In this document: one piece after another, positions 1 through 64,000 of the stretch
Position numbering within the stretch: the stretch's first letter is position 1
How the letters are laid out: every line of letters starts with the position of its first letter
NCBI GenBank assembly: GCA_947480015.1
Contig: CANKBS010000018.1
Location: 1 to 64,000 of the forward strand
Direction: 5' to 3'
Source: Sphingobacteriaceae bacterium
GTDB lineage: Bacteria; Bacteroidota; Bacteroidia; B-17B0; Aurantibacillaceae
Length of the DNA stretch: 64,000 nt
The notes under the pieces: model-generated
The model's database searches: none
Told to the model about the DNA's origin: nothing
The model's input: the letters and a program-made list of their open reading frames with translations, nothing else
Position numbers and translations under genes: made by a program

Positions 1-150
1 ATTATTCCTGGCGAGTTGCTCCTCAGCAGAGCTCGTTTCCGCTTCATCCAGTTCGGCAAATGTAAATGGTATTCAGGATTAAATAAAATGTGTAAACTTG
101 TAACAGGATTATTAATCAAAAAGTGTCAACTAAATTCAGGACGAGACACC
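1..150 (-). mobile_element. Probable terminus of an insertion sequence, cut by the window edge
   Basis: Three imperfect copies of an 18-bp motif lie at 61-78 (TGTAAATGGTATTCAGGA), 91-108 (TGTAAACTTGTAACAGGA) and 124-141 (TGTCAACTAAATTCAGGA), about 30 bp apart. Read on the minus strand, the segment begins TGTCTCGTCCTGAATTTAG near position 149 and is followed, after the third copy, by a possible ATG at 47-45 opening a short basic frame (MKRKRALLRSNSPGI) that runs off the window. Serial repeats just inside a TG-starting end, followed by a gene, are what transposase-binding ends of several IS families look like. No transposase motif is visible, so the family cannot be named and the call is inference. 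Confidence 0.35.
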
Positions 151-174
151 GTATCATTACTAATTCAGAGAGGT

Positions 175-2322
175 TTACTTAACAAGCTTCATCTCATTTA
201 AGAGATAACCGGCACCGGCGTATTTATCTACCATCCATAAGGTAAAACGCACATCTAAAGTAATATTGCGACAAAAGGCAGGATTGTACATTATATCACT
301 CATGGTGCCTTCCCAGTTACGATCAAAATTGGTACCTATTAATTCACCTTTAGCGTTTAAAACCGGACTACCACTGTTGCCGCCAGTTGTGTGATTACTG
401 CCAATAAAGGCCGTGCGTAAGTGTCCACTTTTGTCGGCATATTGTCCGAAATCTTTTTTAGCATAAAGTTCAAGCAGACGGGGTTTTACATAAAAATCTT
501 CTTCGCCGGTGCTGTTTTTTTCAACTAATCCATCCAGGGTGGTATAATGACGGTATTCGATGCCATCTTTCCCTTTATAATCGGCCACTTTACCATAGGT
601 TACCCGCAAGGTGCCATTCGCATCGGGATATAATTTTTTATCTTTAATGGTTTCTCTTAAGCCCTGCATGTATTCCCTTTGAAGATCTGCAATTTCGTGC
701 TCGTAATAAGTAATTTGCGGAATAACCGCTTTTTGGTAGTGTGCATATATGGCTGAAGTTAACATGTACATAGGGTCATGCTCATATAAGTCTGCATTCT
801 TTTCCAGGTCGGCGTACATCACCTTGGCTTTTTGATTATCAACGATGCTTGAGTTATTATAGAGGAAATCTGTTAATTGGTCAGGACCTTTGTAAATGTC
901 TAATAGTGAATCAAGATATGACGGCATTAAACTTTTGTCCACTTCTTTTACAAAAACATCTAACATGGCCTTGCATAATTTTTTATCGGTTAACTTATTA
1001 AAGTTTTTAAAAGGAATATAAGGTGTAGACTCTTTTAAAACTAAAGCAAATTTATTGTCCCTACCTGCTTGTTTCTTTTTTAACTCATTAAACACATTCA
1101 TTAAATTACCGGCCATTCTAAAGCCATCAACACCAAGTAAACACTCGGTAAAATAGTCATATTGCAAACTTAAAGGGGCATAATCCGCATAAGCTTTTTC
1201 AAACTGTTTAAATAAACTGCTATATTTTTCTTTTTTAGCCGGATCATTTTCAAGCTGCTTTAAAAAATCAGCTTCCATTTTTTTCTTCGTTGCAATAGCG
1301 TTGGTTTTTTTCAAACCTAACATCTCCCCACTCCATTTCTTATAGGCATTGGCAACACCAGCATAACGATTGGCATACATTAAGTGAAGGGTGTCGTTTT
1401 TCTTCATATCTTCCGCCATCAGATTCAAACGAATCTCACGTATTTTCACTCTAACCGGATCTTGCTGATTCATTAAAAGATCTACCGCATATGAAGTCAG
1501 GTATTCCTGTGTTCTACCCGGAAAGCCGTAAACCATCGTAAAATCGCCTTTCTCAGCACCTTTTAAAGAAATAGGAAAAGAATATGCCGGCGTATACGGC
1601 ACATTGTCGGCCGAAAATTCGGAAGGTTCATTTTTTGAATTGGCATAAATTCTAAACATGCTAAAATCAGCATTGTGGCGCGGCCAAACCCAGTTATCGG
1701 TCTCACCACCAAATTTACCAATGCTTTCAGGGGGTGCCCCAACCAAACGAATGTCTTTAAACACTTCGGTTACAAATAAATAATAGTCGTTGCCATAATA
1801 AAAGGGACGAACAAAAGCATCGTAGTGATTATCCTTTTTTGCTTCCTTCTCAATGTTTTTCATATTTACCTGGGTGGTTGAATCGATCTGCTTTTCAGAG
1901 AATGCCGGATTTAGATTCATCATTACCTTGGCTGTGACATCTTCAATGCGTTTAATAAAAGTTACGCTTAAACCTTTGCAGAAAATTTCCTGACTTTGAT
2001 TCATGGCAAAATAACCATTCTTTAAATAATCATTTTCTACCGTGCTTAAGCCTACAATAGATGAAAACCCACAATGGTGATTGGTTAAAATCAAACCCTT
2101 ATTTGAGATCACCTCAGCGGTACAACCTCCGCCAAAGATGGCCACTGCATCTTTCATACTGGCTTTGTTAATACTATAAATTTGCTGTGCACTGAGTTTA
2201 AAGCCATTCTTTTTCATGTCCTTAAAATTAAGAGCATCGATCAATTGCGGCATCCACATACCTTCATCGGCCTTCACAAAACTTGCACCAAGCACTAACA
2301 ACAACAGCAATTTATTTTTCAT
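175..2322 (-). CDS. dpp11: S46 family dipeptidyl peptidase, DPP11 type (Asp/Glu-specific)
   Basis: A 715-residue S46 serine exopeptidase that removes dipeptides from peptide N-termini in the periplasm, feeding peptide catabolism. A signal peptide ends near residue 18 (FVKA). The catalytic His is in NHHCGF (residues 81-86) and the nucleophile is Ser650 in GGNSGSPV. In this family the residue 18 positions after the catalytic Ser sets P1 specificity: Gly in DPP7, Arg (Arg673 in the Porphyromonas enzyme) in DPP11. Here it is Arg668 in GTNFDRNWEG, so cleavage after Asp/Glu is predicted. The length matches the family. It lies 33 bp downstream of the AlgJ-like gene on the same strand and may be read from the same transcript. 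Confidence 0.93.
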   Translation of the reverse strand: MKNKLLLLLVLGASFVKADEGMWMPQLIDALNFKDMKKNGFKLSAQQIYSINKASMKDAVAIFGGGCTAEVISNKGLILTNHHCGFSSIVGLSTVENDYLKNGYFAMNQSQEIFCKGLSVTFIKRIEDVTAKVMMNLNPAFSEKQIDSTTQVNMKNIEKEAKKDNHYDAFVRPFYYGNDYYLFVTEVFKDIRLVGAPPESIGKFGGETDNWVWPRHNADFSMFRIYANSKNEPSEFSADNVPYTPAYSFPISLKGAEKGDFTMVYGFPGRTQEYLTSYAVDLLMNQQDPVRVKIREIRLNLMAEDMKKNDTLHLMYANRYAGVANAYKKWSGEMLGLKKTNAIATKKKMEADFLKQLENDPAKKEKYSSLFKQFEKAYADYAPLSLQYDYFTECLLGVDGFRMAGNLMNVFNELKKKQAGRDNKFALVLKESTPYIPFKNFNKLTDKKLCKAMLDVFVKEVDKSLMPSYLDSLLDIYKGPDQLTDFLYNNSSIVDNQKAKVMYADLEKNADLYEHDPMYMLTSAIYAHYQKAVIPQITYYEHEIADLQREYMQGLRETIKDKKLYPDANGTLRVTYGKVADYKGKDGIEYRHYTTLDGLVEKNSTGEEDFYVKPRLLELYAKKDFGQYADKSGHLRTAFIGSNHTTGGNSGSPVLNAKGELIGTNFDRNWEGTMSDIMYNPAFCRNITLDVRFTLWMVDKYAGAGYLLNEMKLVK

Positions 2323-2355
2323 TCGGTTTTATTTTAAATTCTAACAATTTTTATT

Positions 2356-3699
2356 TTATTTAATCAATCCGGCCATTTTCATGGCGTCGAGTTTAATGGC
2401 GCTATCCAAAGGTATCTGAAGGTCGGTACTTTTAGCAGTCGATTTTTTTAGTAAAGCCGGGATCTCGCGGATCTGTTTGGCGTAAGTTTGAATTTGTTTA
2501 TTCTTCTCTACACGCGTATTAAAGGTTTTTGGAGAGGTATACATTTCGTAAACATCCGGAATAAAATTATTTCCAAATCCGGATAAATTGCCGTCGGAAT
2601 ATAATAACAAGATTACCTTATTACTTTCAATTTCTTTTTTCAGATCGAGCTCCCATACCTCTACCTTTTCGCCCTGGCGTGGCGAAGGAATAACTTTGTT
2701 ATAATAATACCAGAATTTTCCGCCGGCAAAACTATTTTGACCAATGCCCATGTAAACCGGACCGTACCAGTAACTATCAGAAATGGTTAAAACAGGCGTT
2801 GTGTTTTTTAAACTATCATTTTCCCAGAGCACTTGTGGATAAGCCAGTTTCATGTCCTGCTCCGGATTGGTGTAAAGGTTCATGCTGTTTAATACATCCG
2901 CATCGCGACTTCTGGCTGTATCAACCACTTCAATGCTCGACCAGGAAATGTTTGGAAGGTCGCAGTGATGCAAATACTCGATGTGTTTGATGAGTGTATC
3001 AACGGCAATGCACTCACCATAAAAACTCCAATGATGTCCGAATTTAGGAAACAAAGGATAAGGTGATGTAGTTTTTGACTGATCGAAATAACTGTATAAG
3101 TCGAGGTAATTCAAACCCAAGCGTTTACTGTTAGTTGCGTACAAATTATGATTGGTGTTTTTGATCGGATGCACATATTTATCCTCCACAAATTCTTTGC
3201 AAGCCTCGCCCTTGCCCGGTGCGTATACCAGCAAGAGATCAATCCCTTTTTTCTTTAAAGTATCCTGAATCACTTTTGCCTTTTCAAGTAAAGAAATTAC
3301 TTTTTCTTCTTTCAACAGATCATCACCAAAGGCCGAGAAAATATATCCTTCGCTGTAAACATAATCGCTTTTACCAATCACAAAATTATTCACACGTATT
3401 TGATTGAAGCATTTATAATACAATTGATTATTTAAACGCACCATGAGTTCTTTAAAAGCCCAGTGGTCGTTGGTATAATCTTCCGACTCGCTCTGGTAGC
3501 TGCCATCAAACCAGTTGCTCCAAGTGAATTTTGGTTTTTCATCGCTGATAACCAATCCTACTAAATTAGGTTTGTTATAAGTAAGATCTTCGGGTGATTC
3601 GCGTTGCTGGTATTTTAAATAAGTCACCAGCATGGGCAAGAACAAAACAGCCAAGATGATCAGCGAATGAATGGAATATGTTTTAGTTTTTACCGCCAT
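2356..3699 (-). CDS. AlgJ/AlgX-like SGNH-type acyltransferase partner protein (DHHW-like)
   Basis: A 447-residue protein with one N-terminal membrane anchor (residues about 10-28, SLIILAVLFLPMLVTYL) and a periplasmic domain. Residues around GHHWSFYGE and the later TISDSYW segment resemble the D-H-W and GDS-like motifs of AlgJ/AlgX, the SGNH-fold proteins that work with an MBOAT channel to O-acetylate exopolysaccharides. Its ATG shares one base with the stop of the upstream MBOAT gene (TAATG), so the two are translationally coupled and probably form one acylation machine. The substrate polymer is unknown, since no polysaccharide synthase is adjacent. Confidence 0.75.
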   Translation of the reverse strand: MAVKTKTYSIHSLIILAVLFLPMLVTYLKYQQRESPEDLTYNKPNLVGLVISDEKPKFTWSNWFDGSYQSESEDYTNDHWAFKELMVRLNNQLYYKCFNQIRVNNFVIGKSDYVYSEGYIFSAFGDDLLKEEKVISLLEKAKVIQDTLKKKGIDLLLVYAPGKGEACKEFVEDKYVHPIKNTNHNLYATNSKRLGLNYLDLYSYFDQSKTTSPYPLFPKFGHHWSFYGECIAVDTLIKHIEYLHHCDLPNISWSSIEVVDTARSRDADVLNSMNLYTNPEQDMKLAYPQVLWENDSLKNTTPVLTISDSYWYGPVYMGIGQNSFAGGKFWYYYNKVIPSPRQGEKVEVWELDLKKEIESNKVILLLYSDGNLSGFGNNFIPDVYEMYTSPKTFNTRVEKNKQIQTYAKQIREIPALLKKSTAKSTDLQIPLDSAIKLDAMKMAGLIK

Positions 3700-5111
3700 T
3701 AAAATCTGAAATAAATAAAGGGGTTAAAATCGAGCGCCGACACAAAACTCAGGGAAATATAAAATAGTACAATGCCTGTAAGCACTGCTAACCAGCGTCC
3801 CTTGGCTGTAAAAACCTCGCCATAAATTTTTGATTGAATAACTTGAGTACGCTTTGAAATGGCGAAGAAGGAAAACAATGCCGCTAATACCGCCATAAAA
3901 ATAAAATCATTGTTCATGGTAAATTTACCATCGAAGAAGTTGAAACTGTACATGCGTTTGATCACCGTCATAGCATAAGAAAGATCATCATTACGGAATA
4001 AAACCCATCCGGTGATCACAATTAAAAAGGTAAGGGGCACCGAAATAAATTTACCCAGCTTTTCAAATACCTTGCCTAAGAACAATCGCTCGAGTACCAG
4101 AAAGAATCCGTGGTAGGCGCCCCAGAGCACAAAATTCCAGCTAGCCCCATGCCAGAAACCCGAGAGCAAAAACACAATAAATAAATTGCGGTAAAGTTTT
4201 GTGGCACTTACTTTATTTCCACCCAAAGGAATGTAGAGGTAATTTTTCATCCAGCTGCTCAGGGTAATATGCCAGCGACGCCAGAACTCGGTGATGCTGC
4301 CGGAGGTATAAGGATTATTAAAGTTTTCGGGGAATTTAAAGCCCATTATTTTTCCTAAACCAATGGCCATATCGCTGTAACCACTAAAGTCAAAATAAAT
4401 CTGAAAGGTATAAGCCAAAGCACCTACCCAGGCAGCGGCAGAATCCAGTTCTTCGGGGGCCAATTTAAAAACCGCGTCAGCCTGTATTCCCAGGGTGTTT
4501 GCAAGTATGGTTTTTTTAGCCAGACCAATACAAAACGTTAAGAAACCACTGAGTTTAATATCGGCGGTGTAGTTTTTTTCACGGTTGGTGATCTGATCGG
4601 CAATATCGTGGTAACGCACAATAGGACCGGCAATGAGTTTAGGAAATAATAAAATATACGTTTGATAATGCCAGAAATTTTTGAGGGGTTTGTGAATACC
4701 TCGGTAAACATCTACTACATAAGTTAAACTTTCGAAAGTGTAAAAGGAGATTCCGATGGGTAAAACCACCTTTAACCAGCTGATATGCGAACCCGCAATG
4801 GCATTGATATTCTCAATAAAAAAATTGCAGTATTTAAAATAAAATAAAAGTCCGAGATTTAAACACAAACTCAGTATCAGAAATTTTCGTTTAGCCTTTT
4901 GCGTTTTTTGATTTTGCATGGCATTTACCAAAAAGAAATCTAAAAAGGTGGTGCCAAGAATCACGAAAATAAATTTTGGTCCGCCCCAGCTATAAAAATA
5001 AATACTAGCAACCAGGATGACCGCATTTTTAAATTTATGCGGCACCAAATGGTATAATAAAATAAATACCGGAAGGAAATAAATCAGATAGCTAATCCCA
5101 CTAAATACCAT
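3699..5111 (-). CDS. MBOAT family membrane-bound O-acyltransferase (AlgI-like)
   Basis: A 470-residue polytopic membrane protein with about ten hydrophobic segments. It carries the hallmark MBOAT region EFWRRWHITLSSWMKNYLYI followed by PLGGNK, and FWHGASWNFVLWGAYHG with the conserved active-site His. AlgI-type MBOATs move acetyl groups from the cytoplasm to a periplasmic partner, here the coupled AlgJ-like protein. The frame can be opened at a TTG at 5147, but an exact -7 box (minus-strand TACTTTTG, 5133-5126) lies inside that extension, so the ATG at 5111 (MVFSGISYLIYF) was chosen. Confidence 0.88.
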   Translation of the reverse strand: MVFSGISYLIYFLPVFILLYHLVPHKFKNAVILVASIYFYSWGGPKFIFVILGTTFLDFFLVNAMQNQKTQKAKRKFLILSLCLNLGLLFYFKYCNFFIENINAIAGSHISWLKVVLPIGISFYTFESLTYVVDVYRGIHKPLKNFWHYQTYILLFPKLIAGPIVRYHDIADQITNREKNYTADIKLSGFLTFCIGLAKKTILANTLGIQADAVFKLAPEELDSAAAWVGALAYTFQIYFDFSGYSDMAIGLGKIMGFKFPENFNNPYTSGSITEFWRRWHITLSSWMKNYLYIPLGGNKVSATKLYRNLFIVFLLSGFWHGASWNFVLWGAYHGFFLVLERLFLGKVFEKLGKFISVPLTFLIVITGWVLFRNDDLSYAMTVIKRMYSFNFFDGKFTMNNDFIFMAVLAALFSFFAISKRTQVIQSKIYGEVFTAKGRWLAVLTGIVLFYISLSFVSALDFNPFIYFRF

Positions 5112-5125
5112 AATTTTAAGAGGTA

Positions 5126-5133
5126 CAAAAGTA
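5126..5133 (-). promoter_or_regulatory. Bacteroidota -7 promoter box for the MBOAT gene
   Basis: The minus strand reads TACTTTTG, an exact match to the Bacteroidota sigma-factor -7 consensus TAnnTTTG, 14 nt upstream of the MBOAT ATG at 5111. A clear TTTG -33 box is not visible at the usual spacing. It suggests that the acylation pair has its own promoter separate from the upstream epimerase gene. Confidence 0.55.
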
Positions 5134-5180
5134 AGATAATTTAGCAATTTACCTCAGGCAAATTTGGCTTATTTTTTTGA

Positions 5181-6218
5181 TCAGAATGGAAGCATTTCAT
5201 CTTTGGCTTGAACACCCAAACCTATGCCATCACTCACCTGTATTAAACCCTTCTCATATCTCAGCCCACTAAACGGATCATTCGTATATAACTCCGGTGC
5301 ATCTAAATCAATAAAATCGGCTGAGGCCATTAAATGCGCCATGGCTGTGGTGGCGCAGGAACTTTCGGCCATACAACCTAACATGATCTGAATGTTTTTT
5401 TTCTTTGCAAAGGCTATCATTTTTATCGCCTCATTCAAACCCGTGCATTTCATCAGTTTGATGTTGATGCCTGAAAATGCTTCCTCCAGATTCTCCAGAT
5501 CTATTAATCGTTTTACACTTTCGTCGGCAATGGTTGGCAATACACTTCTCTCGGTCACCCAGCGCATATCAGCTTTCATGTTAACAGGCATGGCTTGTTC
5601 CACCAATAAAACACCATTTTCTTTCATCATGCTTATCAAATCCAATACCTGATATTTATCTGTCCAGGCTTGATTGGCATCTACATATAAAGGTTTAGTA
5701 GTGTGTTTTCTAACCAGTTCAATAAGGGCTTTATCATCCTTGGTACCTGCTTTAATTTTAAGTATGCTGAATTTTTCCGCTTCCTGAATTTTCTGAATCA
5801 GTTTTTCTTCACTATCAATGCCAATGGTAAAGCTAGTAGCACGGGGCTGTGGCTTTTGAGTTCCTATCCATTCATAAAATGGCTTACCGGCAATTTTTGA
5901 GAACAAATCGTTTAAAGCCATGTCCATAGCTGCTTTTGCGGCATTATGTCCTTCATCAAGGAGATCAATTCTATCCAGTAAGTCCTGAACGCAAGGCAGA
6001 TCAGACAAGTGAGGAAGCACTATTTTTACTTTCTCTAAAAACCTATTAGTTTGCTCAACCGTCTCACCCAAATAAGCAGGTAAACAGGCCTCACCAAATC
6101 CACTTAGTCCATCCTTTTCAATTTTCACAAAAACTACCGGGGTATTTTTACGAGTATTGCTCGAAACGCCAAAGGGATGTTTAAATTCATGGAAATAGCT
6201 GCAATATGTTAAACGCAT
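5181..6218 (-). CDS. Dipeptide epimerase (L-Ala-D/L-Glu epimerase type, enolase superfamily)
   Basis: A 345-residue member of the mandelate racemase/muconate-lactonizing group. It has the catalytic Lys pair motif in FSILKIKAG, metal ligands in YVDANQAW, VEQAM and TIADES, and a second catalytic Lys in GINIKLMKC, ending with the capping segment MLGCMAESS. This residue set matches L-Ala-D/L-Glu epimerases, which recycle murein peptides or epimerise other dipeptides. Exact dipeptide specificity cannot be read from the sequence. It starts 122 bp from pdhA, which is transcribed divergently. Confidence 0.87.
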   Translation of the reverse strand: MRLTYCSYFHEFKHPFGVSSNTRKNTPVVFVKIEKDGLSGFGEACLPAYLGETVEQTNRFLEKVKIVLPHLSDLPCVQDLLDRIDLLDEGHNAAKAAMDMALNDLFSKIAGKPFYEWIGTQKPQPRATSFTIGIDSEEKLIQKIQEAEKFSILKIKAGTKDDKALIELVRKHTTKPLYVDANQAWTDKYQVLDLISMMKENGVLLVEQAMPVNMKADMRWVTERSVLPTIADESVKRLIDLENLEEAFSGINIKLMKCTGLNEAIKMIAFAKKKNIQIMLGCMAESSCATTAMAHLMASADFIDLDAPELYTNDPFSGLRYEKGLIQVSDGIGLGVQAKDEMLPF

Positions 6219-6318
6219 GATTTGGCCTAATTGAGGGTAAAAATAAATAAAGAAATAAGCTTTGCCTCATCTATTTAGTGCGATTCTAAATTAAAGCTAT
6301 TTTTTAGCATTTTTCTCT

Positions 6319-6326
6319 TATTTTTG
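6319..6326 (+). promoter_or_regulatory. -7 promoter box for pdhA
   Basis: TATTTTTG matches the Bacteroidota TAnnTTTG consensus exactly and lies 14 nt before the pdhA ATG at 6341. The 122-bp divergent spacer between the epimerase and pdhA must hold promoters for both. No convincing -33 element was found. Confidence 0.5.
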
Positions 6327-6340
6327 TGTCCTTATAATAC

Positions 6341-7360
6341 ATGGCCATGGCTAAAACTGCAACTGAAAAAAAATTAAAGTTTACCAAAGAAAATTATTTA
6401 AAGTGGTACGAATCGATGCTGCTCATGCGCAAGTTTGAAGAGAAAACCGGACAAGTGTATGTACAGCAAAAAATTAAAGGCTTTTGCCACCTTTATATAG
6501 GTCAGGAAGCCATTGTTGCCGGCACTGTAAGTGCTACCAAACTTGGCGACAAACACATTACGGCTTACCGTTGTCATGCGCATCCCATTGGTTTAGGACT
6601 TCACCCAAAATACGTCATGGCCGAAATGTATGCTAAAATTACCGGCTGCTCTAAGGGTAAGGGTGGTAGCATGCACATTTTTAGTAAAGAACATGGTTTT
6701 TTAGGTGGTCACGGTATTGTAGGTGGACAAGTGCCTTTAGGAGCCGGTGTTGCCTTTGCCGAAAAATATAACGGAACAGATAATGTGTGTGTTTGCTCGA
6801 TGGGCGATGGTGCTGTTCGTCAGGGTGCTTTGCACGAAGCCTTTAACATGGCTATGAATTGGAAATTACCGGTAATTTTTATCGTTGAAAATAATATGTA
6901 TGCCATGGGTACTTCGGTTGAACGTACTTCAAATGTAACCGATCTTTGGAAATTAGGTTTAGCCTATGATATGCCAAGTAAGCCCGTTGATGGTTTAACC
7001 GTTGAAGCGGTGCATGAAGCCATGGAAGAAGCCGTTGCCAGAGCGAGACGTGGTGATGGTCCCACTTTTTTAGAAATGAAAACCTACCGTTATAAAGGCC
7101 ATAGTATGAGTGATGCTCAAACCTATCGTACCAAAGACGAAGTGAAAGAATACCAAGCACAGGATCCCATTGAAAAAGTATTAGAAACCTTAAAGAAAAA
7201 CAATTGGATAGACGATGCCGGCATTGAAGCTGCAGAAGCCCATGTAAAGGCTTTGGTTGAGGAGTCGGTAAAATTTGCCGAAGATAGTCCATACCCCGAA
7301 CCGGAGGAATTATTTAAAGACGTTTATGCAGAGCCGAATTATCCATACATTATTGAATAA
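6341..7360 (+). CDS. pdhA: Pyruvate dehydrogenase E1 component, alpha subunit
   Basis: A 339-residue alpha chain of the two-subunit (alpha2beta2) thiamine-diphosphate E1, which decarboxylates pyruvate and passes the acetyl group to E2 lipoyl arms. The TPP-binding motif runs from GDGAVRQGALHEAFNMA to VENNMYAMGT (about residues 155-190), and the phosphorylation-loop-like segment YRYKGHSMSDAQTYRT is present. Two ATGs open the gene (MAM); the first is used here. The E1 beta gene is not in the window, although E2 follows 461 bp downstream on the same strand. The gap to E2 holds an inserted four-helix-bundle gene. Confidence 0.95.
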   Translation: MAMAKTATEKKLKFTKENYLKWYESMLLMRKFEEKTGQVYVQQKIKGFCHLYIGQEAIVAGTVSATKLGDKHITAYRCHAHPIGLGLHPKYVMAEMYAKITGCSKGKGGSMHIFSKEHGFLGGHGIVGGQVPLGAGVAFAEKYNGTDNVCVCSMGDGAVRQGALHEAFNMAMNWKLPVIFIVENNMYAMGTSVERTSNVTDLWKLGLAYDMPSKPVDGLTVEAVHEAMEEAVARARRGDGPTFLEMKTYRYKGHSMSDAQTYRTKDEVKEYQAQDPIEKVLETLKKNNWIDDAGIEAAEAHVKALVEESVKFAEDSPYPEPEELFKDVYAEPNYPYIIE

Positions 7361-7807
7361 TTAAAGATTAAAGATTGGAGACTTAAGATTAAAGACTTAA
7401 GATTAAAAAAATGCTGACAGAAAGCACAAAAGGAAAAAACCTGGTTCAGGAAAAAAGTTTTGAATTTGCTGTGAGTATAGTTAAATATTACAGGAACCTT
7501 AAAACACAAAATGAATTTGCAATAGCAAATCAATTATTGAGAGCAGGAACCAGTATTGGCGCAAACATAGAAGAAGCCTTGGGTGGTTCCTCAAAAAAAG
7601 ACTTTACAAATAAAATGACCATTGCTTTAAAAGAAGCACGTGAATCAAAATATTGGTTAAGATTAATACATGAAAGTGAAATAGATAAAAACATTCAACC
7701 TCTGCTTACTGAAGCGAATTCATTGGTTAATATTTTATCTAAAATTGTTAAAACATCAAAGGCAGATTCAAAAACATAAAATAATTTATAATTTATAATC
7801 TTTAATT
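7359..7807. repeat. 11-bp inverted repeats flanking an inserted cassette
   Basis: AATTAAAGATT at 7359-7369 and its perfect reverse complement AATCTTTAATT at 7797-7807 bracket the small four-helix-bundle gene. The left flank continues as runs of AAGATTAAAGA, the right as TTTATAA repeats. The left arm overlaps the pdhA stop codon and the right arm sits 14 bp before E2. The arrangement suggests that a discrete cassette entered a pdhA-E2 operon. In RNA the arms could pair and close the cassette into a loop. Confidence 0.5.
7411..7779 (+). CDS. Four helix bundle protein (23S rRNA intervening-sequence / S23-like family)
   Basis: A 122-residue, highly helical protein. The segments EKSFEFAVSIVKYYRNL, NQLLRAGTSIGANIEEALGG and KMTIALKEARESKYWLRLI are typical of the four-helix-bundle family first seen in intervening sequences of 23S rRNA genes and often scattered in Bacteroidota genomes. 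Its role is unknown and no enzymatic motif is visible. It lies between two pyruvate dehydrogenase genes in the same direction, bounded by 11-bp inverted repeats and AT-rich repeats, so it looks like a recent passenger unrelated to pyruvate metabolism. Confidence 0.85.
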   Translation: MLTESTKGKNLVQEKSFEFAVSIVKYYRNLKTQNEFAIANQLLRAGTSIGANIEEALGGSSKKDFTNKMTIALKEARESKYWLRLIHESEIDKNIQPLLTEANSLVNILSKIVKTSKADSKT

Positions 7808-7821
7808 TATAATTCCCTACA

Positions 7822-9453
7822 ATGGCTGAAATCGTAAGAATGCCCAAATTAAGTGATACCATGACCGATGGTGTGATTGCAAAATGGCATAAAAAAGTTG
7901 GAGACAAAGTAAAGAGCGGCGAATTACTGGCCGATATTGAAACCGACAAAGCTACCATGGAATTTGAATCCTTTCAGGATGGGGTATTATTACACATTGG
8001 TGTGCCTGAAAAAGGTACTGTGCCGGTTGATTCAGTGATTGCTATTTTAGGAAAAGAAGGAGAAGATATTTCAGCATTAATTAATGGCGGTGCAGCTACG
8101 ACGAAAACCGAAGCTGTAAAAAGCGAGCCGATTGCTATGAGCAATGCTTCGGTGGCTGCCAGCAACGGACAAGCGAAAGCCGCGGCGTTACCGGCTGGTG
8201 TGGAAGTGGTGCGTATGCCAAAGTTGAGTGATACCATGACCGAAGGTGTGTTAGCCAAGTGGCATAAAAAAGTGGGTGATAAAGTGAAGAGTGGTGAATT
8301 ATTAGCCGATATAGAAACAGATAAAGCCACCATGGAATTTGAATCTTTTCAAGATGGTGTTTTAATTTATCAGGGAATTGAAGAAGGCAAAGGCACACCG
8401 GTAGATAGTGTGATTGCCATATTAGGAAAAGGCGGAGAAGATATTAAAGCCATTTTGGCTTCATTAAGTCAGACTGCAGCGGGAAGTGGACCGGCAGCAG
8501 TAAGCAATCAACCAGCACCTGTTGCTAGTCAGCAAACTACGGCGACTCTTGCTAACGCTAAACCCGAAACGCATACAAGTACTTCTTCCGATTCACGCAT
8601 TAAAGCCTCACCACTTGCAAAGGCTTTGGCTAAAGATAAAGGCATCGACCTCAGCAAAGTGACCGGTACTGCCGAAAACGGACGGATCACCAAATCAGAC
8701 ATTGAAAATTATAAACCGGGTGCAGCTGCAAATTCGGGTAAATCAGCAGCAAGTACGTTAGTTGCAGGCACAGAAGGATTCAGCGACGAACCGGTTTCGC
8801 AAATGCGTAAAACCATTGCCCGTCGTTTATTAGAAAGTAAAAACGGTGCGCCGCATTTTTATTTAAATATTGAAGTGGATATGGACAATGCCATTGCCGC
8901 ACGCAATGCTATTAATGCTATTCCCGATACAAAAATTTCGTTTAACGATATTGTTATTAAAGCTTGTGCCGCTGCATTGCGTCGCCACCCGAAAGTAAAT
9001 GTAAGTTGGATGGGCGATAAAATCCGTTCATACGCGCATATTCACATTGGCATGGCGGTTGCTGTAGAAGATGGTTTGTTGGTACCGGTAATTCGTTTTG
9101 CTGATCAAAAATCATTTTCACAAATTTCGGCAGAGGCTAAAGACCTTGGTAAACGTGCCAAGGATAAAAAACTACAACCGGCCGATTGGGAAGGTAATAC
9201 CTTTACCGTTTCTAATTTAGGTATGTTTGGTATTGAGTCCTTCACCTCTATTATTAATTCACCGGAGTCGTGTATCTTATCAGTTGGTGCCATTCGTCAG
9301 GTGCCAGTGGTAAAAAACAATGCCGTTGTCCCGGGTAATGTGATGAAACTTACCTTGGCCTGCGATCACCGCACCGTTGATGGTGCTACAGGAGCCGCTT
9401 TCTTACAAACCTTAAAAGGCTTTATTGAGAATCCTGTAACGATGCTGGTTTAA
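7822..9453 (+). CDS. pdhC: Pyruvate dehydrogenase E2, dihydrolipoamide acetyltransferase with two lipoyl domains
   Basis: A 543-residue E2 core subunit that transfers acetyl groups from E1 to CoA. Domains in order: lipoyl domain 1 (about residues 2-76, lipoylated Lys43 in ETDKATMEF), lipoyl domain 2 (about 127-202, Lys168), each followed by an Ala/Pro-rich linker, then the peripheral subunit-binding domain (about 258-295, ASPLAKALAKDKGIDLSKV), and the catalytic domain ending with DHRTVDG at about 515-521. The two lipoyl domains are almost identical over some 45 residues, evidence of recent duplication or gene conversion. E3 is not in the window. Confidence 0.95.
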   Translation: MAEIVRMPKLSDTMTDGVIAKWHKKVGDKVKSGELLADIETDKATMEFESFQDGVLLHIGVPEKGTVPVDSVIAILGKEGEDISALINGGAATTKTEAVKSEPIAMSNASVAASNGQAKAAALPAGVEVVRMPKLSDTMTEGVLAKWHKKVGDKVKSGELLADIETDKATMEFESFQDGVLIYQGIEEGKGTPVDSVIAILGKGGEDIKAILASLSQTAAGSGPAAVSNQPAPVASQQTTATLANAKPETHTSTSSDSRIKASPLAKALAKDKGIDLSKVTGTAENGRITKSDIENYKPGAAANSGKSAASTLVAGTEGFSDEPVSQMRKTIARRLLESKNGAPHFYLNIEVDMDNAIAARNAINAIPDTKISFNDIVIKACAAALRRHPKVNVSWMGDKIRSYAHIHIGMAVAVEDGLLVPVIRFADQKSFSQISAEAKDLGKRAKDKKLQPADWEGNTFTVSNLGMFGIESFTSIINSPESCILSVGAIRQVPVVKNNAVVPGNVMKLTLACDHRTVDGATGAAFLQTLKGFIENPVTMLV

Positions 9454-9810
9454 ATTAAACCTGTTGTTCTAGGCATTAAAATTAAACAAACAAATTTTGT
9501 TTGCTTGGCGTTCTATTAAGGACATGAGACGTGTCCTCCGTGTTTATTTTTGATTTTTTTCTAGGCTAGATCAGTCTGTCGCATAGCTGTGCGGCTATAC
9601 TAATCTTTACCGATTTTGTAGTGTTAGGTTTTTTAAAATTAAAAGCTAATTCAATTGACTTAATTAGCGTTTAATTTTTAATCAAATTTGCCAAACAAGT
9701 ATATTAATTATTGAATCGACTTTCTCACCGAGCAAGCCTCGGTATCAATTTGCTTTTCTCTGTATAATTTTATAACGGTCCCCTCTGTACTAATTTGAAA
9801 TTAAGTTTGT
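9454..9810. other. Intergenic region between E2 and the first giant surface protein
   Basis: About 357 bp without a gene. It holds several small palindromes: CAAACAAATTTTGTTTG (9487-9503), GGACA/TGTCC arms at 9520-9536 followed by a T-rich run that could terminate the E2 transcript, CGCATAGCTGTGCG (9580-9593), and ACCGAG/CTCGGT arms at 9727-9743. The next giant gene also has an ACCGAG...CTCGGT pair in its upstream region (15833-15838 and 15920-15925), but with a much larger loop. No reliable -7 box at a workable distance from the 9811 ATG was found. Confidence 0.4.
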
Positions 9811-12800
9811 ATGAAATATCCGATCTTATATGCAGTTATTTTTCTGCTTTTCTTTACAGAGAGATTGGTTTGTCAAAGCGAAAACAGTCATCCGGTTACT
9901 GCCATCGCATCCTCTAAAACCATTGATTTTACTGCTAATGGCGACATATACGGCACACGTTCATTCGTTGAAAACAAAGGGCAGTTTCATCTTGGTTCAC
10001 AAACAAGCGACAGCATACTTTTTTTATATGAACATGCCGGTGAGAAAATATTTTTTACGAAACAGGGTTTAATTTATGAATTTGTAAAATCCTATCCACT
10101 AAGTGAACGTCAATTAGAAGCCATTGAAGAAGGTAAAAAAGTGAAAACAAAAGACCCGCATTACTACTATGCGTTTATGAACTGGCCAGGTTTTTCGGCC
10201 GATAGCGTAAAGATTTCGGGAGCAGAAAAACAGCTTAATTATTTTACATATGGCACCGAAGAACTTAATGCCTACACCTATAAAAAAATAATTTACAAAA
10301 ATATTTATCCAAACATCGACATCGAATACAGCATCCCGAGTAATAGAACATCCGGCATCGAATACGCGTTTATCCTTCGCCCTGGCGCTAATCCGGCTAA
10401 CATAAAAATTCTTTATTCAGGTGACGTAAAAAAAATCAGTGAAAACAAACAACAAGAGATTCAGATAAAAACGTCGCTTACTAACATTGTTGAACATGTA
10501 CCCACTAGTTTTTATGACGATGGTAAATCGATTTTATCTGCATTTAAACTAAACGGTGATACCATTCTGTTTGAACTTGAAAATAATCTTGATAAGAATA
10601 GAACGCGTATTATTGATCCTTGGGTAACGAGTATTACAACCCTACCCTTTAATGATTGTGCTTATGATGTAGATTATGATTTCGCCGGAAATGCCTTTAT
10701 ATATGGAGGTTCACCACTCCCAAAAGTTGCAAAATATAATCCAAACGGCACCTTATTGTGGACATTCAGTGGCACACTTATCAGTCCAAGTTGGAGCTCG
10801 GTGGGTTCGGGCACTTTTGTTGGAAATTTTGTGGTTCATAAGTTTTCAGGTAAATGTTATATCGGCCAGGGCGTTAATACCAGTGGCACCGGATCAAAAA
10901 TAATCAGGTTAAGCAGTACTGGTTCCTATGATAATTTTATAACATCCAATAATTACTTGAATCAAGAAGTGTGGGACATGGGTTTCCGATGTACGACAGG
11001 TGAAATATTTGTACTGGGAGGTGGGCATAGCTCAAATTCGTCGGCAGGTATTATTAGCGGAAACACGCCAAATATTTTGCTGACAACTTTTCAACCCACA
11101 AACACAAACTGGGTACATGATATTGCATCACATGCTGTGGACGACAATGGTAATTTATTCGTTTATTATTCTACTGCGTCCAATGTTGCGTTAAATAATC
11201 GCATTTGTTCTGTTAATTCTACCTTCAACGGCAGTAACTGGCTCCAAGCAAGTGGTTTTAATGTTTTGGGTGAGGTCGCAAATAAACTGAATTATATTAC
11301 ACCTTCCAGTCCCTTGTCATCAGGTGGCTACAATTGTTTAGCGGTAAACAATAATTTTGTTTTCTATTATGACGGTATTCATTTGGCAGCATATTCAAAA
11401 CTATCGGGTGCCTTATTAGCCACCCTCACAACCAGTCTTAATCCAAAACAACAAGGTGGTATTGCTGTGGATGCCTGCAACAGAGTTTATGTCGGTGGAA
11501 ACGGTTCTATTTTACATTATAGTTTTACCGGAACCGGCTTTATTCTAATAAGTACCATTCCAATTGTCACAAACAGTCCTTTTGCCTTTGTGTATGACCT
11601 TCGTTTGAACGAAAACACCCAAACTCTTTTTGCTTGTGGTAGTGGCTTTATAGGGGCATACAATGTGGCTGCGAGTGCAGTTTGCCGAACATATTCAGGC
11701 ATTTGCAGTATGAGCCAATTAGGGATGTCGATTACTTCTTCTTCTATTGGATGTTTATCGAATGGTTCGGCAACCATTACAATGGCAGGTGGTACCGGAC
11801 CATTTACATACACTTGGTTACCCAGTGCTCAAACGGGTTCCATTGCAACGGGATTAAATGCTGGCACCTATACTGTATTTATTCTCGACGTTGGGACAAA
11901 CCTAAGCTATTCCACAACAACCGTTTTTAATTCACCTTATAATTTCACAGGCTACGTGACTAGTCATCTTTGTTACGGTTCAGTTGGAACAGCCACGGTT
12001 TTTAATGTTAGCGGAGGTATGACATCACCAAAATATATATGGACTAATGGTGTTTGGACACAAACGACAAGTACAGCCTATCTCAGCGGTTTATCGGCCG
12101 GAAATTATACCGTCAATGTGATTGATTCGATTTCAGGTTGTGGTTTTATATCCACTTTTTCGGTTTCAACAAATCCTCAAATTAGTCACACTATAAACCT
12201 AACGAGCCCAAGCGTTTGTGTCGGTCAAACAATTTTTTTAAATGTCCTCGTAAATGGCGGCACGCCATATTACTATGCACCTGCCTATACCTATAGTTGG
12301 TCCACAGGATCCTTAACGCCCTTTATTTCTGTTAATCAAACCATTCCGGGCAACTATACGTATACCTTCACGAGTTCTGATTCAAAAAATTGTAGTCAAA
12401 CTTCAATTGTTACCTTAACGTTTTATCCCAATCCATTAATTACTGTTGCCAACGCTACTATTTGCTCTCAGAGTTTAGGAAGCATAACGGCATTCGGCGC
12501 AAATTCTTATACCTGGAGTACAAATATCATTGGAAACACACTCGTTCAAATGCCTCTCAGTACAACGGTGTATTCCGTTATTGGCGCATCCTATGGTTGC
12601 ACCGCTTCTGCCCAAGCCTCATTGGTCGTGAAACCTAGTCCAATAATTTCTTTAACCAACAATAGTCCAATTTGTGAAGGTGATTCATTAAAACTTCATG
12701 GTGAAGGTGGTTTAAGTTACAGTTGGCAAGGACCACTTAGTTTTACAAGTACCGGTCAAAATGTTGCCATTCCTTCCACGCATGCAACCAATGCCGGAGT

Positions 12801-14859
12801 TTATCAATTAACCGTTACAGGAGTTAATGGATGCACCGCAACAACAAGTGATTACTATACGATAAATCCTAGCCCACCACTTACAGCGCATGGCACAACG
12901 GTTTGTTTGGGTGATAACATTTATATGAACAGCAATACACTGCCCGGTGCAACCTATAGTTGGAACGGGCCAGCCAGTTTTACTTCATCGCTCCAAAATC
13001 CTTTTATCCTAAATTCTGTTCAGGCTAATTCGGGTAATTACCAAGTGATGATACAAAGTACCCAAGGCTGTACAAACACCGCAGTGGCTAACGTTAGTGT
13101 TGCTCCCCCGCCTACTTTGTCGGTTTCTTTTTCAAATAACGGCAACCTTTGTGCACAAGCCTTTAACGGTTCTCAAAATAGCATGATATTGACTCCTTTT
13201 GGTGCGACCAACTATACCTTACTTTCTGCAGCAAATATCAGTGTTAGTTTTGCAACGAATACCTCCAGTTTAATAAGCATTCTTCCGCCAATCCTTAATC
13301 CGGTAGAAACCCTCACTTTGCTGGGTTCTGACGGACTTTGTACCTCTTCCCTAAGTGTTACTTTTTCTGTTGTTAATAATCCACAAATCGTAATTAGTAA
13401 CGTCAGTCCTAGTATCTGTGCAGGAGAAAGTTTCACCTTTCATATAACCGGTGCATCTACCTATTCGTGGAATTCCAACAGTTCAGGTTTATCAAATTTT
13501 ACCGGATCACTGACTATCGCTAGCCCTTCAGCCACATCGGTATATTCAGTTTTCGGCTCAAACAACGGCTGTTACAGTCCAACCCAAACTTGTACACTAA
13601 CGGTTAAGCCATTACCGCAAGCTATTCTAGCACCCGTTCAACCCAGCATTTGTTTCGGAGCGCAAGTCACGCTTAAGGCATTTAGCAGTGCAACTTCATT
13701 TACATGGTCGCCCGACTCCTTGCTTTTACCCCTCCATGGCAGTGTTATTATTGTTCATCCCAAACACACACAAACCTACACGGTGAACATGGAACTCAAC
13801 CAGTGTTTTAATTATACAACCATAACGGTTGTTGTAATACCGCAACCAACGGCTTCGGCAGTAGCCATCACTTCGGTAGTTTGTTTAAATGAACCGGTAC
13901 AATTGTTTGGTTTGGGCGGCACTTCCTATAGTTGGGAATGTCCCGACCACACATTTATTCAAAGTCAGAACATTATCACACTTGCTGCAAACATAGTAAA
14001 ATCAGGCATTTACACACTTACTGTTGCTAACCCATTGGGATGTAAGGATAGTGCTACCATTCGCATTAATATCAACGATCTTCCAAAAGGTGAACTTGTT
14101 TTATCTTCTCATGTTACCTGCGTACCTTTTTGTACAGCTTTTAATTTTTTAAACCAAGCACCATCAGCATCAAAACTTATCGATTGGAACTTCAACCAAC
14201 AAACTTACACAAGTAAATCGTTCTCGTACTGTTTTTCAAGTGCCGGAAATTCGGTGGTCACCTGTCGCTTGCTCGATACCTTAACGTCCTGTAAAAACAC
14301 CATGACCTTTGTTGTTAGTGCCTATGATAGACCCTATGCCGATTTTAGTTTTAGTCCCGAAAAACCGGTGGTGGATTTGGATGAAGTCACATTTACTAAC
14401 CATTCAAGAGGCGACAATCAGGCCTATTACACCTGGTTCTTTGCTAGCAACGCGTCAGAAAACACTTTCGAACAAAAAATTAACCACAGCTTCTTTGAAC
14501 AAGGCATGTATGCCATTGCCATGATTGTAACCGATATGAATGGCTGTTCAGATACCGCCATAAAAACCATAACAGTAATACCCGACGACGCCATTTATGT
14601 ACCCAATGTATTTACACCCAATGGCGATAAAATTAATGATGTATTTAAAGCGGTTTCAACTGGCATAAAAACTTTTAAACTCGAAATTTATGACCGCTGG
14701 GGCGAACATATCGTAGAAAGCAGTGACCTCAACAGTGGTTGGGATGGCACTTATAAGGGACTGGATTGCGCCGTTGGTGTGTATATCTGGAAAATTTATG
14801 CCGTTGCTGTTAATGGCACAACAAAGAATTTAAGTGGCCACGTCACACTTGCTCGATAA
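9811..14859 (+). CDS. Giant secreted surface protein with Ig-like/PKD repeats and T9SS type B sorting domain
   Basis: A 1682-residue protein. Signal peptide residues 1-21 (FFTERLVCQ). Residues about 48-270 hold an N-terminal domain opening FVENKGQFHLG and closing IIDPWVTS, a module common in large Bacteroidota surface proteins. Residues about 275-620 look like a beta-propeller. A SprB-like repeat stretch follows (GTGPFTYTWLPSAQTGSIATG), then many roughly 80-residue Ig-like units with the pattern PxIC...YSW...GCT. A PKD domain (FSFSPEKPVVDLDEVTF) precedes the C-terminal gliding-motility/T9SS type B domain from about residue 1592 (VPNVFTPNGDKINDVF). It is probably exported across the outer membrane and displayed at the surface. 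The ligand is unknown. It is paralogous along its length to the gene at 15929. Confidence 0.88.
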   Translation: MKYPILYAVIFLLFFTERLVCQSENSHPVTAIASSKTIDFTANGDIYGTRSFVENKGQFHLGSQTSDSILFLYEHAGEKIFFTKQGLIYEFVKSYPLSERQLEAIEEGKKVKTKDPHYYYAFMNWPGFSADSVKISGAEKQLNYFTYGTEELNAYTYKKIIYKNIYPNIDIEYSIPSNRTSGIEYAFILRPGANPANIKILYSGDVKKISENKQQEIQIKTSLTNIVEHVPTSFYDDGKSILSAFKLNGDTILFELENNLDKNRTRIIDPWVTSITTLPFNDCAYDVDYDFAGNAFIYGGSPLPKVAKYNPNGTLLWTFSGTLISPSWSSVGSGTFVGNFVVHKFSGKCYIGQGVNTSGTGSKIIRLSSTGSYDNFITSNNYLNQEVWDMGFRCTTGEIFVLGGGHSSNSSAGIISGNTPNILLTTFQPTNTNWVHDIASHAVDDNGNLFVYYSTASNVALNNRICSVNSTFNGSNWLQASGFNVLGEVANKLNYITPSSPLSSGGYNCLAVNNNFVFYYDGIHLAAYSKLSGALLATLTTSLNPKQQGGIAVDACNRVYVGGNGSILHYSFTGTGFILISTIPIVTNSPFAFVYDLRLNENTQTLFACGSGFIGAYNVAASAVCRTYSGICSMSQLGMSITSSSIGCLSNGSATITMAGGTGPFTYTWLPSAQTGSIATGLNAGTYTVFILDVGTNLSYSTTTVFNSPYNFTGYVTSHLCYGSVGTATVFNVSGGMTSPKYIWTNGVWTQTTSTAYLSGLSAGNYTVNVIDSISGCGFISTFSVSTNPQISHTINLTSPSVCVGQTIFLNVLVNGGTPYYYAPAYTYSWSTGSLTPFISVNQTIPGNYTYTFTSSDSKNCSQTSIVTLTFYPNPLITVANATICSQSLGSITAFGANSYTWSTNIIGNTLVQMPLSTTVYSVIGASYGCTASAQASLVVKPSPIISLTNNSPICEGDSLKLHGEGGLSYSWQGPLSFTSTGQNVAIPSTHATNAGVYQLTVTGVNGCTATTSDYYTINPSPPLTAHGTTVCLGDNIYMNSNTLPGATYSWNGPASFTSSLQNPFILNSVQANSGNYQVMIQSTQGCTNTAVANVSVAPPPTLSVSFSNNGNLCAQAFNGSQNSMILTPFGATNYTLLSAANISVSFATNTSSLISILPPILNPVETLTLLGSDGLCTSSLSVTFSVVNNPQIVISNVSPSICAGESFTFHITGASTYSWNSNSSGLSNFTGSLTIASPSATSVYSVFGSNNGCYSPTQTCTLTVKPLPQAILAPVQPSICFGAQVTLKAFSSATSFTWSPDSLLLPLHGSVIIVHPKHTQTYTVNMELNQCFNYTTITVVVIPQPTASAVAITSVVCLNEPVQLFGLGGTSYSWECPDHTFIQSQNIITLAANIVKSGIYTLTVANPLGCKDSATIRININDLPKGELVLSSHVTCVPFCTAFNFLNQAPSASKLIDWNFNQQTYTSKSFSYCFSSAGNSVVTCRLLDTLTSCKNTMTFVVSAYDRPYADFSFSPEKPVVDLDEVTFTNHSRGDNQAYYTWFFASNASENTFEQKINHSFFEQGMYAIAMIVTDMNGCSDTAIKTITVIPDDAIYVPNVFTPNGDKINDVFKAVSTGIKTFKLEIYDRWGEHIVESSDLNSGWDGTYKGLDCAVGVYIWKIYAVAVNGTTKNLSGHVTLAR

Positions 14860-14922
14860 ATTTCAAATCAGTTTTATTTTTAAAGCCATCCTCCTTTCCT
14901 TTTTTTTTGTCTCGTTTAATTT

Positions 14923-14930
14923 TAAATTTG
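14923..14930 (+). promoter_or_regulatory. -7 promoter box for the enoyl-CoA hydratase gene
   Basis: TAAATTTG is an exact TAnnTTTG match, 15 nt before the ATG at 14946. It lies inside a longer frame that opens with TTG at 14907, which argues for the shorter protein. Confidence 0.55.
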
Positions 14931-14945
14931 CACAAAAACAAGCTC

Positions 14946-15707
14946 ATGCAGGAAGCCTTTGTAAGATCAGAAATACTAAACGGAATTGGAAACATTCATT
15001 TTTTTCATCCACAGTCTAATTCAATGCCCGGTGAGCAATTACGTAATCTGGCCGCTGAAATTGAAAAATTAGGGAAAGACGATGCTGCCAAAGTTATTGT
15101 ATTACAAAGTGAAGGCGATAAGGCTTTTTGTGCTGGTGCCAGTTTTGATGAATTAATCGCCATAAAAGATCTTGAAACAGGCCTGAAATTTTTCTCAGGA
15201 TTTGCCGCAGTTATTAATGCCATGCGCAAAGCACCCAAATTTATTATTGCCCGCATTCAGGGAAAAGCTGTGGGTGGCGGTGTTGGTATTGCTTCAAGTG
15301 CCGATTATACCTTTGCTACTGAAAATGCTTTAGTGAAATTAAGTGAGTTAGCAGTTGGCATTGGCCCCTTTGTGGTTGGTCCGGCTGTTGAACGTAAAAT
15401 CGGAACTTCTGCTTTTTGTCACATGACCATTAATGCCACTGAATGGCAAAGTGCGCAGTGGGCCAGAGAAAAAGGCCTGTATGCCGAAGTCTGCGCTAGC
15501 ATTGAAGAAATGGATAAAGGCATTCAATCACTCGCTACAAAATTAGCTTCTTCAAATCCCGAAGCCATGAGCATGCTTAAAAAAGTAATGTGGGAAGGTA
15601 CCGAAAACTGGGACGAACTTTTGATTGAACGTGCCGGCATGAGCGGTAAATTGGTATTAAGCGAATTCACTATTAATGCGATAAATAAGTTTAAACAGAA
15701 AAAATAA
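14946..15707 (+). CDS. Enoyl-CoA hydratase/isomerase family protein
   Basis: A 253-residue crotonase-fold protein. FCAGASFDELI and GKAVGGGVGIASSADYTFATENA form the two oxyanion-hole segments of the family that bind the acyl-CoA thioester. The catalytic-Glu region reads KLSELAVGIGPFVVGPAV, so activity as a hydratase or isomerase is plausible but the exact reaction is open. The ATG at 14946 was chosen over the upstream TTG at 14907 because a -7 box (14923-14930) lies between them and family alignment starts here. It sits alone between two giant paralogous surface-protein genes and has no obvious functional link with them. Confidence 0.85.
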   Translation: MQEAFVRSEILNGIGNIHFFHPQSNSMPGEQLRNLAAEIEKLGKDDAAKVIVLQSEGDKAFCAGASFDELIAIKDLETGLKFFSGFAAVINAMRKAPKFIIARIQGKAVGGGVGIASSADYTFATENALVKLSELAVGIGPFVVGPAVERKIGTSAFCHMTINATEWQSAQWAREKGLYAEVCASIEEMDKGIQSLATKLASSNPEAMSMLKKVMWEGTENWDELLIERAGMSGKLVLSEFTINAINKFKQKK

Positions 15708-15737
15708 AAAATATTTTCAGGCGCATCTGAATAAACC

Positions 15738-15758
15738 CGTGAGTCACACGCTTATTTT
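15738..15758 (+). terminator. Weak intrinsic terminator after the enoyl-CoA hydratase gene
   Basis: CGTG (15738-15741) and CACG (15747-15750) can pair around a 5-nt loop and are followed by CTTATTTTTTT. A second small hairpin, TTCAG/CTGAA (15716-15731), lies just upstream. The stem is short, so the call is tentative. Confidence 0.35.
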
Positions 15759-15928
15759 TTTGCTGGTTTTTGATTGGCTGCAAATGTTAAAATTAAACTT
15801 TAATGTTTTAGTATACGCGAAACACATCTAATACCGAGTGTACTTAGCTTTTCGTCGAGTGAACAAAAATGAGATTTTTGCTTTTAAGTGTACCTTAATA
15901 CTTAATTCTAGCTCTTATTCTCGGTACC

Positions 15929-18900
15929 ATGAAGCCAAGTCTTCTGTATTACATTGTTTTTATTTTCCTCTCCAAAGGCTCTGTCTTTTCTCAAGTTGGC
16001 ATTCAATCAAAAGCCGTATCCGGATCAACCGTTTCACCAAATTTTTTTGTAAAAGGCGGCGATGTTTTTGGAACCCGTGTATTTATAGAAAATAAGGGGC
16101 AGTATCATTTAAACAAGGCCATAACCACAGATAGCATTTTATTTAAATTAGATCACGGGCAGGAAAAAATTTATTTTACCAACAGAGGTTTAATTTACGA
16201 ATTCGTAAAAGAATTTCCGTTAACTGAAAAACAACGTGAAGAAGAAGAGGAAGGCAAATCTGTTGAACATAAAGAAAATGAATACCATTATGTTTTCATG
16301 AACTGGGTAGGTTCTGGCTCTAGCTCATTCAACATTGTTTCTTCAAATAAACAAAGCCATTATTTTACTTATGGAACTGAGGAACAAAACGCTTATACCT
16401 TCAAAAAGCTGACATTCAAAAATGTTTATGATAAGATTGATATTGAATACATCATCCCTGACGACAAGGAATTTGGGATTAAGTACACCATTATTGTTAA
16501 CGAGGGTGCTGATGCTAAAAACATTAAACTCTGTTACTCGGGAGATGTAAAAAAAATTAAACAAACTAAAGCAGGTGAGATAATCATTTCAAGTACGTTG
16601 AATGATTTAGTTGAACATTTACCAATGAGCTATTATTCCGATAAAACAAAATTAGCCTCCAACTTTAAATTAAACCACGACACTATTGAATTCTCCTTTC
16701 CTCAAAGCCTGCAAGCAAACAAAGCTTTTGTTATCGACCCTTGGGTAAGTCCGGTTAATACCCTACCCGCTAATAATTTCGCTTATGACGTAGATTATGA
16801 TTTTGGCGGCAATGTGTTTGTTTTTGGAGGCATAGGATATACGAAAGTGGCGATGTATAACCTGAATGGTATTTTACAGTGGACTTTTAGTGGCTCCATT
16901 ACTAGCCCGGTGTCATGGAATTCTCAAATTAGCAGCACGTATGGTTCAGTTGGCAATTTTGTGGTAGATAAATTCGGCAGTAAAACGTATGTAGGACAAG
17001 GTGCTAACAACCCCCAAATTATTCGTTTAACAGCAAATGGTAATTACGATAATTACATCACCCCGGTAAACACTTTGTATCAGGAATTATGGGACATGGG
17101 ATTTCATTGTACTTCAGGCGAAATTTATGTATTGGGCGGAGGACACACGTCAAATACCTCAGCTGCTACTATTAATACACTAACGCCTTCGCTCATTCTC
17201 TCAACCTTTCAACCTCTGAATACTTCTTTTGTACACGATATTTCAACGCATACCATTGATGATTTTGGCAATATATTTGTTTACTATGCCTGCTCCAATG
17301 CACCATTAAATAATAAAATTTGCCGGGTTAATTCTACTTTTAACGGAAACGTGTGGACGCAACCCAGCGGTTATAATGTGTTAGCAGAGATTAACAACAA
17401 AAACAATTATCTAGGCGGAATAGTCAATTCAGCCGGATACAATGGTTTGGCTGCAAACACGAATTATCTGTTTTATTATGATGGCGCCAATTTAGCGGCT
17501 TATGCCAAAGCCACCGGAACCTTTGTAGCTTCAACAAATACTGGCTTATTACCAAAAAAACAAGGAGGAATTGTAGTTGACGATTGCAATACTATATATG
17601 TAGGTGGTGATGGAACAATTTTAACTTATCATTTTTCAGGTACCAGTTTTAGCACACTTACACCAATTCCACTAAGTTTAACCATAACCACACAAAGGGT
17701 TTTTGATATTAAATTAAACAAAAACAATAAAACCCTTTATGTGAGTGGAAGTGGGTTTGTTGGAACTTACTCTGCAGGCCTTAGCTATACTTGCCCCACA
17801 GCACCGGGTATTTGTATTTATAATCAAGCGGGGGTTGCCGCCAGTACTTCATCCATAACCTGTGCTACACTTGGTTCTGCAACGGTTACACCGAATGGAG
17901 GTATTGGACCTTATTCGTTTACCTGGATCCCATCAGGACAAACAGGCTCGGTAGGAGTTGGCCTTACACCAGGCACTTACACCATAGTTGTTTATGATGC
18001 AGGATACAACGCTACCTACTCTACCCTCACTACCTTTTTGTCACCGGTTCCTCTAACTGGTACGCTTCTAAATTCTTTTATTTTAAATTGTTATGGTAAT
18101 AGTAATGGAACGGCCACACTTACGAATTTATCAGGAGGCTCTGGAAGTCAAACTTATTTATGGACGAATGGTGTTACCAGTTATAGTACGCCTTCCATTT
18201 CAGGTTTATCGGCAGGAAATTACAGTTTAACAGTCACCGATGGTTTAACGGGTTGCATTCTTAATCCCACATTTACGATTTATCAACCCCCCGCACTGAT
18301 CTCCTTTATCATGGCCTCAACACCAACAGCTTGTGTGGGTGAAGAAATTACCTTTAGTGGCATTACTGCCGGAGGTGTGCCCGGTTACACGTATTCATGG
18401 AATAATGGGATAACTACCAGTACACTATCTGTTATAAAAAATAGCGGTGGTCCGTATACATTTACATTAACCAGTACCGATGCAAATACTTGTGTAATCA
18501 ACAGCCAAATTTCTGTCAACTATATAAGTAGTCCGCCTTTAAGTATTAGCAACGTTTCCATATGCCCTAATAAAACCGGCACACTCACGGCAACTGGCGC
18601 CACAACCTATACCTGGAGCAATGCACAAACAGGAAACACTTTTACAGCAAGTCCGCTCACCAATACTTCTTACTCTGTGATTGGATCAGCAATGGGTTGT
18701 ACGGCTGCTGCATCCGGTTTTATTCTCTTGCAAGCTACACCTGCACCAACGCTCAGTAGTAATAGCCCTATCTGTAACACACAATCACTTCAGATAAACG
18801 CACTTGGTGCAGCCAATTATATCTGGCAAGGACCTAACAGTTATACTTCCCTCATTCAAAATCCGCTTATCAATCCTGCTAATCCTACCAACAGTGGCGT

Positions 18901-20959
18901 TTATACAGCTACGCTCACTTCAGCCTTTGGTTGCACGGCAAGCGCTACTCATTCGGTAACCGTGTATCCTTCGCCAACTCTAAGTGTACTCGGTGCCACG
19001 GTCTGTACTAGTCAAATAATGTACTTGAATTCCAGTTCAAATCCCGGGGCATCTTTCAGCTGGACAGGTCCGAATAATTTCCAATCCAACTACCAAAATC
19101 CAAGTATGAATACTCCGGCAATTAACAATAGTGGAACCTATACTGTGAAGGCCACCAGTGCCCTTGGCTGTACAAATAGTGCTATGGCACAAGTTAGCAT
19201 CATCTCGCCACCTTCCTTAAGCCTTGCCTTAACAAGTCCTACGCTCTGCGCGCAAGCCATTAATGGATCAGTTAACAACACCACACTAATGAGCGCAGGA
19301 GCAGCATCGTATTCAATCTATACTCCAGCTGGTATTAGTAATACCAATCCAAACGGACCATTAAGCGGCTTTAGTACATTAGCCCCATTCCAAAGCGGCA
19401 TTTTCACTGCAACTGTTATTGGATCAAATGGTGTTTGTAGCTCCTCATCCATCATTAATTTTTCAGTCATCGCTAATCCGGTTATGACTATCAGTTCTGC
19501 AACACCCGCAATTTGTGTTGGTCAAAGTTATCCATACACGCTTCAGGGTGCTACAAGTTATACTTGGTCAAATTCAAGTGCCGGATTAAACAATTATTCT
19601 AGCCCCTCTCCTATTGCCACACCAAGCATTACCAGCGTATACGCTGTAATGGGTTCAAGTTTAGGCTGTTTGAGTTTAACTAAAACAAGTACTCTAACGG
19701 TTTACGCTTTGCCAACACTTACAATTAGTCCGCTAAACCCAACCATTTGTATCGGCAAAAGCATCAACTTAATTGCATCGGGTACAGGCAGTGCGTATAA
19801 ATGGTCACCCTACTTTGCTATGAATACATTTACCGGTTCAATTGTTACTGTTCACCCCCTGAGTCAGCAAAACTACATGGTAGTAGCAACTGTTAATAAT
19901 TGTACAAATACAGCAATGGTAACGGTTTCAGTATTGCCGCTTCCAATTCCTCAAATAGTTGTCACCAATTCAAATGTGTGTGTAAAAGAGCTTATCCGTA
20001 TGATTGGCTCGGGTGGAATTTCTTACAATTGGGAAGGACCAAATGCTTATCTATATTCTGAACCTACCTTTAGTTTTATTGCAAACAGCGTGTCGCGTGC
20101 CGGCACATACACCTTGCTCGTAACCGACGAACATGGTTGCCAGAATTATACAACTACTGCCATCGCTATTCAGCCTTTACCATACGGAAGTCTTGTTGCC
20201 GGCAATCTCTCAGGCTGTGTGCCTTATTGTTCAGACTTTAATTTTGTTACCTCGGCAACGAATCCAAATAATATTGATGTTACTTGGGTAATTGAAGGAA
20301 CTAAACTTGCCGCTAAAAAATTTCACCGCTGTTTCACTACTCCCGGCCTAATAAATGTAAACGCAAATTTTAACGACACCATCAGTCATTGTACTAACAG
20401 CGCTACCTTTGTAATTAATGCGCATCCGCTACCAACTGCCGATTTTAGTTGGAGTCCCGAAAAACCCATTGAGTCTATGGAAACAGTAGTGTTTAGCGAC
20501 AAATCCAAAGGTGAACAAATTAACACCTGGTCCTGGTTCTTCAAAACAAATGAAGAGTTTCATAGTAGCGTGCAACATCCCGAATTTCTTTTTAAAGATG
20601 CCGGAAAATATCCAATTGTGCTTATTGCTAAAAATGCCTGGGGATGCAGCGATACTGCAATCAAAGTAATAACCGTTGAACCTGATTTTACTATTTTTAT
20701 ACCCAATGCCTTTAGTCCAAACGGAGATGGAGTAAATGATGTATTCTTACCGGTACTCCGTGGTGTAAAATCATTTTACATGGCCGTATTTAACCGTTGG
20801 GGCGCCAAACTTTTTGAAACCAGTGAGCCCACAATTGGTTGGAATGGTTATTACAATGGCGAAGCTTGTAAAATGGACGTCTATATTTGGAAGGCTACGA
20901 TTAGTGGCTTAAATGGCGCTATAAAAGAACTAAATGGCCATGTTACCATAAGTAAATAA
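15929..20959 (+). CDS. Giant secreted surface protein, paralogue of the 9811 gene, T9SS type B sorting domain
   Basis: A 1676-residue protein with a signal peptide (residues about 1-22, SKGSVFSQ). It has the same architecture as the gene 6 kb upstream: an N-terminal module FIENKGQYHLN...VIDPWVSP, a propeller-like region, SprB-like repeats (GIGPYSFTWIPSGQTGSVG), serial Ig-like units (SWTGPNNFQSNYQNPS, GCTNSAMAQVSI), a PKD domain (FSWSPEKPIESMETVVF), and the sorting domain IPNAFSPNGDGVNDVF at the C-terminus. Order and length are conserved between the two, so whole-gene duplication followed by divergence is the simplest origin. The enoyl-CoA hydratase gene lies between the copies. Expected at the cell surface; adhesin or matrix roles are guesses. 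Confidence 0.88.
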   Translation: MKPSLLYYIVFIFLSKGSVFSQVGIQSKAVSGSTVSPNFFVKGGDVFGTRVFIENKGQYHLNKAITTDSILFKLDHGQEKIYFTNRGLIYEFVKEFPLTEKQREEEEEGKSVEHKENEYHYVFMNWVGSGSSSFNIVSSNKQSHYFTYGTEEQNAYTFKKLTFKNVYDKIDIEYIIPDDKEFGIKYTIIVNEGADAKNIKLCYSGDVKKIKQTKAGEIIISSTLNDLVEHLPMSYYSDKTKLASNFKLNHDTIEFSFPQSLQANKAFVIDPWVSPVNTLPANNFAYDVDYDFGGNVFVFGGIGYTKVAMYNLNGILQWTFSGSITSPVSWNSQISSTYGSVGNFVVDKFGSKTYVGQGANNPQIIRLTANGNYDNYITPVNTLYQELWDMGFHCTSGEIYVLGGGHTSNTSAATINTLTPSLILSTFQPLNTSFVHDISTHTIDDFGNIFVYYACSNAPLNNKICRVNSTFNGNVWTQPSGYNVLAEINNKNNYLGGIVNSAGYNGLAANTNYLFYYDGANLAAYAKATGTFVASTNTGLLPKKQGGIVVDDCNTIYVGGDGTILTYHFSGTSFSTLTPIPLSLTITTQRVFDIKLNKNNKTLYVSGSGFVGTYSAGLSYTCPTAPGICIYNQAGVAASTSSITCATLGSATVTPNGGIGPYSFTWIPSGQTGSVGVGLTPGTYTIVVYDAGYNATYSTLTTFLSPVPLTGTLLNSFILNCYGNSNGTATLTNLSGGSGSQTYLWTNGVTSYSTPSISGLSAGNYSLTVTDGLTGCILNPTFTIYQPPALISFIMASTPTACVGEEITFSGITAGGVPGYTYSWNNGITTSTLSVIKNSGGPYTFTLTSTDANTCVINSQISVNYISSPPLSISNVSICPNKTGTLTATGATTYTWSNAQTGNTFTASPLTNTSYSVIGSAMGCTAAASGFILLQATPAPTLSSNSPICNTQSLQINALGAANYIWQGPNSYTSLIQNPLINPANPTNSGVYTATLTSAFGCTASATHSVTVYPSPTLSVLGATVCTSQIMYLNSSSNPGASFSWTGPNNFQSNYQNPSMNTPAINNSGTYTVKATSALGCTNSAMAQVSIISPPSLSLALTSPTLCAQAINGSVNNTTLMSAGAASYSIYTPAGISNTNPNGPLSGFSTLAPFQSGIFTATVIGSNGVCSSSSIINFSVIANPVMTISSATPAICVGQSYPYTLQGATSYTWSNSSAGLNNYSSPSPIATPSITSVYAVMGSSLGCLSLTKTSTLTVYALPTLTISPLNPTICIGKSINLIASGTGSAYKWSPYFAMNTFTGSIVTVHPLSQQNYMVVATVNNCTNTAMVTVSVLPLPIPQIVVTNSNVCVKELIRMIGSGGISYNWEGPNAYLYSEPTFSFIANSVSRAGTYTLLVTDEHGCQNYTTTAIAIQPLPYGSLVAGNLSGCVPYCSDFNFVTSATNPNNIDVTWVIEGTKLAAKKFHRCFTTPGLINVNANFNDTISHCTNSATFVINAHPLPTADFSWSPEKPIESMETVVFSDKSKGEQINTWSWFFKTNEEFHSSVQHPEFLFKDAGKYPIVLIAKNAWGCSDTAIKVITVEPDFTIFIPNAFSPNGDGVNDVFLPVLRGVKSFYMAVFNRWGAKLFETSEPTIGWNGYYNGEACKMDVYIWKATISGLNGAIKELNGHVTISK

Positions 20960-21064
20960 TCAGCCCCGAATGTCATTTTCTAATTATGGTGAACGTCCAT
21001 TTTTTTTTAAATTTATTTGAAGGAGTGCGTTTCACTTTTTACTTTTAAAAGCAAAACTTAAGAT

Positions 21065-21517
21065 ATGCGGGTCATTCTTCAAAGGGTAAAAAATGCGTCA
21101 GTTATTATCCATAACAAACTTCACAGTTCTATAAACGAGGGTTTATTGGTATTGTTAGGTATTGAAGAGGAAGATGCCGAAGAAGATGTCTTCTATCTCA
21201 GTTCCAAACTAAGTTCCTTGCGGATTTTTTCTGATGCCGACGGAAAAATGAATTTGGACCTGAAACAAATAAAGGGCGAACTTCTAATTGTGAGTCAGTT
21301 TACTTTATTCGCTTCCACCAAAAAAGGAAATCGCCCCTCCTTTATTAAAGCTGCCCGTCCCGAAAAAGCCATTCCACTTTACGAAAAATTTATAGCTGAA
21401 TGTAACCACCTCTGTGAAATTACCAGTAAAACAGGGGTTTTCGGAGCCGATATGCAAATCAGTCTTGTAAATGACGGTCCGGTTACCCTTATTTTGGATA
21501 GTAAAAACAGAGAATAA
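21065..21517 (+). CDS. dtd: D-aminoacyl-tRNA deacylase
   Basis: A 150-residue enzyme that hydrolyses D-amino acids, and mischarged Gly, from tRNA. Both family signatures are present: SQFTLFA (residues about 79-85) and the Gly-cisPro motif NDGPVTLILDS near the C-terminus. Length is typical. A near-consensus promoter, TTTG (21016-21019) with TACTTTTA 20 bp later (21040-21047), lies just upstream. Confidence 0.95.
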   Translation: MRVILQRVKNASVIIHNKLHSSINEGLLVLLGIEEEDAEEDVFYLSSKLSSLRIFSDADGKMNLDLKQIKGELLIVSQFTLFASTKKGNRPSFIKAARPEKAIPLYEKFIAECNHLCEITSKTGVFGADMQISLVNDGPVTLILDSKNRE

Positions 21518-21551
21518 ATATCTATATTTATCCCTGCTAAAAGTATAAATT

Positions 21552-22085
21552 GTGCAACCACGTATTTTATTAGAAAAAACAAAATTCGACGTCACCATAA
21601 AGCGTTTATGTTATCAATTAATTGAAGTGCATAACGACTTTAGCGAAAGCGTAATTATAGGACTGCAACCACGCGGCATTTATCTTGCCCGTCGCATTCA
21701 GGCCGAACTGCAAAACATTTTAAAAAATAAAAAAATACATTGCGGCGAACTTGATACCACTTTTTACCGCGATGATTTCCGTAAAAAAGAATTAATTCCG
21801 AATCGCACCAACATTGATTTTATTATCGAAGAAAAAAATGTGATCCTGGTCGACGATGTGCTCTTCACCGGTCGCACCATCCGCTCAGGGCTCGATGCCA
21901 TGTTAGCATTTGGTCGTCCTAAAGATGTTGAATTACTGGTTTTGGTTGATCGCCGCTTTTCACGTAACCTCCCTATTCAGGCCAAATACATTGGCATTAC
22001 CATCGATTCCATTGCCACACAAAATGTAAAAGTAGAATGGAAAGAAAGTGACGGTAAGGATAAGATTACCTTGCTTAATAAATAA
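21552..22085 (+). CDS. pyrR: PyrR-type uracil phosphoribosyltransferase / pyrimidine operon regulator
   Basis: A 177-residue type I phosphoribosyltransferase. The PRPP-binding motif VILVDDVLFTGRTIRSG is at about residues 96-112, and IGLQPRGIYLARRI and LVLVDRRFSRNLPI are PyrR hallmarks. In Gram-positive bacteria PyrR controls pyr mRNA attenuation; in Bacteroidota its regulatory role is unproven. The start is a GTG (aattGTGCAACC). It lies 34 bp after dtd and 719 bp before pyrB, separated from pyrB by a DinB-like gene. A CCTGTTT/AAACAGG hairpin at 22099-22121 follows the gene. Confidence 0.9.
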   Translation: MQPRILLEKTKFDVTIKRLCYQLIEVHNDFSESVIIGLQPRGIYLARRIQAELQNILKNKKIHCGELDTTFYRDDFRKKELIPNRTNIDFIIEEKNVILVDDVLFTGRTIRSGLDAMLAFGRPKDVELLVLVDRRFSRNLPIQAKYIGITIDSIATQNVKVEWKESDGKDKITLLNK

Positions 22086-22211
22086 GGCATGAAATAGCCC
22101 TGTTTGCCGAACACAAACAGGACAACTATTTAGCAAACTTTGAGTGGGAAGCTGCGAAAGAGATAAACAGGCTACACCATATGACCTTTAAAAAACAAAT
22201 AGTATCCACAT

Positions 22212-22727
22212 ATGAAACCTCAGCCTCATGAAATACCCGACTATTTTAAAGACTACCTGGCATTGGTTCATGAAGACAAAGTGCTTGAAGCCTTAACAAA
22301 TACCTCCACACAGCTGCTTTACTTTATTACGTCTTTACCTGAGGCCACGGGAAATTACGCCTATGCACCCGGTAAATGGACCGTTAAGGAAGTTTTATTG
22401 CATTGTATGGATACCGAACGCATTTTTAGCACCAGAGCCTTGGGTTATGCCAGATGTGAAACACAAAAATCATTGGCATACGACGAAAATAGTTATGCGC
22501 CCAATGCTGAAGCCGGATTAAGAAGCCTGGCCTCCATTTATGAAGAATATAAGGCCATCAGTAGTTCAACCTATTGTTTGTTCAAATCTTTTTCTTCAAA
22601 CACATTGACCTCAGTTGGCGAAACACCCCTAGGTAAAAGCACGGTAAACGGCATGGGCTTTATGATCTGTGGCCATAGCCTTCATCACCTGAACATACTA
22701 AACAAACGATACCTGAACCAAAAATAA
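22212..22727 (+). CDS. DinB-like superfamily protein (putative metal-dependent hydrolase/transferase)
   Basis: A 171-residue four-helix DinB-fold protein. The family's metal-binding histidines are visible in VKEVLLHCMDTERIF and in HSLHHLNIL near the C-terminus, and the YAPGKWTVKE motif is typical of Bacteroidota members. The substrate is unknown; relatives include bacillithiol transferases and thiol-dependent enzymes. It lies between pyrR and pyrB on the same strand, with a 126-bp gap on the pyrR side. Confidence 0.85.
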   Translation: MKPQPHEIPDYFKDYLALVHEDKVLEALTNTSTQLLYFITSLPEATGNYAYAPGKWTVKEVLLHCMDTERIFSTRALGYARCETQKSLAYDENSYAPNAEAGLRSLASIYEEYKAISSSTYCLFKSFSSNTLTSVGETPLGKSTVNGMGFMICGHSLHHLNILNKRYLNQK

Positions 22728-22803
22728 AACGGCTCAAAAAAATAATTCCTCAATTAAAATATAAAAGCTACTTTTAGCTTTTGAAATTCAACTTTCAAAA
22801 ATA

Positions 22804-23733
22804 ATGAGCAACCTAAGCGTCAATCACCTCCTCGGCATAAAACAACTGAACAAAAACGACATTGAATTAATTTTAAGTACGGCTCAAAATTTTAAAGAGG
22901 TCATCAACCGACCCATTAAAAAAGTGCCCTCACTGCGTGACATTACCGTTGCTAATTTATTTTTCGAAAACTCTACCCGCACCCGCTTATCCTTCGAGCT
23001 GGCCCAGAAACGCCTGAGTGCCGACGTGATTAACTTTTCAGCATCTAACTCCTCGGTAAAAAAAGGCGAAACCCTAGTAGACACTGTAAACAACATTCTG
23101 GCCATGAAAGTAGACATGATCGTGATGCGACATGCAAGTCCGGGTGCTGCCATATTTTTAGCTAAAAAAGTAAAAGCCAAAATTATTAATGCCGGCGACG
23201 GGGCTCACGAACATCCCACCCAGGCGCTACTCGACGCCTTCTCGATGCAGGAAAAAATTGGTAATCTGAAAGGTAAAAAAATTGTGATTGTGGGAGACAT
23301 CCTGCATTCACGTGTAGCCCTCTCCAATATTTTCTGCCTGCAAAAACTGGGCGCACTTGTAAAAGTGTGCGGACCCTTAACCCTCATTCCAAAATACATC
23401 ACTTCTTTAGGAGTTGAAGTAGAACCCAATTTAATAAAAGCGCTGGAGTGGTGCGACGTGGCTAATATGCTGCGGATTCAGCTCGAACGTCAGGACATTA
23501 AATACTTCCCATCACTTCGCGAATACACCATGATGTATGGCTTAAACAAAGAAATTTTAGAAAATCTTTCCAAAAAAATTATCATCATGCATCCCGGACC
23601 AATTAACCGCGGAGTTGAAATTACCAGCGACGTTGCCGATAGCAAACAATCCATCATTTTAGAACAGGTTGAAAATGGTGTGGCGGTTCGTATGGCTGCT
23701 ATGTTCTTATTGGCCGGAAGACAAGGAAGCTGA
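22804..23733 (+). CDS. pyrB: Aspartate carbamoyltransferase, catalytic subunit
   Basis: A 309-residue enzyme that condenses carbamoyl phosphate with aspartate, the first committed step of pyrimidine synthesis. Carbamoyl-phosphate binding motif FFENSTRTRLSFELA (about residues 58-72), active-site HPTQALLDAFS, and aspartate-domain MHPGPINRGVEI near the C-terminus are all intact. No regulatory chain (pyrI) is adjacent. Confidence 0.97.
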   Translation: MSNLSVNHLLGIKQLNKNDIELILSTAQNFKEVINRPIKKVPSLRDITVANLFFENSTRTRLSFELAQKRLSADVINFSASNSSVKKGETLVDTVNNILAMKVDMIVMRHASPGAAIFLAKKVKAKIINAGDGAHEHPTQALLDAFSMQEKIGNLKGKKIVIVGDILHSRVALSNIFCLQKLGALVKVCGPLTLIPKYITSLGVEVEPNLIKALEWCDVANMLRIQLERQDIKYFPSLREYTMMYGLNKEILENLSKKIIIMHPGPINRGVEITSDVADSKQSIILEQVENGVAVRMAAMFLLAGRQGS

Positions 23734-23774
23734 TCCTTCCAATTAAAAACTAAGAATTAAAAACCAATAACTGG

Positions 23775-24767
23775 TTAAAAATCTCCCAGCATTAGGTTAC
23801 ATCCCCGCACATCGCTGTGGTCGTAGCGTCCCATTAATTCCAATGTATTATCGGGTCTAATTCTACCCAAATCTTTGGTTGCTATAAACGCACATGAATT
23901 TATATTCGCCAAATCAATGACGTTAATACCACCGGTTTTGTGATCGGTTCTGATTTTTAAAGGATCATCCACTTCTCGGGTATAAAATCGCATCCAGGGT
24001 GGCGCTTCAAATAAGCCCAGTTCTTTGCTGTAAGCCTGACTCAATAATTCGGTCATGCCATACTCACTATGTACTGTATTGATTCCGAAACCTTTTTTTA
24101 AATAAAGATGTAACTCTTCTTTCAGTAATTCTTTACGTGTACCTTTCATACCGCCGGTTTCCATCACAATAAAATCTGAATTTAATTCAATACCGCTATC
24201 ACATAAATCCATTAGCGCATAGGATACACCAATAAGAATGGTTTTTTGTTTGTTTGTTTTAAGAATCTCAATTCTGCTTTTTAATTCGACAATATTATTC
24301 AGAAAAAAACCACTCAAAGGCTGTTTTGATTGTTCAATTAAACGATGACACATATATACCAAGGAGGATCCACCTCGTTGGAGATAATTGGGCAATAAGG
24401 CTAAAATACAATAGCCGGAAGGCTCGCCATAACTCCGATTAAAACCGGTTAAAAAACTACTTTCATAAACCGAAACATCGTTTACATAATGCGTTGAAAA
24501 GCTTTGTCCGCTTGTTCCACTACTGATAAATTTTATAGTGGCCGAACTCATGGGACTCGACACCACTTCAAATTTTTTAAAAAATTCAATAGGCAAAAAA
24601 GGGATGTTCTCCGGACTATTAACCTCTTCTGGATTGACTTTCAGCAGGTCAACCCAATGACGGTAAACAGCATTATTTTTGTATTGGAAAACAAAGAGTT
24701 TAAGGCACTTTTCTTCAAAGTTAGTGTTGTCACTGGGATCAAAGCTAATATTTTCGTTTTTTAACAA
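23775..24767 (-). CDS. LuxE-like acyl-protein synthetase family protein
   Basis: A 330-residue protein of the LuxE/adenylate-forming type. The phosphate-binding loop FISSGTSGQSFSTHYV is near residues 85-100, and EYGMTELLSQAYS is the conserved adenylate-forming motif, followed by PPWMRFYTREVDDP and the C-terminal GRYDHSDVRGCNL. LuxE activates fatty acids for reduction in luminescent bacteria, but there are no luxC, luxD or luxAB genes here; solitary copies in Bacteroidota are of unknown role. The start is a TTG, as no in-frame ATG occurs in the first 60 codons. Convergent with pyrB. Confidence 0.75.
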   Translation of the reverse strand: MLKNENISFDPSDNTNFEEKCLKLFVFQYKNNAVYRHWVDLLKVNPEEVNSPENIPFLPIEFFKKFEVVSSPMSSATIKFISSGTSGQSFSTHYVNDVSVYESSFLTGFNRSYGEPSGYCILALLPNYLQRGGSSLVYMCHRLIEQSKQPLSGFFLNNIVELKSRIEILKTNKQKTILIGVSYALMDLCDSGIELNSDFIVMETGGMKGTRKELLKEELHLYLKKGFGINTVHSEYGMTELLSQAYSKELGLFEAPPWMRFYTREVDDPLKIRTDHKTGGINVIDLANINSCAFIATKDLGRIRPDNTLELMGRYDHSDVRGCNLMLGDF

Positions 24768-24823
24768 GTAGTCTTATCCTTAAGATTATTTAATTCGTAA
24801 ATTTAGATATTGATTTTTGATTG

Positions 24824-25309
24824 ATGCGTTTTCTCTTCATTATATTTTTAGCTGCGTTCATCGGGTATTCCTGTGTGAAACCAAAAACAAAAAATCCTAT
24901 TCCTGCCATCGAATTCGCTGACTTTGCCGATCCTCATAAAACCACAAGGGGCGACACAGCCACCATGGTGCTGAATTACGAAGACGGCGATGGTGATTTG
25001 TTTGTAGATAAAACCAGCGAAGGTCCAAACCTCATTTTCACTCCCTATTATTACGACTTTGCTTCTAAAACCTATAAAGCCAATTTTAATGTGATCATTA
25101 ACGATACCACCCGTATAACCATGAGCATTAAACAACCTGATAACGGTTATTACAAGGGTAGATCAATTAAAGGGCAAATTTATGTGCCAATGCTGGAATT
25201 CAGATCAAACGACGCCATTAAAATCATTCGCTTTTCAGGCTTTATGGTAGATTTGGCCGGACATAAGTCCAACGCCGTTACTAGCCCTTCGTACACCCTT
25301 AATTTTTAG
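24824..25309 (+). CDS. Hypothetical lipoprotein
   Basis: A 161-residue predicted lipoprotein. The signal peptide is followed by a lipobox IGYSC, giving an acylated Cys near residue 17. The mature part has an acidic NYEDGDGDLFVDK stretch and is mostly beta-strand-like. I do not recognise a named family. The ATG at 24824 was chosen over a TTG three bases upstream. Its 3' end overlaps the convergent dehydrogenase gene by 11 bp. Confidence 0.7.
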   Translation: MRFLFIIFLAAFIGYSCVKPKTKNPIPAIEFADFADPHKTTRGDTATMVLNYEDGDGDLFVDKTSEGPNLIFTPYYYDFASKTYKANFNVIINDTTRITMSIKQPDNGYYKGRSIKGQIYVPMLEFRSNDAIKIIRFSGFMVDLAGHKSNAVTSPSYTLNF

Positions 25310-26246
25310 GTTTTAAACAACCAATTATTTTGTCAGCTATAATTCGGCTCATTTTGTAATTGCTCTCATGGGTCCAGCCCGCAATGTGTGGACTGAGTAC
25401 AACGTTTTCACGCGTTATAAGATACTGCATGGGTTCAGGCAATTCAGTTACTGCCATGCTTTCAAAACTCACACTTTCATATTCGAGTACATCCAAACAA
25501 GCCCCTGCAACCTGACCCGATTGAAGTGCTTCTACCAGATCGCTTGTATTTAAACATTTTCCCCTTGCCGTATTTATAATGTAAACGTGCTTTTTACATT
25601 GGTTAAAAAAAGAAGCATCCATTAGGTAGTTTGTTTCGGCGGTTAAGGGCACATGCAGACTTATGACGTCACTTTTTTCTAAAAGTTCGGCCATGCCCAC
25701 TTCCTTTACCAATTCAGTGCCATAGCCGCTTTTATATTTGTCATATGCGAGTAGCGTACAGTCAAAACCACTTAATTTTTTCGCAAAACTGCTTCCCATA
25801 TTTCCGTAACCAATAAACCCAACAGTTTTTCCGTTTAATTCATAACCACGATTTTCTGCTCTTAACCAAATGCCTTGTCTAACCTCAGTATCGGCCTTTT
25901 TTAAATGATTTAATAACATCAACAACATACCCAGTGCATGCTCGCCAACTGCATCCCTATTGCCTTCCGGCACACACAAACAAGAAATGTTTTTTAATTC
26001 CGCATAGGCCACATCAATGTTTTCCATGCCGGCACCCACTCTTGCAACACATTTTAAGTTATGGCAACTATCAATGATATCTTTTGTGAGTTTAAAACGA
26101 CTCCGTATAACCAAGCCGTCATACTCTGGCAACAAGGCTATCAGAGCATCAACACGTTTATCCCAAAACAAATCGCATTCAAAGCCTGCGGCTAATAAAC
26201 GTTCGTGTAAAACCGGGTGAATGGAATCAGCAAATAAGATGCGCAT
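25299..26246 (-). CDS. D-isomer-specific 2-hydroxyacid dehydrogenase family protein (phosphoglycerate dehydrogenase-like)
   Basis: A 315-residue NAD-dependent enzyme. The Rossmann motif VGFIGYGNMGSSFAKKLSGF lies near residues 144-163, the catalytic Arg is in INTARGKCL, and the catalytic His is in SPHIAGWTHES. The lack of an ACT-type regulatory domain and the length fit short 3-phosphoglycerate dehydrogenases or hydroxypyruvate/glyoxylate reductases; substrate cannot be decided. No serine-pathway neighbours are present. Confidence 0.85.
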   Translation of the reverse strand: MRILFADSIHPVLHERLLAAGFECDLFWDKRVDALIALLPEYDGLVIRSRFKLTKDIIDSCHNLKCVARVGAGMENIDVAYAELKNISCLCVPEGNRDAVGEHALGMLLMLLNHLKKADTEVRQGIWLRAENRGYELNGKTVGFIGYGNMGSSFAKKLSGFDCTLLAYDKYKSGYGTELVKEVGMAELLEKSDVISLHVPLTAETNYLMDASFFNQCKKHVYIINTARGKCLNTSDLVEALQSGQVAGACLDVLEYESVSFESMAVTELPEPMQYLITRENVVLSPHIAGWTHESNYKMSRIIADKIIGCLKPKN

Positions 26247-26290
26247 ACTAAAACTAAAATTTATTACAAATCAAACACTAATTTCCAGCT

Positions 26291-26330
26291 AATTGTTTAA
26301 TTAATTGAAAATGAATTAGATTAAACAATT
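26291..26330. repeat. 11-bp inverted repeat upstream of dnaB
   Basis: AATTGTTTAAT (26291-26301) and ATTAAACAATT (26320-26330) are perfect reverse complements with an 18-nt spacer. A third related half site, ATTGTTTAAAATT, follows near 26350. The block lies in the spacer between the divergent dehydrogenase and dnaB genes and could be an operator or a hairpin; AT richness makes chance palindromes more likely. Confidence 0.35.
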
Positions 26331-26522
26331 AACATTTACCTAACATAACTATTGTTTAAAATTGACTTTTATTATTATGAACAAGATTAATCCCCTGTGA
26401 AGCCCGCTAAACATGGGCTTTGACCTAGAAACAATATTTATACACAACTTATGAATACGGAGCAATGTTTCGTAAATTTATTATCAAGCAATTTAATTGC
26501 ACATTTGCCTCCCACACAAAAT

Positions 26523-28106
26523 ATGAATCAAGACAATCAAAATAAAACCCGTAAACGCATTTTATCTTCACCGGTAACCCAAACCAACGAAATAGGAAAA
26601 TTACCACCCCAGGCTGTAGAACTGGAGGAAGCCGTTTTAGGAGCCATGTTGCTCGAACGCGAAGCTTTAAGCACCGTTATTGACATTTTAAGTCCGGAAG
26701 CTTTTTATAAAGAACAAAACGGTCGCGTATTTGGCGCCATGATTGCTTTGTTTAACCGCTCCGAACCGGTTGATATTTTAACCGTAACTCAGGAATTAAA
26801 ACGTACCGGTGAACTCGAGATCGTAGGCGGTGCCTATTATGTATCGGCTCTCACTAACCGTATTGCTTCCTCAGCAAACATCGAATTTCACGCCCGTATT
26901 GTGGCGCAAAAATATTTACAACGCGAATTAATTCGCTTGAGCACCGAAACCATTAAGGTAGCATACGAAGACAGTACCGACGTGTTTGAGCTGCTCGACG
27001 AAACGACCAAAAATATTTTTGAGATTCTCGATTCTAACGTGCGTAAACAGCACGATAAAATGAGCACGCTCATTGCCAAAGCCATTACTGAAATTGAAAG
27101 TGCAGCCAATCAAAAAGACGGTTTACTTGGTGTACCAAGTGGCTTTACAGCTATGGACCGTATTACCGGTGGCTGGCAAAAATCCGATCTGCATATTCTT
27201 GCAGCTCGGCCTGGTATGGGTAAAACGGCCTTTGTGGTTTCAATGGCCAAAAATGCAGCGGTAGAATTTAATAAACCGGTTGCCATTTTTAGTTTAGAAA
27301 TGAGCAGTTTACAATTGGTAAAACGTTTGATCTCAAGCGAAACAGAAATTTCACAAGATAAAATTTTAAAAGGTCAACTCGATAACCACGAATTTGTTCA
27401 ACTCAACGAACGCATCAAAAAACTGGCTGTAGCGCCTTTGTTTATCGACGATACCCCCGCCCTCTCTATTTTTGAATTGCGTGCCAAGGCGCGCCGTTTA
27501 AAAGAGAATCAAAAGGTAGAGTTGATTATCATTGACTACCTTCAACTCATGAGCGGTGGTCCCGATGGAAAAGGAAACCGTGAACAGGAGATTTCTCAAA
27601 TTTCACGTGGTTTAAAAAGTTTAGCCAAAGAACTCGAAATTCCCATCATTGCACTTTCTCAGTTAAGTCGTCAGGTTGAAAACAGACCGGGTGGCAGTAA
27701 ACGTCCACAATTAAGTGATTTACGTGAATCGGGTGCTATTGAACAAGATGCCGATATGGTAATGTTTATCTACCGTCCGGAGTATTACGGTTTGGAGGTT
27801 GACGAAAACAACGAACCTACCCGTGGTCGCGCCGAAGTAATCATTGCCAAAAACAGACATGGTGCCCTCGAAACGGTTAAATTACGTTTCATTGGTCAGT
27901 ATGCTAAATTTGCCGACCTCGATTATACCGAAGGTCAGGATAATGGTTACAACCAAAATAACCCGGCTTCCTTACAACAAAACGATGAGTTCTTAAATAC
28001 AGGGACAAAAACAGTAGCCTCTAAAAACTGGGATCGTATTGATGAAGGTAGCAGCGATATTATTAAACGTAACGATATTGAAGATTTTAACGAACCTCCG
28101 TTCTAG
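26523..28106 (+). CDS. dnaB: Replicative DNA helicase DnaB
   Basis: A 527-residue hexameric 5'-3' helicase of the replisome. The N-terminal collar domain opens PPQAVELEEAVLGAMLLE, and the RecA-type core has Walker A AARPGMGKTAF, Walker B LIIIDYLQLM, and arginine-finger region SDLRESGAIEQDADMVMFIYR. No intein is present. The frame can begin at 26451, but the ATG at 26523 (MNQDNQNKTRK) fits the usual length, and a near-consensus -7 box (CACATTTG, 26500-26507) lies in the extension. Confidence 0.97.
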   Translation: MNQDNQNKTRKRILSSPVTQTNEIGKLPPQAVELEEAVLGAMLLEREALSTVIDILSPEAFYKEQNGRVFGAMIALFNRSEPVDILTVTQELKRTGELEIVGGAYYVSALTNRIASSANIEFHARIVAQKYLQRELIRLSTETIKVAYEDSTDVFELLDETTKNIFEILDSNVRKQHDKMSTLIAKAITEIESAANQKDGLLGVPSGFTAMDRITGGWQKSDLHILAARPGMGKTAFVVSMAKNAAVEFNKPVAIFSLEMSSLQLVKRLISSETEISQDKILKGQLDNHEFVQLNERIKKLAVAPLFIDDTPALSIFELRAKARRLKENQKVELIIIDYLQLMSGGPDGKGNREQEISQISRGLKSLAKELEIPIIALSQLSRQVENRPGGSKRPQLSDLRESGAIEQDADMVMFIYRPEYYGLEVDENNEPTRGRAEVIIAKNRHGALETVKLRFIGQYAKFADLDYTEGQDNGYNQNNPASLQQNDEFLNTGTKTVASKNWDRIDEGSSDIIKRNDIEDFNEPPF

Positions 28107-28173
28107 ATCTACGCTTTAATGTGATTTTTTTGTAACGTTTTACGTAAATGTAATTATACTACAAAACAGCGCT

Positions 28174-28860
28174 ATGAAGAAATTATACCTCCTACTTTCT
28201 TGCCTTTTACTAATAACCCTCTCGGGACTCGCTCAGGGCCTTCAGCCAACGAGCAACTTAGCTTTACTTAAAGGTAAGGTCACCAATTTTAAAAATAAAG
28301 CCCTTAGCAACGAACTCGTTTTACTGGTGAATGATGTCACCAAAGCAAGTTTTAAAATTGCTACCGATGCTAAAGGGAATTTCGAATTACTCGTACCCAT
28401 TACCGCCACTTACAGTTTGAAGTATAAAAACTTTACCAAGGAAATGGATTACACCAAAATGGTTATTCCATCAGATAAAGATGCGATATATGAAGTCCTC
28501 ATAAAAATTGATCCGCCCAAAGAATTTGTTTTAGATAATGTTTATTTTGATACCGGTAAATCAACACTTAAACCCAACTCCAACAAAACACTCAACGACC
28601 TGGTAGACGTTTTAAAACTCAAAAGTACCATGGTGATCGAGATTCAGGGCCATACCGATAATGTGGGGGATGAAGAAGCGAATGTTAAATTGTCGCAAGC
28701 CCGCGCAGAATCTGTGATGAAATACCTTGTTAGCAAAGGAATTGAAGCCACACGCATCACAGCAAAAGGATTCGGGGCTTCTAAACCGGTGGCCGATAAT
28801 GCGGCAGAAGAAGGACGTTCGAAAAACCGTCGTACGAGTTTAAAAGTCATTAAGGACTAA
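28174..28860 (+). CDS. OmpA family outer membrane protein
   Basis: A 228-residue protein with a signal peptide (to about residue 20, LSGLAQG), a beta-rich N-terminal domain resembling a carboxypeptidase-regulatory/SdrD-like fold (KGKVTNFKNKALSNELV), and a C-terminal OmpA peptidoglycan-binding domain from about residue 118 (NVYFDTGKSTLKPNS, IQGHTDNVGDEEANVKLSQAR, SKNRRTSLKV). It probably links envelope layers by binding peptidoglycan. An exact palindrome TTTACGTAAA lies at 28138-28147, upstream. Confidence 0.87.
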   Translation: MKKLYLLLSCLLLITLSGLAQGLQPTSNLALLKGKVTNFKNKALSNELVLLVNDVTKASFKIATDAKGNFELLVPITATYSLKYKNFTKEMDYTKMVIPSDKDAIYEVLIKIDPPKEFVLDNVYFDTGKSTLKPNSNKTLNDLVDVLKLKSTMVIEIQGHTDNVGDEEANVKLSQARAESVMKYLVSKGIEATRITAKGFGASKPVADNAAEEGRSKNRRTSLKVIKD

Positions 28861-28963
28861 TCCCCTTTTCATAATTTATCCTAATTAACACCTTGAACTT
28901 TCACCATTCTGTGGTGTATTAAAAGTTAGACCTTAAATTAGTATCTACTAAAAAGCTAAACCC

Positions 28964-31378
28964 TTGACAAAAACCCTAAGTTTACTGGCTTTACTATTTT
29001 TAGCCCCCGCCCTTCATGCCCAAACCTCTATAAGTGGTGTGGTGCTCGACTCGAACAAAACTGCCATTCTCTTTTGTGCACTGGGTTTGGTAAACGCAAA
29101 AGATTCAACCATCATCAAGGGAAATCTTACGGATGAGGATGGTAAATTTTTATTCGAATCTCTTAAACCCGGAAATTACCGTATTAAAATAAATCATGTG
29201 GGCTTTAACGGTTTTTGGTCGGCCCCCATTCACTTAGATTCATTGCAGCATTTAAAATTAAACCCCTTCATCATCAACGGCAGCAATGTGCAATTAAAAA
29301 ATGTGGATGTAATCGCCGTAAAAGACCCCATTGAATTTAAGAACGGTAATATTGTGGTGAATGTGGAAGGCAGTCCACTTGCGGTTGGCAATAGTGCTTA
29401 CGAGCTCTTATCGCGCTTGCCCGGTGTAATGATAGATAATGAAACCATTTCTTTGCAAGGGAAATCGGGTGTGAAAATCTACATCGATGACCGTCAACAA
29501 CAAATGTCAGGTGCCCAACTCATCAACTTCCTCAAAAGTTTAAATGCTTCCAACATCGAAAAAATTGAAGTGATCGCCAATCCGGGTTCTAAATATGATG
29601 CGGCGGGAAATGCAGGAATCATCAACATTAAAACCAAAAAAATAAAACTTACCGGTTTTAGCGGAAGTACCAATCTCACCTACTCCCAAGGTTACTTTGA
29701 AAATAGCAATGGCAGCTTTTCATTAAATTATAAAGGAAAAAAATTCGCAGTGTTTAGCAGTGCTTCAGGTAGTCAAGGACAAAAACACAATATCAGTACC
29801 TTCGATAAAACCGTTAATTACGATGGCTTGAGTACTACATTAAATCAACGTGGCATCGACAATTACGATAACCGAAGTGGTGTTATTGAACTTGGGGCAG
29901 ATTGGTACCTCAACAAAAAAAACACCATTGGCTTTAAAGTACAAGGCATGCCCGGTTATGGTATAAATCGTTATACCGATCAAACTTTATTAAGTAACAG
30001 TTCAAGCGGCTACGACCAACTTAATTTTCAGAAATCCTTACCCAACGATTGGTACATGGCCAATTACAACTTCAATGCCGAACACATTTTCGACACTCTT
30101 GGAAGCAAACTAAAATTTTCGACGGATTATTATGGTCCTTATTTTGATAATTATGAAGGCAAGCTGCAAAATCAATATTTAACTTCCGGAACCACCAACA
30201 CACGCAATGCCCTAAATTTAATCAGTAATAACAATCTCGACTTTCGTTTATTATCCTCTAAATTAGATCTTGAAAAAAAATTCAAGTCCGGCTTAGCTAT
30301 TGACGCCGGTGTGAAAGCCAGTAAAACAGATATATCCAGCGATTACCTCTTACAACGTCAGAATGCTTTCAGTGGCCTCTACACAACAGACAGTAGTTTC
30401 ACCAATAAATTTATTTATCACGAACAAATTGTCGCCGGCTATGCTACGGTGTCAAAAGAAATTAAAAAAATAAATTTTCAATTAGGCTTAAGAGCTGAAA
30501 ACACTGCCATTCAAACCGAAAGCAAAACCAATTCCATTCATTATACCCGCAATTATTTTAATATTTTCCCCAATGGTAGTTTAGATTACAACCACTCAAA
30601 AAATCACAAATTTTCCATTAACTATAACAAACGCATCGATCGCCCCGATTACAATTCCTATAATCCCTACCGTTCCTTTATCAATATTTTAAGCACAAAT
30701 GTCGGGAATCCTTATTTGCAGCCGGCATACAGCCATAATGCCGGATTAAACTATGTTTATAAAAGCAGCATTTATCAAAGTCTAACTTACACCTACATTA
30801 AAAACCCCATTATGGGTTATACCGCACAAAACGATTCCACCAAAGAAACCATTCGTCATGCCAGTAATTTAAACAGTTTGAATATTTTGCGTTATTCGTT
30901 TTTTATGCGCAAGAATTTAACCAAGTGGTGGGTGCTGAGCTGCAACATTGGCGCCTATTACATTGATTACTCCGGAAAAATTAATGGTCTGGATTATTAT
31001 CTATCCGCCATTCCCCATTATGAATGGTTGAACAACATGTTTATATTACCTAAAAATTACAAAATAGAAGTAACCGGTTTTTATTGGGGACCCTGGCTGG
31101 GCATTGCCAGTAAATACAAGGCTCGTGGCGGTGTGAACCTGGGATTAAAAAAATCTTTTCAGGATAATAGATTTAATCTGGCTATTTCATTGAATGATAT
31201 TTTCTTTACTGAAACATTCAGAAGCACGGCTAATTTTCAGAATCAGAACTGGCAAGCTTTTGAATCGAACGATACCCGGCGTTTAAATATCAGTTTCAGT
31301 TATAATTTCGGAAAAATTAAAGTTGAACAACGTCAATTCGAGAGCAGTGAAGACGAAAAAAGAAGAATGAACAAATAG
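28964..31378 (+). CDS. TonB-dependent receptor-like outer membrane beta-barrel protein
   Basis: An 804-residue protein. Signal peptide (to about residue 19, LAPALHAQ), a carboxypeptidase-regulatory-like domain (SISGVVLDSNKTAILFC...GNYRIKINHVGF, about 22-100), a plug domain (LLSRLPGVMIDNETISLQGK, IEVIANPGSKYDAAGNAGII), then a long beta-barrel matching the outer-membrane beta-barrel type 3 group, ending in aromatic SFSYNFGKI. These proteins import or bind ligands at the outer membrane; the ligand is unknown. The start is a TTG, since no ATG occurs in frame before the plug. Confidence 0.85.
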   Translation: MTKTLSLLALLFLAPALHAQTSISGVVLDSNKTAILFCALGLVNAKDSTIIKGNLTDEDGKFLFESLKPGNYRIKINHVGFNGFWSAPIHLDSLQHLKLNPFIINGSNVQLKNVDVIAVKDPIEFKNGNIVVNVEGSPLAVGNSAYELLSRLPGVMIDNETISLQGKSGVKIYIDDRQQQMSGAQLINFLKSLNASNIEKIEVIANPGSKYDAAGNAGIINIKTKKIKLTGFSGSTNLTYSQGYFENSNGSFSLNYKGKKFAVFSSASGSQGQKHNISTFDKTVNYDGLSTTLNQRGIDNYDNRSGVIELGADWYLNKKNTIGFKVQGMPGYGINRYTDQTLLSNSSSGYDQLNFQKSLPNDWYMANYNFNAEHIFDTLGSKLKFSTDYYGPYFDNYEGKLQNQYLTSGTTNTRNALNLISNNNLDFRLLSSKLDLEKKFKSGLAIDAGVKASKTDISSDYLLQRQNAFSGLYTTDSSFTNKFIYHEQIVAGYATVSKEIKKINFQLGLRAENTAIQTESKTNSIHYTRNYFNIFPNGSLDYNHSKNHKFSINYNKRIDRPDYNSYNPYRSFINILSTNVGNPYLQPAYSHNAGLNYVYKSSIYQSLTYTYIKNPIMGYTAQNDSTKETIRHASNLNSLNILRYSFFMRKNLTKWWVLSCNIGAYYIDYSGKINGLDYYLSAIPHYEWLNNMFILPKNYKIEVTGFYWGPWLGIASKYKARGGVNLGLKKSFQDNRFNLAISLNDIFFTETFRSTANFQNQNWQAFESNDTRRLNISFSYNFGKIKVEQRQFESSEDEKRRMNK

Positions 31379-31399
31379 TTTTGTTTCGGGAAGCAAAAA

Positions 31400-31834
31400 T
31401 TATTGCACCGGTGCAAAAATCACCACTCTGAAATTTGTGTTCGTTGGCTTTAAGGGAGGACCAGCATGGATCTTTGAACGGGTGAGATGTACCTGACCTT
31501 TGGCTATACTCATTTGCGTGAAGAGGTCGCCTACCGAATGTGGTAAACTCCACCATATGCCATTTTCCTGCATATATACCCTTACTTCACCTCTCGATAC
31601 AACATCCGCAGTAATATCCGAAGCTAAGATCTCAGAGGTCCAAACCGATCCGTCAAAAGTCCATAACGAGCTTGCTTGCGCAAAGGGACCAATATGTGTT
31701 TGTTTAAGGTTCCCGCTTTTACCCGGAGTACCGTTTTCACCTTTTGGTCCGGCCACTTGTTTGGTACAGGCATTCAAAATAAGTACCAGGCCCAAAACCA
31801 GCATCACGCTTATATAATTCCAATTGTTTTTCAT
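31400..31834 (-). CDS. Small lipoprotein with short collagen-like segment
   Basis: A 144-residue predicted lipoprotein. Lipobox LILNAC gives an acylated Cys near residue 23, followed by a collagen-like stretch of about four Gly-X-Y triplets (GPKGENGTPGKSG), then a beta-rich domain. The ATG at 31834 was chosen so that the signal peptide (MKNNWNYISVMLVLGLVLIL) begins at Met. It is clearly related to the next gene upstream, sharing the lipobox, GXY segment and the later pattern RGxVxVY...W..LP...GDLF. The stop codon lies against a perfect 14-bp palindrome, TTGCACCGGTGCAA (31403-31416). Function unknown. Confidence 0.75.
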   Translation of the reverse strand: MKNNWNYISVMLVLGLVLILNACTKQVAGPKGENGTPGKSGNLKQTHIGPFAQASSLWTFDGSVWTSEILASDITADVVSRGEVRVYMQENGIWWSLPHSVGDLFTQMSIAKGQVHLTRSKIHAGPPLKPTNTNFRVVIFAPVQ

Positions 31835-31880
31835 AAACATGAACTGGTTATAGTTTATCTGCTTGTCCAATTAAGCTCCT

Positions 31881-32378
31881 TTAGCCAATTGCCATATCAG
31901 TACCTTGACTTTTTAAGGTTTTAGAAGGCCTGGCACTTTCACTGAGGATAACCATGCGGTAATTAGCAGTAGCAGGTGCTGCAGGAAATCCACCTTCTAT
32001 ATTAATATAATTAAGTGTGAGGCTCCCCTCCTGAAATGCGTACTGCATAAAAAGATCACCCGAATCATAGGGCAATTCAGCCCAGGAGCTACCCATTTGA
32101 ATATAAACTTTTACCGCCCCTCTCTCAACCACGTTCTTAGTTAACAAGGTTGAATTAACTGAAACCTTTAGTGAAACCGAAGGGGTATCGGCTTTCCATT
32201 GTAAACTTGTAATTTGAAATACCGTACTTAAACTGATACTCGCATTTCCTCCACCACCGGGGGTTCCGGGATCACCCTGCGGACCTTTGATTTCTTTTTT
32301 GGCACAAGCCGCCATTACAAATGTAAATGCAATGGCTACGACTAACCATTTTGTTGTTGAGGATTTCAGCTTATTCAT
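31881..32378 (-). CDS. Small lipoprotein with short collagen-like segment, paralogue of the downstream gene
   Basis: A 165-residue predicted lipoprotein. Lipobox FVMAAC (Cys near 24), then GPQGDPGTPGGGG, a run of Gly-X-Y triplets like those that nucleate collagen-type trimers, then a beta domain with VVERGAVKVYIQMGSSWAELP and SGDLFMQYAF. Together with the downstream paralogue 47 bp away it forms a two-gene unit on the minus strand. Such lipoproteins are frequent in Bacteroidota, but no function is established. Confidence 0.75.
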   Translation of the reverse strand: MNKLKSSTTKWLVVAIAFTFVMAACAKKEIKGPQGDPGTPGGGGNASISLSTVFQITSLQWKADTPSVSLKVSVNSTLLTKNVVERGAVKVYIQMGSSWAELPYDSGDLFMQYAFQEGSLTLNYINIEGGFPAAPATANYRMVILSESARPSKTLKSQGTDMAIG

Positions 32379-32502
32379 TAGGTATAAGAATTAATTTTAA
32401 TCTTTAATAGTTCACGTTACTTAAAATTTAAGTGCCAGTCTCTGTTAATTTGAAATCAATTAATAAATTTAATATTTTCATAAAGATAACCACATCCAAA
32501 AT

Positions 32503-33054
32503 TCAAAAAACTCTGGTCAAAATAAGATCAAGACTCAAATCATGCGTTTCAATGGGAACTAGCGCTAATTCTTGAAAGGGGTAAAAAACCCCAACTTTAA
32601 AGGCATCCGGATAATTGACTAAAAAATTATCATAATAACCACCGCCATACCCGAGTCGTTTTTTATTCTTGTCAAAAGCAAGTCCGGGAACAATGATCAG
32701 ATCGAATTTTCCCTCATATAAATTTGGCTGTGCCGGATGTATAGTGCCCATGATTCCAATTTCAAGATCAACTAAAGACGAGAGTACCCTATTTTCTAAT
32801 TTTCGTTTTGGTAAAGTCTTCGAACAAACCACTGTAATGCCTGTATCTAAAAGCTTTTCAAGCAATGGGGCAATATTTATTTCAGTTAAAAAAGGAATAT
32901 AGGCATGAACGAGTTTGGCTTTTTTTTCGGTGATTATCTTTAAAAGCTCCGCACAAATCCAAGTATCATAGCTCTGTTTCGTATGCGCATCCAATGCGTT
33001 GCGCCTTGCAAACATCTGTTTTCTCAATTCTTTTTTTTGTTCTGAAATCGTCAT
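32503..33054 (-). CDS. 5-formyltetrahydrofolate cyclo-ligase
   Basis: A 183-residue ATP-dependent enzyme that converts 5-formyl-THF to 5,10-methenyl-THF. The N-terminal substrate segment (EQKKELRKQMFARRNAL) and the C-terminal signature LGYGGGYYDNFL with the preceding VPGLAFDKNKKR are intact. Length is typical for the MTHFS family. It stands alone, with no folate neighbours. Confidence 0.93.
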   Translation of the reverse strand: MTISEQKKELRKQMFARRNALDAHTKQSYDTWICAELLKIITEKKAKLVHAYIPFLTEINIAPLLEKLLDTGITVVCSKTLPKRKLENRVLSSLVDLEIGIMGTIHPAQPNLYEGKFDLIIVPGLAFDKNKKRLGYGGGYYDNFLVNYPDAFKVGVFYPFQELALVPIETHDLSLDLILTRVF

Positions 33055-33180
33055 GCCGATTTTTTATTGTTTTAGGATAATTAAAGCCAAGTTAAGGAAT
33101 TATTAAATACAAGCTGCCTGGATTTATTTCTACTCATATCTCAAATAAGTATAAGCAGACTTAAGGCCGCATAGTGAAGC

Positions 33181-33283
33181 GAAAAGCCCCTCCGAAATAA
33201 ATCGAAAGTGCTTTTCTGATTCATGGGAGGAGACTTAGGGTTTGGGAGCGCAGGTTTCTCGCTACCAAACGAGTCATAATGCT
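33181..33283. repeat. Structured intergenic repeat, copy 1 (hairpin plus ~54-nt core)
   Basis: A 7-bp hairpin, GAAAAGC (33181-33187) with GCTTTTC (33210-33216), is followed by a core at 33229-33282 that resembles the cores at 34156-34209 and 34338-34392. Shared blocks are GGAGAC at the start, AGGG, GCGCAG in the middle, TACC, and GAGTC..AATGC at the end. Within this copy TTTGG.AGCG (33241-33250) can pair with CGCT.CCAAA (33260-33268). CCTCC (33189-33193) could also pair with GGAGG (33226-33230), an interlocked pseudoknot-like topology. The remainder of the 336-bp gap (33055-33389) shows nothing else I can support. Confidence 0.55.
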
Positions 33284-33389
33284 AAAAAAAGGTTAAGACC
33301 GACTGAATAACATCAATAAAGAAACAACCTGCAAAATTTTAAAATTTAGTTTAGTGTAATTTTTCAAAGAATATTACGTTATTGATGTA

Positions 33390-34007
33390 TTGAAAATAAA
33401 TCTTGCTATAATAGCCATTTTTAATTGTGTTTGGCTATGCGCTCAGCATAGCTACCAGTCACCATTTCGCGCCGGGCTTAAGCTGGGATTTTCGTATCAT
33501 ACACTCTCGGGAGATCTTACCAGGAGTCGTCCTTCCGGAGACTTGTTAGGAGGATTCTGGCTCCAGCTAAAACTGAACAAAAAATGGACCGCTCAGACGG
33601 AACTTTTATTTTTAGATAAAGGAATCGGTGAACGAGGAAAGACCCCACATTTTGTAACGCTCCGTTATTTTGAAGTTCCCGTCCTTTTTCAATACCATAA
33701 TAAGAATATTTATTTTGAATTTGGTCCGGGTTTGGGGTATATGATTAATTTAACTGAACATTTAAATGGTAATGCATCGCCCAATCTGGTAAATAAATAT
33801 CCATTAACTAGAAGCGAACTTTCATTCAACCTTGGTATTGGCTGCAACTTAAATGAGAAGTGGGCACTCGGAGTAAGACTGAGCCATTCTTTATTGCCGG
33901 TGAGGAGCGCTGTTCCATTAGTCTCTAAAGAGTCGTATAATCGTTTATTAGCTTTTAGCTTAACTCGCCAGCTAAAGAGAAAGAAAGCTAGTGATCCACA
34001 AGAATAA
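33390..34007 (+). CDS. Outer membrane beta-barrel protein (porin family-like)
   Basis: A 205-residue secreted protein. Signal peptide to about residue 18 (IFNCVWLCAQ), then alternating amphipathic strands with FRAGLKLGFSYHTLSGDL, WLQLKLNKKWTAQTELLF, YFEVPVLFQYH and YFEFGPGLGYMI, the pattern of the small outer-membrane beta-barrel (PorT-like) group in Bacteroidota. The start is a TTG; the closest upstream ATG runs into a stop. It is flanked on both sides by members of an intergenic repeat family. Confidence 0.72.
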   Translation: MKINLAIIAIFNCVWLCAQHSYQSPFRAGLKLGFSYHTLSGDLTRSRPSGDLLGGFWLQLKLNKKWTAQTELLFLDKGIGERGKTPHFVTLRYFEVPVLFQYHNKNIYFEFGPGLGYMINLTEHLNGNASPNLVNKYPLTRSELSFNLGIGCNLNEKWALGVRLSHSLLPVRSAVPLVSKESYNRLLAFSLTRQLKRKKASDPQE

Positions 34008-34110
34008 TAAGCAAGTAAAACTTGTATTGTTGCTTGTATATACCCTTCACTTGAATGTGATGCGAACCGAAAAATTATTTAATAAAGGTCAAGAAGGCTC
34101 AATAACCATT

Positions 34111-34209
34111 AATAAAGTTCATTTATTTTAAATAAATGAACTTTATTTGCTCCGCGTAGAAGGAGAGATGTGCTGCGCTGATCTCTATTCCCTCCCAGAG
34201 TCAGAATAC
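34111..34209. repeat. Structured intergenic repeat, copy 2 (18-bp hairpin plus core)
   Basis: AATAAAGTTCATTTATTT (34111-34128) is a perfect 18-bp inverted repeat of 34131-34148 with a 2-nt loop. It is followed by a core at 34156-34209 that aligns over its length with the core at 34338-34392. The core contains its own stem, AGAGAT (34164-34169) with ATCTCT (34181-34186), around a GTGCTGCGCTG loop, and ends GAGTCAGAATAC. The same stem in copy 3 is AGGGAT/ATCCCT, a paired substitution that preserves pairing. Confidence 0.55.
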
Positions 34210-34238
34210 AATAGTAGACCCGTGAAAAACGGATCTAA

Positions 34239-34298
34239 TTTTTGTTTTCACACCCTTCATTGAAAGCAAGCTTTCAACAAGGGCGATGAAAACAAAAA
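34239..34298. repeat. Long imperfect hairpin preceding the first GGTTTGAGC terminator
   Basis: TTTTTGTTTTC (34239-34249) pairs perfectly with GAAAACAAAAA (34288-34298), and internally CCTT/AAGG and TTGAAAGC/GCTTTCAA (34260-34277) extend the stem. An analogous but different-sequence hairpin occurs at 34419-34481, in the same place relative to the second terminator copy. Confidence 0.55.
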
Positions 34299-34325
34299 AG
34301 GTTTGAGCTTTGCTCAAACCTTTTG
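34296..34325 (-). terminator. Duplicate GGTTTGAGC intrinsic terminator, downstream of a tRNA-Ser remnant
   Basis: GGTTTGAGC (34300-34308) and GCTCAAACC (34312-34320) form a 9-bp stem with a 3-nt loop, extended by A/T runs. The 53-nt block 34300-34352 repeats at 34482-34534 with few differences. On the minus strand it follows a 20-nt piece of tRNA-Ser 3' sequence (34333-34352), as the functional terminator follows the intact tRNA. Confidence 0.6.
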
Positions 34326-34332
34326 TTATTTA

Positions 34333-34392
34333 TCAGCGGAGACCGAGGGATTAGCTGCGCAGATCCCTTGTTACCTGACTGAGTCGCAATGC
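34333..34392. repeat. Structured intergenic repeat, copy 3, containing a tRNA-Ser 3'-end fragment
   Basis: TCAGCGGAGACCGAGGGATT at 34333-34352 is identical to 34515-34534, which spans the 3' end of tRNA-Ser. The core 34338-34392 then diverges from the tRNA and continues with TAGCTGCGCAG, closing the stem AGGGAT/ATCCCT, and ends TGAGTCGCAATGC, like the other copies. It may be a decayed tRNA-Ser copy, an integration scar, or a tRNA-derived repeat. Confidence 0.55.
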
Positions 34393-34418
34393 AAAAACAA
34401 AACGCCATTGCGTTTAGT

Positions 34419-34481
34419 TTTTTTTGTTCGTCCAACCACGAGCGTGAGCTCGCTCCCGCTGTGATTAAACGAACAAAAAAA
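34419..34481. repeat. Perfect 12-bp-stem hairpin preceding the tRNA-Ser terminator
   Basis: TTTTTTTGTTCG (34419-34430) pairs with CGAACAAAAAAA (34470-34481), and an inner GAGCG/CGCTC stem lies at 34440-34455. It occupies the same position relative to the terminator as the hairpin at 34239-34298, with unrelated stem sequence but the same T-run/A-run design. Confidence 0.5.
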
Positions 34482-34505
34482 GGTTTGAGCAGAGCTCAAA
34501 CCTTT
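34479..34505 (-). terminator. Intrinsic terminator of tRNA-Ser
   Basis: GGTTTGAGC (34482-34490) and GCTCAAACC (34494-34502) give a 9-bp stem with a 3-nt loop. On the minus strand it begins 14 nt after the tRNA discriminator base and is followed by TTTTTTTG, the classic form of a factor-independent terminator. Confidence 0.8.
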
Positions 34506-34518
34506 TTGCATTTTTCAG

Positions 34519-34605
34519 CGGAGACCGAGGGATTCGAACCCTCGATACGGTTACCCGTATACAAACTTTCCAGGCTTGCTCGTTCGACCACTCTGACAGG
34601 TCTCC
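34519..34605 (-). tRNA. tRNA-Ser (anticodon GGA)
   Basis: An 87-nt class II tRNA on the minus strand. The acceptor 5' strand GGAGACC pairs with GGTCTCC, the anticodon stem CAAGC/GTTTG closes a CTGGAAA loop with anticodon GGA (reads UCC/UCU Ser codons), a long variable arm TATACGGGTAACCGTATC follows, and the T-arm reads CGAGGGTTCGAATCCCTCG. The discriminator is G, as in bacterial tRNA-Ser. CCA is not encoded (CTG follows), so the CCA-adding activity at 54175 would be needed. Confidence 0.96.
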
Positions 34606-34681
34606 TGTTTTTTTGGAAGGCAAATGTACGGCTAAATAACCGATTCAAAAACTATCTTAATGGCTTTTCTAAATTCAAAGC

Positions 34682-34708
34682 AAAAAAAAACCACTCCTAA
34701 GAGTGGTC
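34682..34708 (-). terminator. Intrinsic terminator of the cytochrome oxidase gene cluster
   Basis: CCACTC (34691-34696) and GAGTGG (34701-34706) form a stem with a TAGG-type loop. On the minus strand it is followed by a run of nine T. It lies just downstream of the subunit IV stop at 34728 and separates that cluster from tRNA-Ser. Confidence 0.8.
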
Positions 34709-34727
34709 TGTTTTAAATTTTATTTTA

Positions 34728-35198
34728 CTAGTGATGTTCGACTGCTGCTGCTTCATGCGCCGCTTCGCCTCCACCCTGATGTCCGTGTTTTAAGGCATCT
34801 TGTTGCTCTTTAAAAATCGGGTCAATTTTAGTATGGTGATCAACAGTGCCTGAATAGGTTCCTTCGGTTAACACAATAAATATGGTATAAAACATAAATA
34901 TAACATAAGGCACAAGTATCATATATTTAAAAAACTTCGCTTCATGTCCTAAGTGCATAAACCATAATACAATGGCAGCAGCTTTAACAATGGTTAATGA
35001 AATAAATAATGTTTTTAACCACCAAGTACCACTCCATCCGTTTCCGGGAGCAAGGAAACCAATTACCAATTCAAATACGGTAATGGCTAACATGACCCAA
35101 AACACTTTCCATAAAACGCTACGGGTCTTTTTCCCTTCCTCTTCACCGTGATTACTCATCACTTCATATTGAGGGTAGTTATCGTGAAATTCTGACAT
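34728..35198 (-). CDS. Cytochrome c oxidase subunit IV family protein
   Basis: A 156-residue protein with three hydrophobic segments (about 30-52, LWKVFWVMLAITVFELVIGF; 62-85, LKTLFISLTIVKAAAIVLWF; 93-115, FKYMILVPYVIFMFYTIFIV), the topology of prokaryotic heme-copper oxidase subunit IV. Both tails are charged and the C-terminus is His-rich (EAAAVEHH). It is the last gene of a four-gene minus-strand cluster, 41 bp after subunit III, and is closed by a terminator. Confidence 0.87.
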   Translation of the reverse strand: MSEFHDNYPQYEVMSNHGEEEGKKTRSVLWKVFWVMLAITVFELVIGFLAPGNGWSGTWWLKTLFISLTIVKAAAIVLWFMHLGHEAKFFKYMILVPYVIFMFYTIFIVLTEGTYSGTVDHHTKIDPIFKEQQDALKHGHQGGGEAAHEAAAVEHH

Positions 35199-35239
35199 AT
35201 GTTTACTTTTTTTTAAATGATTTTTTTGAATGGATTATT

Positions 35240-35965
35240 TTACAACAGATAGAAAAAGGTAAATACGAATACCCAAACTAAATCTACAAAGTGCCAGTAC
35301 AAACCAACTTTTTCAACCATTTCATAATGGCCTCTTTTTTGGTAAGTTCCCTTGATGACATTTAAGAAAATAACAAAGTTAATCACCACCCCGCTAAACA
35401 CGTGAGTTCCGTGGAAACCGGTGATAAAAAAGAAATAATTTGCAAATTGAGGCACGCCATATTCGTTGGTAACCATATTAGCACCATGCCAAATCTGTTT
35501 CACATAGGCCCCTGTTGCAGGGTCCCAAACATTACGCAAAGCACCATCATGTGTTCCAATAATAAAATGATACCATTCCCATGCTTGTGAGCCAACGAAT
35601 GCTAAGCCTCCTACTATGGTCCAAAACATCCAGGTGATCACACCTTTACGATCCATACGATGACCGGCTTCTACCGCCAATACCATGGTTACCGACGACA
35701 TGATGAGGATAAAGGTCATTAAACCCACATACGCCAAAGGAATATGTTGTTGCACAAATGGAAAGTGGGTAAACACATGTTCTGCCTTAGGCCAAACGTC
35801 AGCATACTTGTGACGAATAAAACCATAGGAAATTAATAATCCGCCAAAAGTAAGGGCATCTGAAACGAGGAAAAACCACATAAAAAGTTTTCCGTAAGCC
35901 AGTTTAAAGGGTGATTGTCCCCCACCCCATGCTTCTTTTGAATCTATTTCTGCTGTATGAGCCAT
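35240..35965 (-). CDS. Cytochrome c oxidase subunit III
   Basis: A 241-residue heme-copper oxidase subunit III with about five to six membrane helices. LFMWFFLVSDALTFGGLLIS at the N-terminus and FFITGFHGTHVFSGVVINF and LYWHFVDLVWVFVFTFFYLL at the C-terminus carry the conserved His and Glu/Asp pattern of the family. It follows a shorter subunit III paralogue by 25 bp, an arrangement normal in Bacteroidota caa3/cbb-type clusters. Subunits I and II are not in the window. Confidence 0.92.
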   Translation of the reverse strand: MAHTAEIDSKEAWGGGQSPFKLAYGKLFMWFFLVSDALTFGGLLISYGFIRHKYADVWPKAEHVFTHFPFVQQHIPLAYVGLMTFILIMSSVTMVLAVEAGHRMDRKGVITWMFWTIVGGLAFVGSQAWEWYHFIIGTHDGALRNVWDPATGAYVKQIWHGANMVTNEYGVPQFANYFFFITGFHGTHVFSGVVINFVIFLNVIKGTYQKRGHYEMVEKVGLYWHFVDLVWVFVFTFFYLL

Positions 35966-35990
35966 ATAATGTTAAATTTCGAATGCAATA

Positions 35991-36599
35991 TTAACGATAA
36001 TTATATAAAAACAAAAACAAATATACCCATAAGAGGTCAAGAAAATGCCAATAGATAGCAGTGAGCTCAATACCAAGGTAATCGGCCGATGAATATTTTT
36101 TCAACAAGCTCTTTGTTAATGATACCGACAAGGCAATTAAGCCTCCTAACATATGGAATAAATGTACCAAGGCAATAATGTATAAAAAAGATCCTGAGGC
36201 ATTAGCATACTTTCCTACAAAAAATATTTTTTGAGCAGTCAACTCTTTCCATGCTTCCATTTGCGTGAAGAAAAAAGCTACACCCAAGGCCAGTGTTAAA
36301 AACAAACCCAAACTGGTTAAGATGTGATTATCTTTTTTTATAGCAAACTGAGACGTCAACATGGTTAAACTACTGGTAATAATGATGGCAGTGCTTAATA
36401 TAACCACACTCGGCAATTCAAATACAAGCCAATTGCCATTATCTGCCCGCACCACATAAGCACTTGTTAAGCCGGCAAATAACATTACAATGCTTACAAT
36501 ACCAATATACAACAATGGTTTGGCCACTTTGCGTTCGGCTATTTTTATTTCGCCTTTATGCGACTTTTGTTTTTTCAACTCAATTGTTTCGCTTGTCAT
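35991..36599 (-). CDS. Cytochrome c oxidase subunit III family protein (short)
   Basis: A 202-residue membrane protein with five hydrophobic helices. LYIIALVHLFHMLGGLIALSV and ELTAIYWHFLDLLWVYLFLFL match the subunit III C-terminal pattern HxxH...WHFxDxxW. It starts 6 bp after the heme O synthase gene and precedes the longer subunit III, so the three are almost certainly co-transcribed. Confidence 0.9.
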   Translation of the reverse strand: MTSETIELKKQKSHKGEIKIAERKVAKPLLYIGIVSIVMLFAGLTSAYVVRADNGNWLVFELPSVVILSTAIIITSSLTMLTSQFAIKKDNHILTSLGLFLTLALGVAFFFTQMEAWKELTAQKIFFVGKYANASGSFLYIIALVHLFHMLGGLIALSVSLTKSLLKKYSSADYLGIELTAIYWHFLDLLWVYLFLFLYNYR

Positions 36600-36605
36600 A
36601 ATTTT

Positions 36606-37571
36606 TTAAGATTTTGTCATTAGTGCTAATTGCACCAAGGGCAGATAAATTAATGTAATTAAAAATAATTTTTTAGCGTGTTCGTTGGTTGGGATGCGGT
36701 AAAAATTATAAGCCTGCAGCAACAAGGCAATGCCACAAATCAATATGGCTCCCGTACTTATCAATCCAACAAAATGAAACACAAATGGCATAATACTAAC
36801 GGTTAATAAAAACACCGAATACAAGAGAATTTGAAATTTCGAAAACTCGTCTTTACCACCTTTAGAAGGCAGCAAGTGGAAATCAGCTTTCGCGTAATCT
36901 TCATTATTAAACCAGGCTAGCGACCAAAAATGGGGGAACTGCCACACAAACTGAACCATAAAAAGTAAAAAAGTAAAAAAGCTCACGTCGCCAAAACCTT
37001 TACTGGCCGATACGCCACCAATTAATGTTGGCAAGGCGCCCGGGAAAGCTCCTACAAATACCGAAAAAGGGGTGATGCGTTTTAAAGGTGTATAAACAAC
37101 CGCGTACAAAATAATGGATACGAAGCCTAAAATACCACTTAACGGATTGGTATAAACCCACAATAAAATGGTTCCTAAAACCCCAAATACCGAACAAAAA
37201 ATTAAAGCTTCTGTACTGTTCAAAACCTCAGTCGGCATTGGTCTGTTCTTGGTCCGGTCCATTAATTTATCAAGATCCTTTTCAATAATTTGATTAAAAC
37301 CATTGGCAGCCGATGTAATTAAAAAACCACCCAGTCCAATGGCTAAGAACTCTGTCCAAACAAAAGGTTCACAAACAGTGAGGTAAGTAAGCAGTGCCGA
37401 AAAAACCACAAGGGCCCCCAAACGAAATTTGGTAAGTTTTAAATAACCTGAAAATTTAGAATACCGAATAGGTTCTGTCAAAATATTGCTTGCTGCCGTT
37501 TCCAAAAAATGCAAATTTAGCAGATTATCATCAACATTATTTCTTTTACCATAAATAATTAGATTTTCCAT
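36606..37571 (-). CDS. ctaB: Protoheme IX farnesyltransferase (heme O synthase)
   Basis: A 321-residue UbiA-superfamily membrane enzyme that attaches a farnesyl group to heme B, making heme O for the oxidase encoded downstream. The first Asp-rich motif NGFNQIIEKDLDKLMDRTKNRPMPT (split NGFNQIIEKDLDK and MDRTKNRP) and second-loop residues NNEDYAKADFHLLPSKGG are intact. It is the first gene of the minus-strand cluster, divergent from the TPR lipoprotein gene. Heme A synthase is not here. Confidence 0.93.
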   Translation of the reverse strand: MENLIIYGKRNNVDDNLLNLHFLETAASNILTEPIRYSKFSGYLKLTKFRLGALVVFSALLTYLTVCEPFVWTEFLAIGLGGFLITSAANGFNQIIEKDLDKLMDRTKNRPMPTEVLNSTEALIFCSVFGVLGTILLWVYTNPLSGILGFVSIILYAVVYTPLKRITPFSVFVGAFPGALPTLIGGVSASKGFGDVSFFTFLLFMVQFVWQFPHFWSLAWFNNEDYAKADFHLLPSKGGKDEFSKFQILLYSVFLLTVSIMPFVFHFVGLISTGAILICGIALLLQAYNFYRIPTNEHAKKLFLITLIYLPLVQLALMTKS

Positions 37572-37690
37572 AATTAAGGCTAATTATCCATTCTTATTTA
37601 CTTAAAACCAGTAACTTGTTAAAAATAACGAAATAAAGGCTTAAATTTTAACATTTTAAGGCTAAAACCCTTTTATGTTAAAAAAATTTT

Positions 37691-37698
37691 TACTTTTG
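37691..37698 (+). promoter_or_regulatory. -7 promoter box for the TPR lipoprotein gene
   Basis: TACTTTTG matches the TAnnTTTG consensus exactly, 26 nt before the ATG at 37725. A weak TTTTATG -33-like sequence lies around 37671-37677. Confidence 0.5.
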
Positions 37699-37724
37699 TC
37701 TGCTATAAACTCAACTGTATAATA

Positions 37725-39464
37725 ATGAATTCAAAATTCGTAGGCATCTTAGGAGCTGGCATATCGTTAGCTGTAATTTTAACTAGCTGTGATGGGCTTG
37801 GTAAAATGATTAAAAAACAAAAGGACATTAAGTACACAATGACCCCAAATCCTATTGAAATGCACGGTGATAGTGTTCAATTTACCGTTAGCGGGAAATT
37901 TAATCCGAAATTATTTGCCAAAAAAGTAACGCTTACACTCACCCCTGTAATTAAATACAGCAGTGGTGGCGAAAAAGCCTTGAAACCTGTCATTTTAGTG
38001 GGTGAAAAAGCTACCGGAAGTGGGCAAAAAATCGCTTTCTCTGCTGGCGGAACGTTCAGTTACGCTTCAGAAAAATTTGCTTACGAATCAGGCATGCGTA
38101 ACGCTAAACTTGAATTACGTGGCGAAGGTCAAGTAAAATCCAAAAAGAAAGTCTTTGCTCCGGTTGAAATTGCCGATGGAACCATGGCTACCTCACTTTT
38201 AGTGCGTAACGATGAAAAACCAATGATGGCAAAAGACGCCTTCGTTAAGGTTGTTCCTGCTAACCAAAGCACTCACATTTATTATATCATTAATCAATCG
38301 GTTGTTCGTCCTTCTGAATTAAAAACAGAAGAAATGAAAACCATCAATGAATTTATTTCTCAAAACCTAAGTAACCCTTTTTACCAGTTTAAGGGCATTT
38401 CAGTTTCGGCTTATGCTTCTCCCGATGGAGAAACCGATAAAAACGAAAATTTGGCTAAAGACCGTGCTAATTCGGGATCTGCAGCTGTAATGAGTGGTTT
38501 TCTAAAAAACAAAAACAAAGAAGTAACTTTCGGTAAAACCAAAGATCAATACCAAGTTGGTACTACCAAAGAAGATTGGGATGGTTTCAAAAGTTTAATG
38601 GAACAATCGACCATTGCCGACAAAGATTTAATTTTACGTGTGTTAACCATGTATACGGATGCTGATCAACGTAGAAAAGAAATCAAAAATCTTTCTAAAA
38701 CTTATGTTGAACTAGCTGAGAACATTTTACCGAAATTACGTCGCGCTGAAATAACTTTAAATGTTGATAAAAATTCACGTAACGACGAGCAAATTGCCAA
38801 ACTGGCTACTTCTCACCCTGATAGTTTATCGGTTGAAGAATTATTATACGCCGGTAACCTCAGCAACGACATCAACACCAAGGGTCAAATCTACGCGGCT
38901 GCCGAAAAACAATTTGGTTCAGACTGGAGAACTTCTAATAACCTGGGTTGTGTGTTATTAATGCAAAATAAAGTTACCGAAGCAGGCGATGCCTTTAAAC
39001 GTGCCGATAAAGTTGCTGCCGGTCAATCAGCCGTTGCTAATAACTTAGGTATCATCGAAGCTAAAAACGGTAACCGTTCTGCTGCTACGGAATTATACAA
39101 AAAAGCGGGTACTGGTTCTGAAACCAAATACAACATGGCTATTCTTGAAATACGTAATGGTAAATATGCAGATGCCTTAAACGATTTTGGTGATTTTAAA
39201 GGTCATAACAAAGCATTGGCTCAATTAATGAGTGGTAATACCGGTGGTGTTAAGGAAACAATAGACGGAAGCAACGAAAAAGAAATGGCTTATAGCTATT
39301 ATCTAAAAGCTGTTGCCGCTGCTCGTCAAGCTAACACATCAGAAGTAATTAGCAATTTAAAAACAGCCATCGAAAAAGACAATGCTTTAAAAGCATATGC
39401 TAAAGATGATGTTGAATTCTTAAAATTACGCGCTGATGCCGGTTTCACTGGCTTAGTAAACTAA
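37725..39464 (+). CDS. Tetratricopeptide-repeat lipoprotein with OmpA-like middle region
   Basis: A 579-residue predicted lipoprotein with lipobox LTSC (Cys22). A beta-rich region of about 150 residues follows, then a segment resembling an OmpA-type domain (ISVSAYASPDGETDKNENLAKDRA, about 225-250) and a C-terminal set of TPR-like helix pairs (NNLGCVLLMQNKVTEAGDAF, NNLGIIEAKNGNRSAATELY, YNMAILEIRNGKYADALNDF). It is probably anchored in the outer membrane and binds partner proteins or peptidoglycan. I do not recognise a named gene. A strong terminator follows. Confidence 0.72.
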   Translation: MNSKFVGILGAGISLAVILTSCDGLGKMIKKQKDIKYTMTPNPIEMHGDSVQFTVSGKFNPKLFAKKVTLTLTPVIKYSSGGEKALKPVILVGEKATGSGQKIAFSAGGTFSYASEKFAYESGMRNAKLELRGEGQVKSKKKVFAPVEIADGTMATSLLVRNDEKPMMAKDAFVKVVPANQSTHIYYIINQSVVRPSELKTEEMKTINEFISQNLSNPFYQFKGISVSAYASPDGETDKNENLAKDRANSGSAAVMSGFLKNKNKEVTFGKTKDQYQVGTTKEDWDGFKSLMEQSTIADKDLILRVLTMYTDADQRRKEIKNLSKTYVELAENILPKLRRAEITLNVDKNSRNDEQIAKLATSHPDSLSVEELLYAGNLSNDINTKGQIYAAAEKQFGSDWRTSNNLGCVLLMQNKVTEAGDAFKRADKVAAGQSAVANNLGIIEAKNGNRSAATELYKKAGTGSETKYNMAILEIRNGKYADALNDFGDFKGHNKALAQLMSGNTGGVKETIDGSNEKEMAYSYYLKAVAAARQANTSEVISNLKTAIEKDNALKAYAKDDVEFLKLRADAGFTGLVN

Positions 39465-39484
39465 TCGAAATTTTATTTATAAAG

Positions 39485-39520
39485 AAACCCTTCTCCGAAT
39501 AAGAGAAGGGTTTTTTATTT
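39485..39520 (+). terminator. Intrinsic terminator after the TPR lipoprotein gene
   Basis: AAACCCTTCTC (39485-39495) and GAGAAGGGTTT (39503-39513) form an 11-bp perfect stem with a 7-nt loop, followed by TTTATTTT. It begins 20 bp after the stop codon at 39464. Confidence 0.9.
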
Positions 39521-40039
39521 TAATTAATTAAGAAGGGATTTAAGCAAATGATGAATCAGTAAAAAAGTTGAAGTATTTGGATGAAAAGTTGAAGGTCTGA
39601 ACAAGAAAACGTGAACCTATAGTATACTCCTTCATGAATAGCTAAATTAATATGATTGGAGCTAACGCAAAAACTTTGGAATAGAAATTAATATTTCTGT
39701 ACACAAAATATTCATTACTAAATCAGAATGTGCGCCAAGTCCGCAGCGGCATCCGCTGGCCAGAAGGTCCCTAAAGAAAATAACATTTAATTTTGATTTT
39801 ATATTAAACGGAAAATTGGCGGAATTTAAATTAGACTAAGCGCCATGGGATAGGGCATCAAGGCTGCGCCTTGGGCCCAGAGAAGCCCGGTCCCAATCAG
39901 GCTTCCGGAAAAAAAAGAAGAGCCTGATTGGGAGGCGCCCAAAAAAAACATAATCCTATAAACAGAAACCTGAATTCTTTTTACAACCAGCTTTTTCAAA
40001 TGACCCTAAATGAGTATCTTTATGCTTCAACCAAATCCT
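39521..40039. repeat. Gene-free region with GC-rich hairpins
   Basis: About 520 bp without a gene. It contains CAGCGG/CCGCTG (39744-39758, loop CAT), CAAGGC/GCCTTG (39859-39873, loop TGC), and a large hairpin with outer arms TTGGGC (39871-39876) and GCCCAA (39937-39942) and a perfect 12-bp inner stem, CCCAATCAGGCT (39892-39903) with AGCCTGATTGGG (39921-39932). These GC-rich blocks contrast with the AT-rich surroundings. They have no coding explanation and could be REP-like elements. Confidence 0.55.
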
Positions 40040-40918
40040 ATGTCAGGCTTAGCTGAAACCGAATTACTTCTTACTGCCGATCACCGCCTCTATCACATCA
40101 ATTTAAAAAATGAGGATATAGCCGATGATGTGATTTTAGTCGGTGATCAAGGACGGGTTGAAAAAATATCGGCCTACTTCGATACTATTGATTTTAAAAC
40201 AGCACACCGCGAATTTATTACGCATACCGGAACCTATAAGGGCAAACGCATTACCGTAATAAGCACCGGCATTGGCACCGATAATATTGATATTGTTTTA
40301 AATGAACTAGACGCCGCTGTAAATATCAATCCGCTTACTCGGCACATAAATGCAAACAAACGCCAACTCAATTTATACCGTCTTGGTACCAGTGGCTCCT
40401 TACAGGCCGATCTGCCGGTAAACGCTCTGGTATGCAGTTCTCATGGCATTGGCTTGGACGGCATTCTCCCTTATTATGCTAACTGGGAAACGGTTAATGA
40501 AAACGAACTTACACAAGCCTTCATTAAGCACTGTCATTGGCCGAAAAATTTTCCTTTTCCCTATTGTGTGTCGGCAGACAATAATCTTTTTGCTAAATTC
40601 TCCAAAAAAATGTCCTTTGGAATCACAGCTACTGCTCCCGGTTTTTACGGACCTCAAGGCAGAGAACTGCGCTTAAAAACAACGATTCCTCAGCTAAATG
40701 ATTTGCTGGCTACTTTTGCATTAAACAACATAAGAATTACTAACTTTGAAATGGAAACCTCTGCGCTTTATGGTCTGGGGAAATTATTAAACCACCGCTG
40801 TCTCACCATTTGTGTGATCATAGCGAACAGGGCTCTTAAAAATTTCACCACGGATTATGAAAAAAGTATTGAGATTCTCATAACAGCTTGTCTTGACACA
40901 TTAACAGAAAAAAATTAA
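40040..40918 (+). CDS. Nucleoside phosphorylase (uridine phosphorylase-like)
   Basis: A 292-residue member of the PNP/UDP family, which splits nucleosides with phosphate. The phosphate-binding segment VILVGDQGRVEKIS, the GTGIGTDNIDIVLNEL segment with FKTAHREFITHTGTYKGKRI, YRLGTSGSLQADLP and the ribose-binding Glu in NFEMETSALYGLGKL are all present. A frame opens at 40010, but a near-consensus -7 box (TATCTTTA, 40015-40022) lies inside it; MSGLAETELL at 40040 matches family starts. It is followed 6 bp later by pyrF, a plausible pyrimidine pair. Confidence 0.87.
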   Translation: MSGLAETELLLTADHRLYHINLKNEDIADDVILVGDQGRVEKISAYFDTIDFKTAHREFITHTGTYKGKRITVISTGIGTDNIDIVLNELDAAVNINPLTRHINANKRQLNLYRLGTSGSLQADLPVNALVCSSHGIGLDGILPYYANWETVNENELTQAFIKHCHWPKNFPFPYCVSADNNLFAKFSKKMSFGITATAPGFYGPQGRELRLKTTIPQLNDLLATFALNNIRITNFEMETSALYGLGKLLNHRCLTICVIIANRALKNFTTDYEKSIEILITACLDTLTEKN

Positions 40919-40924
40919 GCTTAT

Positions 40925-41740
40925 ATGACACGTGCCGAACTTATTCATCAAATAAAAACCAAACACACGTTTTTGTGTGTGGGTTTAGATCCGGATACTG
41001 AAAAAATTCCGAAGCATTTGCTTACTGAAGAAGATCCGATTTACGAATTCAACAAAGCCATTATCGATGCTACGGCCCCATACTGTGTTTCCTTCAAACC
41101 AAACACGGCGTTTTATGAAGCTTATGGTTTAAGTGGCTTAACGAGTTTAGAAAAAACCATACGTTACCTCAACGCTAATTATCCCGATCATTTTTTAATT
41201 GCTGATGCCAAACGCGGCGACATCGGTAATACCAGCGCCATGTATGCCAGGGCGTTCTTTAAACGTCTCGATTGTGATGCGATTACCATAGCCCCATACA
41301 TGGGCAGTGATTCGGTAAAACCTTTTTTAGAATTTGAGAACAAATGGGCCATCGTATTGGGATTAACCAGCAACGAAGGCTCCAGCGATTTTCAGCAACA
41401 AAAAATGAATGGCAAATTTTTGTATGAATACGTTATCCAAACGTCGGCCGGTTGGGGTACACCAAACAACATGATGTTTGTGATAGGCGCCACCAAAGCC
41501 AACATGCTTACCGATATACGTGCCATCATACCTGAGCATTTTTTATTAATTCCGGGTGTAGGTGCACAAGGTGGCAGTTTAGCCGATGTTTGCAAATACG
41601 GACTAAACAAGGACATTGGCCTGTTGGTGAACTCCAGTCGCGGTATCATATATGTCTCTAACGGTACCGACTTTGCCGAAAGAGCCGCTGCTGAAGCTAA
41701 AAAAATGGCCGATGAAATGAAAACGTATCTTAACCACTAA
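40925..41740 (+). CDS. pyrF: Orotidine 5'-phosphate decarboxylase (type 2)
   Basis: A 271-residue enzyme for the last step of UMP synthesis. The N-terminal LCVGLDPDTEKIPKHL, the KPNTAFYEAYG segment and the catalytic DAKRGDIGNTS (Asp-Lys-x-x-Asp array) fit the longer type 2 family. Its start lies 6 bp after the nucleoside phosphorylase stop, so the two are very likely one operon. pyrR and pyrB are some 18 kb upstream. Confidence 0.95.
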   Translation: MTRAELIHQIKTKHTFLCVGLDPDTEKIPKHLLTEEDPIYEFNKAIIDATAPYCVSFKPNTAFYEAYGLSGLTSLEKTIRYLNANYPDHFLIADAKRGDIGNTSAMYARAFFKRLDCDAITIAPYMGSDSVKPFLEFENKWAIVLGLTSNEGSSDFQQQKMNGKFLYEYVIQTSAGWGTPNNMMFVIGATKANMLTDIRAIIPEHFLLIPGVGAQGGSLADVCKYGLNKDIGLLVNSSRGIIYVSNGTDFAERAAAEAKKMADEMKTYLNH

Positions 41741-41765
41741 ATTACTCATAACTTAACCAATCAAC

Positions 41766-42077
41766 ATGGAAGAGAATCAACCAAACCAACCACATTTAGA
41801 CATTGAATTAAGCGAAGAAGTTGCTGAAGGAATTTATTCAAACCTGGCAATCATTACCCATTCACAAAGTGAATTTGTGATTGATTTTGTAAAAATAATG
41901 CCGGGTATTCCGAAAGCACGTGTAAAATCACGCATCCTGCTTACACCACAGCACGTAAAGCGTTTAGCCAAAGCTCTAGTTGAAAATGTTCAGAAATTTG
42001 AACAAACACACGGCAAAATTAAAGATGTGGATACCGGTTTTCCGATGAATTTTGGCGGACCAACTGCACAGGCTTAA
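41766..42077 (+). CDS. DUF3467 domain-containing protein
   Basis: A 103-residue protein whose whole length matches the DUF3467 pattern: LSEEVAEGIYSNLAIITHSQ, EFVIDFVKIMPG and KARVKSRILLTPQHVKRLA. The family is small and widespread in Bacteroidota with no established function. It starts 25 bp after pyrF. Confidence 0.85.
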   Translation: MEENQPNQPHLDIELSEEVAEGIYSNLAIITHSQSEFVIDFVKIMPGIPKARVKSRILLTPQHVKRLAKALVENVQKFEQTHGKIKDVDTGFPMNFGGPTAQA

Positions 42078-42111
42078 TAAAATAATACGGACTTTTTTTC
42101 GTTCTTAAAGA

Positions 42112-42775
42112 ATGAAAAAAAGTCTTTTTCTTTTCCTGGTAGTTCCAAGTATTCTTTTTTCACAGAAAAAAGTTCATACCCAGTATGGCTTTTATGTAAA
42201 CAATGGTTTCGCATGCATGGAACCGAGTAGAACCAATCCCGAAATAAAAGGTCTGAGGGCTATCAGTTATGGCTTGTATGCCGGAATGATTGCTCAGCTC
42301 GACAGTAATTACCTGCTGCAATGTGGGCTAAGATACACGAATGAAAAAAAGCAGGCTGGAATTATCGTATCAAGATAATTTTTATTTCTACCATTATGCT
42401 AACCATGTGCTATCCTTACTTTTTGCACCGGGACTAAAACTTAGCGAACGTCATCGTGTTTTTCTAACACTTAATCTTAGCCGTGTTTTCGAAAACCATT
42501 TCGAAGGCAGTGGCAGCAGGAGCAATAATAAAAAAGTTTACAATTATCAAATAGGAGGCAATTTATTACAAACGGCTTGGGATTTTCGTCCGGGTTTAAA
42601 ATGGGAATACACACTTTTTCCGGCCAAACAAACCACTTTTTGTATTGGCATTGAGCCGTCATTAATCGCAAGAAAAGTAGCTTTAAGGATTCCGAATGCT
42701 AACCCAAACCTCAGCGATCAGTTCTATTATGCTAACTATCAGTTCGTTCTTTTCTATACCGGATTTTCGTTTTAA
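42112..42775 (+). pseudogene. Frameshifted outer membrane beta-barrel-like protein
   Basis: The 5' frame (42112-42378) encodes a signal peptide (SILFSQKK) and strands ending CGLRYTNEKK. The 3' frame (42341-42775) continues with LELSYQDNFYFYHYANHVLS and ends in an aromatic barrel terminus, FVLFYTGFSF. The frames overlap at a run of seven A (42344-42350). Removing one A joins them into one 220-residue protein with the look of a small outer-membrane beta-barrel. The shift is +1, so the -1 slippery sequence A AAA AAG present here would not restore it. It may be a pseudogene, a phase-variable tract or a sequencing error. Confidence 0.65.
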
Positions 42776-42853
42776 TTAATTTCATTTTGTTGAAAAATCG
42801 AGCATACAATGCCCGATAAACCTGTTATTTTTAAGCAAAATCGAAAACCATTT

Positions 42854-45100
42854 ATGAACGAAGCACGCCTCCATTTTAAAATTGCAGACCTATTAAATTT
42901 AAATTCAAAAGATGTTACCGCCACCGTTAATTTACTGGACGAAGGCGGCACCATTCCCTTTATATCGCGTTACCGTAAAGAATTAACCGGCTCGTTAGAC
43001 GAAGTTCAAATCATGCAGATTAGAGATGAAATTGAACGTCTGCGCCAACTGGAACAACGCCGTGAATCCATTTTAAAATCAATTGAATCACAAAATAAAC
43101 TTAGTCCCGAATTAAAAGAACAAATTCTTGCCGCCGATACTTTAAGCAAACTTGAAGATCTTTACCTGCCCTTTAAACCAAGACGCAGAACCAAAGCCAC
43201 CATTGCCCGTGAAAAAGGTCTGGAGCCATTGGCACAATTTATTCTCGAACAAAAAAGTAATGGCATTCAGGAAGAAGCGGAGAAATTTATTAGTTTAGAA
43301 AAAGAAGTGCCTACTGCTGAAGAAGCCCTACAAGGCGCACGCGATATCATTTCTGAGATGGTGAGTGAAAATCCAATCGTGCGTGAAACCATGCGCGATC
43401 TGTTCAAAAAAACAGCCATTATTAAAAGCAAATTAATAAAAGGCAAAGAAGAAGCCGGAGAAAAATTTGAAGACTATTTTGAATGGGAAGAAAAATTAAT
43501 GAATTGTCCTTCGCACCGCTTACTGGCCATGCGCCGTGGCGAGAAGGAAGATATTCTAATGCTGGATATTGTGGTGGATAATGAAGAAGCCATTGGACTG
43601 ATTGAACGCATCATACTTACCAGCCGAGGTGAAGCCGCTAATCAAATAAAAGAAGCAATTGCAGATGGGTACAAACGTTTGTTGCACCCCGGCATTGAAG
43701 CCGAAATGCGTATCCTGACCAAACATCAGGCCGAAGAAAAAGCCATAGTGGTGTTTGCTGATAACTTAAGAGAATTACTATTAGCGCCACCACTTGGACA
43801 AAAAGCCATATTAGGATTGGATCCGGGATTCCGCTCAGGATGCAAGGTGGTGGCCTTAAACAAAGAAGGTAAACTATTAGAAGAGACTGTTATTTATCCA
43901 CATGAACCACAACGTAAAACTGCCGAAGCCGAAATGGTGGTGTTGGCTTTCTGTCAAAAACATAACATCGAAGCCATTGCCATTGGTAATGGAACGGCCT
44001 CCCGCGAAACCGAACAGTTTGTTCGTAACATAGATATTTTACCAAAAGAAATTTCGGTTATTGTGGTGAGTGAAGCCGGAGCCTCTGTGTATTCGGCTAG
44101 CGAAGTGGCCCGCGAAGAATTTGGCGAATACGATTTAACCGTACGTGGTGCTGTTTCTATTGGCAGAAGATTAGCCGATCCCTTATCGGAACTGGTGAAG
44201 ATAGACCCTAAAGCTATTGGTGTTGGTCAGTATCAGCATGACGTAGATCAAACGCATTTAAAAAATAAACTCGATGAAGTGGTGGGCAGTTGTGTGAACT
44301 CCGTTGGGGTTGAATTAAACACCGCCTCCAAGCAGCTCCTGTCGTATGTTTCAGGCATTGGTCCGAGTTTGGCACAAAATATTATTGATTACCGTAACGA
44401 AAAAGGCGCCTTTAAATCGCGCAAAAGTTTAATGGAAGTACCTCGCATGGGCGAAAAAGTATTTGAACAATGTGCCGGATTTTTACGCATTCGTAATGGC
44501 ATTCATCCACTCGATAAAAGTTCGGTGCATCCCGAAAGTTACCACATCGTTGAAAAAATGGCTTCTGATTTAAATTGCAGCATCGAAGATCTGGTCGGTG
44601 ATAAAGATCTGCGTAAAAAAATTCAACCAACAAACTACGTCACCGAAATCGTTGGTTTACCAACCTTAAAAGATATTTTATTGGAGTTAGAAAAACCCGG
44701 GCGCGATCCCCGTAAAAGTTTTGAGGCCTTCAGTTTTGATGAAAACGTGCATGAAATCAAACATCTGCGCGAAGGCATGCGTTTGCCCGGCATTGTAACC
44801 AACGTGACCAATTTTGGAGCCTTTGTGGACATTGGCGTTCATCAGGATGGCCTGGTTCACATTTCTCAATTAGCCGATGAATTTGTAGATGATCCGAACA
44901 AGATTGTAAAAGTGGGACAACAAGTTTGGGTGAATGTTACCGAAGTGGATGCAAAAAGAAAACGCATTGCTTTAAGTATGAAAGGCGAAACACAACACGT
45001 AAAAGCTTCGAAACCAAAAGCTGTGGTAAAGGAAGATCAGTACGATCCTAACGATATCAACAGTGCCCTGGCTGCCTTAAAGAACAAATTCAAAAAGTAA
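42854..45100 (+). CDS. tex: Tex family RNA-binding transcription accessory protein
   Basis: A 748-residue protein. N-terminal Tex helical region (LLDEGGTIPFISRYRKELTGSLDEVQI), YqgF-like RNase H fold (ILGLDPGFRSGCKVVAL), helix-hairpin-helix motifs (SYVSGIGPSLAQNIIDYRNEKG) and a C-terminal S1 domain (LPGIVTNVTNFGAFVDIGVHQ). Tex binds RNA and influences transcription. A frame begins at 42809, but the ATG at 42854 (MNEARLHFKIADLLNL) matches the family start, and a near -7 box (TATTTTTA) lies in the extension. Confidence 0.95.
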   Translation: MNEARLHFKIADLLNLNSKDVTATVNLLDEGGTIPFISRYRKELTGSLDEVQIMQIRDEIERLRQLEQRRESILKSIESQNKLSPELKEQILAADTLSKLEDLYLPFKPRRRTKATIAREKGLEPLAQFILEQKSNGIQEEAEKFISLEKEVPTAEEALQGARDIISEMVSENPIVRETMRDLFKKTAIIKSKLIKGKEEAGEKFEDYFEWEEKLMNCPSHRLLAMRRGEKEDILMLDIVVDNEEAIGLIERIILTSRGEAANQIKEAIADGYKRLLHPGIEAEMRILTKHQAEEKAIVVFADNLRELLLAPPLGQKAILGLDPGFRSGCKVVALNKEGKLLEETVIYPHEPQRKTAEAEMVVLAFCQKHNIEAIAIGNGTASRETEQFVRNIDILPKEISVIVVSEAGASVYSASEVAREEFGEYDLTVRGAVSIGRRLADPLSELVKIDPKAIGVGQYQHDVDQTHLKNKLDEVVGSCVNSVGVELNTASKQLLSYVSGIGPSLAQNIIDYRNEKGAFKSRKSLMEVPRMGEKVFEQCAGFLRIRNGIHPLDKSSVHPESYHIVEKMASDLNCSIEDLVGDKDLRKKIQPTNYVTEIVGLPTLKDILLELEKPGRDPRKSFEAFSFDENVHEIKHLREGMRLPGIVTNVTNFGAFVDIGVHQDGLVHISQLADEFVDDPNKIVKVGQQVWVNVTEVDAKRKRIALSMKGETQHVKASKPKAVVKEDQYDPNDINSALAALKNKFKK

Positions 45101-45141
45101 TAAACAAGGTCTAACCTAATCAGACTATTAATTAACCTTAC

Positions 45142-45879
45142 ATGCAATACGGACTCCTAGGCAAATCACTCAACCATTCTTTCTCAAAAGCTTATTTTGA
45201 GAAAAAATTTCAGGACTTACATTTGACTGATTGCCAGTATTCCAACTTTGAAATTGACAGCATTGATAAAATCAAGTCATTGATAAAAGACACCCCTAAC
45301 TTAGTAGGTTTAAATGTTACCATCCCATACAAAGAGGCTGTGCTACCTTTTTTGGATGAGCTTAGTTCCGAAGCAAAAGAAATTAGAGCCGTTAATTGTA
45401 TCCGTATTCAAAACGGAAAATTAATTGGCTACAATACCGATGTGTATGGTTTTGCTCAGAGCATTAAACCCTTTCTGGATGTTAATCATCAAAGAGCCCT
45501 CATCCTTGGAACCGGAGGCGCATCCAAGGCAGTGGCTCAGGCATTGAAAAAAGTAGGCGTAGAAATTTATTTTGTCACGTCGTCCCAAACTAAAAAAACA
45601 AACAACACCTTCTTCTATTCCGAATTAAATGAACTGGTTTTAAATGCCTTTAAACTCATTGTAAACACCAGTCCTGTTGGCACTTTCCCTCATGTTAAGG
45701 AATGTCCCAATATCCCCTATCAATTTATCAGTCCACAACATTTAGCCTACGACCTCATTTATAATCCTGCACAGACCTTGTTTTTACAAAAAGCCAAAGA
45801 AAAAGGTGCTATTACTGTAAATGGCTTAAGTATGTTGCAATTGCAGGCTGAAAAAAGCTGGGAGATTTGGAACGCGTAA
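45142..45879 (+). CDS. aroE: Shikimate dehydrogenase
   Basis: A 245-residue NADP-dependent enzyme reducing 3-dehydroshikimate in aromatic amino acid synthesis. Substrate-binding SLNHSFSKAYF, catalytic Lys in LNVTIPYKEAV, Asp in GYNTDVYGF, and the dinucleotide motif ILGTGGASKAVAQAL are present. It starts 41 bp after tex. Length is in the short Bacteroidota range. Confidence 0.93.
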   Translation: MQYGLLGKSLNHSFSKAYFEKKFQDLHLTDCQYSNFEIDSIDKIKSLIKDTPNLVGLNVTIPYKEAVLPFLDELSSEAKEIRAVNCIRIQNGKLIGYNTDVYGFAQSIKPFLDVNHQRALILGTGGASKAVAQALKKVGVEIYFVTSSQTKKTNNTFFYSELNELVLNAFKLIVNTSPVGTFPHVKECPNIPYQFISPQHLAYDLIYNPAQTLFLQKAKEKGAITVNGLSMLQLQAEKSWEIWNA

Positions 45880-45921
45880 AATCTTTATGGAATCCCCGTA
45901 TACGCACGTCTTAAGTTCAAG

Positions 45922-47244
45922 ATGAAGGTTCACCATTACATAGTCATGTGTTTAGTGCTGATGCAAACCCTGCACACGCAGGCACAAATCGAAACCATTG
46001 TCATACATGGGGTGGTGAAGGATTGTAAAACCAAACAAAGTATCCAACATGTGGGTATTAAATTATCCAATTACCCGGCAGCAACTATAGTTGATAGCAA
46101 AGGAGAATTTAACTTTACTGTTCCAAAAAAGCCTGTTCTAAAACTAATCTTCTTTCATCCCGCTTATCAAAGTTTAATTCGTGAAATAAAAACCGGCGAC
46201 TCAGATACCATTCATTTAATTATTGAATTAGCCACAAAATCAAATTTGCTCGATACCGTTTCCATCTTTTCAAAACACGAGGCCGAAACCCTTGTTGGAA
46301 AACCAAATTTCAGTATTTACGATTTTGATTTTTATGAAGATAAATTACTGCTGCTCTGCGCCGAACGTTCGCTCGATCATGCGCAATTAAAACTTGCCGA
46401 TTATAGTGGTAAAATTTTCTCATCTATTGAATTACCTAAACAGAGTGGCACTGCAAAAAACTTTTTTCACGATTACGAAGGCTATACCGATGTGGTTTGT
46501 GAGGATACCATATTCAGAATTGATGTTTGGGCAAACGAACTTATACTGAATACCATAAACCGCAAAGTTTTTAATAATTCTGTAAAGCCTGTAACTGATA
46601 CTGCTGCAGGAAACTACTATTTTTCAAATTACTCCGAAAAATATCCATCATTTAATTATTATTATTTACAAGCCAATGATTCGGTAGCTCAACTTCTTAA
46701 AACCATTAGTAACAGCGACCTGCTCAAACTTTACAATTTTGAATATTATTACCTGCCTTCGCGCATGCAACTTGAGGCCCGGCGCATTGCCGATTACTAC
46801 AAAACCGATGTGCATATTGTTGCTGCCATGATGAGCGGTTTTACGCAATCGATGTATTACGATGCCCTGTATGCGCCTTTGTTTGTGTTCAAAGACACCA
46901 TTTGTATTTTTAACCATTACAACGATCAACTGTATCATTATGATTTGAAAAATAAGTTGATTGACAGTGTCAAGATCAATTACCACCATCCTAAAAACTG
47001 GCGGGACTGGAAACATCAACTTTTTGTAGATGAGCCGGAAAATAAAGTGTATGCGTTTTATAGTAAGGACGGGCACCATTACCTCAAACAAATTGATCAC
47101 CATACAGGAAAAGAAATTTTCACCTACAAATTAAAACAACACAGCGCCGAAAAAATAAAAATAAAAGATGGTTACGTTTACTATGTGTATCGTCCCTTTG
47201 GCAGCACACAGGAACGTTTTTTGTACCGAGAAAGAATTGAATGA
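45922..47244 (+). CDS. Secreted protein with carboxypeptidase-regulatory-like domain, function unknown
   Basis: A 440-residue protein with a signal peptide (to about residue 21, QTLHTQAQ), then a carboxypeptidase-regulatory-like beta-sandwich (IHGVVKDCKTKQSIQHVGIKL...EFNFTVPKKPVLKLIFFHPAY, about 28-100). The remaining 330 residues contain repeated short strands (YDFDFYEDKLLLLCAE, VCEDTIFRIDVWANEL, PLFVFKDTICIFNHYNDQLYH, YAFYSKDGHHYLKQI), suggestive of a beta-propeller. I recognise no named family. It follows aroE by 42 bp and is convergent with the next gene. Confidence 0.65.
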   Translation: MKVHHYIVMCLVLMQTLHTQAQIETIVIHGVVKDCKTKQSIQHVGIKLSNYPAATIVDSKGEFNFTVPKKPVLKLIFFHPAYQSLIREIKTGDSDTIHLIIELATKSNLLDTVSIFSKHEAETLVGKPNFSIYDFDFYEDKLLLLCAERSLDHAQLKLADYSGKIFSSIELPKQSGTAKNFFHDYEGYTDVVCEDTIFRIDVWANELILNTINRKVFNNSVKPVTDTAAGNYYFSNYSEKYPSFNYYYLQANDSVAQLLKTISNSDLLKLYNFEYYYLPSRMQLEARRIADYYKTDVHIVAAMMSGFTQSMYYDALYAPLFVFKDTICIFNHYNDQLYHYDLKNKLIDSVKINYHHPKNWRDWKHQLFVDEPENKVYAFYSKDGHHYLKQIDHHTGKEIFTYKLKQHSAEKIKIKDGYVYYVYRPFGSTQERFLYRERIE

Positions 47245-47359
47245 TCAGTGTTTTGGTTTTGAGAATTTATCCGATATAAACTCCTTCGATTTATTTGTTG
47301 GAATGGAAAACGAGTTCCCTTCTTACCAGTAAAAATTTATTTCCGTGAATTAAAAATCA

Positions 47360-48139
47360 CTAATCGCCAGTTTCCCTTGGCCTGAGCTTCAATTCCTGTG
47401 GTTTGGTGCGGCCTTCTTCTTTATAATGTTTGTAACAATCCATCACCTTTGAGTAGAGTTCCACGCCGTCGTGCGTGAGAATATAATAGTCGTTTACATA
47501 ATAACAGTATTTTCTGAATGCCATGTAATCAATGTTATCATCTCCTGTTAATCGGGTCAATATTTCGCGACTTAATTTTTTCTGAACCTGTTCTTCGGTG
47601 ATAATGTCTTCAAATATTTTTGCCAGTTTTCTAACTTGTTTGCCTTCTTTGCTGTAACGCATGTAAAGCGCCGTTACGGGACTCCCCACATAATCAAGCC
47701 TTTTGATCTGGCTGCGTTCGATAATGTCATTCATATAATCGCGTTCGTAGGGTTTAAATTTAAAAGTTGTAATGGTGATGCCTCCTAAATTAATCGGCAT
47801 CTGGGTCATGATGAGCTTTACATCACTACTGCCATTAACCAGTATTTTTTTTACCGGCACGTACAATTTGGCAAATCCAACATACGAACAAATGAGGGTA
47901 TCCGTTTCGCCGGTATTCAAACTAAAACGCCCCTCATTATCGCTCATGGTACCATTACCATTACTTTTATTTATAATGTAAACAAAGGGCATACCGGTTA
48001 TGCTATCTCCTTCAAGCACCTTGCCTTTTACTAGTACTTGAGCCTCAATTAGATTGCCGGAAATACAAAAAAACAAGAATATAAGTTTGAGAAAATTCAA
48101 TAGTATAAATGTAAGTGCCTTCAATATATTTATAAACAT
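47360..48139 (-). CDS. Carboxypeptidase-like regulatory domain protein
   Basis: A 259-residue exported protein. A long hydrophobic N-terminus (FILLNFLKLIFLFFCISG) serves as signal or anchor, then a carboxypeptidase-regulatory-like domain (VLVKGKVLEGDSITGMPFVYI, GRFSLNTGETDTLICSYVGF) and a charged helical C-terminal half (YERDYMNDIIERSQIKRLDYV) that recurs in Bacteroidota proteins of unknown role. It may be part of cell-surface remodelling, but no function can be assigned. Divergent from dnaX, 78 bp apart. Confidence 0.7.
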   Translation of the reverse strand: MFINILKALTFILLNFLKLIFLFFCISGNLIEAQVLVKGKVLEGDSITGMPFVYIINKSNGNGTMSDNEGRFSLNTGETDTLICSYVGFAKLYVPVKKILVNGSSDVKLIMTQMPINLGGITITTFKFKPYERDYMNDIIERSQIKRLDYVGSPVTALYMRYSKEGKQVRKLAKIFEDIITEEQVQKKLSREILTRLTGDDNIDYMAFRKYCYYVNDYYILTHDGVELYSKVMDCYKHYKEEGRTKPQELKLRPRETGD

Positions 48140-48217
48140 ACGGTTAATAATTTAACCTTTTTTAGGCACAAGTATTTTTCTTTAAGCTAAGCAATAAACG
48201 TATTTTTAAAACTTGTA

Positions 48218-49942
48218 ATGGACAATTATATCGTATCGGCCCGCAAGTACAGACCTCAACACTTTAATACAGTAGTTGGCCAAAGTCACATTACTAATAC
48301 CCTCAAAAATGCCATCATCAGTAGACAATTGGCCCAAGCCTATTTGTTCTGTGGCCCCAGAGGTGTCGGTAAAACTACCTGTGCCCGTATTTTTGCTAAA
48401 ACCATTAATTGTACCAATATTTCAAGTGCCGGTGAAGCCTGCGATCAGTGCGAATCTTGCCTTTCATTCAATTCCGGTTCATCCTTAAATGTATACGAAC
48501 TGGATGCGGCTTCAAACAACTCGGTAGAAGATATCCGTAATCTGGTTGATCAGGTACGTTTTGCGCCACAATTAGGCGAGTATAAAGTGTATATCATCGA
48601 CGAGGTGCACATGTTAAGCACCTCTGCTTTTAATGCCTTTCTAAAAACATTAGAAGAACCACCCAAACATGCCAAATTTATTTTGGCTACAACCGAAAAA
48701 CATAAAATAATCCCAACCATCCTTTCACGCTGTCAAGTTTTTAATTTTAACCGCATTAAAACCGAAGATATTTCGAATCACCTGGCATTTATGGCCGGCA
48801 AAGAAGGTGTGAGTTTTGAACCCGAAGCTTTACAAGTGATTGCTCAAAAAGCCGATGGTGGTTTACGCGATGCTTGTTCGATGTTTGATCAAATGGTAGC
48901 TTTCACAGGCAATCACCTGACCTACAAACAAATTGTCGAAAATTTAAACGTTTTAGATTACGATTATTATTTCAATATTACCGATGCCTGTTTAAATCAG
49001 CGTCTGCCAGAAGTGCTGGTGACCTTCGACGACATTTTGCGTAAAGGATTTGATGGGCATAATTTTTTAATTGGTTTAGGGGAGCATCTTCGAAATTTGC
49101 TCGTGAGTAAAGATCCCCAGACTATCGTTTTACTTGAAATTAGCGAAAGTTTAAAACAACGGTATGCTCAACAATCGCAAGCCTGTCAATTACCTTTTTT
49201 ATTAAAGGCACTGTCACTGATTAGTAAAACTGATGTCAATTACAAGAATGCCAAAAATCAACGGCTTCTGGTTGAAATGACACTTATGCAGCTCACCTTT
49301 TTAACCGCTTCCAATGAAGCGGAAAAAAAAAAGGATGAATTAATCCCAAACTCTGAAAACACAACAGAATCAAAAACTTTAACAGCTAATCATTCCGCTT
49401 CAAAAATAACGGCGTTAAAAGAACCGGAAGTTAAATTTGCAAGCCGCCCCAGCGTCCCATTCGATCAACTCAAAATAAAATCTTCTTTCAGTTTAAACGA
49501 AGCCCGTAATTTTCCAAGCACCACACAGGTAGCTGGAACCCCCATAGTGCCGGCTCCGGTTGAAAAAATCGCAAATAAGGAAGTTACACTTGAGGAAGTC
49601 AAAGCCTGCATTTTAAACTATGCAGAAGAAAAACAAAATTCGGGTTCGCGACAACTGGCCACGATTTTAAAAACCGCCCATATAAATTTTGCCGATAACA
49701 CCATTCTGCTTCAAATAAATAACGAAACACAAAACGAACAACTGTTAACCGTTAAACAAAATTTTGTGGATGAAATGCGCGCCACATTGCAAAACAGCGC
49801 CATAACACTCGATATTCGTATCTCACAGGCAGAGACACAAACCAAAGCCTATAAACCCATCGACATTTTTAAAGCCATGTCGGAAAAAAATCCGGCATTG
49901 CTCGAACTTAAAAAACGTTTCGATTTGGAAATTGAATACTAG
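48218..49942 (+). CDS. dnaX: DNA polymerase III subunit gamma/tau
   Basis: A 574-residue AAA+ clamp-loader subunit. Walker A GPRGVGKTTCARIF near residue 45, a four-Cys zinc module (CTNISSAGEACDQCESC), Walker B IIDEVHML, sensor 1 ATTEKHKIIPTILSRCQ, and the lid domain. The tau-like C-terminal third is low-complexity and then helical. A near-consensus -7 box (TATTTTTA, 48201-48208) precedes the ATG. The 70-aa frame over the start is a shadow. Confidence 0.94.
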   Translation: MDNYIVSARKYRPQHFNTVVGQSHITNTLKNAIISRQLAQAYLFCGPRGVGKTTCARIFAKTINCTNISSAGEACDQCESCLSFNSGSSLNVYELDAASNNSVEDIRNLVDQVRFAPQLGEYKVYIIDEVHMLSTSAFNAFLKTLEEPPKHAKFILATTEKHKIIPTILSRCQVFNFNRIKTEDISNHLAFMAGKEGVSFEPEALQVIAQKADGGLRDACSMFDQMVAFTGNHLTYKQIVENLNVLDYDYYFNITDACLNQRLPEVLVTFDDILRKGFDGHNFLIGLGEHLRNLLVSKDPQTIVLLEISESLKQRYAQQSQACQLPFLLKALSLISKTDVNYKNAKNQRLLVEMTLMQLTFLTASNEAEKKKDELIPNSENTTESKTLTANHSASKITALKEPEVKFASRPSVPFDQLKIKSSFSLNEARNFPSTTQVAGTPIVPAPVEKIANKEVTLEEVKACILNYAEEKQNSGSRQLATILKTAHINFADNTILLQINNETQNEQLLTVKQNFVDEMRATLQNSAITLDIRISQAETQTKAYKPIDIFKAMSEKNPALLELKKRFDLEIEY

Positions 49943-49953
49943 TCTAATTCTAT

Positions 49954-52893
49954 ATGAATAAATTCATCACTCTCAGTCTCTTGGCCTTATTTGCTCTTAA
50001 TGTAAAGGCTCAAACAAAAAAAACCGCAAGTCCCTCGGGTAGCGAAAAAAAAACAAGGCTTAATTATGAATATGCGCTCCATGATCCTTTAAAGGCGCGC
50101 ATTTATACCTTGAAAAATGGCATGAAAGTCTATCTTTCCGTATATAAAAATGCGCCACGTATTCAAACCTATATCGCAGTAAAAGCAGGTTCTAAAAACG
50201 ATCCGGCCTCTGCAACGGGTTTGGCCCATTACCTCGAACACATGGTTTTTAAAGGCACCGATCAATATGGGACCAAAGATTTTAAAAAAGAAAATAGCGA
50301 ATTAAAAAAGATTGAAAATCTTTATGAAGTGTACCGTGTTACAATAGACGAGACAGAACGCAAAAAACTGTATCACCAAATCGACAGTGTGAGCGGAGTG
50401 GCCGCTAAATACGCCATTGCCAACGAATACGATAAAATGCTAGCCAGTATTGGAGCCGATGGCACCAACGCTTTTACATCTTTTGATCAAACGGTGTATG
50501 TAAACGATATCCCAAGTAATCAAATCAGTAATTGGTTAAAAATAGAATCCGAACGTTTTAGGAAACCTATACTCCGTTTATTTCATACTGAACTGGAAGC
50601 GGTGTATGAAGAGAAGAACCGTGGGCTAGATAGCGACGATGATAAAGTTTGGGAAGCTTTGTTTGCCGCACTTTTCCAAAAACACACATACGGAACTCAA
50701 ACCACCATTGGCACCATCGAACACTTAAAAAATCCTTCCATGCTGGAAATAAATAAATATTACAACATGTATTATGTACCTAATAACATGGCTATTATAA
50801 TGAGTGGTGATTTTGATCCCGATAAAGTAATTGTTGAGATTGAAAAGAACTTTAGTGGCTATTCCACAAAACCTGTTGAGACCTACAAATTCGAACTTGA
50901 ACTTCCTATCAACCAAAAAATTATCAAAGAAATTAAAGGTCCAAATCCTGCCAATGTTAACTTGGCTTGGCGCTTTGCAGGCGACGGCAGCCGAGAGGCC
51001 GACATATGTACCTTATTATCGGGTGTGCTTTTTAATGGCACTGCAGGTTTAATGGATCTCAACTTAAACCAGGCGCAAAAAGTACTCAATAGCACTAATT
51101 TTTTCTACCCGCTTAAAGATTACAGTTTTTTTGGTTTTGGCGGCGAACCGAAAGAAGGTCAAACTTTAGAAGAAGTTGAACAACTGATTTTAAGTCAGAT
51201 CGACCTCGTTAAAAAAGGCGAATTCCCCGATTGGCTGATGGAAGCCGTGGTAACCGACCTCAAACTTAAAAAAACGAAAGAATTGGAAAGTAACGGTTCT
51301 CGTGCTGACGCTATGATGAACTCCTTTGTGAATGATTTAAAATGGCAAACTTCTGTCAACCTCATCGAGCGACTTTCTAAAATCACCAAACAGGAATTAA
51401 TTGATTTTGCCGGCAAAAATTTTACAAACGTCAATTATGCAGTGGCCTATAAAAGAACGGGGGAAGACCTTAGCATTGTAAAAGTTGAAAAGCCTCAAAT
51501 AACACCGGTTGAAGCAGATAGAGAAAATGCTTCACCATTTTTAAAAGCCATCGAAAAATCAGCGCCAAAAGGCATTGAACCTAAGTTTTTAGATTACAGT
51601 AAGGACATAACCATCAAAACCATCCAATCAAACATTCCGGTTCTTTACAATAAAAACGTGGAGAATAAATTATTCGAATTGTATTACAAATTCGACATGG
51701 GAAGTAATAACGGTAAACTGTTTCCAATTGCCATTAAATACATTCCTTACTTGGCCACTAAATACATGAGCGCTGCGCAGGTAAAACAAGCCTTGTATCG
51801 CTTGGGCTGTTCCTTCAACGTGTTTTGTGACAACGAAAATGTGTGGGTGAGCCTCGTTGGATTAAGTGATAATTTTGAAAAGGCGGTTGAACTATTTGAG
51901 AACGTATTAGCTAATCCGGTTGTTGAAGAACCTGTTTTAAAAAACCTCCTCGCCGATTTAATTAAAGAACGTAATGATAATAAACTTCAAAAAAGATTAA
52001 TTCTTAACCGTGGCTTGTCAAACTATGCGCGTTATGGCGCAAACAACCCATTCTCCTATGTTATAAGTAATGAAGAATTAAGTAATGTTAGTACAGAAGA
52101 TATTAAGAACACCCTTTTTCAGTTACATAATTTCCAACATCAAATTCTTTATTACGGACCAAAAGAATTAACTGACCTTTGTGCCAATTTAACAGCATTA
52201 CACAAAGTGCCTGAAGTACTCGGTGCTGTTCCTGAACCGTTTAAATTCGAAGAAAAAACATTGGACAATACTGTTTTTGTTGTGGATTACGATATGAAAC
52301 AAGTAGAGATTGTGATGCTATCAAATGGCGGCCCTTATGAAGCGAGCAAAGTACCTCTCATTACCTTATACAATAATTATTTCGGAGGTGGCATGAGCAG
52401 TATTCTATTTCAAGATTTGCGGGAGTCTAAAGCCCTTGCCTACTCTACCTTTTCGCGTTACAACCAACCCAACAAATTATCCAAACACTACTTCAATTAC
52501 TCTTACATTGGTTCACAGGCCGATAAATTGGCCGAAGCCATGAAAGGACTAAGCGACTTATTAAACGATATGCCGAAAGCAGAAGGTAGTTTTAATTCAG
52601 CCAAAGAATCTATTCTGCAGGAAATGCGAACACAACGCATTACCAAATCGGAAATTCTTTTTAATAACTTAGAAGCCCAAAATCTCGGTAACCAAACAGA
52701 TATTCGTAAAGATATTTTTGAAAAGGTTCAAAATTACCAGTTCGCCGATATCAAAGGCTTCCACGACCAGAACATGAAAGGGAAACCATTAACGGTTTTA
52801 GTTTTGGGTAAAATTGAAGGACTCGATTTGGAAGTTCTTAAAAAATATGGCACTATAAAAGTATTAACCCTCAAAGAAGTTTTTGGTTATTAA
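49954..52893 (+). CDS. M16 family zinc metallopeptidase, exported
   Basis: A 979-residue two-domain insulinase-type protein. Signal peptide to about residue 19 (FALNVKAQ). The inverted zinc motif HYLEH is at residues 92-96 with the third ligand Glu in ELEAVYEEKNRGLD. The second half has the M16C-like fold but lacks a HxxEH, as expected for the inactive partner domain. It probably degrades peptides in the periplasm. It starts 12 bp after dnaX, so it may be expressed with it. Confidence 0.92.
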   Translation: MNKFITLSLLALFALNVKAQTKKTASPSGSEKKTRLNYEYALHDPLKARIYTLKNGMKVYLSVYKNAPRIQTYIAVKAGSKNDPASATGLAHYLEHMVFKGTDQYGTKDFKKENSELKKIENLYEVYRVTIDETERKKLYHQIDSVSGVAAKYAIANEYDKMLASIGADGTNAFTSFDQTVYVNDIPSNQISNWLKIESERFRKPILRLFHTELEAVYEEKNRGLDSDDDKVWEALFAALFQKHTYGTQTTIGTIEHLKNPSMLEINKYYNMYYVPNNMAIIMSGDFDPDKVIVEIEKNFSGYSTKPVETYKFELELPINQKIIKEIKGPNPANVNLAWRFAGDGSREADICTLLSGVLFNGTAGLMDLNLNQAQKVLNSTNFFYPLKDYSFFGFGGEPKEGQTLEEVEQLILSQIDLVKKGEFPDWLMEAVVTDLKLKKTKELESNGSRADAMMNSFVNDLKWQTSVNLIERLSKITKQELIDFAGKNFTNVNYAVAYKRTGEDLSIVKVEKPQITPVEADRENASPFLKAIEKSAPKGIEPKFLDYSKDITIKTIQSNIPVLYNKNVENKLFELYYKFDMGSNNGKLFPIAIKYIPYLATKYMSAAQVKQALYRLGCSFNVFCDNENVWVSLVGLSDNFEKAVELFENVLANPVVEEPVLKNLLADLIKERNDNKLQKRLILNRGLSNYARYGANNPFSYVISNEELSNVSTEDIKNTLFQLHNFQHQILYYGPKELTDLCANLTALHKVPEVLGAVPEPFKFEEKTLDNTVFVVDYDMKQVEIVMLSNGGPYEASKVPLITLYNNYFGGGMSSILFQDLRESKALAYSTFSRYNQPNKLSKHYFNYSYIGSQADKLAEAMKGLSDLLNDMPKAEGSFNSAKESILQEMRTQRITKSEILFNNLEAQNLGNQTDIRKDIFEKVQNYQFADIKGFHDQNMKGKPLTVLVLGKIEGLDLEVLKKYGTIKVLTLKEVFGY

Positions 52894-52927
52894 TAAAGTC
52901 ATCAAATTAGTTTAAGCATATAGATTT

Positions 52928-54091
52928 ATGGTATCGTTCGACAACACAGAAAATGCATTCAAAGGAAAAACAAACGCGGAATTAAGACGCTCTTACTGGT
53001 TATTTAAACTCATCTCCAATCCTTCACTTGTTAAACTTGGCGGGAGCTTCGGACCAATGGCCCTTAACATTGGGTTTAAAGGTTTAATTAAGAGCACCAT
53101 CTTTAAACAGTTTGTTGGCGGTGAAACCATTCACGATTGCTCCATTGCCATTGCCGAATTGGCGCGTTATAACATTGGTGCCATTTTAGATTACAGTGTA
53201 GAAGGCAAAGAAAGTGAAAAAGATTTTGATCACTGCGCCGATGAAACGCTTCAAACCATTATAAAAGCAAAAACAGATCCGAACATTCCATTTTGTGTGT
53301 TTAAGGTTACCGGTTTGGCTAGTTTAACCATTCTTGAAAAAGTAAGTTCAGGAAAAAATCTGAACGAAGCTGAAACCAAAGAATGGCAGCGTGTTAAAGA
53401 CCGTGTAAATAAAATTGCCTCTTCTGCTTTTGAAGCCGATCAACCACTTTTCATCGATGCCGAAGAAAGCTGGATTCAACCAGCCATTGATGTACTGGCC
53501 AATGAAAACATGGCACGCTACAACAAAACACGAGCCATCGTTTACAATACCTTTCAACTCTATCGTCACGATCGCCTCGATTACCTCAACCAAACCATTA
53601 AAGCCGGTAAAACCAACGGCTATTTTGTCGGCGCTAAATTAGTGCGTGGTGCTTACATGGAAAAAGAACGTGAACGTGCGATAGAAATGAAATATCCTTC
53701 ACCCATTCACGCTACCAAAGAAGACTGCGACCGTGATTACGATCTGGCCGTAAAATTATGCGTTGAAAACAGTGATGTGATGGGAATTTGCGCCGGTAGC
53801 CACAACGAAAAAAGCTCGGCCAATCTGGTAGAACTCATGAAACAAAAAAATATTTCTCCAAACGATAAACGTATTTATTTCTCTCAGCTTTTAGGAATGA
53901 GTGATCACATCAGTTATAACCTTTCATTAAATGGTTATAATGTGGTGAAATATGTACCATACGGACCGGTAAAAGAAGTACTCCCCTATTTGATCCGTCG
54001 CGCACAAGAGAACACCAGCGTAAAAGGTCAAACAGGTCGCGAGTTAAACCTCATTACCAAAGAAAAAGCCCGCAGAGCAGCCTTAAAATAA
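52928..54091 (+). CDS. Proline dehydrogenase
   Basis: A 387-residue FAD-dependent TIM-barrel enzyme oxidising proline to pyrroline-5-carboxylate. Hallmarks: KVTGLASLTILEK, KLVRGAYMEKERERA (substrate/FAD region), GICAGSHNEKSS and YVPYGPVKEVLPYLIRRAQENTSV with the substrate Arg pair. It is a stand-alone enzyme and not a bifunctional PutA; the P5C dehydrogenase is not adjacent. Confidence 0.93.
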   Translation: MVSFDNTENAFKGKTNAELRRSYWLFKLISNPSLVKLGGSFGPMALNIGFKGLIKSTIFKQFVGGETIHDCSIAIAELARYNIGAILDYSVEGKESEKDFDHCADETLQTIIKAKTDPNIPFCVFKVTGLASLTILEKVSSGKNLNEAETKEWQRVKDRVNKIASSAFEADQPLFIDAEESWIQPAIDVLANENMARYNKTRAIVYNTFQLYRHDRLDYLNQTIKAGKTNGYFVGAKLVRGAYMEKERERAIEMKYPSPIHATKEDCDRDYDLAVKLCVENSDVMGICAGSHNEKSSANLVELMKQKNISPNDKRIYFSQLLGMSDHISYNLSLNGYNVVKYVPYGPVKEVLPYLIRRAQENTSVKGQTGRELNLITKEKARRAALK

Positions 54092-54174
54092 AGCCTGACT
54101 CAGGAACGTCCTATTTCAACCTTAATAGAAATTTAGACCCGAAATACTATCTAAAATAGTATTTTTACAACCGC

Positions 54175-55572
54175 ATGTATTCATTTCTGAACGATCCTAT
54201 TTTTAAATTAATTAACCAATGTGCCGGCGAGCTGGAAGTGGATGCTTATGCCATTGGCGGATACGTTAGGGATATTTTTTTAAACCGCCCCAGTAAAGAC
54301 ATTGATGTGGTAACAATTGGTAAAGGCATTGATCTGGCCACCAGTTTACATCATAAGTTAGGTGCAGATGCCCATTTGTCTGTTTTCAAAAATTTTGGTA
54401 CCGCTCAAGTAAAATTTCACGATCTGGAAATTGAATTTGTAGGTGCCCGCAAAGAAAGCTATAACCGCAATTCACGCAAACCCATGGTAGAAGATGGGAA
54501 TCTGGAAGACGATCAAAACCGTCGCGATTTCACCATTAATGCATTGGCCATCGGTTTGTCGAAAAACAATTACGGTAAATTATTAGATCCCTTCAACGGC
54601 ATTTCCGATCTTGAAAACAAAATCATTCGAACCCCGCTTGAACCCGATATTACATACAGCGACGACCCTTTGCGCATGATGCGTGCCATCCGTTTTGCTT
54701 CGCAGCTAAATTTCACCATCGAAAAAAATTCCTTTGAAGCCATAGCAAAAAACAAAGATCGCATCAGCATTGTTTCAAAAGAACGCATAGCCGACGAACT
54801 CAATAAAATTATTTTGTCGCCGGTTCCTTCGGTAGGCTTTAAACTATTATTTGACAGCGGACTGCTGCATTTCATTTTTCCGGAAATGGTAAAATTGCAC
54901 GGCACCGAAACCATAAACGGTTTATCGCATAAAGATAATTTTTACCATACCCTCGAAGTACTTGATAACCTTGCGAAAAAAAGCAACGACCTCTGGTTAC
55001 GCTGGGCAGCCATTCTTCACGACATTGCCAAACCCGCAACCAAACGATTTGAAGAAGGGCATGGCTTTACTTTTCACGGCCATGAAGACAGAGGCGCGCG
55101 AATGGTGCCGAAAATTTTTACGAATTTAAAATTGCCGCTCAACGAAAAAATGAAGTACGTTCAAAAACTGGTTGAACTTCATTTAAGACCCATTGTACTC
55201 GCAAAAACAGAAGTGACCGACAGTGCCGTTCGACGCTTACTTGTTGAGGCCGGTGACGACATAGATGATTTGATGGCCCTCTGCGAAAGTGATATCACGA
55301 CAAAAAACCCCAATAAAGTAAAAAGATATTTACAAAACTTTGAAATCGTTCGTCAGAAATTAATTGAACTTGAAGAGAAAGATAAATTACGCAACTGGCA
55401 ACCTCCCATTGGTGGCGACGAGATCATGAACCTCTATAATTTAAAACCCGGACGTGAAATAGGGATTTTAAAAAACGCCTTGAAAAATGCTATACTCGAC
55501 GGACTCGTTGAAAATAATTACGACAGCGCCAAAAAGTTTCTCGATTCAAAATCAAAGGAAATAAAAAACTGA
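54175..55572 (+). CDS. cca: CCA tRNA nucleotidyltransferase (HD-domain type)
   Basis: A 465-residue class II polymerase. The active-site motif YAIGGYVRDIFLNRPSKDIDVVT is at about residues 25-48, followed by the head/neck RRDFTINALAIGL, DPLRMMRAIRFASQL, and an HD domain with HDIAKPATKR and HEDRGARM. It adds or repairs CCA, which the local tRNA-Ser lacks in its gene, though a poly(A) polymerase cannot be excluded from sequence. TATTTTTA ends only 8 nt before the ATG, so a very short leader is possible. Confidence 0.93.
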   Translation: MYSFLNDPIFKLINQCAGELEVDAYAIGGYVRDIFLNRPSKDIDVVTIGKGIDLATSLHHKLGADAHLSVFKNFGTAQVKFHDLEIEFVGARKESYNRNSRKPMVEDGNLEDDQNRRDFTINALAIGLSKNNYGKLLDPFNGISDLENKIIRTPLEPDITYSDDPLRMMRAIRFASQLNFTIEKNSFEAIAKNKDRISIVSKERIADELNKIILSPVPSVGFKLLFDSGLLHFIFPEMVKLHGTETINGLSHKDNFYHTLEVLDNLAKKSNDLWLRWAAILHDIAKPATKRFEEGHGFTFHGHEDRGARMVPKIFTNLKLPLNEKMKYVQKLVELHLRPIVLAKTEVTDSAVRRLLVEAGDDIDDLMALCESDITTKNPNKVKRYLQNFEIVRQKLIELEEKDKLRNWQPPIGGDEIMNLYNLKPGREIGILKNALKNAILDGLVENNYDSAKKFLDSKSKEIKN

Positions 55573-55573
55573 C

Positions 55574-56521
55574 ATGCGCTTTCATCTTGATTTTATAGTG
55601 CCTAAACCCGATTTCAGCATCAGCCATCACCAGCGCTCATTCCTCATTGGTTCCTGCTTTTCAAGCAACATAGCCTTTAAATTAAAGGAACATAAATTTC
55701 CAACACTCGAATATCCCGGCGGCATTTTATTTAATCCTATAAGCATTGCCAACAGCCTTTTTAACTGTTTAGCAGAAAGTGAAGCGGATCCAAAATTCAT
55801 TGTACAACGCGATCAATCCAATTTTAGTTTTCTCCATCACTCCAGTGTTCAGGCTTCTTCCCAAAAAGAATTGATTGAACTCATCTTAACTCAGAATAAA
55901 AAAGCCAAAGAATTTCTTAAAGCTGCCGATTTTTTATTCATCACGTTTGGTTCTGCTTATTATTACCAACACCTGCAACTCAAAACAGCCGTTGCCAATT
56001 GTCACAAACAAGACGCAACACTTTTCGAGAAAAGACTTTTAAGTGTAAACGAAATTGTGGCTTCCTACAAATTACTTCTGAGTCAACTCAAACAAATAAA
56101 CCCTCTGATCAAAGTTATTTTCACGGTTTCTCCGGTAAAATATATAAAGGATGGCCTTATCGAAAACAATCGGAGTAAATCAACGCTTGTTCTCGCCATT
56201 CATGAACTTGTAGCCTCTCAGCAAAACGTTTATTATTTCCCGGCCTTTGAATTGGTGAACGATGATTTGCGTGATTACCGTTTTTATAAAGAAGACCTTG
56301 CACATCCCAACCAACAAGCGATTGATTATGTGTGGCGAAAATTTTCAGACTCTTATTTCAGCTTTCAAACACTTGAATTAAACAGTAAAGTTCTAAAACT
56401 TAAACAGGCCTTCAACCATCGTCTTCTGCATAACAACAGCGCCGAAGCCAGCAAACTGAATGAATTTATAGAAAAACAAAAACAAGAACTGAAAAAGATC
56501 GATCCCGATTTCCCACTGTAA
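55574..56521 (+). CDS. GSCFA family protein
   Basis: A 315-residue protein of the GSCFA family (SGNH-like fold). The name motif appears as LIGSCFSSNIAFKL, and YPGGILFNPISIAN, FITFGSAYYY, IFTVSPVKYIKDG and YFPAFELVNDDLRDYRFY are conserved blocks. Family function is not established; an esterase or acyl-transfer role is inferred from the fold. The start lies 1 bp after the cca stop, so the two are translationally linked. Confidence 0.85.
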   Translation: MRFHLDFIVPKPDFSISHHQRSFLIGSCFSSNIAFKLKEHKFPTLEYPGGILFNPISIANSLFNCLAESEADPKFIVQRDQSNFSFLHHSSVQASSQKELIELILTQNKKAKEFLKAADFLFITFGSAYYYQHLQLKTAVANCHKQDATLFEKRLLSVNEIVASYKLLLSQLKQINPLIKVIFTVSPVKYIKDGLIENNRSKSTLVLAIHELVASQQNVYYFPAFELVNDDLRDYRFYKEDLAHPNQQAIDYVWRKFSDSYFSFQTLELNSKVLKLKQAFNHRLLHNNSAEASKLNEFIEKQKQELKKIDPDFPL

Positions 56522-56630
56522 TTCAGACCTTTTTCAAGTCCTCTATCCTGAGCTTAAACAAGCCGGTAATTTTTATCCTCACGCTCGTCAAATGCGGCTT
56601 AAATGGCATTATTAGTCAAGAAAATAGCCG

Positions 56631-56638
56631 TATCTTTG
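56631..56638 (+). promoter_or_regulatory. -7 promoter box for aspS
   Basis: TATCTTTG matches TAnnTTTG exactly, 48 nt before the aspS ATG at 56687. It lies inside a 5' extension of the frame starting at 56603, which therefore is not the true start. Confidence 0.55.
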
Positions 56639-56686
56639 CCCCCTAATTTAAAAAAAACAGCTAATTTTAAGCTAAAATTAAAGTGT

Positions 56687-58465
56687 ATGCTAAGAACGAA
56701 TACCTGTGGGGAATTGAGAATTGAACACCTTGGACAAACTGTGAGCCTTTGTGGCTGGGTACAAAAAACAAGAAAATTAGGCGGCGCCACTTTTATCGAT
56801 TTGCGCGACCGTTATGGTATTACACAACTTATTTTTTCTGATAGCGATGAAATTGGAAAATCATTAGGTCAAGAAGGATTCGGTCGCGAAATGGTGCTAA
56901 GAGCCACAGGTCTGGTAATTGAAAGAGAAAGCAAAAACAAAAATCTGCCAACCGGCGACATTGAAATAAAACTTCAGAGTATCGAAGTCCTTAATAAATC
57001 ACTCACACCACCTTTCACCATTGAAGATGAAACCGATGGCGGTGATGAGTTACGCATGAAATACCGTTACCTCGATTTGCGGCGTAACATCGTTCGTAAA
57101 AACCTCGAACTGCGTCACCGCATGGCCATCGAAACACGTAATTACCTGGATAAACAAAAATTTCTGGAAGTTGAAACACCGGTACTCATCAAATCAACAC
57201 CCGAAGGCGCCCGCGATTTTGTGGTACCAAGCCGCATGAACCAAAATCAGTTTTATGCCTTGCCTCAAAGTCCGCAAACCTTTAAACAACTATTAATGGT
57301 AAGTGGTTTCGACCGCTATTACCAGATTGTAAAATGTTTTCGTGATGAAGATCTACGTGCCGACCGTCAACCGGAGTTTACTCAAATTGATTGTGAAATG
57401 AGTTTTGTTGATCAGGAAGATATTTTACAAACCTTTGAAGGGCTCACCAAACATTTATTTAAAGCCGTGAAAGGCATTGATATTCCTGAGATCCCACGCA
57501 TGTCCTATGCCGATGCGATGACATACTATGGTAACGATAAACCCGATACCCGTTTCGAAATGAAATTGGTGGAGTTTAACGAAATGGTAAAAGGCAAAAA
57601 TTTTAAAGTGTTTGATGAGGCTGAACTTGTAATTGCCATTTGTGCAAAAGGTGCAGCCGAATACACCCGTAAACAACTCGACGAATTGACCGAATGGGTG
57701 AAACGTCCACAAATTGCCGCAACCGGCCTAATCTATGCCCGCGTGAATTTGGATGGTAGCATTAAATCGAGTGTCGATAAATTTTATAATGAAGAAGATC
57801 TCAAAACCTGGGCTACTGCATGTCAGGCTCAGTCCGGTGATCTTATTCTGGTCTTAGCCGGTGGTGCAGATAAAATTCGTAAGGCCATGAGTGAACTGCG
57901 TTTAGAAATGGGTAACCGTTTGGGCTTACGTGATAAAAATAAATTTTCTTGTTTATGGGTGATCGATTTTCCTTTGCTTGAATGGAATGATGGGGATCCG
58001 AACTTACTGGCTTCTTTAGCGGGCAGATGGCATGCCAAACACCATCCTTTTACTTCGCCAAAACCCGAAGACATTGACCTGCTGAGCAACAATCCGGGAG
58101 CCGTTAGAGCCAATGCTTACGACATTGTTATTAATGGAGTGGAAGTAGGCGGCGGTAGTATCCGTATCCACAACCGCGACCTGCAATCTAAAATGTTTGA
58201 AATTTTAGGTTTTACCAAAGAAGAAGCGCAAAAACAATTCGGCTTTTTAATGAACGCCTTCGAATACGGTGCCCCGCCTCATGGTGGCATAGCCTTTGGT
58301 TTCGACCGTTTATGTTCTTTATTTGGTGGTGCCGAAAGCATCCGCGATTTTATTGCCTTCCCTAAAAACAATTCAGGGCGCGATGTGATGATTGATGCAC
58401 CTTCCGAAATTAGTGATGAACAATTAAAAGAACTTAGCATCAACACCATTCTTAAAACATCTTGA
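56687..58465 (+). CDS. aspS: Aspartate-tRNA ligase
   Basis: A 592-residue class II synthetase charging tRNA-Asp. OB-fold anticodon domain ([26 protein letters not shown]), motif 2 ([20 protein letters not shown]), a bacterial GAD insertion (about 310-420), and motif 3 ([14 protein letters not shown]). Start at 56687 ([11 protein letters not shown]) is the family start; the upstream ATG at 56603 would place the -7 box inside the gene. It cannot be told from sequence alone whether it is discriminating or also charges tRNA-Asn. Confidence 0.96.
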
Positions 58466-59271
58466 CCCTTTTCGGATTTATAGCGTTTTTACTCATTGGA
58501 TTAATTCTCGGATTAATTGGTGGCGGCGGTTCTATTTTAGGCGTGCCGGTATTGGTATATATCATGAGTTATAGTGCAGAAGAAGCTACGGCCTATTCCT
58601 TGTTCATCGTTGGACTCACCTCGCTCATCGGCGCCATCTCTTATCTTAGAAAAGGTGAAATAAGTGCCGAAGCGCTTTTTCAGTTTGCCACGGCTTCTTT
58701 AATCACGGTGTTCTGCATGCGCAAATACGTCATGCCTTCCATCCCCCCTCAGTTTCATATGTTCGGAATAGAATTAAGTAAACAAGCACTCATCATGATT
58801 GTTTTTTCTCTGCTTATTTTAAGTTCTTCCATCAGCATGATTCGTAAACGCAAACCTAACAGTACCAGTCAGGTTAAGTGGGATGAATTTGCTAGAAGTC
58901 CTATGGGATTACCTTTTGTGATTATTTTGGGCATGCTGGTTGGTGTCATTACCGGCTTTGTAGGAGCTGGCGGTGGTTTTATTATTGTACCGGTGCTGAT
59001 TTTCTTTTTACGTTTAAAATTCAAAAAAGCCATTGGTACCTCGCTTTGTATCATTGCCATTAACTCCTTGGTGGGTTTCTCAGGCAACATTGGCACTCAG
59101 GTTATCGATTGGCTCTTTCTCCTTGAAATATCGGCCATGTCAATTGCCGGCATTTTAATAGGTTCACAATTAGCAATCCAAGTTTCTTCCGCTAAATTAA
59201 AACCGGCATTTGGTTGGTTCACCTTAGTTGTTGGAATTTTTGTGTTGGTAAAAGAAACTATTTTTTCTTAG
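58462..59271 (+). CDS. Sulfite exporter TauE/SafE family permease
   Basis: A 269-residue membrane protein with about eight hydrophobic helices. The N-terminal [21 protein letters not shown] and the internal [21 protein letters not shown] are the paired repeats of the TauE/SafE family, which exports anions such as sulfite or organosulfur compounds. The start is a TTG whose bases overlap the aspS stop (TTGA). Its 3' end overlaps the convergent ArsC-like gene by 48 bp. Substrate unknown. Confidence 0.87.
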
Positions 59272-59625
59272 CGGCTTTTTTTTGGTTTGGATCAGATCCA
59301 GCACCAATTCAGGCGGACGACCAATAACCGCCTTATCACCATCAATCACAATGGGACGCTCGATTAAAACAGGATTCTTGGAAAGGATCTCGATCCAGGC
59401 GGCATTACTTAATTCCTTGCCTTTGTAATTTTCAATGTAAAGGGTTTCTTTCTTACGCACCAGATCAATAGCCTTAATGCCTAATTTTGAAAGTATGTCT
59501 TTCAATTCTTTTTTGCTTGGAGGAATCTGCAGATATTCTCTGATCTCAAATTTACACTTATTTTTTTCTAGAATTTCTAAACTGTTGCGACTGGTTCTGC
59601 AGCGTGGGTTGTGATAAATGATCAT
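59224..59625 (-). CDS. ArsC-family arsenate reductase-like protein
   Basis: A 133-residue thioredoxin-fold protein. The N-terminal YHNPRCRTSRNSLEIL has the catalytic-type Cys9, and ERPIVI and VIGRPPE carry the two conserved Arg of glutaredoxin-linked ArsC. It may reduce arsenate, but no arsenite pump or regulator is near, and some members act as redox or regulatory proteins. The C-terminus is a run of Lys-rich residues. It shares ATGA with the next gene upstream, so it is the last of three coupled genes. Confidence 0.82.
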   Translation of the reverse strand: MIIYHNPRCRTSRNSLEILEKNKCKFEIREYLQIPPSKKELKDILSKLGIKAIDLVRKKETLYIENYKGKELSNAAWIEILSKNPVLIERPIVIDGDKAVIGRPPELVLDLIQTKKKPLRKNSFFYQHKNSNN

Positions 59626-59855
59626 AATTCCATGGCCCTCATTTGCATAAACATGTCATTAAAACGCTTTCGGGTAGCTTCAATAAATGCAGCATCAATT
59701 TTTGTTTTTAAGTTTTCTACACTTTTTACATCTTCAACCAAAAACTTGAAGATTTGCTCCATCGGTCCGGCTTCAAAACGCACCTGGTATTTATCATTCA
59801 TCTGAAAAATACTAATCGTCATGCTTTCGTGGGGAATACTATCAATAATTCTCAT
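59622..59855 (-). CDS. Small hypothetical protein, coupled with the ArsC-like gene
   Basis: A 77-residue protein of no recognised family. A short beta region (TISIFQMNDKYQVRFEAG) precedes a helix with FNDMFMQMRAMEL at the C-terminus. Its stop overlaps the ArsC-like start (ATGA) and its start overlaps the stop of the upstream gene by 4 bp, so the three are almost certainly translated together. Confidence 0.7.
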   Translation of the reverse strand: MRIIDSIPHESMTISIFQMNDKYQVRFEAGPMEQIFKFLVEDVKSVENLKTKIDAAFIEATRKRFNDMFMQMRAMEL

Positions 59856-60295
59856 TCTTTTTTAAAAGCTTTTTTAAAATTAAGCATGTTCTTTAATGCC
59901 CCTATCGGACTCACATTATAATCCCCGTCCTGATGGATTCTGCTTTGTATGGCGTGTGCCAACAAAACATAATTTTCTTTTTTTATTTTTTTCAAGAAAT
60001 CTTCCGCCTGATCATCGCCATTTATAATATTAGCACAGGCAGCCCATTCAAAAGCTTTTGCCTTCATTAAAAAATGGAAAGCATTCTCATCATCCCAAAT
60101 GGCATTTACAAAAGCTGCTAAAATAATGTGTTTGTTTTGGATTAGGTATTGAAATGCTTTCTGATCATCCCGCACAGCATCCAGGGCAGCAATAAACTCC
60201 CTGTGATTGTGACTCATGATCCAGTTAAAACTAGCCGTATCACCCAATACATAACGGGTAAAATGATCAATGGCAGGTAAGGAGTACTTTTTCAT
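59852..60295 (-). CDS. Hypothetical protein of four short helical repeats
   Basis: A 147-residue soluble protein made of about four tandem 24-26-residue units with pattern hydrophobic-x-x-(V/I)-x-x-D-x-x-x-F-x-(F/W)-(L/I): HFTRYVLGDTASFNWIMSHN, ALDAVRDDQKAFQYLIQNKH, AFVNAIWDDENAFHFLMKAK and ACANIINGDDQAEDFLKKIK. The fold is probably an all-helical solenoid. I do not recognise the family. It is the first gene of the three-gene coupled unit ending in the ArsC-like gene. Confidence 0.7.
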   Translation of the reverse strand: MKKYSLPAIDHFTRYVLGDTASFNWIMSHNHREFIAALDAVRDDQKAFQYLIQNKHIILAAFVNAIWDDENAFHFLMKAKAFEWAACANIINGDDQAEDFLKKIKKENYVLLAHAIQSRIHQDGDYNVSPIGALKNMLNFKKAFKKE

Positions 60296-60311
60296 CCAAA
60301 CAAAATTAAAT

Positions 60312-60345
60312 AAAAAAAACCGCTTAAAATTTAAACGGTTTTAAT
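60312..60345 (-). terminator. Intrinsic terminator downstream of the tandem array
   Basis: AAAACCG (60316-60322) and CGGTTTT (60336-60342) form a 7-bp stem. On the minus strand it is followed by TTTTTTTTATT. It would end the acyl-CoA dehydrogenase transcript after the repeat array, which would then form its 3' untranslated region. Confidence 0.65.
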
Positions 60346-60388
60346 TTTATGATTATTTAAAACTGGTACTTTTCTTGGCTCTTGCTTC

Positions 60389-60700
60389 TTGGTTCTTACC
60401 TCTTGAACCCTCTGTATGTCACCCTGAGCCTGTCGAAGGGTTGCCTCTTACCTCTTGAACCCTCTGTATGTCACCCTGAGCCCGTCGAAGGGTTGCCTCT
60501 TACCTCTTGAGCCCTCTGTATGTCATCCTGAGCCCGTCGAAGGGTTGCCTCTTACCTCTTGAGCCCTCTGTATGTCACCCTGAGCCTGTCGAAGGGTTGC
60601 CTCTTACCTCTTGAGCCCTATGTATGCCATCCTGAGCCTGTCGAAGGGTTTCCTCTTACCTCTTGAGCCCTCTGTATGTCACCCTGAGCCTTTCGAAGGG
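60389..60700. repeat. Six-copy tandem array, 52-bp unit
   Basis: Six units of exactly 52 bp, ending at 60440, 60492, 60544, 60596, 60648 and 60700. Each carries CTCTTACCTCTTGA.CCCTC, then TATGTCACCCTGAGCC and GTCGAAGGG. Substitutions scatter between copies (GAACCC/GAGCCC, CACC/CATC, AGCCTG/AGCCCG). There are no unique spacers and no length variation. The CCTGAGC..GTCGAAGG core resembles a widespread extragenic palindromic motif. Simple TCTTGGCTCTTGC-type repeats flank both ends. Confidence 0.85.
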
Positions 60701-60714
60701 TTGGTTCTTGGCTG

Positions 60715-61887
60715 TTACTTAAGAATCTCGCGAGCAATCACCAATTTCTGAATCTCGCTGGTTCCCTCACCAATGGTACATAATTTCGAATCACGGTAAA
60801 ATTTCTCAACCGGAAAATCTTTTGTATAACCATATCCACCAAAGATCTGAACAGCCTCTGTGCTCACTCTTACAGCAACCTCGCTGGCATAATATTTTGC
60901 AATGGCGCTTTCCTTGGTCATTTTTAAATGCTTGTTTTTCATGTCAGCTGCCTGAAAGGTCAATAATTCTGCCGCTTCAAATTCAGTTGCCATATCGGCT
61001 AATTTAAAGGCAATCCCCTGAAAATTGGCAATTGGTTGTCCGAATTGCTGACGTTCTTTAGCATACTTAATACTGGCGTTTAAAGCACCTTTGGCAATGC
61101 CTAAACTTAAGGCAGCAATACTAATACGGCCACCATCCAACACTTTCATAGCTTGTACAAATCCATCTCCTATATTTCCTAAGACCTGTGATTTGTGAAC
61201 GCGACAATTTTCAAAAATAAGTTCTGCCGTTTCACTGGCACGCATGCCCAGTTTATTTTCTTTTTTACCACCTCTGAATCCGGGGGTTGTACGTTCAACG
61301 ATAAAAGCGGTAATACCATGACTGTCCAACAATTCGCCTGTACGTGCCAAAACAATAGCTACATTACCGGTTATACCATGAGTGATCCAGTTTTTGGTAC
61401 CGTTTAATACCCAGTAATCACCATCTTGTTTGGCAACACATTGCATACGCATGGCATCACTGCCTGTATTGGCTTCGGTTAAACCCCAGGCGCCAATCCA
61501 CTCAGCAGTCGCCAACTTTGGCAAATATTTTTTCTTTTGTTCGTCGTTACCAAATTGCAAAATATGACCGGTGCACAAACTGTTGTGAGCCGCCATGGAT
61601 AAAGCAATGGATCCGCAAATGCTTCCTAATTCGGTAATGGCTGTTACATACTCGGTATATCCAAAACCCGATCCGCCATATTCTGTCGGCACCAAAACAC
61701 CCATCAATCCAAGTTCTCCGAGTTTTTTAAATACCTCAATCGGAAATTCTTGTGACTCATCCCACTCCATCATCTTTGGTAAAATATGTTCCTTACCAAA
61801 CTTACGGATCATATCCGCGATCATTTGTTGGTTTTCATTCATTTGAAAGTTCATTCCAACCTCGTTTACTAATAGTGTACCAGACAT
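60715..61887 (-). CDS. Acyl-CoA dehydrogenase
   Basis: A 390-residue FAD flavoprotein that desaturates acyl-CoA. GAWGLTEANTGSDAMRMQ is the first signature, and the C-terminal QIFGGYGYTKDFPVEKFYRDSKLCTIGEGTSEIQ region holds the second, including the flavin-binding segment (GGYGYTKDFP) and the catalytic Glu zone (TIGEGTSEIQ). Short-/branched-chain or general specificity is open. The start at 61887 overlaps the apt stop by 19 bp and is preceded by A-rich sequence; ATG 61854 (MNFQMNENQQM) is an alternative with a better family fit. Confidence 0.93.
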   Translation of the reverse strand: MSGTLLVNEVGMNFQMNENQQMIADMIRKFGKEHILPKMMEWDESQEFPIEVFKKLGELGLMGVLVPTEYGGSGFGYTEYVTAITELGSICGSIALSMAAHNSLCTGHILQFGNDEQKKKYLPKLATAEWIGAWGLTEANTGSDAMRMQCVAKQDGDYWVLNGTKNWITHGITGNVAIVLARTGELLDSHGITAFIVERTTPGFRGGKKENKLGMRASETAELIFENCRVHKSQVLGNIGDGFVQAMKVLDGGRISIAALSLGIAKGALNASIKYAKERQQFGQPIANFQGIAFKLADMATEFEAAELLTFQAADMKNKHLKMTKESAIAKYYASEVAVRVSTEAVQIFGGYGYTKDFPVEKFYRDSKLCTIGEGTSEIQKLVIAREILK

Positions 61888-62396
61888 GTTATGTTTTTAT
61901 TATGATTTATTAATTTACTTTTTCCTTCTAAAAAATCGAGACCAACCACAAAATTAAATCCCGAAACAATGCCTCCTGCTTTCTCCACCAGTCTTGCCGC
62001 CGCAGCTGCCGTTCCGCCTGTGGCCAAAAGATCGTCGTGTATCAAAACTTTCCAATCTTTTTGTAAAGCATCACTATGCATTTCAATTCTTGCCGAACCG
62101 TATTCTAAATCGTATGCAATGCCAATTGTTTTATAAGGCAACTTACCCGACTTACGCACCAACACAAAAGGAACATTTAATTTATTCGCTACCAAAAACC
62201 CAAACAAAAACCCCCTACTCTCAATGCCAACAATGGCGTCCGGTTTCTCTTCGATGCCCGAAATAAATCCATCTACAATTTTACTGCAAAGGACCTGATC
62301 GTAAAAAATGGGTGTTATGTCTTTAAAATTAATTCCCGGTTTCGGAAAATCAGCAACATCTCGTATAACACTTTTAATCCTGTCTTCTAAAGTCAT
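61869..62396 (-). CDS. apt: Adenine phosphoribosyltransferase
   Basis: A 175-residue purine salvage enzyme making AMP from adenine and PRPP. DFPKPGINFKDITPIFYD and the PRPP loop VLIHDDLLATGGTAAAAARL match the family. The frame can open at 62432, but an exact -7 box (minus-strand TATGTTTG, 62415-62408) falls inside that extension, so the ATG at 62396 (MTLEDRIKSVIRD) was chosen; it gives the usual length. Confidence 0.93.
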   Translation of the reverse strand: MTLEDRIKSVIRDVADFPKPGINFKDITPIFYDQVLCSKIVDGFISGIEEKPDAIVGIESRGFLFGFLVANKLNVPFVLVRKSGKLPYKTIGIAYDLEYGSARIEMHSDALQKDWKVLIHDDLLATGGTAAAAARLVEKAGGIVSGFNFVVGLDFLEGKSKLINHNKNITCLVHY

Positions 62397-62407
62397 TTTT
62401 TGGTTCA

Positions 62408-62415
62408 CAAACATA
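62408..62415 (-). promoter_or_regulatory. -7 promoter box for apt
   Basis: The minus strand reads TATGTTTG, an exact TAnnTTTG match, 11 nt upstream of the apt ATG at 62396. Confidence 0.55.
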
Positions 62416-62474
62416 AGGTTTTTTTTACTCAAGCCCTATGAGGAGCCCAAAGCTTAGGAAAATAATTTTTGACC

Positions 62475-62948
62475 TTATTCTGTTACCAAAATCCCATCCG
62501 CCAAAAACCTTATTTCCTTTTTGGGAGCTACAATAGCATCAATCTCCTTCTTGGTTTTTTTGGCATCTTGAGCATAATGTTTTTGATCTTCAACCGTGGT
62601 TGTCTTTACAAATGAAATCCCACTCAAAACAACGGTCTTACCTTGAATGTCTGTTGGTACAAAAAAAGCATAATCTTTCATCTTAACGAAAGCTTCCGTG
62701 GAATCATTCACTTTTAAGGTCATCCAGCAGCCTTTTGAAGCACATGAAGAAATTACCTTCGCTTTAACCTTCACCGGCACGGTGTCCCTGTGACTTAATA
62801 AAGCCGGCACCTCACTCGCCGCAATGGCATTTTGTGCATCCGTTGTTGCTCCATAACTACTTCCCGGCTTGGCTTTTCCCGCCGGTGGTTGTGCCAGTGT
62901 TATTTTCACCAAACACAGTAATAATATTAAAATAACTTGTTTTTTCAT
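62475..62948 (-). CDS. DUF4920 domain-containing exported protein
   Basis: A 157-residue protein with a signal peptide (ILILLLCLVKITLAQ) and a DUF4920 domain carrying the family's CASKGCWMTLKV and KDYAFFVPTDIQGKTVVL segments; the Cys pair (SSCASKGCWM) could bind metal or form a disulfide. Function is not known. The longer frame from 62966 adds only MKLKTT before the better ATG at 62948. Confidence 0.85.
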   Translation of the reverse strand: MKKQVILILLLCLVKITLAQPPAGKAKPGSSYGATTDAQNAIAASEVPALLSHRDTVPVKVKAKVISSCASKGCWMTLKVNDSTEAFVKMKDYAFFVPTDIQGKTVVLSGISFVKTTTVEDQKHYAQDAKKTKKEIDAIVAPKKEIRFLADGILVTE

Positions 62949-63027
62949 GGTTGTTTTTAATTTCAATGTTATAAATATACTAATAGTTCAATCGTACTCG
63001 TTTAGATTTTTTTATTTTGCCGTCAAA

Positions 63028-63060
63028 TAAAAAAGAGAAGACTTTCATCCTCTCTTTTTC
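63028..63060 (-). terminator. Intrinsic terminator of the GAPDH gene
   Basis: AAAAAGAGA (63030-63038) and TCTCTTTTT (63051-63059) form a perfect 9-bp stem with a 12-nt loop. On the minus strand it follows the GAPDH stop (63082) and is succeeded by a T-rich run. Confidence 0.75.
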
Positions 63061-63081
63061 GTAAAGATTAAGCTTCGTTTA

Positions 63082-64000
63082 TTAGTAATAACAAGGTCTT
63101 CTTACCTCGCTAATGTGCTTGCTAAAGCGGATTACCTGACGGGTGTAACCGTATTCATTATCATACCATACATAAAGAATAATGCTTTTTTTATCAGGAG
63201 AAACGATCGTGGCCTGACTGTCGAATACACTCGGACAAGGATTGCCAATAACATCGGTGCTCACTAACTCATTACTAAAAGCATATTGAATTTGCTCTAC
63301 CAATTTTCCTTCCATGGCGTATTTATGAATGATAGCGTTCACTTCATCACGAGTAACTTCTTTGTTGATATTCAAATTCAAAATAGCCAAACTCACATTC
63401 GGGGTGGGGACACGCACCGAGTTAGCTGTAAACTTACCGCTCAAATGTGGCAATACTTTTTTCAATGCACTTTCAGCACCTGTTTCGGTAATTACCATGT
63501 TTAAAGCAGCCGAACGACCACGACGGTATTTTTTATGGTAGTTGTCAAGTAAATTCTGGTCATTGGTATAGGAGTGGACGGTTTCAATATGCCCTTTTTG
63601 GATGCCTAATTCTTTGTCAATCACATAAAGGATTGGCATAATGGCATTGGTCGTACAACTGGCTGCGGAAAATATTTTTTGAGTTTTAAGATCAACCGTT
63701 TCGTGATTTACGCCATGCACTACATTTGGTACATCGCCTTTAGCAGGTGCTGTTAATAATACTTTATCAACGCCTTTAGCCTGTAAGTGACGACTCAATT
63801 CCTTGTCATCTCTAAATACACCGGTGTTATCAATCACTAAAGCATTGGTAATGCCATAAGCCGTATAATCCACATCTTCGGGATTTTTAGCATCAATCAT
63901 GTGAACGGTATGACCGTTAATAATCAAAGCCTTGTTTTCCAAATCTTCAATAACGGTTCCCGGAAATGTACCATGAACGGAATCTGTACGTAATAAATCG
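63082..64000 (-). CDS. Glyceraldehyde-3-phosphate dehydrogenase, C-terminal part (5' end outside the window)
   Basis: The frame remains open to the window edge, coding at least 305 residues. LLRTDSVHGTFPGTV precedes ALVIDNTGVFRD, then the catalytic-Cys motif SAASCTTNA, SYTNDQNLLDNYHKKYRRGR and WYDNEYGYTRQVIRFSKHI. It oxidises glyceraldehyde-3-phosphate with NAD(P). The N-terminal Rossmann motif lies beyond 64000. The DNTGVFRD and LLRTDSVHG region fits the longer GAPDH form seen beside the ordinary one in Bacteroidota. The tail ends with an unusual RRPCYY. Confidence 0.92.
   Translation of the reverse strand, partial: DLLRTDSVHGTFPGTVIEDLENKALIINGHTVHMIDAKNPEDVDYTAYGITNALVIDNTGVFRDDKELSRHLQAKGVDKVLLTAPAKGDVPNVVHGVNHETVDLKTQKIFSAASCTTNAIMPILYVIDKELGIQKGHIETVHSYTNDQNLLDNYHKKYRRGRSAALNMVITETGAESALKKVLPHLSGKFTANSVRVPTPNVSLAILNLNINKEVTRDEVNAIIHKYAMEGKLVEQIQYAFSNELVSTDVIGNPCPSVFDSQATIVSPDKKSIILYVWYDNEYGYTRQVIRFSKHISEVRRPCYY

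Follow-up and report, generated by a model that had tools for sequence, protein, structure and literature searches.

Covarying hairpin units behind tRNA and tmRNA genes of Bacteroidota as candidate T-loop-integrating cassettes

A real, widespread and structurally constrained family of repeats is associated with tRNA and tmRNA genes in Bacteroidota. The stems of these repeats covary strongly, and one fold is kept while the letters change. The explanation that we favour, with somewhat better than even confidence, is that the repeats are non-autonomous integrating cassettes that would enter the T-loop of tRNA and tmRNA genes and be moved in trans by a putative recombinase.

The units of the window and their common architecture

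The window (the whole stretch of 64,000 nucleotides that was analysed, contig C18 of a source genome of 3.77 Mb in 66 contigs) holds two complete units and one decayed junction behind a tRNA-Ser(GGA) gene, arranged as follows.

34518..34605, minus strand: tRNA-Ser(GGA), the host gene, with T-loop GATTCGAA on the plus strand (ARAGORN, Rfam)
34336..34517, minus strand: unit A, the proximal candidate cassette, with P1, H1, H2, H3, the GACTC motif, J3 and then a tRNA 3'-end copy
34477..34507, minus strand: H1 of unit A, an A/T-tract hairpin, terminator-like (inverted repeat I10, fold)
34419..34481, minus strand: H2 of unit A, a long imperfect palindrome (inverted repeat I6, fold)
34400..34415, minus strand: H3 of unit A, a AAACGCCATTGCGTTT hairpin (sequence, fold)
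34388..34397, no strand: P1 closing-stem arm of unit A, AATGCAAAAA (sequence, P1 covariation)
34503-34512: P1 second arm of unit A, TTTTTGCATT (sequence, P1 covariation)
34346..34368, plus strand: J3 junction hairpin, copy 3 of the initial annotation, AGGGATTAGCTGCGCAGATCCCT (sequence, alignment, covariation)
34336..34352, minus strand: displaced tRNA-Ser 3'-end copy, GCGGAGACCGAGGGATT on the plus strand, identical to the tRNA
34154..34335, minus strand: unit B, the distal candidate cassette, of another sequence type and the same architecture
34164..34186, plus strand: J2 junction hairpin, copy 2 of the initial annotation, AGAGATGTGCTGCGCTGATCTCT, both arms differing from J3
34154..34170, minus strand: outer arm of unit B, GCGTAGAAGGAGAGATG, a diverged tRNA-end-like copy (14 of 21 positions equal to the tRNA end, common suffix absent)
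33225..33283, plus strand: copy 1, a decayed isolated J with the GAGTC and AATGC motifs and no adjoining hairpin unit seen

The initial annotation had described three repeat cores beside tRNA-Ser, and these are present at the positions it gave and can be aligned with each other. The change on both sides of the core stem that it had reported between copies 2 and 3 is real, and so is the terminator and tRNA 3' end common to copy 3 and tRNA-Ser (34294-34352 versus 34476-34534, 59 nt, 88%). A repeat of core size (~54 nt) proved too small: the cores correspond to the junction ends (J) of units measuring ~160-185 nt, and copy 1 is an isolated decayed J with a degenerate core at about 33237-33259. 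Two of the hairpins preceding the cores, which had been called unrelated, belong to the unit (H1-H3), while the broader idea of a covarying-stem repeat family tied to tRNA 3' ends is supported. In the window, Rfam and ARAGORN recognise tRNA-Ser(GGA) only, with no model for the units. Between copies 1 and 2 lies a gene for a 205-aa outer-membrane beta-barrel protein (PF13568; 33390-34007, plus strand), which could be cargo or an ordinary neighbour, and just outside copy 2 an 18-bp perfect inverted repeat with a 1-nt loop (AATAAAGTTCATTTATTT, 34111-34147) is perhaps the old terminator of a displaced tRNA end.

The units share one order, in which the tRNA 3' end is followed by H1, H2 and H3 inside the closing stem P1, the GACTC motif, the J hairpin and, often, a repeat of the tRNA 3' end. 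Their size is near-constant: among 60 units (3 of 63 having been removed as more than 93% similar to another), lengths run from 150 to 208 nt and fall between 160 and 185 nt in 54. In the tRNA sense, the consensus of 44 units begins with CCGC-N-GATAAATGCAAAA, H1, a T-rich tract and H2 with its apex near GTTGAAAGCTTGCTTTCA, and continues with an A-rich tract, H3, TTTTTGCATT-N-TGACTCTGGG and then J, which reads AGGGATCA-CG-AG-TAATCCCT. P1 consists of the arms AATGCAAAA and TTTTGCATT, subterminal inverted repeats that enclose the three hairpins. The core of J is GATT...GATC, and on the strand opposite the tRNA a T-G mispair stands beside it in 91 of 107 parsed junctions. The loop that separates GATT from GATC measures 9 nt in 62 of 94 strict junctions and ranges from 7 to 17 nt, a spread to which a fixed double-stranded core site would be poorly suited. 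There is no coding signal in the 60 units, where the longest complete ATG frame per unit has a median of 18.5 aa as against 20 aa in shuffled sequence. Partial units that begin inside H2 also occur.

Folding of single units gave -63 to -78 kcal/mol for the four folds printed, two of which, including unit A of the window, have the whole P1-H1-H2-H3 shape, the remaining two keeping J and lacking P1, and one of them H2 as well. Over the 60 units, the median z for fold stability is -6.4 and -7.0 on the two strands. In alignment A5 (P1, the H2 apex and J paired; H1 and H3 excluded as poorly alignable), which took 44 of the 60 units and left 16 out by choice, probably flattering the result, and whose own fold largely supplied the tested structure, favouring it against slid controls, 90.4% of cells are paired over 26 pairs, compared with 37-51% when the structure is slid, and the covariation score is 0.344, compared with at most 0.092 slid and 0.141 shuffled. 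Two-sided changes are seen in 20 of these 26 pairs, and in 8 of the 10 pairs of P1, the arms of which lie ~130 alignment columns apart. Part of this covariation could have arisen from template switching between hairpin arms, without selection.

The initial annotation had left open a mobile stem-loop, a tRNA-derived repeat and a structured RNA. G-T and A-C mispairs number 37 versus 24 on the tRNA-sense strand (44 units) and 23 versus 31 on the other strand (118 junctions), and this near-equality neither singles out a folded transcript nor points to one strand. On balance a mobile DNA cassette is the better reading, with a junction in which one arm often comes from the tRNA 3' end.

Position behind tRNA and tmRNA genes and distribution

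With a broader covariance model (R2, 49 sequences), 118 distinct junctions were recovered in 79 of 81 loci searched, after 6 of 124 matches had been dropped for overlapping a better match on the other strand; the loci were picked by a model match or a tRNA region, and match density is biased accordingly. For 59 of these junctions, a tRNA or tmRNA gene stands on the expected side and strand at no more than 700 nt. The other 59 comprise 21 inner members of arrays, 7 junctions at contig ends and 31 with no called gene (copy 1 of the window among them), and none has a tRNA or tmRNA gene within 700 nt on the wrong side or wrong strand. Several of the 31 gene-less junctions adjoin tRNA- or tmRNA-like ends that ARAGORN had not called. 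In 40 of the 45 junctions that stand first behind a gene, the distance to it is 98-132 nt, the exceptions being 53, 153, 225, 226 and 525 nt; these 45 were selected by side and strand, the control being the absence of a wrong-side gene from all 59 others.

The hosts of these 45, as called by ARAGORN, are tRNA-Ser(GGA) (12), tmRNA (8), tRNA-Ser(UGA) (7), tRNA-Ser(GCU) (6), tRNA-Arg (4, one of which is 89 nt long and perhaps a tRNA-Ser), tRNA-Cys and tRNA-Lys (2 each) and tRNA-Ala, -Asp, -Gln and -His (1 each); by eye, tRNA-Met and tRNA-Pro are hosts as well in the source genome. The tie to tRNA-Ser suggested by the initial annotation is thus not specific, and a full unit is missing behind several tRNA-Ser genes.

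The tRNA 3' end is repeated at the far flank of 20 of the 45 first units, that is, in under half of cases, and in 8 of these 20 the identity ends at exactly 17 nt, corresponding to about the T-loop to the gene end. Within 90 nt after the outermost displaced ends, a terminator-like hairpin is found in 15 of 18 cases; four of these flanks (L178, L183, L184 and L186) resemble the beginning of another unit, and the count is 11 of 14 without them and 8 of 11 when three doubtful flanks (L196, L201 and L202) are also removed. The corresponding figures are 13 of 27 for outermost ends without a gene-end copy and 464 of 1500 for random 90-mers. In G067, AAAAAAAAGCCCCGAATTATCGGG follows the displaced end. 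Such a repeat of the tRNA 3' end at the far flank, followed by a terminator, is what insertion into the T-loop would leave. The far flank of the remaining 25 first units shares just 4-9 nt, ending in GATT, and this absence of a gene-end copy is the main weakness of the insertion model; possible reasons are decay, a lost flank or joining to other sites.

The repeat family suspected from the three cores does have further members and exceeds what chance would give. A covariance model built from six copies (R1) matches, at E ≤ 0.01, 7 places in the source genome, of which three are in the window, one on C8, one on C20 and two on C3, four of the 7 being source copies of the model. The tRNA-Met and tRNA-Pro regions of this genome score E 0.46 and 4.1, and by eye each holds two units, the second at tRNA-Met being partial. 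R1 matches 15 of 41 genomes (the source genome included, along with G001 and G009, which also supplied model copies), all of them in one genus of the 17 sampled. With R2, matches at E ≤ 0.01 are present in 37 of 87 genomes of the family (the source genome included) and 4 of 10 genera, and at E ≤ 0.001 in 10 of 247 genomes drawn from the class and 8 of 135 genera, three of the ten belonging to the same family as the source.

In a collection of named species, the H2 apex pattern occurs in 27 stretches, 23 of which have Bacteroidota titles (Chitinophagaceae, Sediminibacterium, Flavobacteriaceae, Bacteroidales and others); at least three of the 27 (L235, L238 and L245) appear common to the genome survey, and the two surveys are not independent. 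The remaining stretches are one uncultured bacterium and three from Bacillota, Eubacterium or Clostridia. In 19 of 30 matches in this collection the distance from the apex back to a tRNA or tmRNA gene is 44-54 nt; none of the three non-Bacteroidota matches shows this, and they may be due to chance. In 33 further loci Rfam matched tRNA, tmRNA and one Flavo-1 only, with nothing for the units. No match was obtained in IMG/VR with the H2 pattern as single query, or in PLSDB and INPHARED with unit A as single query.

Origin of the units

According to the proposed mechanism, cassettes of ~160-185 bp without conserved genes would enter tRNA and tmRNA genes of Bacteroidota at the T-loop, the target on the strand opposite the tRNA being X-GATT^CGAA, with X standing for the gene's 3' end. 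Once the cassette is inserted, a complete gene would stand beside it, followed in order by P1 enclosing H1, H2 and H3, the GACTC motif and the junction arm, with the old gene end X and its own terminator displaced to the far side. At J, X-GATT would pair with GATC and a complementary arm as a hairpin. Repeated insertion together with slippage would generate tandem arrays, in which different cassette types are sometimes adjacent. Mobility, the enzyme and the active strand are what we infer here: new copies would arise by insertion rather than by tandem duplication, the recombinase would be supplied in trans, and it would recognise the folded shape, whether a cruciform or single-stranded DNA. 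A bolder version, which we put forward as speculation with a modest chance of being right, is a second folded-strand recombination system beside integrons, whereby a shape-reading recombinase would link multi-hairpin cassettes to the T-arm, which as a hairpin in its own right would be the entry site, so that many tRNA genes are usable and the gene is restored in each round. Should cassettes of one shape indeed be inserting behind these genes throughout Bacteroidota, they would form a new class of mobile DNA linked to tRNA genes, could furnish essential genes with terminators, and would be likely places for assemblies and chromosomes to break. A conserved fold with free sequence makes shape-based recombination directly testable.

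Comparison of units gives a mixed pattern of relatedness. Units A and B of the window are of different sequence types, and the nearest relative of unit A (0.84) is a tRNA-Ser(UGA) unit on another contig of the same genome. Similarity within genomes averages 0.668 (36 pairs) versus 0.616 between genomes (1734 pairs), a value as high being reached in 0 of 2000 label permutations. Despite this likeness, the nearest partners of several units stand at other tRNA types, as with the tRNA-Ala unit of G052 and the tRNA-Ser unit of G074 (0.83), or the tRNA-Arg unit of G013 and the tRNA-Ser unit of G048 (0.82). The sister genomes G067 and G068 are 91% identical over 5 kb at one locus, and tRNA-Ser(GGA) is followed by one unit in G067 and by two in G068. 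At the purL flank the break in synteny between them falls at J, G067 having tRNA-Ser(UGA), unit and J, and G068 a different region, unit, J, partial unit and J; the shared junction is changed on both arms (GGATC..GATAATCC versus GGGTC..GATAAACCC). The search of sister genomes for an empty site yielded a rearrangement breaking at J and no clean insertion, and no filled and empty pair of one site explicable by a single insertion was found. The two units of G043 are nearly identical, and tandem duplication alone could make arrays.

Candidate enzymes were sought among recombinases and transposases, and none could be linked to the units. The tyrosine recombinases of the source genome include XerC-like, XerD-like and IntI-like genes and two others, and its single Y1 transposase is IS200-like. 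A Y1 transposase was rejected as the mover, being present in 28 of 37 genomes with units versus 29 of 50 without (p=0.11); a Y1_Tnp match is absent from 9 of the 37, including the near-complete G043 and G006. A link to integrons through the 390-aa IntI-like recombinase (C50) likewise gained no support: no J-like site was present among the hairpins listed in 20 homologue loci, and the sequence after this recombinase resembles, by eye, ordinary integron cassettes. This IntI/XerA-like tyrosine recombinase (L074/L120, G000:C50:128-1297; homologues L110-L129) has an extra N-terminal region of ~120 aa, and has matches at E ≤ 1e-30 in 37 of 41 genomes, of which the weaker look plain Xer and a number lie near contig ends. 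In G001 and G021 it is followed by integron-cassette-like sequence, again by eye, and together these are perhaps a chromosomal integron of Bacteroidota.

The near-constant distance to the gene, the spacing of the H2 apex in 19 of 30 matches, the terminator-like H1 directly behind the gene and the very stable, conserved fold would also suit a structured RNA or insulating terminator block 3' of the transcripts of tRNA and tmRNA genes, which was duplicated locally and is retained for the role of H1 in transcript termination or maturation. We consider this unlikely: H1 should halt transcription ahead of H2, H3 and J, several tRNA-Ser genes stand without a full unit, 20 of 45 first units have the gene end repeated beyond them, often with a terminator, and both the nearly balanced mispairs and the lack of an Rfam family for the units argue against it. 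Nor do we attach more than a small probability to the suggestion that covariation and arrays are mainly mutational, with palindromes that template switching corrects and slippage multiplies, and the fold functionless. Pairs that are almost all Watson-Crick, the J arms changed jointly between G067 and G068, and the partial units beginning inside H2 are consistent with such an origin, but the two-sided changes in 8 of 10 pairs between the distant arms of P1, and an order of P1-H1-H2-H3-J kept with its motifs behind many tRNA types, speak against it.

The T-loop location is equally that of island att sites, and the units could be scars of tRNA-targeting integrative elements, namely att ends left after the island middle was lost and piled up by accretion in the manner of CIMEs. 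In G055, a gene-less junction adjoins a probable island end with a large gene recognised by eye as resembling a metal-efflux pump, and T-loop-like sequence lies against the unit, while in G001 foreign sequence next to a unit has a 17-bp tRNA-Ser end at its edge. A single fold that keeps P1, H2 and J across tRNA types would, however, be unexpected from the scars of many integrases, and an unsystematic look revealed no large version with an integrase between the halves; scars of this type are rather improbable. That GIY-YIG homing endonucleases drive the spread by cutting tRNA genes appears very improbable, and the link of these enzymes to the units is suggestive, not convincing. By tblastn with two queries, a GIY-YIG gene is carried by 5 of 79 unit loci, within ~410 nt of J in 4 of them, and in G009 (L070, 10177-10407 and 9745-9828) the gene lies directly behind tRNA-Ser, between it and a unit. 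Such genes are also more numerous in genomes of the family with units (mean 7.2 versus 4.0, p=0.0009 after correction for genome size). Against this, none was found in 27 further unit loci or in 16 tRNA-Ser stretches chosen as lacking a full unit (~11 distinct places), 86 of 87 genomes have them, and the excess within genus is not significant (p=0.20).

Further observations concern neighbouring sequence. G009 also has a partial second tRNA-Ser and a truncated second GIY-YIG copy, a duplication bounded by a unit, and G005, with one R2 match and no GIY-YIG match, is 73% complete. In G001 (C1), the same 17-bp tRNA-Ser(GGA) end occurs at both ends (~2039760-2039776 and ~2083423) of a ~44 kb segment, a possible integrated island. 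A conserved stretch of ~140-260 bp with the tRNA-like GGTTCGAACAGGGTAAATTTGAGCCCGC, or a close match to it, is probably the end of an integrative island; it occurs in L278 (~9656-9841), L276 (~9977-10188), L182, L054, L286 and L277, and adjoins a unit in L278, L182, L054 and L286, a partial one in L276 and none in L277. In L278 and L276 it lies beside genes that, recognised by eye, we take to be metal-related.

Comparison with known systems

A limited literature search of open-licence PMC papers found no description of these cassettes. Integron cassette arrays and CALINs have a single orientation, short hairpin sites that keep shape over sequence, and an array that may lack an adjoining integrase, and integron attC sites carry R boxes with AAC...GTT at the folded site. 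The arrays described here likewise have one orientation and a foldable, covarying site, with no integrase seen beside them. Unlike attC, the junction consensus has GATT/GATC in place of an AAC/GTT R-box pair, and unlike integrons there are no cassette genes and the target is the tRNA T-loop, not attI.

REP/BIME sequences with their RAYT transposases, and MITEs, are similarly short, palindromic, non-coding and present in several copies, and movement in trans would be a further likeness; the units differ in lying at tRNA and tmRNA T-loops and in having no significant association with a Y1 transposase. A MITE has terminal inverted repeats and a target duplication tied to a transposase; the P1 arms of the units are subterminal inverted repeats, and no partner transposase was found. 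Tycheposons are also tRNA-bounded mobile elements, but those are multi-gene, carry tyrosine recombinases and are found in other bacteria. CIMEs and accretion at tRNA genes share the tRNA-end repeats as bounds, seen here in 20 of 45 first units, the lack of a recombination gene and the tandem arrangement, whereas the units are far smaller and have one fold common to unrelated tRNA genes.

Accretion is named in the sections of PMC3146451 drawn on here, which deal with the closest system found, the ssrA islands of Dehalococcoides. As described there, these islands, with the serine integrase DsiB, insert into the T-loop of tmRNA, leave displaced 20-bp copies of the gene end, and form tandem arrays behind the gene with a conserved junction motif (PMC3146451). 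The putative T-loop insertion, displaced gene ends, tandem arrays and junction motif of the present units are all alike in kind. The ssrA islands, as these sections present them, carry genes, many with an integrase, and lie at ssrA (PMC3146451), whereas the units are ~170 bp, have no conserved genes, occupy many tRNA genes and share a covarying fold.
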